From a virus, in IMG/VR virus record IMGVR_UViG_3300027974_000149, positions 1 to 24,859 of that record: a DNA stretch of 24,859 nucleotides, one strand, 5' to 3'. The notes below the pieces were generated by a model. That model was not told the DNA's origin. It did no database searches and saw only the letters and a program-made list of their open reading frames with translations. Below are positions 1-24,859 of this stretch, in pieces (within the stretch, counting starts at the first letter, position 1; every line of letters begins with the position of its first letter). The translations under genes and the position numbers were made by a program.

Positions 1-276
1 TTCAAAGCACAGATGCTGATTGACGGATTCAAGTGACTCATCCGTTGGTAATTCAAGTGTTTGAGGATTGTCAACCACTTCAGACATTGTCATTTCCAAG
101 TTGTTTGCCGACATGTACAACTCAACGTGGTGAGAACGCAAGCGTGAAAGGGTGTCCATACCGGTTTCAAGCAGTTTTTGCAAGTCATTTGCAAGTTGAT
201 TTTGATAGATTGATGCATCCTTTGATGAATCGATTGCACGCGTAACTGCGGCGGTTGATACTAATGAGGTTTTCAT
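1..276 (-). CDS. Hypothetical protein, cut by left window edge
   Basis: An open frame runs leftward from an ATG at 276-274 to the window edge with no stop, giving at least 92 residues that begin MKTSLVSTAAVTRAIDSSKD. It is acidic and mostly helical in appearance, with no membrane segment or cysteine motif, and I do not recognise the family. The start is supported by the A-rich AAAACCCAAT stretch just upstream, also found before the next gene (start at 982), and by the similar N-terminus (MKTS). The two genes are in the same orientation and 55 bases apart, so probably co-transcribed. The missing C-terminus lies outside the window. Confidence 0.6.
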   Translation of the reverse strand, partial: MKTSLVSTAAVTRAIDSSKDASIYQNQLANDLQKLLETGMDTLSRLRSHHVELYMSANNLEMTMSEVVDNPQTLELPTDESLESVNQHLCFE

Positions 277-278
277 AA

Positions 279-328
279 AAAAAATTGGGTTTTTGATTGT
301 TTACTATTGAAAAAATTGGGGTTTTTGA
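279..328. repeat. Pair of short direct repeats between two leftward genes
   Basis: Two near-identical copies of aaaaaattggg(g)tttttga lie at 279-296 and 310-328, 31 bases apart, and fill the gap between the stop at 332 and the start at 276. Read on the minus strand each is TCAAAAACCCAATTTTTT-like. A shorter version, AAAACCCAAT, sits before the start at 982. They may serve translation initiation or regulation; this is inference from position only. Confidence 0.5.
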
Positions 329-331
329 ATT

Positions 332-982
332 TTAGTCGTCATCACGCATGTCCGCTTCATCAATTTCGTGACAGTTGCGGCATAGGCCTGCATCATCTTT
401 GACATCGTTGAACACTTCCACCTCTATTGCGTCATGAAACGCAACAAGTTCGTTCTCAATCTCACCTACAAAGGCATACATTTCATCCCATTCAAAGCCT
501 TCACCCCTAACCTTTTGGTGTAGAGCCTTGATAGCGGCAGTGATTTTGTCCACATCCTGCTGCCATTCCTTGTAATACTCAGCAGACTTGTCGCGTGCTA
601 TATCACGCAATTCATCCTCATCACAATACTTACACAGGTCTGATTCCGGCGGTGAGGCAAGTTTGTAGTCATCGTAACAGGCAATGTCCATACTTACACC
701 ACTTTGCTGAAACGAAACTTGATAAGAGGCAGACGCGGCAATGGTTTGGTATAATGCCGCTTGGCTTTTGGCAACCTTGTTGTCAATTTCGCACTGAACA
801 GCGTGTAGTGCCATTGCTTTGGTTGGATAAATGTCGTCAGGCGTTGTAACACCGTGTTCTAATTGGATGGTGTATGCCCATTCCTTAGTTGAACGGCCAT
901 CGTACACATCGGAATAGATAGTGAAACGCGTGTTTTTGTACAATCCGGTGTACATACCGGCTGAAATTTTTGAAGTTTTCAT
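332..982 (-). CDS. Hypothetical protein with two CxxC motifs
   Basis: A 216-residue acidic protein of unknown function. Two CxxC pairs, CKYC near residue 117 and CRNC near residue 201, could bind one metal ion or form disulfides. They are separated by a charged, probably helical region of about 80 residues, and the tail (ADMRDDD) is strongly acidic. There is no signal peptide or membrane segment. The ATG at 982 follows the A-rich AAAACCCAAT-AAACCC leader used in this part of the window. It lies in the leftward group, 55 bases from the cut-off gene at 1-276 and downstream of the tRNA-like element. I do not recognise the family. Confidence 0.65.
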   Translation of the reverse strand: MKTSKISAGMYTGLYKNTRFTIYSDVYDGRSTKEWAYTIQLEHGVTTPDDIYPTKAMALHAVQCEIDNKVAKSQAALYQTIAASASYQVSFQQSGVSMDIACYDDYKLASPPESDLCKYCDEDELRDIARDKSAEYYKEWQQDVDKITAAIKALHQKVRGEGFEWDEMYAFVGEIENELVAFHDAIEVEVFNDVKDDAGLCRNCHEIDEADMRDDD

Positions 983-1003
983 GGGTTTATTGGGTTTTAA
1001 TTA

Positions 1004-1067
1004 GCGCAACAAGCGGATTCGAACCGCACCTACATCTTCATAGGCCACCCCTGTTGGCGTTGTTGCT
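1004..1067 (-). ncRNA. tRNA-like cloverleaf with shortened anticodon arm
   Basis: On the minus strand the segment folds as a miniature tRNA. It has a 7-bp acceptor (GCAACAA with TTGTTGC), a 4-bp D stem (GCCA/TGGC) with loop ACAGGGG, a short middle stem (CTAT/GTAG) with loop GAAGAT, and a T arm (GCGG/CCGC) whose loop TTCGAAT matches the canonical T loop. It totals about 61-64 nt, some 10 nt short of a normal tRNA. The anticodon arm and variable loop are too small for a standard anticodon, and no CCA is encoded. It may be a decayed tRNA, a tRNA mimic, or a structured leader of the gene starting at 982. Confidence 0.4.
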
Positions 1068-1070
1068 GTG

Positions 1071-1319
1071 TTTCGCTTGTACGTCAATGAACTTTGTGTG
1101 ATTTACGACACCACCTTATGTCGAAAGTCTTGGCCTTACACACCCTTTCATATCAGTTAGTGTTCGGAATGGCTGACTTTACCACCATTTTGCATCAATT
1201 TTGCTTAAAACTTGCTACGCCTTTGCATAACAGGGCGCAATATAGGTGCAAATCCGCACCCGGCGAAATAAGTTTTCAACCTGAACACTTACGCGTCACA
1301 GAATCTGTACAATAGAATG
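1071..1319. other. Intergenic region without supported gene
   Basis: About 250 bases lie between the terminase terminator and the tRNA-like element. Two small hairpins are visible: CGACA/TGTCG at 1106-1123 and GGTGC/GCACC around loop AAATCC at 1245-1260. An open frame on the plus strand here has no recognisable product and opposes both flanking genes. A structured RNA is possible, but nothing further can be supported. Confidence 0.4.
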
Positions 1320-1360
1320 AAAAAAAAAATCAGATGCTGATAGAACCACGAATGGTTATC
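1320..1360 (-). terminator. Rho-independent terminator after terL
   Basis: Read leftward, GATAACCA pairs with TGGTT(CT)ATC across the loop TTCG, with a two-base bulge. A second small stem TCAG/CTGA follows and then a run of ten T (plus-strand A run 1320-1329). It starts about 8 bases past the terL stop, so it should end the leftward regulator-terL transcript. Confidence 0.8.
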
Positions 1361-1367
1361 AACTTTC

Positions 1368-2675
1368 TCATATGTAGCTGTACTTTCCGTAGTTGGGGCG
1401 CAACTCAACGTACATCCTCATCATGATAGCGTCAGCATAATCCGGTGAAACACCGTGTTCTCTTGAGATTTCATCTTTGCCTATCACGCTCAACTTGGTG
1501 TCGGCATCAGGTTTTGACCGGCGTATCATGTCCAATTCCTTAGCAATAACGTCACGGAATGCCATAGGGAACACAATTTTGCTTTGTTCAACGTACTCAG
1601 CCAACTTGAAATAGCACTCAGCCTTGAGATTGATAAACCTCAACGGGTGTATTGCCTTGGAACCATTGCGGAATCCACGCGAACCACGCACTATATCACT
1701 GACGCCCCCACCAACTCCATCTTCATCTATGATTACTTGGTTGGCCGGTATGGCGTGGTTGGTCATCAACTGTAGTATCTTCTGTGATACCTCAGTCACT
1801 CTTGCCTTTCTCATCTCATAAATGTCCACCAACGACAGGCCGCGCCACACGCAAATCACCGTTCTGTCCTTACCAAGACGCGCGATGTCTGCTGTAATAT
1901 ACAGTGTTCCGGTTATTTCGGGTTGTCTGAAGCACGCTAACACGTCATTAGTCTTGAATAAATGGTCACTTGCCTCGTCATATTCCCAATCGCCCTCAAG
2001 CAAACGGCGTCTGTCCATCTCAGGAAGCAGCGACAGCGTGCGTTCGTAGGATGGCGGCAAGTACGGATTGTCTGAAGGCTTGGCCTGTATGAAAGTATAG
2101 TGTGAAGGCAAACATTGGTCGCGCCAAGGGGCATAAAATTCTTGATACAACCACCCCTTGGTAGGATTGCACGTGAGCAAACCTTTGGGTTGAAGGTTGT
2201 ATTCAACTAACTTGTACCGGACACGTGACCGGAGTACATCAATGGCGCGCCGGTTCACCTGAGATGCCTCGTCAACGAACCAATCGGTGATTTCTAATGA
2301 CCCTAATGAGTCGAAATTGCCATCTGATGGGTATTGGAACAAGTCCTTCAAGATAATCTCACTGCCATTGTAGAAAATGATTGTATTGGACACACCGTTG
2401 AACCTGTAGTCAACCTGACTAATCAACCCCATCATCTTGGCTACCTCAAAAAATGTGCGCAGGGTGGTTTTTTTTAGGCTATCAAGTTTGGAACGGCCAA
2501 TCAAACCACGTGTTCCGGGATACTTCAACCGCCTCATTACCTGCCAAGCGCAACCGGTGAATGACTTGCTCCCACCGGCTGCGCCACCGAACAGCACAAC
2601 TTCGTGCGCTTCATCCAACGACAAAGCGCGTAAACACTCATTCTGCTTGGGAAGAAACTCAATCACAGTTCCCAC
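1368..2675 (-). CDS. terL: Terminase large subunit
   Basis: This DNA-packaging motor is an ATPase plus nuclease acting at the portal. The 435-residue length is normal for the family. The N-terminal ATPase shows Walker A GGAAGGSKS (residues 30-38), Walker B around ITDWFVDEAS, and the coupling motif LLTCNPTKGW. The C-terminal RNase H-like nuclease shows the acidic triad in ITADIARLGKD, VIIDEDGVGGG and HGVSPDYADA. Its start overlaps the 3' end of the small conserved gene upstream (stop at 2663) by 13 bases, and a terminator follows its stop. It is oriented opposite to the small-terminase-like gene (8718-9050) and all virion genes, which is unusual. A run of eight A lies in the coding strand at the SLKKTT codons, with no sign of frame disruption. 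Confidence 0.95.
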   Translation of the reverse strand: MGTVIEFLPKQNECLRALSLDEAHEVVLFGGAAGGSKSFTGCAWQVMRRLKYPGTRGLIGRSKLDSLKKTTLRTFFEVAKMMGLISQVDYRFNGVSNTIIFYNGSEIILKDLFQYPSDGNFDSLGSLEITDWFVDEASQVNRRAIDVLRSRVRYKLVEYNLQPKGLLTCNPTKGWLYQEFYAPWRDQCLPSHYTFIQAKPSDNPYLPPSYERTLSLLPEMDRRRLLEGDWEYDEASDHLFKTNDVLACFRQPEITGTLYITADIARLGKDRTVICVWRGLSLVDIYEMRKARVTEVSQKILQLMTNHAIPANQVIIDEDGVGGGVSDIVRGSRGFRNGSKAIHPLRFINLKAECYFKLAEYVEQSKIVFPMAFRDVIAKELDMIRRSKPDADTKLSVIGKDEISREHGVSPDYADAIMMRMYVELRPNYGKYSYI

Positions 2676-2905
2676 TCGTCATTCAGACGCACAGTTGGTG
2701 TTGGTTTGTTCTCAGTTTTGTTGTCTACGCTGACCGAAAGTGATATAAACTTTCCGTTTTTGCCCTCTTTGAGCCATCCGGCCAAGCGTAACTCTTGCCC
2801 GTTGATGACTACGTTGCCGGAATAGTCAGGTGACTTTTCATTTTTCTTGTCCTTGTTGGAGAAAAGGACACCACTATTGTCCTTTGGTGTGTAATTGGTT
2901 GCCAT
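2663..2905 (-). CDS. Small conserved phage protein, DUF736-like
   Basis: An 80-residue hydrophilic protein beginning MATNYTPKDNSGVLF. The pattern of an N-terminal SGVLF followed by PDYSGNVVINGQ, LAGWLKEGKNGKFISLSV and a charged tail is typical of small beta-rich proteins (DUF736-like) common in phages. Those have been suggested to relate to DNA replication or single-strand binding, but their function is not settled. It lies between the regulator (8-base gap upstream) and terL (13-base overlap), so all three are likely on one transcript. The family assignment is from sequence feel only. Confidence 0.65.
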   Translation of the reverse strand: MATNYTPKDNSGVLFSNKDKKNEKSPDYSGNVVINGQELRLAGWLKEGKNGKFISLSVSVDNKTENKPTPTVRLNDEWEL

Positions 2906-2913
2906 TTTTGAAT

Positions 2914-3105
2914 TTATTTTGTTAAATCAATGTTCTCTATTGGTATTCCGGTCAATCTACTGATATTCATCAGGTATTTCACACGAATGCTTGTGGGGTC
3001 AGCCTTCCAACGCTGTACAGTCCAACGACTCACCCCCATCTGAGAGGCGAAATCACCAACCCCTGCAAAGTGGTCGTGTATTATTTCGTTCAAAATGTGC
3101 CTCAT
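2914..3105 (-). CDS. Cro/CI-type helix-turn-helix regulator
   Basis: A 63-residue protein beginning MRHILNEIIHDHF. The central segment GDFASQMGVSRWTVQRWKAD is a classical helix-turn-helix, followed by VKYLMNISRLTGIPIENIDL as the closing helices of the lambda-repressor-like fold. The frame could extend to 3195, but that extension is hydrophobic and unlike the family and would run across the divergent control region, so the ATG at 3105 is preferred. A perfect -7 box TATATTTG lies six bases upstream of this ATG. It heads the leftward operon with terL and faces the sigma-like gene, as expected for a phage switch. The paired GCAAAT sites in the control region are candidate operators. Confidence 0.8.
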   Translation of the reverse strand: MRHILNEIIHDHFAGVGDFASQMGVSRWTVQRWKADPTSIRVKYLMNISRLTGIPIENIDLTK

Positions 3106-3108
3106 GTC

Positions 3109-3140
3109 TTGCAAATATACAAAGTTTGGTGCAAATTTGC
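3109..3140. promoter_or_regulatory. Divergent promoter/operator region
   Basis: On the minus strand TATATTTG (3119-3112) matches TAnnTTTG exactly and lies six bases before the regulator ATG. On the plus strand TTG (3109-3111), a 20-base spacer and CAAATTTG (3132-3139, one mismatch to the consensus) resemble a Bacteroidota promoter toward the sigma-like gene. GCAAAT occurs at 3111-3116 and again at 3131-3136, exactly 20 bases apart, and the second copy is part of the 10-base palindrome GCAAATTTGC. Regulator binding here is inference. Confidence 0.55.
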
Positions 3141-3175
3141 GACAGAAATGTGATACTACCACAATAAAAACACAG

Positions 3176-3691
3176 TTGGACATAGAAATTTCCAAACATT
3201 ACAACACTTGGCGGCGGTACGCACACGGATTGATGAAGAATACCACCAAGGGTGATGACCTTTTATCTGAAACACTGTTGAAGGTATTGGAAAATCAACG
3301 TCAGATGGCCGAACAGATGGCTGTAACGGGCAAACTACTGTGGTATGTAAACAAGTCCTTGTACAATAATTACAAGGATATGTCAAGTAGGTACAATGTA
3401 AAGTACACCAAGTACAGTGTTCGATGGGATGATAACAGCCAAAGGCACAACGAATTCAAGGAACAACCGTGGTTAGGTTCACGGATTGATAATGAATATC
3501 TTGACTCCTACATTATGTTGATGCCTGAGATTGACGCGGTTATGCTGCGGCTATACATACTTGATGGCTTTAGTTACAAGGAAGTGAGTGATAAAACAGG
3601 CATACCGGTGAAACACTTGTACCGATTAGTTGAAAACGCAATCAAAAAGATAAAAAACAATGTGGTTTTTCAATGTACCTCAAGAAGTTAG
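3176..3691 (+). CDS. Sigma-70 family RNA polymerase sigma factor, phage type
   Basis: This protein probably redirects host RNA polymerase to phage promoters. An N-terminal region-2-like part (ISKHYNTWRRYAHGL then KGDDLLSETLLKVLEN) is followed by a variable basic linker. The C-terminal region-4-like helix-turn-helix reads LDGFSYKEVSDKTGIPVKHL and runs on into VENAIKKIKNN. The start is uncertain: ATGs at 3095 and 3104 are in frame, but they overlap the divergent regulator and precede the likely promoter. The TTG at 3176 gives MDIEISKHYNTWRRYA, which fits where family members begin (171 residues). The 3' end overlaps the next gene by 32 bases. A distant ECF-like factor is the closest description; the sigma assignment is fairly secure but its promoters are unknown. 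Confidence 0.75.
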   Translation: MDIEISKHYNTWRRYAHGLMKNTTKGDDLLSETLLKVLENQRQMAEQMAVTGKLLWYVNKSLYNNYKDMSSRYNVKYTKYSVRWDDNSQRHNEFKEQPWLGSRIDNEYLDSYIMLMPEIDAVMLRLYILDGFSYKEVSDKTGIPVKHLYRLVENAIKKIKNNVVFQCTSRS

Positions 3692-4133
3692 GCATCACCG
3701 CTTAACAACTTGCCATAGCTGCAAGCACTTTCGCAAAGAAACGGTCAGTTGCGGCACAAAATACTTGGGCAAACGCCTCACTGACGCTGAGAAAGATGAG
3801 GCAGACGCAGCAAACTTAGTCACCATGAACAAAAAAAAGTTCAGGTTATGTGGCTGCGACATGGAAGAAAAGACACGCTACACCTTTTTTTCCTGCCCAT
3901 TAGGCAAGTGGCACAGGCACAACCTATCAGACGATGAGTACAAAGAACTCAAGTTGTTCATCGAAACACTGCCCGTTACAGGTGTTTACACCCGTGAGCA
4001 TGTCGCAATGACCAAGGAATGGTTTGAAAAAATGACCGGCAGACGCGCAAAGAACTGCGGCGAATGCATTAGGAATATCATTGATGAGTTCAAACGACAA
4101 TTAAAACAGGCAAAACAACCAAATCAACAATAA
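3660..4133 (+). CDS. Cys-rich, probably zinc-binding protein
   Basis: A 157-residue protein. Cysteines are clustered as CHSCKHF (residues 18-21), VSCG near 31, LCGCD near 64 and FSCPLGKW near 79, a spacing suggesting one or two zinc sites. Small proteins with the CGC...KT...CPLGKW pattern occur in Bacteroidota phages, usually close to ParB-like genes, and have no assigned function that I know of. The C-terminal third is helical and basic (NIIDEFKRQLKQAKQ). The ATG at 3660 lies inside the end of the sigma-like gene, and the gene ends 11 bases before the ParB-like gene, so it belongs to the same transcript. A nucleic-acid-binding role is inference. Confidence 0.7.
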   Translation: MWFFNVPQEVRHHRLTTCHSCKHFRKETVSCGTKYLGKRLTDAEKDEADAANLVTMNKKKFRLCGCDMEEKTRYTFFSCPLGKWHRHNLSDDEYKELKLFIETLPVTGVYTREHVAMTKEWFEKMTGRRAKNCGECIRNIIDEFKRQLKQAKQPNQQ

Positions 4134-4144
4134 AAATAACCACA

Positions 4145-4714
4145 ATGAACATACAGCGCATACCGATTGGCCAAATTAAGCCAAACCCTACCAACCCACG
4201 CGTCATCAAAGACCATAAATTCAAGCAACTCGTGAAATCCATTCAGGAGTTTCCACAAATGTTGGACATCCGGCCAATAGTGGTCAACGGTGATATGGTC
4301 GTATTGGGTGGAAACATGCGATTGAAGGCCTGCCGTGAGGCCGGATTGAAAGAACTTCCTGTGCTTGTTGCGGAACACTTGACCGAACAGCAACAAAAAG
4401 AGTTCATCATCAAAGACAACAACAGTTTTGGCGAATGGGATTGGGATGCCCTCGCAAACACTTGGGATACTGCTGAGTTGAGTGATTGGGGTGTTGACGT
4501 TTGGCACAACCCTACAGGGGTTGACTACACCATGTTGGACAACGATGACGTGGAAAAACAGATTGACGACATGGGTGAGGGTGTAAGAAAGGCCATACAG
4601 ATTGAATTTCTACCTGAGGACTATGAGCAAGCGGTTGAATTAGTCAAGCAAGCACGTGAGCGTGGTGACTACGTTGGTGGAATACTCATCAAAGCCTTGA
4701 TTGATACGCTTTGA
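4145..4714 (+). CDS. ParB/sulfiredoxin-like domain protein
   Basis: A 189-residue protein. The N-terminal half is a ParB-like N domain: IPIGQIKPNPTNPR, then VKSIQEFPQMLDIRPIVV, then the signature VLGGNMRLKACREAGLKELP. These folds act in DNA binding, CTP binding or DNA cleavage, and in phages often accompany DNA-modification enzymes. The segment IIKDNNSFGEWDWDALANTW is typical of the phage version. There is no helix-turn-helix partitioning domain, so a plasmid-partition role is unlikely. The stop TGA (4712-4714) shares one base with the amidotransferase ATG, implying translational coupling. Nearest neighbours point to a part in DNA modification or host interaction, but that is context only. 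Confidence 0.8.
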   Translation: MNIQRIPIGQIKPNPTNPRVIKDHKFKQLVKSIQEFPQMLDIRPIVVNGDMVVLGGNMRLKACREAGLKELPVLVAEHLTEQQQKEFIIKDNNSFGEWDWDALANTWDTAELSDWGVDVWHNPTGVDYTMLDNDDVEKQIDDMGEGVRKAIQIEFLPEDYEQAVELVKQARERGDYVGGILIKALIDTL

Positions 4715-5325
4715 TGTGTGCTGTAGTTGGATATATCGGTGAGTATGACGATGAGATTGTCCACGCTTTGTTGCGCAACTCACGCATACGCGGCCTTCAT
4801 GGCTTTGGTTACACCATATACGACAAGGCAACCGACACCTTTGACACTCAAAAGTTTAACCGGTTTGGTGATTTCGTTGGCTCATTGACGTCCAAACGCC
4901 CCACGGTGTTCATCGCACACATCCGGTATTCCACAAGCGGTTCACCGGATGACCTTAACACCAACCAACCTTTGACCAACGGGCGCAATTTCCTTGCGTT
5001 TAACGGCGTCATCAGTCAGTTGTCAATACAAGAGATGCGCGAAACATTTGATTGCGAAATACCACACGAGAATGACGGATACATACTCATGGATAAGTGG
5101 AATGATGAGACTTTCTTGCGCAATCCGGCAATCAGTTACGCGGCCTTGCTGTTAACCGACAACACATTGACTGCTCTGAGAAATGAAAACAGGCCACTAT
5201 ACCAAGCAACCGGTGTAACACAGACCATCTTCGCGTCAACGCAGGACATACTTTCAAGGTCAAATCTCACCGGAATACAACTCAAGCCACATGTAAAGCA
5301 CAATGTCAGTTTTAACATACACTGA
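4714..5325 (+). CDS. Stand-alone class II glutamine amidotransferase domain
   Basis: An Ntn-type glutaminase that should release ammonia from glutamine using an N-terminal cysteine. The TTG three bases earlier would bury the cysteine, whereas ATG at 4714 gives MCAVVGYIG with Cys2 ready to become residue 1. The other family landmarks are in register with GlmS: RGLHGFGY, AHIRYSTSG (Arg71), NTNQPLTNG, FNGVIS (Asn97, Gly98) and HENDGYIL (Asp121). At 203 residues it is only the glutaminase domain; there is no PurF, GlmS, GltB or asparagine-synthetase partner domain in the window. The gene is coupled to the ParB-like gene by a one-base overlap and overlaps the amino acid:DNA transferase gene by 23 bases. 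This suggests that ammonia or a glutamine-derived amine feeds the DNA-modification pathway. Fold is confident, substrate is inference. Confidence 0.85.
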   Translation: MCAVVGYIGEYDDEIVHALLRNSRIRGLHGFGYTIYDKATDTFDTQKFNRFGDFVGSLTSKRPTVFIAHIRYSTSGSPDDLNTNQPLTNGRNFLAFNGVISQLSIQEMRETFDCEIPHENDGYILMDKWNDETFLRNPAISYAALLLTDNTLTALRNENRPLYQATGVTQTIFASTQDILSRSNLTGIQLKPHVKHNVSFNIH

Positions 5326-6139
5326 ATACCACAATCAAAGCAGGCAGGCAGGTGACATTGACCCCGGTGTAACGTGTCTGAACTACCTTTCCAACCGGTT
5401 TGAACTCACGATGGAACAGCGGTATTGGCTTGCGTTCCTATATGGTACGTGCTACTGCGCACCTACTGTGTTCTTCATCTACAATGAGTTTCCTGATTAC
5501 ATTGGAACGGATGTTAACCGGCTATCACGATGGTGGGCAAAGTACAAACAGGACTTGGTTTTTCAAACAGACAGGCAGCGTATCCGCAGCAACGACCAAT
5601 TCATTGACTGCTTCAAGTCATACCGGTCATTGGTAAAGACACACCAAGGTGCTTACTTCAGAGGACGCACTGCGCAGGACATTTACGCAAAGGTCAGTCA
5701 AATCAAATACTTTGGAAGGTTCAGCCTATTCAACTACCTGCAGGTATTGAACAAACTCACCGATGTAACGGCCAAGCCGGCATACCTAAACATGATGGAG
5801 GCTGAGAGTTGTCGCAACGGTGTTGCCTTTGCCATTGGTAGGGATGACTTGGTGGAGCAGAAACTGACTAAAAACACGGCTCAGTTGCTACACAACGCCT
5901 TTGTTGACTTGTTGCGGACACACAATGGTGATATCTTTGACATTGAAACTACACTCTGCGCATATAAAAAGTACCGGTGGGGCAAGCGGTATGTTGGCTA
6001 TTACATTGACCGAATGGACAAGGAGTTGGAACACTATGAAAAACGTGGTCATTTAGGTGGAGTGGCTTGGGAAACACTGAGGCAGTTTCGCATAGAAACA
6101 TTTGAACATCAATACCTTACAGAATGTTACACGAAATAG
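5303..6139 (+). CDS. Amino acid:DNA transferase (aGPT-pyrophosphorylase clade 2 type)
   Basis: A 278-residue protein resembling the phage alpha-glutamyl/putrescinyl-thymine pyrophosphorylases. These displace pyrophosphate from activated 5-hydroxymethyl-dU in DNA with an amino group. Family-like blocks visible are FELTMEQRYWLAFLYGTCYC, TVFFIYNEFPD, DLVFQTDRQRIRSNDQF, MMEAESCRNGVAF, and FDIETTLCAYKKYRWGKRY leading into VGYYIDRMDKELE. The ATG at 5303 overlaps the amidotransferase by 23 bases, and the 3' end overlaps a 32-codon membrane ORF, so the cassette is translated as a chain. The amine donated (glutamate, glycine, serine, putrescine or free ammonia) cannot be read from sequence. The assignment is from motif memory and strongly supported by the adjacent kinase and dioxygenase. 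Confidence 0.75.
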   Translation: MSVLTYTEYHNQSRQAGDIDPGVTCLNYLSNRFELTMEQRYWLAFLYGTCYCAPTVFFIYNEFPDYIGTDVNRLSRWWAKYKQDLVFQTDRQRIRSNDQFIDCFKSYRSLVKTHQGAYFRGRTAQDIYAKVSQIKYFGRFSLFNYLQVLNKLTDVTAKPAYLNMMEAESCRNGVAFAIGRDDLVEQKLTKNTAQLLHNAFVDLLRTHNGDIFDIETTLCAYKKYRWGKRYVGYYIDRMDKELEHYEKRGHLGGVAWETLRQFRIETFEHQYLTECYTK

Positions 6140-6222
6140 GACTTTGTATAGCGTCAATGATTGTCGGAGCCATGCTTGTAGTGGCTTGGTATGAAAACTT
6201 TACTGATAAACACAACGAATGA
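6124..6222 (+). CDS. 32-residue single-span membrane peptide
   Basis: A short frame not usually called by gene finders. It starts at ATG 6124 inside the end of the transferase gene and stops with TGA at 6220-6222, overlapping the kinase ATG (6219) as ATGA. The product has a central hydrophobic stretch (IGLCIASMIVGAMLVVAW) and a polar tail (YENFTDKHNE), typical of a small inner-membrane peptide. The tight overlaps on both sides support real translation, or at least use as a coupling ORF. No family is recognised and no function is proposed. Confidence 0.5.
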   Translation: MLHEIGLCIASMIVGAMLVVAWYENFTDKHNE

Positions 6223-6707
6223 AGACTGTACTGATAATTGGAGCGTGTGGAAGCGGCAAAACTTGGGCGATAAAACAACTGATGCTCGCAACGGGTGCTG
6301 TAGGGGTTGGAAGAGTTTCCTCAATATGGTTTGTAAAGAATGGGGAGAATGTGTTTTTAGGCCGGTACACGGGTGAAATGTATGAAGGTAGTGACAAGTT
6401 GAGTATGGCTGTGGCCAAGGACTTCTTGGGATTGCGGTCAGTTCAGCGTCAACTTGAATGGAATATCGTGGCAGAGGGTGACCGATTCATGAATCAAAAG
6501 TTCATCTCAATGTTTAACCCATTCATTGTGAAGATAGGTGACGATGGTTCAGCAGGTAGGTCAATGCGAAACAGCAAGCAGTCTGCTCAACACTTGAAAC
6601 GGATTGAGACAAGGGTGCGTAACATTAAGCCAAACATCACGGTTGCCAATAGTTCTGAGGCTGTACGCGCGGTAATGGCATATCTAACAAAAGAAATTAC
6701 ACGCTAA
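6219..6707 (+). CDS. 5-hydroxymethyl-dU DNA kinase-like P-loop kinase
   Basis: A 162-residue P-loop nucleotide kinase. Walker A is GACGSGKT (residues 8-15). RYTGEMYEGSDKLSM and NIVAEGDRFMNQKF match the phage 5-HMUDK pattern, in which 5-hydroxymethyl-dU in DNA is phosphorylated to a pyrophosphorylated leaving group. The C-terminal part is basic (KQSAQHLKRIETRVRNIK), plausible for DNA contact. It lies between the transferase and the TET/JBP-like gene, exactly the steps before and after it in thymine hypermodification. Its ATG overlaps the stop of the small membrane ORF. The helical domain known in some 5-HMUDK proteins is not fused here. A generic nucleotide kinase is the alternative but fits the context less well. 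Confidence 0.78.
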   Translation: MKTVLIIGACGSGKTWAIKQLMLATGAVGVGRVSSIWFVKNGENVFLGRYTGEMYEGSDKLSMAVAKDFLGLRSVQRQLEWNIVAEGDRFMNQKFISMFNPFIVKIGDDGSAGRSMRNSKQSAQHLKRIETRVRNIKPNITVANSSEAVRAVMAYLTKEITR

Positions 6708-6727
6708 TTATTGAACCTGCAATACAG

Positions 6728-7495
6728 ATGGACAGAATAAACCTAACACCGGTCAAACACAATGTACAGATTGCCGATAAATGCCCGGCGGTTGACCCAA
6801 ACGTCATTGAGGACAGTGTATTTTGGGATGGCACTACGCCAATGGGTTTCTATATCAAGAAGATGCCGCAAAAATTGTCGGAATTGGTGAATCTCGCAAA
6901 CTTTGAGTTTCTCAGCGACAGAGTACCCAAGTCAGGGATGAATAGAACATCCGGTGAAAATGGTACATCAGCAAAGCTACAACAGTTTAGCACTATCATC
7001 GGAGCAGTTCCACCACGACCGCACATGAAGCGGCCATACCCATCTATCAGTAGTGTACACGGAGTCAAGTCAGCTCGCAACTTTATCAAAGCAATGCTGC
7101 TTGTAGCCAACGAGTGTGAACGGGTTATTGCGGAAATACAGCCTGAGATACTTGAGATACAACGGAATGCTGTGAAGGATGTGGATGAGCGGTTCAAATT
7201 CGGCAATCTATTCACCTCAAGTATCAGCAACTACAACATTTCAGCACCGTTTCATCAAGACAACGGCAATATACGCAACACCTACAACGTGATAATCACA
7301 AAAAGGTACAACAGCACGGGCGGTTCGCTATTCGTACCTGACTACAATGCCTGTATAGAACAAGCAGACCTGTCCATGTTGGTTTATCCGGCTTGGCGAA
7401 ATGTCCACGGCGTCACACCAATTAAGACCATAGGTGAAAACGGATACCGAAATTCACTTGTATTTTATGCACTCAAAGCCTTTTTGAAAAAATGA
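6728..7495 (+). CDS. TET/JBP-type 2-oxoglutarate/Fe(II) dioxygenase
   Basis: A 255-residue protein with the double-stranded beta-helix signature in the C-terminal half. HxD is in PFHQDNGN (His176, Asp178), the distal iron ligand is in NVHGVTPI (His227), and the 2-oxoglutarate arginine is in YRNSLVFYALK (Arg241). The middle segment with PPRPHMKRPYPSISS also recalls phage TET/JBP proteins. Such enzymes hydroxylate the methyl group of thymine or 5-methylcytosine in DNA. With the kinase and transferase adjacent, thymine to 5-hydroxymethyl-U is the likely reaction. There is no cytosine methyltransferase in the window to favour 5mC. It starts 20 bases after the kinase and overlaps the next small ORF as ATGA. 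Confidence 0.82.
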   Translation: MDRINLTPVKHNVQIADKCPAVDPNVIEDSVFWDGTTPMGFYIKKMPQKLSELVNLANFEFLSDRVPKSGMNRTSGENGTSAKLQQFSTIIGAVPPRPHMKRPYPSISSVHGVKSARNFIKAMLLVANECERVIAEIQPEILEIQRNAVKDVDERFKFGNLFTSSISNYNISAPFHQDNGNIRNTYNVIITKRYNSTGGSLFVPDYNACIEQADLSMLVYPAWRNVHGVTPIKTIGENGYRNSLVFYALKAFLKK

Positions 7496-7596
7496 CCACC
7501 ACTTTCTTTGTTGTAGCGGCCATGTCAGCGGCCTTCATTCTCATCGCTTTGCTTGACGTCTTCATACAAGTATGGAACAAGTACCGGGATGATTGA
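7492..7596 (+). CDS. 34-residue single-span membrane peptide
   Basis: A short frame beginning ATG 7492 (ATGA overlap with the dioxygenase stop) and ending TGA 7594-7596. The product is TTTFFVVAAMSAAFILIALL followed by a polar tail DVFIQVWNKYRDD, a clear single transmembrane span. It is the second such peptide in the modification cassette and is unlike the first in sequence. It overlaps a further 30-codon frame by eight bases. Function unknown; existence is supported by coupling overlaps only. Confidence 0.5.
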   Translation: MTTTFFVVAAMSAAFILIALLDVFIQVWNKYRDD

Positions 7597-7681
7597 CCGG
7601 CGTGTCGTTAGAGCCAAATTTCAACGATTGCGGATAATGACAGGCATAGACTCATTAGAGGATGAGATAAGCAAAAATTGA
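7589..7681 (+). CDS. 30-residue basic peptide ORF
   Basis: This frame starts at ATG 7589 inside the end of the preceding membrane ORF and stops at TGA 7679-7681. The product (MIDRRVVRAKFQRLRIMTGI then DSLEDEISKN) is basic at the front and acidic at the end, probably a single helix. It may be a real microprotein or chance; the overlap with the previous frame is the only support. Confidence 0.3.
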   Translation: MIDRRVVRAKFQRLRIMTGIDSLEDEISKN

Positions 7682-7879
7682 CCACTTTCTGCGCAAAATT
7701 GATGTCATCCTCACCCAACCGGTTACAGATTGTAACCACCTGACCAAGGTGTAAGACAAACAACCCTGTTTTAATCAAACATCCCAAGCAAGAATGAAGC
7801 AAAACATATGCGAAATACAAGCAAAATTGAAATGAGGAAATCAACGCCACTCGACACCCAATAAAAACGCGCGCGCGAA
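7682..7879. other. Intergenic control region with inverted repeats
   Basis: Two hundred bases lie between the modification cassette and the Gp88-like gene. They contain the inverted repeat GGTTACAGATTGTAACC (7721-7737), immediately followed by CACCT/AGGTG (7737-7751), and an alternating CG tract just before 7880. Only chance-length frames of 10-13 codons occur. The GTAAC half-sites recur before the gene at 9123, so a shared regulator is possible. No clear TAnnTTTG box is present. Confidence 0.45.
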
Positions 7880-8752
7880 ATGGTGGATCTGCCAAGCATT
7901 CGTGAGGTTATCGTCACGCGTACACAATCGGCTCAGGGAAAAACATGGAAATTCCGTTACTATATGAAGAATACAGAAAAAACCAATTACGTGCAATTTA
8001 AGCAACTCAAAGGCCGGCTGTTGACTCAGAATGCAGACCTGAAACGAACGGGCATTTTTGCGTGGACTCTGCCTGCTAATTGGGTATCACTGCCGGGTGC
8101 TGATGGGGTGAGGTTCAATGTATGCCCCAACGCAGGGGTGTGTGCTTCATTTTGCTATGCAAAGACAGGCACTTTCATGTTCTCTAACGTGCGAACAGCC
8201 CACCTTTCCAAGTTGTTGCTTGTACTCAATCACAGAGAACAGTGGAAAAATATGATGGTTGATGAGTTATCACTACCCAAGTACCACGGGAAACATGTGC
8301 GAATACACGATGCCGGTGACTTCTTTGATAGAGGATATGCCATGGATTGGCTGTATATTATGGGTTCTGCGCCACTTGTGAGGTTCTATGCCTACACTAA
8401 AGAGGTGGCAATGATGAAAGAGTTGACTGCTGAGGGTCATATACCATCCAACTTTACAGTCATCTTCTCATTCGGTGGTAAGCAAGACCACATGATTGAC
8501 AAGCATGTAGACAGGCACAGTGACGTATTCACTGACTATGACAAGATGATAGAGGCCGGATATGTTGATATTGCTGCAGACGACAAGTTAGCTGCGATAC
8601 ACCCCAATCATAGGGTTGGCCTATACAGGAATAACATACCCCACTTAATTAAGAAACAGGCTCAACGCACATTCGGGGCATGGCAGCGTGAAGCCGACAA
8701 CGTAAAACAGAACACGAATGAACACAGAACTCAGGAAGCGAGCAATGCTTGA
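7880..8752 (+). CDS. Gp88-family protein with C-x5-C-x3-C motif
   Basis: A 290-residue protein resembling the phage 'gene product 88' family. Its matching blocks are LLTQNADLKRTGIFAWTLPA, FNVCPNAGVCASFCYAKTG, FSNVRTAHLSKLLLVLNH, VRIHDAGDFFDRGYAMDW and FYAYTKEV. The three cysteines (C-x5-C-x3-C) look like an iron-sulfur or radical-SAM-like cluster site, but the family's reaction is not established to my knowledge. The ATG at 7880 gives an N-terminal extension; ATG at 7964 (MKNTEKTNYVQ) is an equally plausible start because family similarity begins after it. The only GATC of the window lies in that doubtful extension. The 3' end overlaps the small-terminase-like gene by 35 bases. Confidence 0.75.
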   Translation: MVDLPSIREVIVTRTQSAQGKTWKFRYYMKNTEKTNYVQFKQLKGRLLTQNADLKRTGIFAWTLPANWVSLPGADGVRFNVCPNAGVCASFCYAKTGTFMFSNVRTAHLSKLLLVLNHREQWKNMMVDELSLPKYHGKHVRIHDAGDFFDRGYAMDWLYIMGSAPLVRFYAYTKEVAMMKELTAEGHIPSNFTVIFSFGGKQDHMIDKHVDRHSDVFTDYDKMIEAGYVDIAADDKLAAIHPNHRVGLYRNNIPHLIKKQAQRTFGAWQREADNVKQNTNEHRTQEASNA

Positions 8753-9050
8753 TGCTCTTGAAAAGTCTCTTGGTGTTGTAACTACAGCAGCGCGGACTAC
8801 AGGCATAGACCGAACCACCCACTACTTGTGGATGAAGGAAGATGAGGACTATCGAAAGTCAGTTGAAGCCTTGGCAGAGATGGCCATTGATTTCGCTGAG
8901 ACGCACTTGCATCAACTAATCGCCAACGGGGACACAGCATCAACTATATTCTACTTGAAAACCAAGGGCAAGCGCAGAGGATACGTTGAACGCACAGAGA
9001 TTACAGGTGAAGAAGGCAGGCCTGTTATTCAGATAGCCGGCAACCTGTGA
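8718..9050 (+). CDS. Small terminase-like helix-turn-helix protein
   Basis: A 110-residue protein with an N-terminal helix-turn-helix (ALEKSLGVVTTAARTTGIDR, then TTHYLWMKEDEDYRKSVEAL). A helical segment with FAETHLHQLIANGDTASTIF follows, then the characteristic YLKTKGKRRGYVERTEITGE. This pattern is common in small proteins placed next to phage terminase genes and annotated as terminase small subunits that recognise packaging sites. Here it is about 6 kb from terL and on the opposite strand. It overlaps the Gp88-like gene and is followed by a 72-base promoter region. A host-type HTH protein is the alternative. Confidence 0.65.
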   Translation: MNTELRKRAMLDALEKSLGVVTTAARTTGIDRTTHYLWMKEDEDYRKSVEALAEMAIDFAETHLHQLIANGDTASTIFYLKTKGKRRGYVERTEITGEEGRPVIQIAGNL

Positions 9051-9089
9051 CAGGCGTGTCGGAATTGAGAACATGATTCCGTTTCTAAG

Positions 9090-9118
9090 TTGTAACACGT
9101 TGTAACCTGTTACATTTG
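9090..9118 (+). promoter_or_regulatory. Promoter with overlapping GTAAC operator repeats, start of tail module
   Basis: TTG (9090-9092), an 18-base spacer and TACATTTG (9111-9118) fit the Bacteroidota promoter pattern TTG...TAnnTTTG. The -7 box ends only four bases before ATG 9123, so the message would be leaderless or nearly so. Within the spacer are two 10-base direct repeats (TTGTAACACG, TTGTAACCTG) and the inverted repeat TGTAACCTGTTACA (9101-9114), likely bound by a regulator. Confidence 0.6.
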
Positions 9119-9122
9119 CTCT

Positions 9123-9734
9123 ATGAAAGTACAAGTAGCAGCCACATACAACAGCATTACCTTAAAACAGTATGTTGACTATCACAACGCTATTGGAGAC
9201 ACAGAGCGCGTCATGGTCGCAACCGGCTGTAGCCGCAAGGTGGTAGACCAATTTCAAGTAGCCGGCATTGACGCTATCTGTGCGCAGTTTGAAGAAGCAT
9301 GCGTGACAGGTACGCCAATGATGCGTCATACGTTTGTAATCGGTGGGCAACGGCTTGGGTTCATTCCGGATTTGAATTCAGTAACACTTGCGGAATATGT
9401 AGATGCGGACACGTATGCGAAAAGCATATGGAAGGGTGATGACATAGATTACACAGCACTGCCCAAACTCATGGCGGTGCTTTTCAGACCGGTACAGGAC
9501 AAACTTGGAGAACTGTACACCATTAAGCCATACGATTCAGGGGATGTAGACAAGTACATGCCTGAGATACTCCAAATGAATATGGGGTTGGTCAACGGGG
9601 CGTTGGTTTTTTTTTCGACTATCGCAACAAACTTGTACAAAAATTCAGTAGAGTCTTTGAACAGGACAGCGATGGAGATGATAGCGGAATCAGACTCAGT
9701 ACAGACCTCAGTAGGTACGGGTGGCTTGACGTGA
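9123..9734 (+). CDS. Tail assembly chaperone, short (unshifted) form
   Basis: A 203-residue frame-0 product. Blocks such as SITLKQYVDYHNAIGDTERV, LGFIPDLNSVTLAEYVDADT and ALPKLMAVLFRPV are typical of a protein that Bacteroidota siphophages encode at the head of the tail module. The domain ends near residue 164 at a run of nine T. Beyond that point the frame-0 tail (STIATNLYKNSVESLN...) looks unconstrained, while the -1 frame continues with a conserved-looking domain. That arrangement is the hallmark of tail chaperones made in short and long forms. It is the first gene after the likely promoter at 9090-9118. The family assignment is inferred from similarity memory plus the frameshift layout. 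Confidence 0.7.
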   Translation: MKVQVAATYNSITLKQYVDYHNAIGDTERVMVATGCSRKVVDQFQVAGIDAICAQFEEACVTGTPMMRHTFVIGGQRLGFIPDLNSVTLAEYVDADTYAKSIWKGDDIDYTALPKLMAVLFRPVQDKLGELYTIKPYDSGDVDKYMPEILQMNMGLVNGALVFFSTIATNLYKNSVESLNRTAMEMIAESDSVQTSVGTGGLT

Positions 9735-9880
9735 TAGAAAGTTTGGCTGACCGGGACATTACACGGTTTGACGATATCATTCAGATGAAGGTTACAAGGG
9801 TGTTAACGCACTTGACCTACATGAAGGATTGGGTACAAGCGGAAAAACAAAAAATCAAAGCACTCAATAAGCATGTTTAA
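9123..9880 (+). CDS. Tail assembly chaperone, long form by -1 frameshift
   Basis: Reading 9123-9614 in frame 0, slipping back one base on the T run, and continuing 9614-9880 gives about 252 residues. The -1 extension of 88 codons has no start codon near its beginning but is open to the TAA at 9878. It reads FDYRNKLVQKFSRVFEQDSD... then RYGWLDVIESLADRDITRFD, DIIQMKVTRVLTHLTYMKDW and KALNKHV. The GW...LA.GD...D......V...L.Y pattern matches the second half of tail chaperone fusions in related phages. Its stop overlaps the start of the fibre gene (ATG 9873). Programmed frameshifting is inferred from this layout, not observed. Confidence 0.75.
9606..9616 (+). promoter_or_regulatory. Putative -1 ribosomal frameshift slippery site
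   Basis: Nine consecutive T at 9607-9615 sit in the frame as GTT TTT TTT TCG and provide the ideal X XXY YYZ heptamer T TTT TTT. Slipping back one base changes TCG ACT ATC to TTC GAC TAT and opens the 88-codon extension ending at 9880. No stable downstream stem was worked out. Confidence 0.7.
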
Positions 9881-12257
9881 TCAAGTAACCTATAACACAG
9901 TTGTCGAGCGTTTAGCATATTTTGCACAGGCTCACTCTATCATCCGGTCATACACCTATGGTGAAAGCAAGGACATTGACCTGTCTCAAGCACCGGAATA
10001 TCCATTGATGCACAGCATTTTGACCGGTGTTCAGACCGGCGTGGGCAGTCGAACATTCCGGTTAACCATCGTGTTTGCTGACCTACCACGCAGTGTAGAG
10101 GACAAGTCACGCTACCAACGTGAAGTAGTCAGTGATTGTATCCAACTCATTGAGGACTTGCTTGCGGAAATCAGGAATGGTTACAACGTGTTCGGCTATG
10201 ACGTTGAACTCGACAGCGTGCCGTTGATTGAGCCGTTCCTTATGGAGTACAAGCACACACTTTCGGGTGCTGCTGTTTCATTCGGGTTGACCTTTCCATG
10301 GAATTGGTCAGCATGCGATATTCCGGCATCATTTAGCGCACCATTTATACCCTCGTCACCCATACCACCGGTTGTTCCATCCACGCTTCTGTTGAAGACC
10401 AACAGCACTCCCAATGCGGTTCAGAATGTACTTGACCTCGTAGATGGTGCAGGAATACAAGTGACTGACTTGGGTGATGGCCGCGTACAGTTGGTCAGTA
10501 CAGTTGGTACTATCTCATGGGGCAATATAGTTGGAAATATAGCAGACCAACTTGACCTCGCATTGTGGTTTAATGAGAAGGCCGATGTATCAAGTTTATC
10601 GGATGTTGCTTTTTCAGGTGACTACGCAGACTTGACAAATCAACCTACAATACCGGCAGCACAAGTCAACAGTGATTGGAACTCGTCATCAGGCCTGTCA
10701 CAGATACTAAACAAGCCAAACATTCCATCACCACAAATACAGAGCGATTGGAAACAATCGAACACATCAGCACTTGACTACATCAAAAACAAGCCCACCA
10801 TACCTGCTTCCCAAGTCAACTCTGATTGGAATAGCGTGAGCGGTGTTTCTCAAATCTTGAATAAACCAATTATTCCTGCGGCACAGGTCAACTCCGATTG
10901 GAATGCGAGTTCGGGCCTTGCTCAGATATTGAATAAGCCAACTATTCCCGCGGCTCAAGTCAATTCCGATTGGAATGCCGCGAGCGGATTGGCTCAGATT
11001 CTCAATAAACCAACCATACCAACATTAACAAGTCAACTGACTAATGATTCGGCATTCATTACGTCTGCTGATATCCCTCCCATTCCAACGGTTACAAGTG
11101 AGTTAACGAATGACAGCGGATTTATCACCATTAGTGATGTGCCGCCGCAAGTGAATTCGGATTGGAATGCAGTATCAGGTGTGTCTGAAATCCTGAATAA
11201 ACCAACCATTCCTGATGCGCAAGTTAACTCCGATTGGAACGCGGCAAGCGGTGTAGCAGAAATACTAAACAAGCCAACCGCACTTCCACCAAGCGGTACA
11301 GCAGGTGGCGACTTACAAGGCACATACCCCAACCCAACTGTACACAGGGTTCACGGTGTTGACTTTCAATCCGGCACTCCTACTGCGAATGACGTGTGGG
11401 TGTACGGCGGTTCACCTGCTAAATGGCAGCATCAGGCACTTACTCAATCTCAGATACCCAATTTAGATGCAACAAAAATTGGAAGTGGTTCGGTAAGCAA
11501 TGCGGAGTTTGACTATTTAGATGGCACAACCGCTAACATACAAACACAATTATCGCAAAGAGTTGTAGCAAACGCGCCCATCGCCGGCACAACTGCTACA
11601 AAGGTTACATACGACAGCAAAGGTCTTATTACAAGCAGTACACCATTAGTAGCGTCTGACTTACCATCAAGTATTGACGCGGCCAAGATAGGCAGTGGTA
11701 CAGTGAACAATACAGAGTTCGGATACCTTGACGGAGTCACAAGTGCCATACAGACGCAGTTAAACAGCGTCAGTCTTCCAATGTTAATGACACGTGGTAC
11801 GTCTGTCACAGCCATTAATGTTGGTGCTACATCTGCCACTTCGTGTAACATATCACTATCTTTACCATCTACGACAAGTGACCGCACCTATTACATTGAG
11901 GCTTGTTGGATGTTAGCACCAACTTTCAACCCAACTGGCGGCGGTCGTGTTGGTTTTACATGGTCAGGCAGCATCATAAATTTCCACGGCAGCTTTGAAG
12001 GCAGCGCATCTGAAATATCCTTTCGCAGTTTACATGCACTCTCCATAGGCAGTGGCAGCATATATCCGTCTAACACGCCATACTTTGCAAGTGATATAGC
12101 GCGCAGTGCTATTGCCCCAACCATATTTCGTGGATATTGCGATGTAGTGGCTAACTCAACAACTTCTCTAACATTGGTATTAGCAGCAGTTAACGGTGGG
12201 GCAACTATTTCATTTACGCCACGCGGCTCATATCTGCGTGCATTTCGTGTAAACTAA
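9873..12257 (+). CDS. Tail fibre with repeats, fused to an N-terminal tail-completion-like domain
   Basis: A 794-residue protein. Residues 1 to about 150 (TVVERLAYFAQAHSIIRSYT ... VVSDCIQLIEDLLAEIRNGY ... LTFPWNWSACDIP) resemble a virion protein that in related phages is usually free-standing. A proline-rich linker (IPSSPIPPVVPS) follows. About seven copies of a 22-26-residue repeat, consensus QVNSDWNAxSGxxQILNKPT, span about residues 263-469, then two copies of GSG.V.N.EF.YLDG....IQTQL. The C-terminal ~150 residues (from about LPMLMTRGTSVTAINVGATS) look like a globular trimerisation or receptor-binding head. The organisation fits a trimeric host-recognition fibre. ATG 9873 overlaps the chaperone extension by eight bases; the stop overlaps the next start as TAATG. 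Confidence 0.8.
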   Translation: MFNQVTYNTVVERLAYFAQAHSIIRSYTYGESKDIDLSQAPEYPLMHSILTGVQTGVGSRTFRLTIVFADLPRSVEDKSRYQREVVSDCIQLIEDLLAEIRNGYNVFGYDVELDSVPLIEPFLMEYKHTLSGAAVSFGLTFPWNWSACDIPASFSAPFIPSSPIPPVVPSTLLLKTNSTPNAVQNVLDLVDGAGIQVTDLGDGRVQLVSTVGTISWGNIVGNIADQLDLALWFNEKADVSSLSDVAFSGDYADLTNQPTIPAAQVNSDWNSSSGLSQILNKPNIPSPQIQSDWKQSNTSALDYIKNKPTIPASQVNSDWNSVSGVSQILNKPIIPAAQVNSDWNASSGLAQILNKPTIPAAQVNSDWNAASGLAQILNKPTIPTLTSQLTNDSAFITSADIPPIPTVTSELTNDSGFITISDVPPQVNSDWNAVSGVSEILNKPTIPDAQVNSDWNAASGVAEILNKPTALPPSGTAGGDLQGTYPNPTVHRVHGVDFQSGTPTANDVWVYGGSPAKWQHQALTQSQIPNLDATKIGSGSVSNAEFDYLDGTTANIQTQLSQRVVANAPIAGTTATKVTYDSKGLITSSTPLVASDLPSSIDAAKIGSGTVNNTEFGYLDGVTSAIQTQLNSVSLPMLMTRGTSVTAINVGATSATSCNISLSLPSTTSDRTYYIEACWMLAPTFNPTGGGRVGFTWSGSIINFHGSFEGSASEISFRSLHALSIGSGSIYPSNTPYFASDIARSAIAPTIFRGYCDVVANSTTSLTLVLAAVNGGATISFTPRGSYLRAFRVN
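10660..11280 (+). repeat. Degenerate tandem coding repeats in tail fibre
   Basis: About seven copies of a roughly 70-base unit encode QVNSDWN..SG...ILNKP(T)IP(A). One copy is divergent (QIQSDWKQSNTSALDYIKNK). Two shorter units with LT(N)DS.FIT interrupt the array between the fifth and sixth copies. The neighbouring copies around 10,860-11,010 are most alike and could recombine. Confidence 0.75.
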
Positions 12258-12862
12258 TGGCGCAACTTGGTGATATATTCAACAATGACAGGTCAGCATA
12301 TCGTGCTGCACTTGAAGAATATGCTGTTGCTGTACTTGCTCAAGCCAAAATTAACATAGGACTCAAGCGAACCATTCGCGGCAAGCAAGCAAGACGTGTA
12401 GCAACAGGCACTTTACAAAATGACCTTACATACCGATTGTGGAAACGTGGGGCAACTATGCAGGTGATATTCACCACCAAGCAGAAGTCCACCCGTGACT
12501 ACGCAGACGTGATTGAAGAAGGCAGGACACCCGGCTCAAAACCACCACCGGTTGCGCCGATTCTCAAGTGGTTGAAAGTCAAAGGCATTCAGATGCGTGA
12601 TGACCGTGGGCGTTTCAAGAAACAACCGAAACTTGTATTGAAGAACAAACGCAGTAAAACCAAGACACGCGCAACTGACAAGGAATGGAATCAGTTGGCC
12701 TATGTGATTGCGCGCAGTATTGGTCGCAACGGAATTGAGGGTATACACTACATGCGTGACGCCGTGAGTTTCGTTGCCCCACAATACAAAAAAAAGTTGG
12801 CACTTGGGGTTAAAACTGCTGTGCTATCTCAACTGAAAGCCGACAAGTACATCACCAAATAA
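12257..12862 (+). CDS. Head-tail or tail completion protein, HK97 gp10-like
   Basis: A 201-residue basic protein. The N-terminal helix (RSAYRAALEEYAVAVLAQAK) is followed by VATGTLQNDLTYRLWKRG, beta strands, and the segment YADVIEEGRTPGSKPPPVAP then ILKWLKVKGI. The phrase LAYVIARSIGRNGIEGIHYM and the remaining C-terminal helix are typical of gp10-like minor virion proteins that help join tail tube and head. The start shares one base with the fibre stop (TAATG) and the gene ends eight bases before the next, so it is in the tail operon. An A8G stretch near the 3' end does not lead to a useful alternative frame. Confidence 0.7.
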   Translation: MAQLGDIFNNDRSAYRAALEEYAVAVLAQAKINIGLKRTIRGKQARRVATGTLQNDLTYRLWKRGATMQVIFTTKQKSTRDYADVIEEGRTPGSKPPPVAPILKWLKVKGIQMRDDRGRFKKQPKLVLKNKRSKTKTRATDKEWNQLAYVIARSIGRNGIEGIHYMRDAVSFVAPQYKKKLALGVKTAVLSQLKADKYITK

Positions 12863-12870
12863 CAACTACA

Positions 12871-14178
12871 ATGGCAATTACAATTGAAGACTTTCCGGAT
12901 GAGTGGTCAGTACGCAATCAAAAACTCATGGTCATCGCTAAGTCCACGGACACCACACAACCCGGTTTCAAGTACGGCGTAACTGTGACGGATAACAGCA
13001 ATGGCAAAATTTACAATTTTCTGTGCGATAAAGCACCTCAAGATGAGCGGTTGTATTTCGACTTGGCTCCACTTGTTTACTTGCGAAATTTTGAGCCGCA
13101 GGTGGGTTTACACGACATCGGTTGCGATGCTTTCGCATCTGAACCGGAGGGCAACGGGTTCAGAACGTATGGAATCCGTGTAAGTGGTTGGTGGTTACAG
13201 GCCGGCGTGCTAACTGAGTTAGATGAAGGTGCTGATTCTGATGTGCTTGTAGTGAATGGATATTATCAAATCACTGACGGATACAAGCCAAATCCGGAAA
13301 CACGTTTTGCGTTAGCCAACAATCAGTCGCTTGTAATGAACGACCTTAATACAGAAACGCACACGTGGTACTACAAGGACAGTATGCCATTCGCAGCAGT
13401 AGCAGGCAAAGTGGTAGCCATACCTTGCTTTCTTGATGATTATGGTGTCTTTACAACGCCATGGGACGGTAAAACAGGCCTTAATACCAATACGGCAGAC
13501 CTGATACAATTTGTTTTGTATGTAGGGGATGTGGCTACGTATTCCACATTTACTTGGACATATGACCCGGCCACATCATCACCGGACAACCGAATCATTC
13601 ATGTTGGTGTGTTTCCGGGCAACTTAGCTGAGGCAACTAACCCGAATGTTGTACCACCTGCTAACTACTCAAATTGGATGTTCTATACAGTGCAGTATAA
13701 AACAAAAACTAACCTGCCCAAATCTCGCAAGTATGTATTTTACAATGCTGAACGCTATGGACAATCCGATTGTAACCACGACCGTGTGCGCTTGGGGTGG
13801 ATTGGCTCAAAGGCCGGTTGGACTTATTGGAACTTCATTAAGAAAAACGAGTACACCAATCAGATAGACCGCAAGCGGTTTGAACGCACGGTGTTCGATG
13901 GTACGGGAAATGTCCACGCTACCAACAGACGTACACTCGTTGATAGGCCAACCCTTGTGGAACGTACATTGTCGGTGACGAGTGATTGGGTTCAAGAGTC
14001 AGAGTATGAAGCATTACGCAGTTTGTTTGTGTCCAATCAGGTCAGTCTTATCACAACAGCCGGCGGAAACATCCCGTGTTCTGTTGAAGATGTACAGTTC
14101 TTAGAACGGCGCGCACGCAACGGCAAGTTGGTCAATGTGACTTTTACAATAAAAATCGCTCAACCTTATTGGTCATGA
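12871..14178 (+). CDS. Conserved tail structural protein (distal tail/baseplate region)
   Basis: A 435-residue, mostly beta-rich protein with many aromatic residues and few charged runs. The N-terminus (MAITIEDFPDEWSVRNQKLM) and the C-terminal segment (RLGWIGSKAGWTYWNFIKKN ... RPTLVERTLSVTSDWVQESE) resemble a tail protein frequently found in Bacteroidota phages next to the large tail-tip protein. The exact role, distal tail or baseplate hub connection, is inference from position between the gp10-like and tail-tip genes. Its stop overlaps the next start as ATGA. No enzymatic motif is seen. Confidence 0.6.
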   Translation: MAITIEDFPDEWSVRNQKLMVIAKSTDTTQPGFKYGVTVTDNSNGKIYNFLCDKAPQDERLYFDLAPLVYLRNFEPQVGLHDIGCDAFASEPEGNGFRTYGIRVSGWWLQAGVLTELDEGADSDVLVVNGYYQITDGYKPNPETRFALANNQSLVMNDLNTETHTWYYKDSMPFAAVAGKVVAIPCFLDDYGVFTTPWDGKTGLNTNTADLIQFVLYVGDVATYSTFTWTYDPATSSPDNRIIHVGVFPGNLAEATNPNVVPPANYSNWMFYTVQYKTKTNLPKSRKYVFYNAERYGQSDCNHDRVRLGWIGSKAGWTYWNFIKKNEYTNQIDRKRFERTVFDGTGNVHATNRRTLVDRPTLVERTLSVTSDWVQESEYEALRSLFVSNQVSLITTAGGNIPCSVEDVQFLERRARNGKLVNVTFTIKIAQPYWS

Positions 14179-17100
14179 CGGGTAAAGTATCCATACTAAT
14201 CACCAAAGGCGGTACAGGTGTAACATTGTACACGCAGTATCTCAGTGAACCGGATAATGTAAACACTGCAATCAACAAGATGTACATTAGTGCGGCAAGT
14301 TCACTGAATTGGAATTGTGAGCAAGCACAGCTACTGTTAGACACAATTCAATCAAGTGGTGGTTTAACTGTAACTTGTTTCACCAAAGCAGGTTTGAACC
14401 TTGGTCCTGCTGTGCTTACAACTTATTCGAGTCTCACGGCAAATTGCGGAGTTACTGATGAGGCCACATTAGTGTACGACCCACTTCAAACAACCGGACA
14501 AGTAATCAAGACCTCATACATCACTTGGATAGGTGGAGTGCCAACGGAAACAGCGCGTTTGGACTTGTATCCGGATGAAACCATCAGTCAGAATTGGGAA
14601 TTTAAGAGCATCAGTAACTTTCAATCACGTGCCGGCTACACACGTGAGTTTCGCATCCCAATGACGGAACTCAATCAGGCGTTGTTGGACCACGCGCCAT
14701 ATACCACGTATTCACCCGGAAACACAGATATTTTTGACTCAAAGAACAATGCTGTAATCTTAGTTGATGAGTTGCCGTTGGTGCGCGGATTTTTGCGCGT
14801 AAACAAAATTGTGACTCAGTCAGACGTTCGTGCCGATGCTGAGGTGACGTTCTACACGGATGTGCCTGACTTGTTCACACTTTTACGCGGCAAGAAATTC
14901 GTTGACTTGGACGCGTTGCAAGACTTGAATCATGACCTTGACCAAACGTACATAGACACACAGCCAAACGAGTATGTGCTGTACTCAATGATTGATAGAG
15001 GCAGTGATAATGACCTTCAAGTGTCCGAACTAAATACATCAGAGCCATCATTAGCAATTAAACAGTCACCAAGTGTACGTTGGGATTGGCTGTTAAAGTC
15101 AGTGGTTGAGGAAGCAGGGTTCACTTTGAACGCGCCGGAACTGCTTGCTATTCTTGGTGATATTTGGGCGCCATGGTTGGGCAATAGGCCATTCGCGTAC
15201 AACAACTCAGCAATCGCATTTCGCGCAGTTGTGAATTTTACAGATGATTATCCGCGTGGGTTTGTGTATTGGGGTGACGACTATGGTTGGGGATGGGATG
15301 GCATATATCCGGGTTATGGCCCTTCTGTGCCACCTTCGCCTATCACACCTTGGCTTGAGGTGGTAGACGTGTTGAACGCGTACAGCAATAACATCGGCCC
15401 AAACAACGGGTTCAGCTATTACACTGCGCCATACGATGGATTTTTCCTGTTTGATTTGTGGGCTACTTGGGATTGGGATAGAACAGACAGCACCACGGTC
15501 ACGCTTTCATTACTCATACAACGACCAAATGGTGACTACTTCATACAAAGTGCGGCAACCGCTAACACAGTTTCCATAGCTGCCAACAGTGCCGGAACTT
15601 ATTTTCATAGGGCGCAAGTATACGCAGTCAGACAACCGGGCATGGGTGATGGTTACTTCTTGGAGGCAGGCAGCAAGGTGTTTTTCTTTCTAAAATTCTC
15701 AGATTCATTGGGAGTTGGTGGAGGCAATACAATTAAAATGTATGCCGGGGCATCAACAGGGTTTGTTGGAACGGGTTGGGAACTTGTATCAATCAACACT
15801 TTTGCGCTTGGCAACTTGCCATATCCTGTGGATATGCAAGAAAGTGCGCCGGATGTGAATCAGATTGACTTTGTATCTGATGTGCTAAAAATGTTTAACT
15901 GCGTCATTGAGGGTGATAAACTCATACCGAATCAAATCAACATTGCTCCAATGATTGACTACCTTGGAACGGGTGAAACTATTGATTGGACTGATAAGAT
16001 TGTAATTGACAAAGATTACACGATGTCTACACCATCTGACGAGTTGAATCAGCAGTTGACCATGTCCTACAAGGATGGAAAGGACATTGGCAATCAAACA
16101 TATGTATCGGTTGGCAATAGAGTGTATGGTAGTTATCAAGTAGTTGGCTATACTGAAACCGCAACTGACACACCTCACCTATTTGCCACCGGCGAGTACA
16201 AAGTACAACTCACGGCAATAGCAACACCCTGTAATGCCTTTCCGGGAACAGCGGCGGTGATGCCTCGTTTTGTGGATAGCGCAAACAAGTATGTACCACC
16301 CGGACTCAGAGCGTTGTATTGGGCAGACACTTACTATCGTACAGACGGAACTTGGTTCAGACTACTCAATCACTACAGCACTACATACGCAGACTATTCA
16401 GACAGCGACCTCAATTTTGCGCCGGAAACACCACTGTTTAACATCATTACCAATCCGGTGAATAACCTATTCAATGTGTATTGGCGCGCATTTTTTGACG
16501 AGATATACAGCAAACGCGCACGCATATTGGAGGCGTTTGTAATGATGGATACAACGGATGTGTTGGAATTTTCATTCAAAAATTACTATTGGTTTTTTGG
16601 ATGTTATTGGCGTATCACGAAAATCACCGACTACAAACACGGTGCTGACATGCCTACCAAGGTAACATTCATGAAGGTTATCAATCCTGTCCAACGCTGC
16701 CAAGCAATTCCGATTTCATCAAATAGGGATGGCAGTTTAAATTGGGTGGATGGAGATGGCAACCCTGTTGTAGGCACACAAGACTGTTGCGACCAACTTG
16801 GATTGAGTTGGTCAGAGCAGAAGAGTAAATGCTTTGGGCAAGTTGCCGGTGGTACTAATGCTGCGGCTGATGGTGTTAGGTACGAAAATGTACTGACCGA
16901 TATCACCAAACCACTTGTAAAACCATTTGACTTAGTGCGAACTGAAAATAGCAAGTTCGACATAACGCCATCAGGCTCAGTAATAATCGGCGAATCATTT
17001 AAGGTGGACACCCCACTATTCCAATCAATTATGATAGGACGCAGGCATGAGGTATCCAACGCCGGCACAGGTTTGTCTATCTTTGGAAGTGACGCCAAGG

Positions 17101-17579
17101 TTGTAAACACAGGCAATCATTTCGGTGGTGGAACACGTGGTTCAGTAGGTAACATTGGTTCAATTCAATCCGGTTCGGTATTGCTTGGAAATAAAACAAT
17201 TTTTGCAGCAACAGGCGTTCAAATTCAAGTAAGTTTTGGTGGTTCAATCCTCAAGCGGTTGGTACTGCCTGAGGATACAACGTGGATATGTCGCGCCACC
17301 GTGATTGCCTCAGATACGCAAGGATTTTGGGTGACAAGTTATTGGACGTTTGTACTGAACAACAAGGGCGGTACATTGGACGCATCAACACCTGTAATGG
17401 TCAGTGAAGATGATTGGGCAGGTGGCGAATGGCGTGTAACACCTGTAATAAATTTGATTACCAACCCCGGTGAGTTCACGCTGTATGTAAGACTTGACGA
17501 CATAGGCGCAACGCCTAACACGTACCCAACACCGGCTCTGAACATTACATTAGGCATTGATTATACACAGACGCGATGA
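14175..17579 (+). CDS. Large tail-tip/baseplate protein with fibre-like C-terminus
   Basis: A 1134-residue protein. ATG 14175 overlaps the upstream stop as ATGA and is preferred over an upstream TTG. The N-terminal and central parts are beta-rich. RAGYTREFRIPMTELNQALL and IDFVSDVLKMFNCVIEGDKL then GETIDWTDKIVIDKDYTM are typical of tail-hub proteins of Bacteroidota siphophages. A cysteine-bearing segment near residue 870 (TQDCCDQLGLSWSEQKSKCF) is shared by such proteins. Residues about 945-1010 form short G/N-rich turns (GRRHEVSNAGTGLSIFGSDA, then TGNHFGGGTRGSVGNIGS), suggesting a beta-helical fibre part. The C-terminal ~120 residues form a final globular domain. Probably the host-contacting tail tip. 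Confidence 0.65.
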   Translation: MTGKVSILITKGGTGVTLYTQYLSEPDNVNTAINKMYISAASSLNWNCEQAQLLLDTIQSSGGLTVTCFTKAGLNLGPAVLTTYSSLTANCGVTDEATLVYDPLQTTGQVIKTSYITWIGGVPTETARLDLYPDETISQNWEFKSISNFQSRAGYTREFRIPMTELNQALLDHAPYTTYSPGNTDIFDSKNNAVILVDELPLVRGFLRVNKIVTQSDVRADAEVTFYTDVPDLFTLLRGKKFVDLDALQDLNHDLDQTYIDTQPNEYVLYSMIDRGSDNDLQVSELNTSEPSLAIKQSPSVRWDWLLKSVVEEAGFTLNAPELLAILGDIWAPWLGNRPFAYNNSAIAFRAVVNFTDDYPRGFVYWGDDYGWGWDGIYPGYGPSVPPSPITPWLEVVDVLNAYSNNIGPNNGFSYYTAPYDGFFLFDLWATWDWDRTDSTTVTLSLLIQRPNGDYFIQSAATANTVSIAANSAGTYFHRAQVYAVRQPGMGDGYFLEAGSKVFFFLKFSDSLGVGGGNTIKMYAGASTGFVGTGWELVSINTFALGNLPYPVDMQESAPDVNQIDFVSDVLKMFNCVIEGDKLIPNQINIAPMIDYLGTGETIDWTDKIVIDKDYTMSTPSDELNQQLTMSYKDGKDIGNQTYVSVGNRVYGSYQVVGYTETATDTPHLFATGEYKVQLTAIATPCNAFPGTAAVMPRFVDSANKYVPPGLRALYWADTYYRTDGTWFRLLNHYSTTYADYSDSDLNFAPETPLFNIITNPVNNLFNVYWRAFFDEIYSKRARILEAFVMMDTTDVLEFSFKNYYWFFGCYWRITKITDYKHGADMPTKVTFMKVINPVQRCQAIPISSNRDGSLNWVDGDGNPVVGTQDCCDQLGLSWSEQKSKCFGQVAGGTNAAADGVRYENVLTDITKPLVKPFDLVRTENSKFDITPSGSVIIGESFKVDTPLFQSIMIGRRHEVSNAGTGLSIFGSDAKVVNTGNHFGGGTRGSVGNIGSIQSGSVLLGNKTIFAATGVQIQVSFGGSILKRLVLPEDTTWICRATVIASDTQGFWVTSYWTFVLNNKGGTLDASTPVMVSEDDWAGGEWRVTPVINLITNPGEFTLYVRLDDIGATPNTYPTPALNITLGIDYTQTR

Positions 17580-17764
17580 ACACTGATACAAACATCATTT
17601 CCGGAACATTGTCGCTCATTAAATTGGGTGTACGCACAACAGAACCAAGCAGATTGCTTACAGGCCGGCGATTACAACTTTACCGGTTGTTGAAGTACGC
17701 AAGCATGTACGGTGGTTGGCTCATCATTTTATTCCTAACCTACAAACTAATCAATCATGGCTGA
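17576..17764 (+). CDS. 62-residue membrane protein before the tape measure gene
   Basis: The start overlaps the tail-tip stop as ATGA and the stop lies eight bases inside the tape measure gene, so translation is tightly coupled. The front half is basic (LGVRTTEPSRLLTGRRLQLY), followed by a hydrophobic span (YGGWLIILFLTYKLI) and a short tail. By topology it could be a small inner-membrane or holin-like protein or a tail factor, but no lysis enzyme is nearby. Not recognised as a known family. Confidence 0.65.
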   Translation: MNTDTNIISGTLSLIKLGVRTTEPSRLLTGRRLQLYRLLKYASMYGGWLIILFLTYKLINHG

Positions 17765-19904
17765 TGAAAGCATAGGCGTCAAAATTGACGTTGACACAGG
17801 TAGCGCAGAGAAAAATCTCAATGACCTGAGCGGTGCGGTGAACGCCAACGCAAGTAGCGTGGTGAATCTGCGCAAGCAATACAAGACAATGCAAAGAGAG
17901 TTGGAGCAACTTGACCCAAACACTGAGGAATTTGAGAAGCTATCAAGACAGATGGGTAGGTTGAAAGACCAAATGGGTGACGCTGCTGAGGCCGCGCGCG
18001 CCAATGCCGGTAACGCATTTGAAGGACTCAGCGGCAATGCTCAGCTACTTGGTGGCAGGTTGGCCAATCTTGACTTTGAGGGCGTTGGTTCAGCACTACG
18101 CGGTATGGCCGGCAATCTCAAGTCCGTTTCATTTTCTGAGTTTAGTGGCGGTATCAAGTCAATGATAGGTGGTTTGGGTTCACTTGGCAAGGCATTGCTG
18201 ACCAATCCTATCTTTTTGCTTGTAGCTGCCATTGGCGGCATCGTTGCGTATTCCGATGAGTTGTTGTCGCTGATGGACGGCGTAAGTGGTGAGGATGAAA
18301 AGCAACTCAAAGCACAGCAAGAGAAGGCTGCGCTTGCTAAGGAGCAAGTAGACGCAGTCAGCGCGCAAGAGGAAATTCTCAAACAGCAGGGCAAGACAGA
18401 GAAGGAAATACAACAGATGAAGCTCAACGCACTCACTACAGCCATTACGGAGCAAGAGATTGTTATACAGACACAGAAGACACAAAAGGACGCGCAGGTG
18501 GCTGCGGCCAAGCGCAACGCCGATATTTTGAAAGGCATACTCATGTTCTTGACTGCGCCCTTACAGATTCTTTTGTACAGTGTTGACCAAGTGATTGCCG
18601 GCCTCAACGCAGTAGGTGTCATCAGCGATGAAACGTATGCAAGCATTGGTAGTCTACAAGCCGGTCTAAATGATAGTGTGGCCAAACTGCTCTTTGACCC
18701 GGCTGCTGTCGCGGCTGAGGGTGATAAGACATTGAAAGAAAGTGAAAGAGCGTTAACAGCCTTGAAAAATCAGAAGGCCGGAATTGAAAACAAAATTACT
18801 GCTGATGAGAACAAGGCAAGAGATGACCGCAATACGGCTAACGCCAAGGCTAATGAGGAAAGGTTAAAAAAAGAGCAAGAGATTGCTGATGCTATTGCCA
18901 AACTGAAAGAGGAACAGTATCAACAAACCCTGTCCGCTACAGACAAAGAACTACGTGCGGTTGAGTTGAAGTACACAGAACTGTTGGCCAAGGCACAGGG
19001 CAACGCTACACAGACTGCTGAATTGACCAAGCTATGGGAAGCGGAAAAAACAAAAATCACTGCGGATGCTGAAGCAGACCGGCTGAAGGTGATAGCAAAC
19101 GCCAACGCTGAGGCAAATAAATTGCGTCAGGAAGCGGCAATGGAAGCTATGACCTTGTCAGAGCGTGCCGATGAGGACTTGAGACTTTCTAAGATGACAC
19201 AACAGCAAGTAGACTTGGACGCATTGCGCACCAAATACTTTGAAGAATCTGCTGTTTTAGAGCAACAAGGTTATGATACTGCTGCTCTGACTGAAGTTTA
19301 TGAAGGTCAAGTCAAAGAAATTAATGACAAATACAGGACAGAGAAGGAAGCCAAGGACGCTGAACAGGCTGAAAAAGACAAGGCACGCGCTGAAGAAATT
19401 GCCAACGCGCGTATCGGAACAGCATCAAGTATGATAGGTGCGTTGAGTTCGTTAAATGAAGCCTTTGCAGGTAGCAGTGAACGCGACCGCAAGCGTTCGT
19501 TCAAACGCAATAAGGCGTTGCAGATAGCGCAAGCGTTGATACAAACTTATCAATCAGCCACAGCCGCATACGCATCACAGTTGACAGTTCCATCACCGGA
19601 TGCTCCAATACGTGCCGCAATCGCAGCAGGTGCGGCAGTAGCATCAGGACTTGCGCAGGTTGCATCTATTCGCAAGACAGAATACGCAGCAGGTAGTGAG
19701 CCACCGGGCGGTTCAAGTCCACCCCCATCAGTATCCGGCGGTGGTGGTGGCGGTGGAGAGTCTGTACCTCAAGCGGCAAACCTCAACTTGGGTTTCTTGA
19801 ACAACAGACCGGAACAGATGAGGCCATCATACGTCCTCTCAGGTGATGTAAAGAATGCCAACGATGCGCGTGACAAAGTTGAAAGATTGGCAAGAGTTGG
19901 GTAA
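17757..19904 (+). CDS. Tape measure protein
   Basis: At 715 residues it should set a relatively short tail, on the usual rule that tail length scales with tape measure length. The N-terminal coiled coil (LRKQYKTMQRELEQLDPNTE) is followed by a hydrophobic segment at about 146-166 (ALLTNPIFLLVAAIGGIVAY) and another near 265-285 (GILMFLTAPLQILLYSVD). Long Ala/Glu/Lys coiled coil fills the centre to about 540. The C-terminal block (RKRSFKRNKALQIAQALIQT then IAAGAAVASGLAQVASIRKT) is typical of tape measures in these phages. A flexible Gly/Pro linker precedes the last 50 residues. It follows the small membrane protein with an overlap, and its place after the tail-tip genes is the reverse of the common order. 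Confidence 0.9.
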   Translation: MADESIGVKIDVDTGSAEKNLNDLSGAVNANASSVVNLRKQYKTMQRELEQLDPNTEEFEKLSRQMGRLKDQMGDAAEAARANAGNAFEGLSGNAQLLGGRLANLDFEGVGSALRGMAGNLKSVSFSEFSGGIKSMIGGLGSLGKALLTNPIFLLVAAIGGIVAYSDELLSLMDGVSGEDEKQLKAQQEKAALAKEQVDAVSAQEEILKQQGKTEKEIQQMKLNALTTAITEQEIVIQTQKTQKDAQVAAAKRNADILKGILMFLTAPLQILLYSVDQVIAGLNAVGVISDETYASIGSLQAGLNDSVAKLLFDPAAVAAEGDKTLKESERALTALKNQKAGIENKITADENKARDDRNTANAKANEERLKKEQEIADAIAKLKEEQYQQTLSATDKELRAVELKYTELLAKAQGNATQTAELTKLWEAEKTKITADAEADRLKVIANANAEANKLRQEAAMEAMTLSERADEDLRLSKMTQQQVDLDALRTKYFEESAVLEQQGYDTAALTEVYEGQVKEINDKYRTEKEAKDAEQAEKDKARAEEIANARIGTASSMIGALSSLNEAFAGSSERDRKRSFKRNKALQIAQALIQTYQSATAAYASQLTVPSPDAPIRAAIAAGAAVASGLAQVASIRKTEYAAGSEPPGGSSPPPSVSGGGGGGGESVPQAANLNLGFLNNRPEQMRPSYVLSGDVKNANDARDKVERLARVG

Positions 19905-19953
19905 ATTAGCAAGCGAATAAATCAAAGCACATAACAAGCAACAAATAAGCGAA

Positions 19954-20565
19954 ATGGAAGCAAAGAAACTATTGAAATGCGTGGTTGACGACAACGGACA
20001 GTTGGGTGTATACGCCATAGGACTTGTACAATCACCTGCTATTGAAGAACGGTGGGTGGCACTTGCCGACATGAAACTATCAGAAGTACAGGCAGAGCGC
20101 AAAATGCTGTACGGCGCGGCACTTGTACCGGACAAGAAAATTTACCGGTATGACAAGGACAAAAATGAAGAATACTATGTATTCTTTGACCAACCGACTA
20201 TTGAAAAGTGCGCGCACATGTTCCTGCAACAGAATCACCACCATGACCACACTTATGAGCATATAGTTCCAATCAACGGATGTACTGTGGTTGAGAGTTG
20301 GCTTGTAGAATCAGAGCAGGACAAATCACGCGCGTTTGGAATGGATGTACCGGTTGGAACTTGGATGATAGGTGTAAAGGTTCATGATGAGCAGTTATGG
20401 AGCAAGGTGATGGACAAAAGTGTGACCGGATTCAGTATTGAAGGCCGTTTTGAGCAAGTTTTACTGAGCAGGGCAGCATTTTCAAATGACAATTCTCTTG
20501 ATACACGTGTAGAAGGTGCTTTGATTGAGATATCAAAGTTGTTATCTTTGTTGCCTCGTCAGTGA
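19954..20565 (+). CDS. Prohead protease, XkdF-like (S78-type)
   Basis: A 203-residue protein resembling the XkdF/Peptidase S78-like maturation proteases that cut scaffold and capsid precursors. Landmarks are VYAIGLVQSPAIEERWVAL, LYGAALVPDKKIYRYD, the His-rich MFLQQNHHHDHTYEHIV, VVESWLVESEQDKSRAFGMD, GTWMIGVKVHDEQLWSKV and TGFSIEGRF. The catalytic His is probably within the HHHDH region and the Ser in VVESW; that assignment is inference. It begins 49 bases after the tape measure gene and ends just before a strong terminator, with scaffold and capsid genes following, the expected company. Confidence 0.82.
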   Translation: MEAKKLLKCVVDDNGQLGVYAIGLVQSPAIEERWVALADMKLSEVQAERKMLYGAALVPDKKIYRYDKDKNEEYYVFFDQPTIEKCAHMFLQQNHHHDHTYEHIVPINGCTVVESWLVESEQDKSRAFGMDVPVGTWMIGVKVHDEQLWSKVMDKSVTGFSIEGRFEQVLLSRAAFSNDNSLDTRVEGALIEISKLLSLLPRQ

Positions 20566-20585
20566 TATGATAAAGTTTTGTTAGC

Positions 20586-20628
20586 AAAAACCGTGTGGGC
20601 AATGGCTTTACACGGTTTTTCATTTTTT
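20586..20628 (+). terminator. Strong rho-independent terminator
   Basis: AAAAACCGTGT (20586-20596) pairs perfectly over 11 bases with ACACGGTTTTT (20610-20620), followed by CA and six T. It begins 20 bases after the protease stop and probably ends the transcript of the tail module. The flanking A and T tracts let it act in both directions. Confidence 0.88.
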
Positions 20629-20827
20629 AGGCCATCCCCATTCCGGTATCGACACGTGCCTGTAAACACCTCAAAAATCGATTTTAGCCACTCAAATTTT
20701 GACGCTCAACCCTTGAGATGGGTATCGAATCAGCCGTACACGCAATCATCGAAATAAACAAAATTTTGTGTGTTCATTGCGGAAAAATGAAAACGCCCCG
20801 TTTCTATTGAAAATATCCAACAGAATC
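20629..20827. promoter_or_regulatory. Intergenic region with several palindromes before the head genes
   Basis: No gene fits here. It contains the 12-base palindromes AAAATCGATTTT (20674-20685) and ACAAAATTTTGT (20758-20769), a CTCAA/TTGAG hairpin at 20705-20717, and GGTATCGA repeated near 20646 and 20721. It lies between the terminator and the scaffold-capsid genes, so it must hold a promoter if that terminator works. No perfect TAnnTTTG box is present, which leaves room for the phage sigma factor. Confidence 0.45.
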
Positions 20828-21439
20828 ATGGGTTCAACATACAAAAACCGCTTAGTTGCCATTCTTAACAAGTTTGGCGTGGAGCCTTCTCAGTTAGGCA
20901 TACAACTATCGCAGGACATTAAGTTGTCCGCAGAAGCGAAAACAGCAGACGGAACAATGCTCTACACGTCAGCAGACGCGTGGACAGCCGGCGTGGACAT
21001 TTATGTGCTTGATGAAACAGGCAACCCTGTACCTGCACCTGCGGGTGAATACGCGTTGGAAGACGGTTCAGTATTGATGGTGGGCGCGGATGGATTGGTT
21101 GCTGAAATCAGGCCGGTCGCAGCCGCTGAAGAAGCAATGAGCGCAGAAGATTGGATGAAAGTGGTAGAATCACTATCAGCACGCATCACAGACCTTGAAA
21201 ACGCCAATGTTTCGTTGGGTTCTCAACTAAACGATGCAAAGACCAACACTTCAGAGCATCTGACAACTATAAACACATTAAAGACACAACTTTCGGCAAT
21301 CAGCAAACAGCCTGCCGTTGGAAGTGTCAAAGAACGTGTGGAAGCAGTTGTAAGTAAAACCGCACCTGCCACTCCTAACAAGTCATTTGACAACATGACT
21401 ATCAAAGAACGCATTCAATTCAACTTAAATAATCAATAA
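20828..21439 (+). CDS. Capsid scaffold-like protein
   Basis: A 204-residue protein from ATG 20828 (MGSTYKNRLVAILNKFGVEP). An alternative start at 20768 adds 20 residues but falls within a palindrome and reads unlike protein, so it is rejected. The middle is a small Ala/Gly/Pro-rich domain (EYALEDGSVLMVGADGLVAE). Residues about 120-170 form a coiled coil (LSARITDLENANVSLGSQLN), and the tail ends KSFDNMTIKERIQFNLNNQ. Acidic coiled-coil proteins directly before the capsid gene, after a prohead protease, are usually scaffolds removed during maturation. The stop is three bases before the capsid start. Confidence 0.7.
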   Translation: MGSTYKNRLVAILNKFGVEPSQLGIQLSQDIKLSAEAKTADGTMLYTSADAWTAGVDIYVLDETGNPVPAPAGEYALEDGSVLMVGADGLVAEIRPVAAAEEAMSAEDWMKVVESLSARITDLENANVSLGSQLNDAKTNTSEHLTTINTLKTQLSAISKQPAVGSVKERVEAVVSKTAPATPNKSFDNMTIKERIQFNLNNQ

Positions 21440-21442
21440 CAC

Positions 21443-22345
21443 ATGGCAACTACTGTAACGAACACTGTTTCCTATGCCGGTAAGTATGCCGGTGAGTTTA
21501 TCCGTGCCGCTTTCAAGGCAAACGATACTGTGCAGAACGTAACACTCAAAGAAAACATTGAGTGGCGTGCTGTAGTAAAGAAATTGGTTGACGACATTTC
21601 ATTCGGCGCGCCATCCTGCGCATGGAATCCAACCGGCACGGTCGCAGTAACTGAGCGTTGGCTGACACTAAAGAAATTTAGCATTCACCAAGAGTTGTGT
21701 CTGAACACATTTTTGAATGATTGGGCTGCCGGTGACGTGCAGAACGGCAACTTGGAACCGGCTATGGTTGATGCGTTGCTTGCCAATATGCTTGAAGGAG
21801 TTGCTCAAGCCAACGAGAACATGATTTGGACGGGCAACGGAACGGCAAACCCTACAACAGAGTATGATGGGTTCTTGACCGGATTTGATGCGGATGCTAC
21901 TGTAATCAAGCCGTCTGCGGTTGCTATCACTAAGGCAAACGTGTTCGCAACCCTTGAGTCTATCATAGCTCAAGTACCAACTGCTGTTAAGTACGCCAAT
22001 GAAAAGCCCATTATTTACATTGACCCGGCATCTTGGGAAGCGTTCATGAACGCCTCAATGGCTGCCGGAAATGGATGGTACGCGTATGGTGGACAACCTG
22101 TACCTCAGAAGTATATGGGATTGTTTGACATCGCAGTATGTCCGGGTATGCCATCTTCAACAGTAGTTGCTGCGCGCAAATCCAACCTTTGGTTTGGTAC
22201 GAATGTGTTAGCCGATTGGAACAACGTCCAAATTGCTGATATGACACAGTTTGGCGAGGACAATTTCCGCTTCTCGATGAAATTCTTTGCCGGAGCGCAG
22301 CACGGTATCGGTTCTGAGATTGTTGCGTACAGCACTTGGTTCTAA
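21443..22345 (+). CDS. Major capsid protein (HK97 fold)
   Basis: A 300-residue protein. The N-terminus MATTVTNTVSYAGKYAGEFI then RAAFKANDTVQNVTLKENI, the central ERWLTLKKFSIHQELCLNTF, ENMIWTGNGTANPTTEYDGF, PIIYIDPASWEAFMNASM, LFDIAVCPGMPSSTVVAARK and the C-terminal MKFFAGAQHGIGSEIVAYST are typical of Bacteroidota-phage major capsid proteins. There is no obvious fused delta domain; a separate scaffold gene precedes it, three bases upstream. It should be the most abundant virion protein, and its gene has an A-rich leader. Confidence 0.88.
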   Translation: MATTVTNTVSYAGKYAGEFIRAAFKANDTVQNVTLKENIEWRAVVKKLVDDISFGAPSCAWNPTGTVAVTERWLTLKKFSIHQELCLNTFLNDWAAGDVQNGNLEPAMVDALLANMLEGVAQANENMIWTGNGTANPTTEYDGFLTGFDADATVIKPSAVAITKANVFATLESIIAQVPTAVKYANEKPIIYIDPASWEAFMNASMAAGNGWYAYGGQPVPQKYMGLFDIAVCPGMPSSTVVAARKSNLWFGTNVLADWNNVQIADMTQFGEDNFRFSMKFFAGAQHGIGSEIVAYSTWF

Positions 22346-22390
22346 TTGAACAAGTAAATTGTTGTAATAACCATAAAAAACTGAATTAAC

Positions 22391-22948
22391 ATGGCAAGTG
22401 ATTGTGATATACTGTCGGGTGTGACCCTTGAATGTAACGAGGGTGTTGGCGGCGTCAAAGAAATTTACCTCACCAATTGGTATTACTTTGAATCCGGTGT
22501 AACATTGACTATTGATGATATCATCAACGTGTTGCCTACTGCAACCCTATTCAGATACCAACCAAACCGAAACACAGGTGCGCTCACGGTAACACCAACC
22601 CCAAACCTTGAAAATGGCACATTGTACTATGTGCAAGCCATTGAGATGACCTTGGGTAAATTGGACAACACCAAGCGCAAAAACATCGAAATGTTGGCGA
22701 AAGCAAAGGTTATTGCCTTTGTACGCATGTACGATGACCAAATTTTGTGTGTAGGATTGACTGATGGAGCGTTTTTGACTGCCGGAACATTTGGAACAGG
22801 CAAGGCTAAAGGTGATTTGAACGGCTATCAGTTGACTATTACAGCAGAAGAACCGCATCAACCATACTTCCTGCTTCAGTACACACCGGGCGACAATCCG
22901 TTTGACAATTTTGCAGGAATTACCATTGAACCGCCGTTCACCGTGTAA
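22391..22948 (+). CDS. Major tail (tube) protein
   Basis: A 185-residue protein beginning MASDCDILSGVTLECNEGVG GVKEI. The start Cys-x(8)-Cys with GGVKEIYLTN, the block ENGTLYYVQAIEMTLGKLDN, IAFVRMYDDQILCVGLTDGA and the C-terminal TGKAKGDLNGYQLTITAEEP are the pattern of the tail tube protein encoded after the capsid gene in many Bacteroides and flavobacterial phages. It is 45 bases after the capsid gene, separated by an A/T-rich leader, and is followed by a promoter-like box and a hairpin. Placement with the head genes rather than next to the tape measure is notable. Confidence 0.78.
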   Translation: MASDCDILSGVTLECNEGVGGVKEIYLTNWYYFESGVTLTIDDIINVLPTATLFRYQPNRNTGALTVTPTPNLENGTLYYVQAIEMTLGKLDNTKRKNIEMLAKAKVIAFVRMYDDQILCVGLTDGAFLTAGTFGTGKAKGDLNGYQLTITAEEPHQPYFLLQYTPGDNPFDNFAGITIEPPFTV

Positions 22949-22968
22949 AAAAACGCATTGAGAACAAC

Positions 22969-22976
22969 TAAATTTG
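22969..22976 (+). promoter_or_regulatory. Candidate -7 promoter box
   Basis: TAAATTTG matches TAnnTTTG exactly, in the gap between the tail tube gene and the gene at 23014. No good -33 TTG is at the usual spacing, so the call is tentative. Confidence 0.35.
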
Positions 22977-22977
22977 C

Positions 22978-23005
22978 AAAGGTGGGCGCATTGTGCTCAC
23001 CTTTT
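22978..23005 (+). terminator. Hairpin terminator after capsid and tail tube genes
   Basis: AAAGGTG pairs with CACCTTT over seven bases, with an inner GC/GC pair, and a T-rich stretch follows. It lies 30 bases after the tail tube stop and ends eight bases before ATG 23014. It could reduce transcription downstream of the highly expressed capsid and tube genes, or act as a leader hairpin if the box at 22969 is a promoter. Confidence 0.7.
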
Positions 23006-23013
23006 CTATTGAT

Positions 23014-23403
23014 ATGACTGTACTATTTGCTAATACACCGAATCAGAATGCCGTGTTTACATTGGCTGAGGCACGTCAGTTCTTGCCGGATTTTACACAC
23101 TACCTGTTCATCCTTGTTCACGAGGAAAAAAGTTCAGTTGGTGCGTCAAAATCTCAGGTTTTAACAGTGCTTAGTGAAACACAGCGCGCCAATTACGTGA
23201 CTCTGTCAACAGTTGGGTTGCCTTTGGTTGGATGGTATCGGTATTATGTGTACGGGCAGAACAGCGCGGTGAATCTTAACCCCGAAAGTCCATCAGTTGT
23301 TGGAATAGTTGAGCAGGGTTGGTTAGTTTTGACAGATTCTACACAGTACTATGAAGTTCCATCAATAACTTTGTCAAATGACATCATCAACAACCCCCAA
23401 TAG
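23014..23403 (+). CDS. Hypothetical virion-associated protein
   Basis: A 129-residue, beta-rich, soluble protein from ATG 23014. The in-frame GTG at 22993 lies within the terminator hairpin and is rejected. The pattern LPLVGWYRYYVYGQNSAVNL ... GIVEQGWLVLTD resembles small proteins located between capsid and portal genes in Bacteroidota phages, probably virion or head-tail components. It overlaps the portal gene by 26 bases, so the two are translated together. No enzymatic motif is seen, and the exact role is unknown. Confidence 0.65.
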   Translation: MTVLFANTPNQNAVFTLAEARQFLPDFTHYLFILVHEEKSSVGASKSQVLTVLSETQRANYVTLSTVGLPLVGWYRYYVYGQNSAVNLNPESPSVVGIVEQGWLVLTDSTQYYEVPSITLSNDIINNPQ

Positions 23404-24859
23404 AACCAACATACTGCCGCTTGCGTTGAGCGACTACACACCGGTGTCCGCATCTGAAAAGGTGGACAGGGCAGGGTATGTACGATTTGGTGACGACAAC
23501 TTGTTTCCGCAGTATCTGCGCGAATTATCAGAAACTTCACCAATTCACGGCGCACTTTGCATATCAATTGGTGATATGATTGCCGGTAAAAATCTGAATG
23601 CCGGTAACTACCAACAGCGCGTTGATGCTTTGGGTGTATATGACGTGTATTCGTTGTGCGCTCATGACCTCAAAAAGTTCGGTGGGTTCTACGTTGAAGT
23701 CATCTACACTGTTGACCGGCGTGGAATTGCCAAGCTAAATCACTTGCCCTATGAGGAGTGCCGGGTGGCCGTGGAAACGGATGATGAAATGTGCGTGGGT
23801 ATTTATCAGTCAAATGATTGGTCAGACACACGAAAGAAAAAAAACAAGCCTTGCTTCATCCCACGCTTCAATACAATAAAATCAGCCACTGAACCACGCC
23901 AAGTTTATTGGTATTTCAGGCCTACAAGTGGTCAGACGTACCCACGACCGGATTATTGGTCAGCGGTGAATTACATTGAACTATCCAAGCAGATAGGAAT
24001 TTTCCATGTCAACGGAATTTCCAACGGCCTGTTCCCGTCATTCATTATCAACTTTTACAACGGCCAAGTTGACCCCGACACCCAACGGAATATGATGAAT
24101 GATTGGGAGCGAAAAATGAGCGGCGCACGAAATGCCGGTAAATTCATCATGACCTTCAATGAAGAAGGCGCGACAAAGCCGGATATCACACCGTTTCCAT
24201 TGAATGATGCAGACAAGTTGTATGAATACTTGACCGATACATCAAGAACTGAGGTAATGACCGCGCATCGTGTGGTTACGCCACTGATATTTGGTATCCG
24301 TGACGTGGGCGGTGGGTTTGGAAGCAATAAAGATGAAATGGCAATAGGGTTGGAGATTTTCACCAACCAAGTCATTGAACCGGCACAGCGGATGTTGGCG
24401 CGTGCGTTCACTGAAATCCTCACTTTTGAGATGACCGGCATCACCGTTTCAGTCATCCCAAACACCCCACTTAAACAGGCCGAAATTCAAACAGAAACCA
24501 CGCAAATTTCACCTAATGCGGCTCAACCTGTATCAATGGCCAAAACTGAAGGTGAGTGCTGTAAAATGCATTTAAACGAAGAATTTGCCAATGAGTTGGT
24601 AAAATTGGGTGAGGATAATGATAATGATTGGGTGCTGATTGATAAGTATGAGGTTTCATACGATGATGATGATGAAGACACCAATAATATCAGCAAAATT
24701 GAACTTACTTCGACAGGTAAGGCCAAACCAAATAGCAAGAGTGTACAGGATGATAAGATTGATGGCCGAAAATTCTATGTAAGATACAGGTATTCCGGCA
24801 GTCTTCAAGATAACACACGTGACTTTTGCGCCACAATGCTCAAGGCAAACAAGCTATAC
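23378..24859 (+). CDS. Portal protein, cut by right window edge
   Basis: An open frame from ATG 23378 runs to the last base without a stop (494 codons). Residues 1-400 fit a phage portal: GYVRFGDDNLFPQYLRELSE, SPIHGALCISIGDMIAGKNL, FGGFYVEVIYTVDRRG, WSAVNYIELSKQIGIFHVNG, NGLFPSFIINFYNGQVDPDT, DTSRTEVMTAHRVVTPLIFG and GGGFGSNKDEMAIGLEIFTN. Past about residue 430 comes an acidic Asp-rich stretch, then GRKFYVRYRYSGSLQDNTRD FCATMLKANKLY. That second part looks like an additional head-morphogenesis domain fused to the portal, as in other Bacteroidota phages. The ring-forming portal would sit at the capsid vertex and receive DNA from the terminase. Confidence 0.85.
   Translation, partial: MTSSTTPNRTNILPLALSDYTPVSASEKVDRAGYVRFGDDNLFPQYLRELSETSPIHGALCISIGDMIAGKNLNAGNYQQRVDALGVYDVYSLCAHDLKKFGGFYVEVIYTVDRRGIAKLNHLPYEECRVAVETDDEMCVGIYQSNDWSDTRKKKNKPCFIPRFNTIKSATEPRQVYWYFRPTSGQTYPRPDYWSAVNYIELSKQIGIFHVNGISNGLFPSFIINFYNGQVDPDTQRNMMNDWERKMSGARNAGKFIMTFNEEGATKPDITPFPLNDADKLYEYLTDTSRTEVMTAHRVVTPLIFGIRDVGGGFGSNKDEMAIGLEIFTNQVIEPAQRMLARAFTEILTFEMTGITVSVIPNTPLKQAEIQTETTQISPNAAQPVSMAKTEGECCKMHLNEEFANELVKLGEDNDNDWVLIDKYEVSYDDDDEDTNNISKIELTSTGKAKPNSKSVQDDKIDGRKFYVRYRYSGSLQDNTRDFCATMLKANKLY

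Follow-up and report, generated by a model that had tools for sequence, protein, structure and literature searches.

In the M6 and ViI systems (5-NedU and 5-NeOmdU), 5-hydroxymethyl-dU enters DNA as a nucleotide. The phosphorylated 5-hydroxymethyl-U forms in DNA and amine transfer comes next (PMC6449724). 5-Aminomethyl-dU is known from phage PaMx11, according to the title of Wen et al. 2024 as cited in PMC11946847. There the hydroxymethyl group is made on the nucleotide by a thymidylate-synthase-like enzyme (gp51), and the path to 5-aminomethyl-U runs through glycine and a flavoenzyme, the other genes being the transferase PUGT (gp46), an FAD oxidoreductase (gp47), an acetyltransferase (gp48) and a kinase of the HMUDK_hel family (gp50). 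In the Rhodococcus phage Tonitrus (PMC11955845) and the Gordonia phage CaiB (PMC9302106), ParB, TET/JBP, aGPT-Pplase and kinase genes have been published together, and the combination of TET, transferase, kinase and ParB is thus already known from isolated actinophages. Glutamine-derived ammonia has been proposed for the hypermodification of cytosine in phage DNA by CmoX/CmoY, which include a glutamine-hydrolysing amidase domain (PMC12783734).

The window analysed here (the whole 24.9-kb stretch of viral DNA, a linear fragment in which the absence of a gene therefore proves little) contains between positions 4145 and 7495 what is very probably a base hypermodification cassette, composed of the following genes:

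4145..4714, plus strand: ParB-N-domain protein, 189 aa (PF02195, 2.5e-8; phrog ParB-like families, 1e-26 to 1e-29)
4714..5325, plus strand: stand-alone class II (Ntn) glutamine amidotransferase (GAT), 203 aa (TIGR01134, GATase_6, active site)
5303..6139, plus strand: amino acid:DNA transferase (ADDT/aGPT-Pplase2 family), 278 aa (PF18724, fold of PUGT)
6219..6707, plus strand: P-loop kinase, 162 aa (Walker A, relatives, predicted fold)
6728..7495, plus strand: TET/JBP-family 2OG-Fe(II) dioxygenase, 255 aa (PF12851, metal triad)

The last three had been singled out in the original prediction as a thymine hypermodification cassette, a reading that is partly supported; family matches, folds and the joint retention of all three genes across many viral contigs show that the motifs are no chance find. 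Their positions and lengths are as claimed, each starts with ATG, and the motifs quoted for them are present (YNEFPD and CAYKKYRWGKRY in the 278-residue protein, YEGSDKLSM and AEGDRFMNQ in the 162-residue protein). They are near-adjacent, as described, but do not overlap one another, with 79 and 20 bp between them; an overlap exists upstream, where the GAT gene shares 23 bp with the transferase gene and abuts the ParB gene. The latter, first of the cassette here, stands ahead of it in nearly all related loci, and its product possibly acts in DNA targeting or regulation.

The assignment of the 278-residue protein as an amino acid:DNA transferase is confirmed by a profile search against PF18724 (ADDT; 65 bits, cut-off 26.2; 1.1e-17) and by its AF2 model (pLDDT 96), for which the only significant PDB matches were two structures of PaMx11 PUGT, an all-helical fold (8z2m and 8z2n; probability 1.00, TM 0.61 to 0.65, the best figures being those of 8z2m with 1.00 and 0.65). 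Only the fold search made this connection, a sequence search of the PDB with both transferase profiles giving no match. Residues R91, G138, E215 and C219 are common to the window transferase, PUGT and all other clades, whereas D18, D20, Y51, R73, Q88, K223, G232, R237 and E241 are specific to the GAT-linked clade (see below); relatives of the ADDT were also found in Ackermannviridae. Since PUGT is named a 5-phosphomethyl-dU glycinyltransferase in the solved structures, a monophosphate is at least as likely an intermediate as the pyrophosphate first suggested.

The 255-residue protein is, as predicted, a TET/JBP dioxygenase with an intact HxD...H...R motif. It scores 42.4 bits against PF12851 (Tet_JBP; cut-off 34.9; 5.5e-11), its profile matches TET2 structures (8e-6), and within HQD...HGVTP...R the residues H176, D178, H227 and R241, i.e., the metal triad and the 2OG-binding Arg, are invariant in 20 relatives. 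IMG/VR encodes 581 relatives of this enzyme. A deazaguanine system, as the phrog_6059 label "queuine tRNA-ribosyltransferase" would imply, is ruled out by the PF12851 match and the TET2 structural relatives, which suggest that the label is a misannotation.

For the 162-residue protein, no kinase family scored above cut-off in Pfam, NCBIfam or PHROG, so that its assignment leans on relatives and predicted fold. It has a Walker A motif (GACGSGKT, with G13 and K14 invariant), and its AF2 model (pLDDT 93; one row taken from a phage record was excluded from the underlying alignment) is closest to shikimate and nicotinamide-riboside kinases. Although the window protein has no match to PF18751 (Ploopntkinase3), 19 of the 49 family members match this profile weakly (E<=0.01; 6.4e-6 at best), and tblastn identified relatives in Melnitz and in Terij, whose gp3 is above the cut-off for that family (3.5e-19). 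Natural transferase-kinase fusions occur in loci L240 and L242. In its model the protein has the P-loop fold of small-molecule kinases, with a link to Ploopntkinase3 through its relatives, and we propose that it is a 5-hydroxymethyl-uracil(DNA) kinase. The "5-hmdU kinase" of the original prediction is not of the M6/PaMx11-type 5-hmdU DNA kinase family, HMUDK_hel (PF18723), which has no match in the window kinase and is carried by PaMx11 gp50 (5.6e-41).

It had also been stated that no tailoring enzyme was obvious. The radical SAM and PLP tailoring enzymes of M6 and ViI are indeed absent from the window, but the class II GAT overlapping the transferase gene had been overlooked, and it is the distinguishing feature of the locus. 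The GAT starts at ATG 4714 and has a cysteine at position 2, which becomes N-terminal once Met is removed. It matches TIGR01134 (purF) at 3e-7 and GATase_6 with 25.7 bits (cut-off 27), a family detected in 13 of 14 relatives at E<=0.001 (best 5.8e-9), and its profile matches PurF and GlmS structures (2e-7 to 4e-4). The N-terminal C2, R71 and D121 (Arg/Asp for glutamine) and N97-G98 (Asn-Gly oxyanion hole) are invariant in the 14 relatives. By its sequence the protein is a class II glutaminase with an intact active site and no synthase domain of its own; PurF and GlmS share the active site and N-terminal Cys but have a fused synthase domain, whereas the acceptor of the window GAT would be a separate DNA transferase.

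The association of GAT and transferase is conserved well beyond the window. Among IMG/VR relatives, a GAT lies alongside 93 of 125 distinct transferases, the others being accompanied by a PLP enzyme (11), an FAD oxidoreductase (6) or none of these (15), and never by two of the three together; a GNAT was seen only in the company of a GAT. Conversely, a transferase is located within 3 kb of all 92 distinct GATs with enough flanking sequence, and a GAT was present in all 69 new loci fetched by the transferase profile, these co-occurrence counts coming from related phages and hence not being independent. Loci fetched by TET only contained both GAT and transferase (21), the transferase alone (2, one of them cut by the contig end) or neither (57), and in no case the GAT alone; as some TET contigs have an ADDT without a GAT, the latter is not essential for every such transferase. 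The pairing persists when the order of the genes varies (GAT-ADDT-kinase-TET, kinase-GAT-ADDT-TET, TET-GAT-(GNAT)-ADDT-kinase and GAT-ADDT-TET-kinase), their adjacency surviving kinase/TET shuffling and transferase divergence down to ~30% identity. In the 44-kb contig of L208, kinase-GAT-ADDT is present without PF00303 or a TET of the window kind. A single origin of the GAT was not found on the transferase tree, which has seven changes, but one apparent GAT loss concerns L001, the locus cut out of the window itself, and three of the rows are close to contig ends. In PaMx11, ADDT, FAD enzyme and GNAT genes lie in a row, so that the GAT occupies the place of the FAD enzyme. A search for a GAT-ADDT pair in cultured phages turned up GATs that are 22 to 32% identical, and those inspected are sections of longer proteins and lie in other clusters.

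From the gene identities, conserved active sites, folds and GAT-ADDT linkage observed here, we infer a set of reactions, a substrate, a nucleophile, a product and a purpose. The TET/JBP enzyme would hydroxylate the thymine methyl in DNA to give 5-hydroxymethyl-uracil, and the P-loop kinase would phosphorylate that hydroxyl to give 5-phosphomethyl-U. The ADDT-fold transferase would then displace the phosphate on the 5-methylene by a nitrogen nucleophile. The linked GAT suggests ammonia as this nucleophile in place of an amino acid. Like the glutaminase half of PurF, whose ammonia displaces pyrophosphate from PRPP, the GAT would convert glutamine to ammonia and hand it to the transferase, a supply relation that we regard as fairly likely. 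The product would be 5-aminomethyl-deoxyuridine, further acetylated in relatives with a GNAT, and would likely serve as protection against host restriction enzymes. We assign a probability of roughly 0.55 to this overall pathway, in which TET, kinase and GAT-fed ADDT yield 5-aminomethyl-deoxyuridine after replication. The stricter reading as a glutamine-dependent DNA aminase, in which the GAT channels ammonia to the DNA transferase and T in DNA becomes 5-aminomethyl-U with no amino-acid intermediate, stands at about even odds.

The final base had been thought possibly new. Its likeliest identity, 5-aminomethyl-dU, is that given for PaMx11 in the title cited in PMC11946847; it is the route that would be new. 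The transferases of the two systems share their Pfam family and fold, and a GNAT can be found in either kind of cassette, but PaMx11 forms the hydroxymethyl group on the nucleotide, the window would do so on DNA by a TET, and the HMUDK_hel kinase and FAD enzyme of the former correspond to a P-loop kinase and a GAT in the latter, with glutamine-derived ammonia proposed in place of glycine and flavoenzyme. M6 and ViI resemble the window in the proposed sequence of phosphorylated 5-hydroxymethyl-U and amine transfer, and differ in the nucleotide entry of 5hmdU. Tonitrus and CaiB likewise cluster ParB, TET/JBP, PF18724 transferase and P-loop kinase, but no GAT is reported for them and they belong to a different host group; the window transferase is ~25% identical to Tonitrus gp6 and the window TET ~27% to the Tonitrus TET. 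CmoX/CmoY share with the window a nearby ParB domain and the proposed glutamine-derived ammonia, but their target is cytosine, their handle is carboxymethyl and they involve an AMP-forming ligase resembling asparagine synthetase, whereas the window has no ligase. No description of a glutamine route to this base was found in the literature searched, the scope of which did not extend to Iyer 2013, Lee 2018/2022, Burke 2021 and Wen 2024.

The alternative that survives best, though unlikely, is that, as in PaMx11, M6 and ViI, an amino acid is what the transferase attaches, with the GAT working on that amino acid or at a later stage, for example by cleaving glutamate from a glutamine attached via its side-chain amide, or just by supplying glutamate. 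Among solved structures, the best relative of the transferase is indeed a glycinyltransferase, both belonging to PF18724, and relatives studied by Lee and colleagues (2018 and 2022) reportedly attach amino acids, which are trimmed by enzymes acting later. However, the GAT retains the PurF/GlmS-type glutaminase residues, which bind free glutamine, and with glutamate abundant in any host a dedicated supplier would be odd.

Judging by gene context, the substrate is likely to be thymine. The original prediction that the TET/JBP route acts on thymine already in DNA is supported as probable by the distribution of PF00303 (thymidylate synthase/dUMP hydroxymethylase), absent from all 39 cassette-family contigs (20 of them at least 33 kb long) and from all 55 records of another search, window included. 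Somewhat less probable than amino acid installation is that the TET oxidises 5-methylcytosine produced by a C5-methylase of phage or host, the product being an aminated cytosine. Phage TETs examined by Burke and colleagues (2021) are said to act on 5-methylcytosine, and in Melnitz an HhaI-like C5-methylase directly precedes the TET, together with a related kinase. A complete C5-methylase-family gene also lies beside the GAT cassette in the contig of L093, partial ones occur in the contigs of L155 and L192, and another occurs in that of L065, with a divergent transferase and no GAT; in these four, 5-methylcytosine could be the substrate. Yet the window lacks the C5-methylase family (PF00145), which also fails to exceed the cut-off in any of the 20 contigs of 33 kb or more, and the solved member of the transferase family uses a deoxyuridine derivative. 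That the GAT is an unrelated passenger (e.g., of phage or host nitrogen metabolism) in an ordinary Tonitrus-like TET-type thymine hypermodification cassette is very improbable, for although other sets of phage genes also include class II GATases (the PaP3 amidoligase cluster, Vibrio phage Phriendly), those inspected form the N-terminal portion of a longer protein and belong to different clusters, while every window-family GAT with enough context adjoins a transferase, across gene orders and sequence divergence.

If the proposed pathway is true, a simple route of three or four enzymes would endow thymine in completed DNA with a primary amine, which would offer a chemical handle for labelling and likely constitute an anti-restriction mark. 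The cassette also makes it easy to test whether thymine is used in vivo by phage TET/JBP enzymes, and the swapping of partners (GAT, PLP, FAD) next to a single transferase family amounts to a natural experiment on the way in which pathways of DNA hypermodification switch nucleophiles. Should the DNA aminase reading hold, it would represent a widespread alternative to the glycine/flavin route, related clades having exchanged the GAT for PLP or FAD partners.

Three open reading frames for which thymine hypermodification had been predicted were confirmed at 5303-6139, 6219-6707 and 6728-7495. Upstream (5′) of the transferase, and in the same direction, lie a ParB gene and a gene that the original prediction had left out. 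The latter encodes a class II glutamine amidotransferase (GAT), runs from an ATG at 4714 and shares 23 bp with the transferase gene. The cassette and its neighbors are as follows.

3095-3691, plus strand: phage-encoded sigma-70-like factor of Bacteroidetes type (TIGR02985), opening the plus-strand gene block
4145-4714, plus strand: ParB
4714-5325, plus strand: GAT
5303-6139, plus strand: amino acid:DNA transferase (ADDT), 278 aa
6219-6707, plus strand: P-loop kinase, 162 aa
6728-7495, plus strand: TET/JBP dioxygenase, 255 aa
7880-8752, directly past the cassette: GP88-family protein (PF17338, 3.9e-46)

The window is a linear virus fragment of 24,859 bp (IMG/VR). The nearest relative of its large terminase is in Flavobacterium phage 11b (43%) and those of the protein at 21443-22345 are in Nonlabens phages P12024S/L (29%); together with the Bacteroidetes-type sigma factor, these affinities point to a probable host in the Bacteroidota. 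The GP88-family gene is also close to the cassette in a few relatives. A 794-aa ORF at 9873-12257 repeats the unit QVNSDWNASSGLAQILNKPTIP many times; judging by its location, it may be a tail or receptor-related protein.

The 278-aa protein was borne out as a transferase by a profile match to PF18724, "Amino acid:DNA transferase" (1.1e-17), and by its fold. A model built from 71 relatives (pLDDT 96) had three significant matches among solved structures, every one to gp46 of Pseudomonas phage PaMx11 (8z2m, 8z2n; probability 1.00, TM 0.61 to 0.65, 14% identity), itself a PF18724 member (1.6e-27) and named in those entries 5-phosphomethyl-2′-deoxyuridine glycinyltransferase (PUGT). Residues R91, G138, E215 and C219 are common to every transferase clade aligned. 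The GAT matches PurF (TIGR01134, 3e-7), its profile matches PurF and GlmS structures, and 13 of 14 relatives match the GATase_6 family. Cys2, Arg71, Asp121 and Asn97-Gly98 are invariant; by PurF and GlmS, we take Cys2 to be catalytic, Arg71 and Asp121 to bind glutamine, and Asn97-Gly98 to form the oxyanion hole. The GAT has no synthase domain and therefore needs a partner enzyme.

Scanning IMG/VR with each of the proteins yielded 282 loci, and a GAT was encoded in all 69 new loci obtained with the transferase profile. Loci fetched with TET alone provide a less biased test of linkage: 21 encoded transferase and GAT, 2 transferase only, none GAT only and 57 neither (Fisher p ~2.5e-17, a significance inflated by relatedness among the phages: 9 distinct transferases at 80% identity). 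Of the two transferase-only loci, L078 is truncated by the end of its contig and L065 has a divergent transferase. A transferase lay no more than 3 kb away from 92 of 95 distinct GATs; the remaining 3 GATs were at a contig end. The GAT-transferase pair is kept through swaps in kinase and TET position, and whichever of three sequence groups of P-loop kinase occupies the kinase slot.

Partners beside the transferase are exchanged. The 125 distinct transferases comprised 93 with GAT (26 of these loci also with a GNAT acetyltransferase), 11 with a PLP-fold protein (assigned to PALP by a weak match, 0.0017), 6 with an FAD oxidoreductase and 15 with none; two of GAT, PALP and FAD occurred together in no locus of this set. 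In a transferase tree, 11 rows without GAT fall into a single long-branched clade with full support, with PALP beside most of them, and this PALP-like enzyme may be another amine source or a tailoring step. Five loci of the clade (L221, L224, L230, L232, L233) have the PALP-like gene directly 5′ and two ParB genes. Loci L086, L030, L263, L264 and L266 combine TET, a divergent ADDT, an FAD oxidoreductase and a P-loop kinase, i.e., a PaMx11-like tailoring pair but with TET in place of PaMx11's thymidylate-synthase-like enzyme. TET loci without transferase (L008, L014, L039, L050 and others) show an exchangeable slot between ParB and TET, where FkbM-type methyltransferases or glycosyltransferase-like proteins (the latter judged by eye, the one tested having no Pfam match) replace GAT-ADDT-kinase.

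The 162-aa protein was upheld as a probable kinase; for its product, a monophosphate is favored over the predicted pyrophosphate, because the substrate of the solved relative is named 5-phosphomethyl-dU. The protein carries a Walker A motif. Among its relatives are gp3 of Microbacterium phage Terij (Ploopntkinase3, 3.5e-19), encoded next to a TET gene, and a protein of a Methylophilales phage, encoded two genes away from a TET. Its model (pLDDT 93) is similar to kinases of shikimate, nicotinamide riboside and gluconate, enzymes that add phosphate to hydroxyl groups. Transferase and P-loop kinase are naturally fused into a single ORF in two cases (L240:4960-6459, L242:4963-6468), which ties the two functions together. 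The 255-aa protein is a TET/JBP dioxygenase, as predicted (PF12851, 5.5e-11), with an invariant HxD...H...R and a profile that reaches TET2. PHROG 6059 and a number of RefSeq records label its family "queuine tRNA-ribosyltransferase"; "DpdA-like tRNA-guanine transglycosylase" is also used (phage records so labeled include NC_020847, NC_023701 and PP035218). This naming looks like an annotation error.

From the observed gene identities, folds, active sites and linkage, we infer a route in which TET would convert T to 5hmU, the kinase would make 5-phosphomethyl-U, and the transferase, using GAT-derived ammonia, would yield 5-aminomethyl-U. The last step would parallel PurF, where glutaminase-derived ammonia displaces pyrophosphate. 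In the main rival explanation, what the transferase installs would be an amino acid or glutamine, on which the GAT then acts.

The second rival has 5-methylcytosine as the substrate. The contig of L093, which carries the GAT cassette, has a complete C5-methylase match, and the contigs of L155 and L192 have partial ones. L065, on a 12-kb contig, reads ParB, divergent ADDT, kinase, TET without GAT; it has a C5-cytosine methylase ~3 kb upstream and may represent a cytosine-directed form of the pathway. PF00303 (thymidylate synthase/dUMP hydroxymethylase), present in PaMx11, was found in none of 55 + 39 records. PF00145 was above cut-off in no contig among the 20 that measure 33 kb or more and carry a transferase of this family (15 with GAT), the records being fragmentary and host methylases possible. 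These absences favor the predicted oxidation of thymine in DNA by TET, and we put thymine as substrate at a probability of 0.8. Kinase-GAT-ADDT sets without a TET of the cassette kind were seen in L208 and in L289, a WOR-3 MAG contig; PF00303 was not found in the 44-kb L208 contig either.

Clusters of ParB, TET/JBP, transferase and kinase are already published for the actinophages Tonitrus (PMC11955845) and CaiB (PMC9302106), and Iyer et al. (cited in PMC6449724) are said to have predicted TET-based systems of this type in 2013. We found no report of a GAT within a cassette of this sort in the literature searched, where an earlier mention is possible. Cultured-phage records yielded no transferase with a stand-alone GAT of the family next to it. 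In 2025, glutamine-derived ammonia was put forward in a related proposal on cytosine hypermodification (PMC12783734).

In PaMx11 the gene order is transferase, FAD oxidoreductase, GNAT, and 5-aminomethyl-dU is already known from this phage by the title of Wen et al. 2024. Flavin-dependent lyases and acetyltransferases reportedly trim the installed amino acid, as described by Lee et al. in 2022. Given the PaMx11 order and the partner exchange, the GAT would stand in place of the FAD step, with GNAT sometimes beside either, an arrangement that is consistent with a primary amine product.
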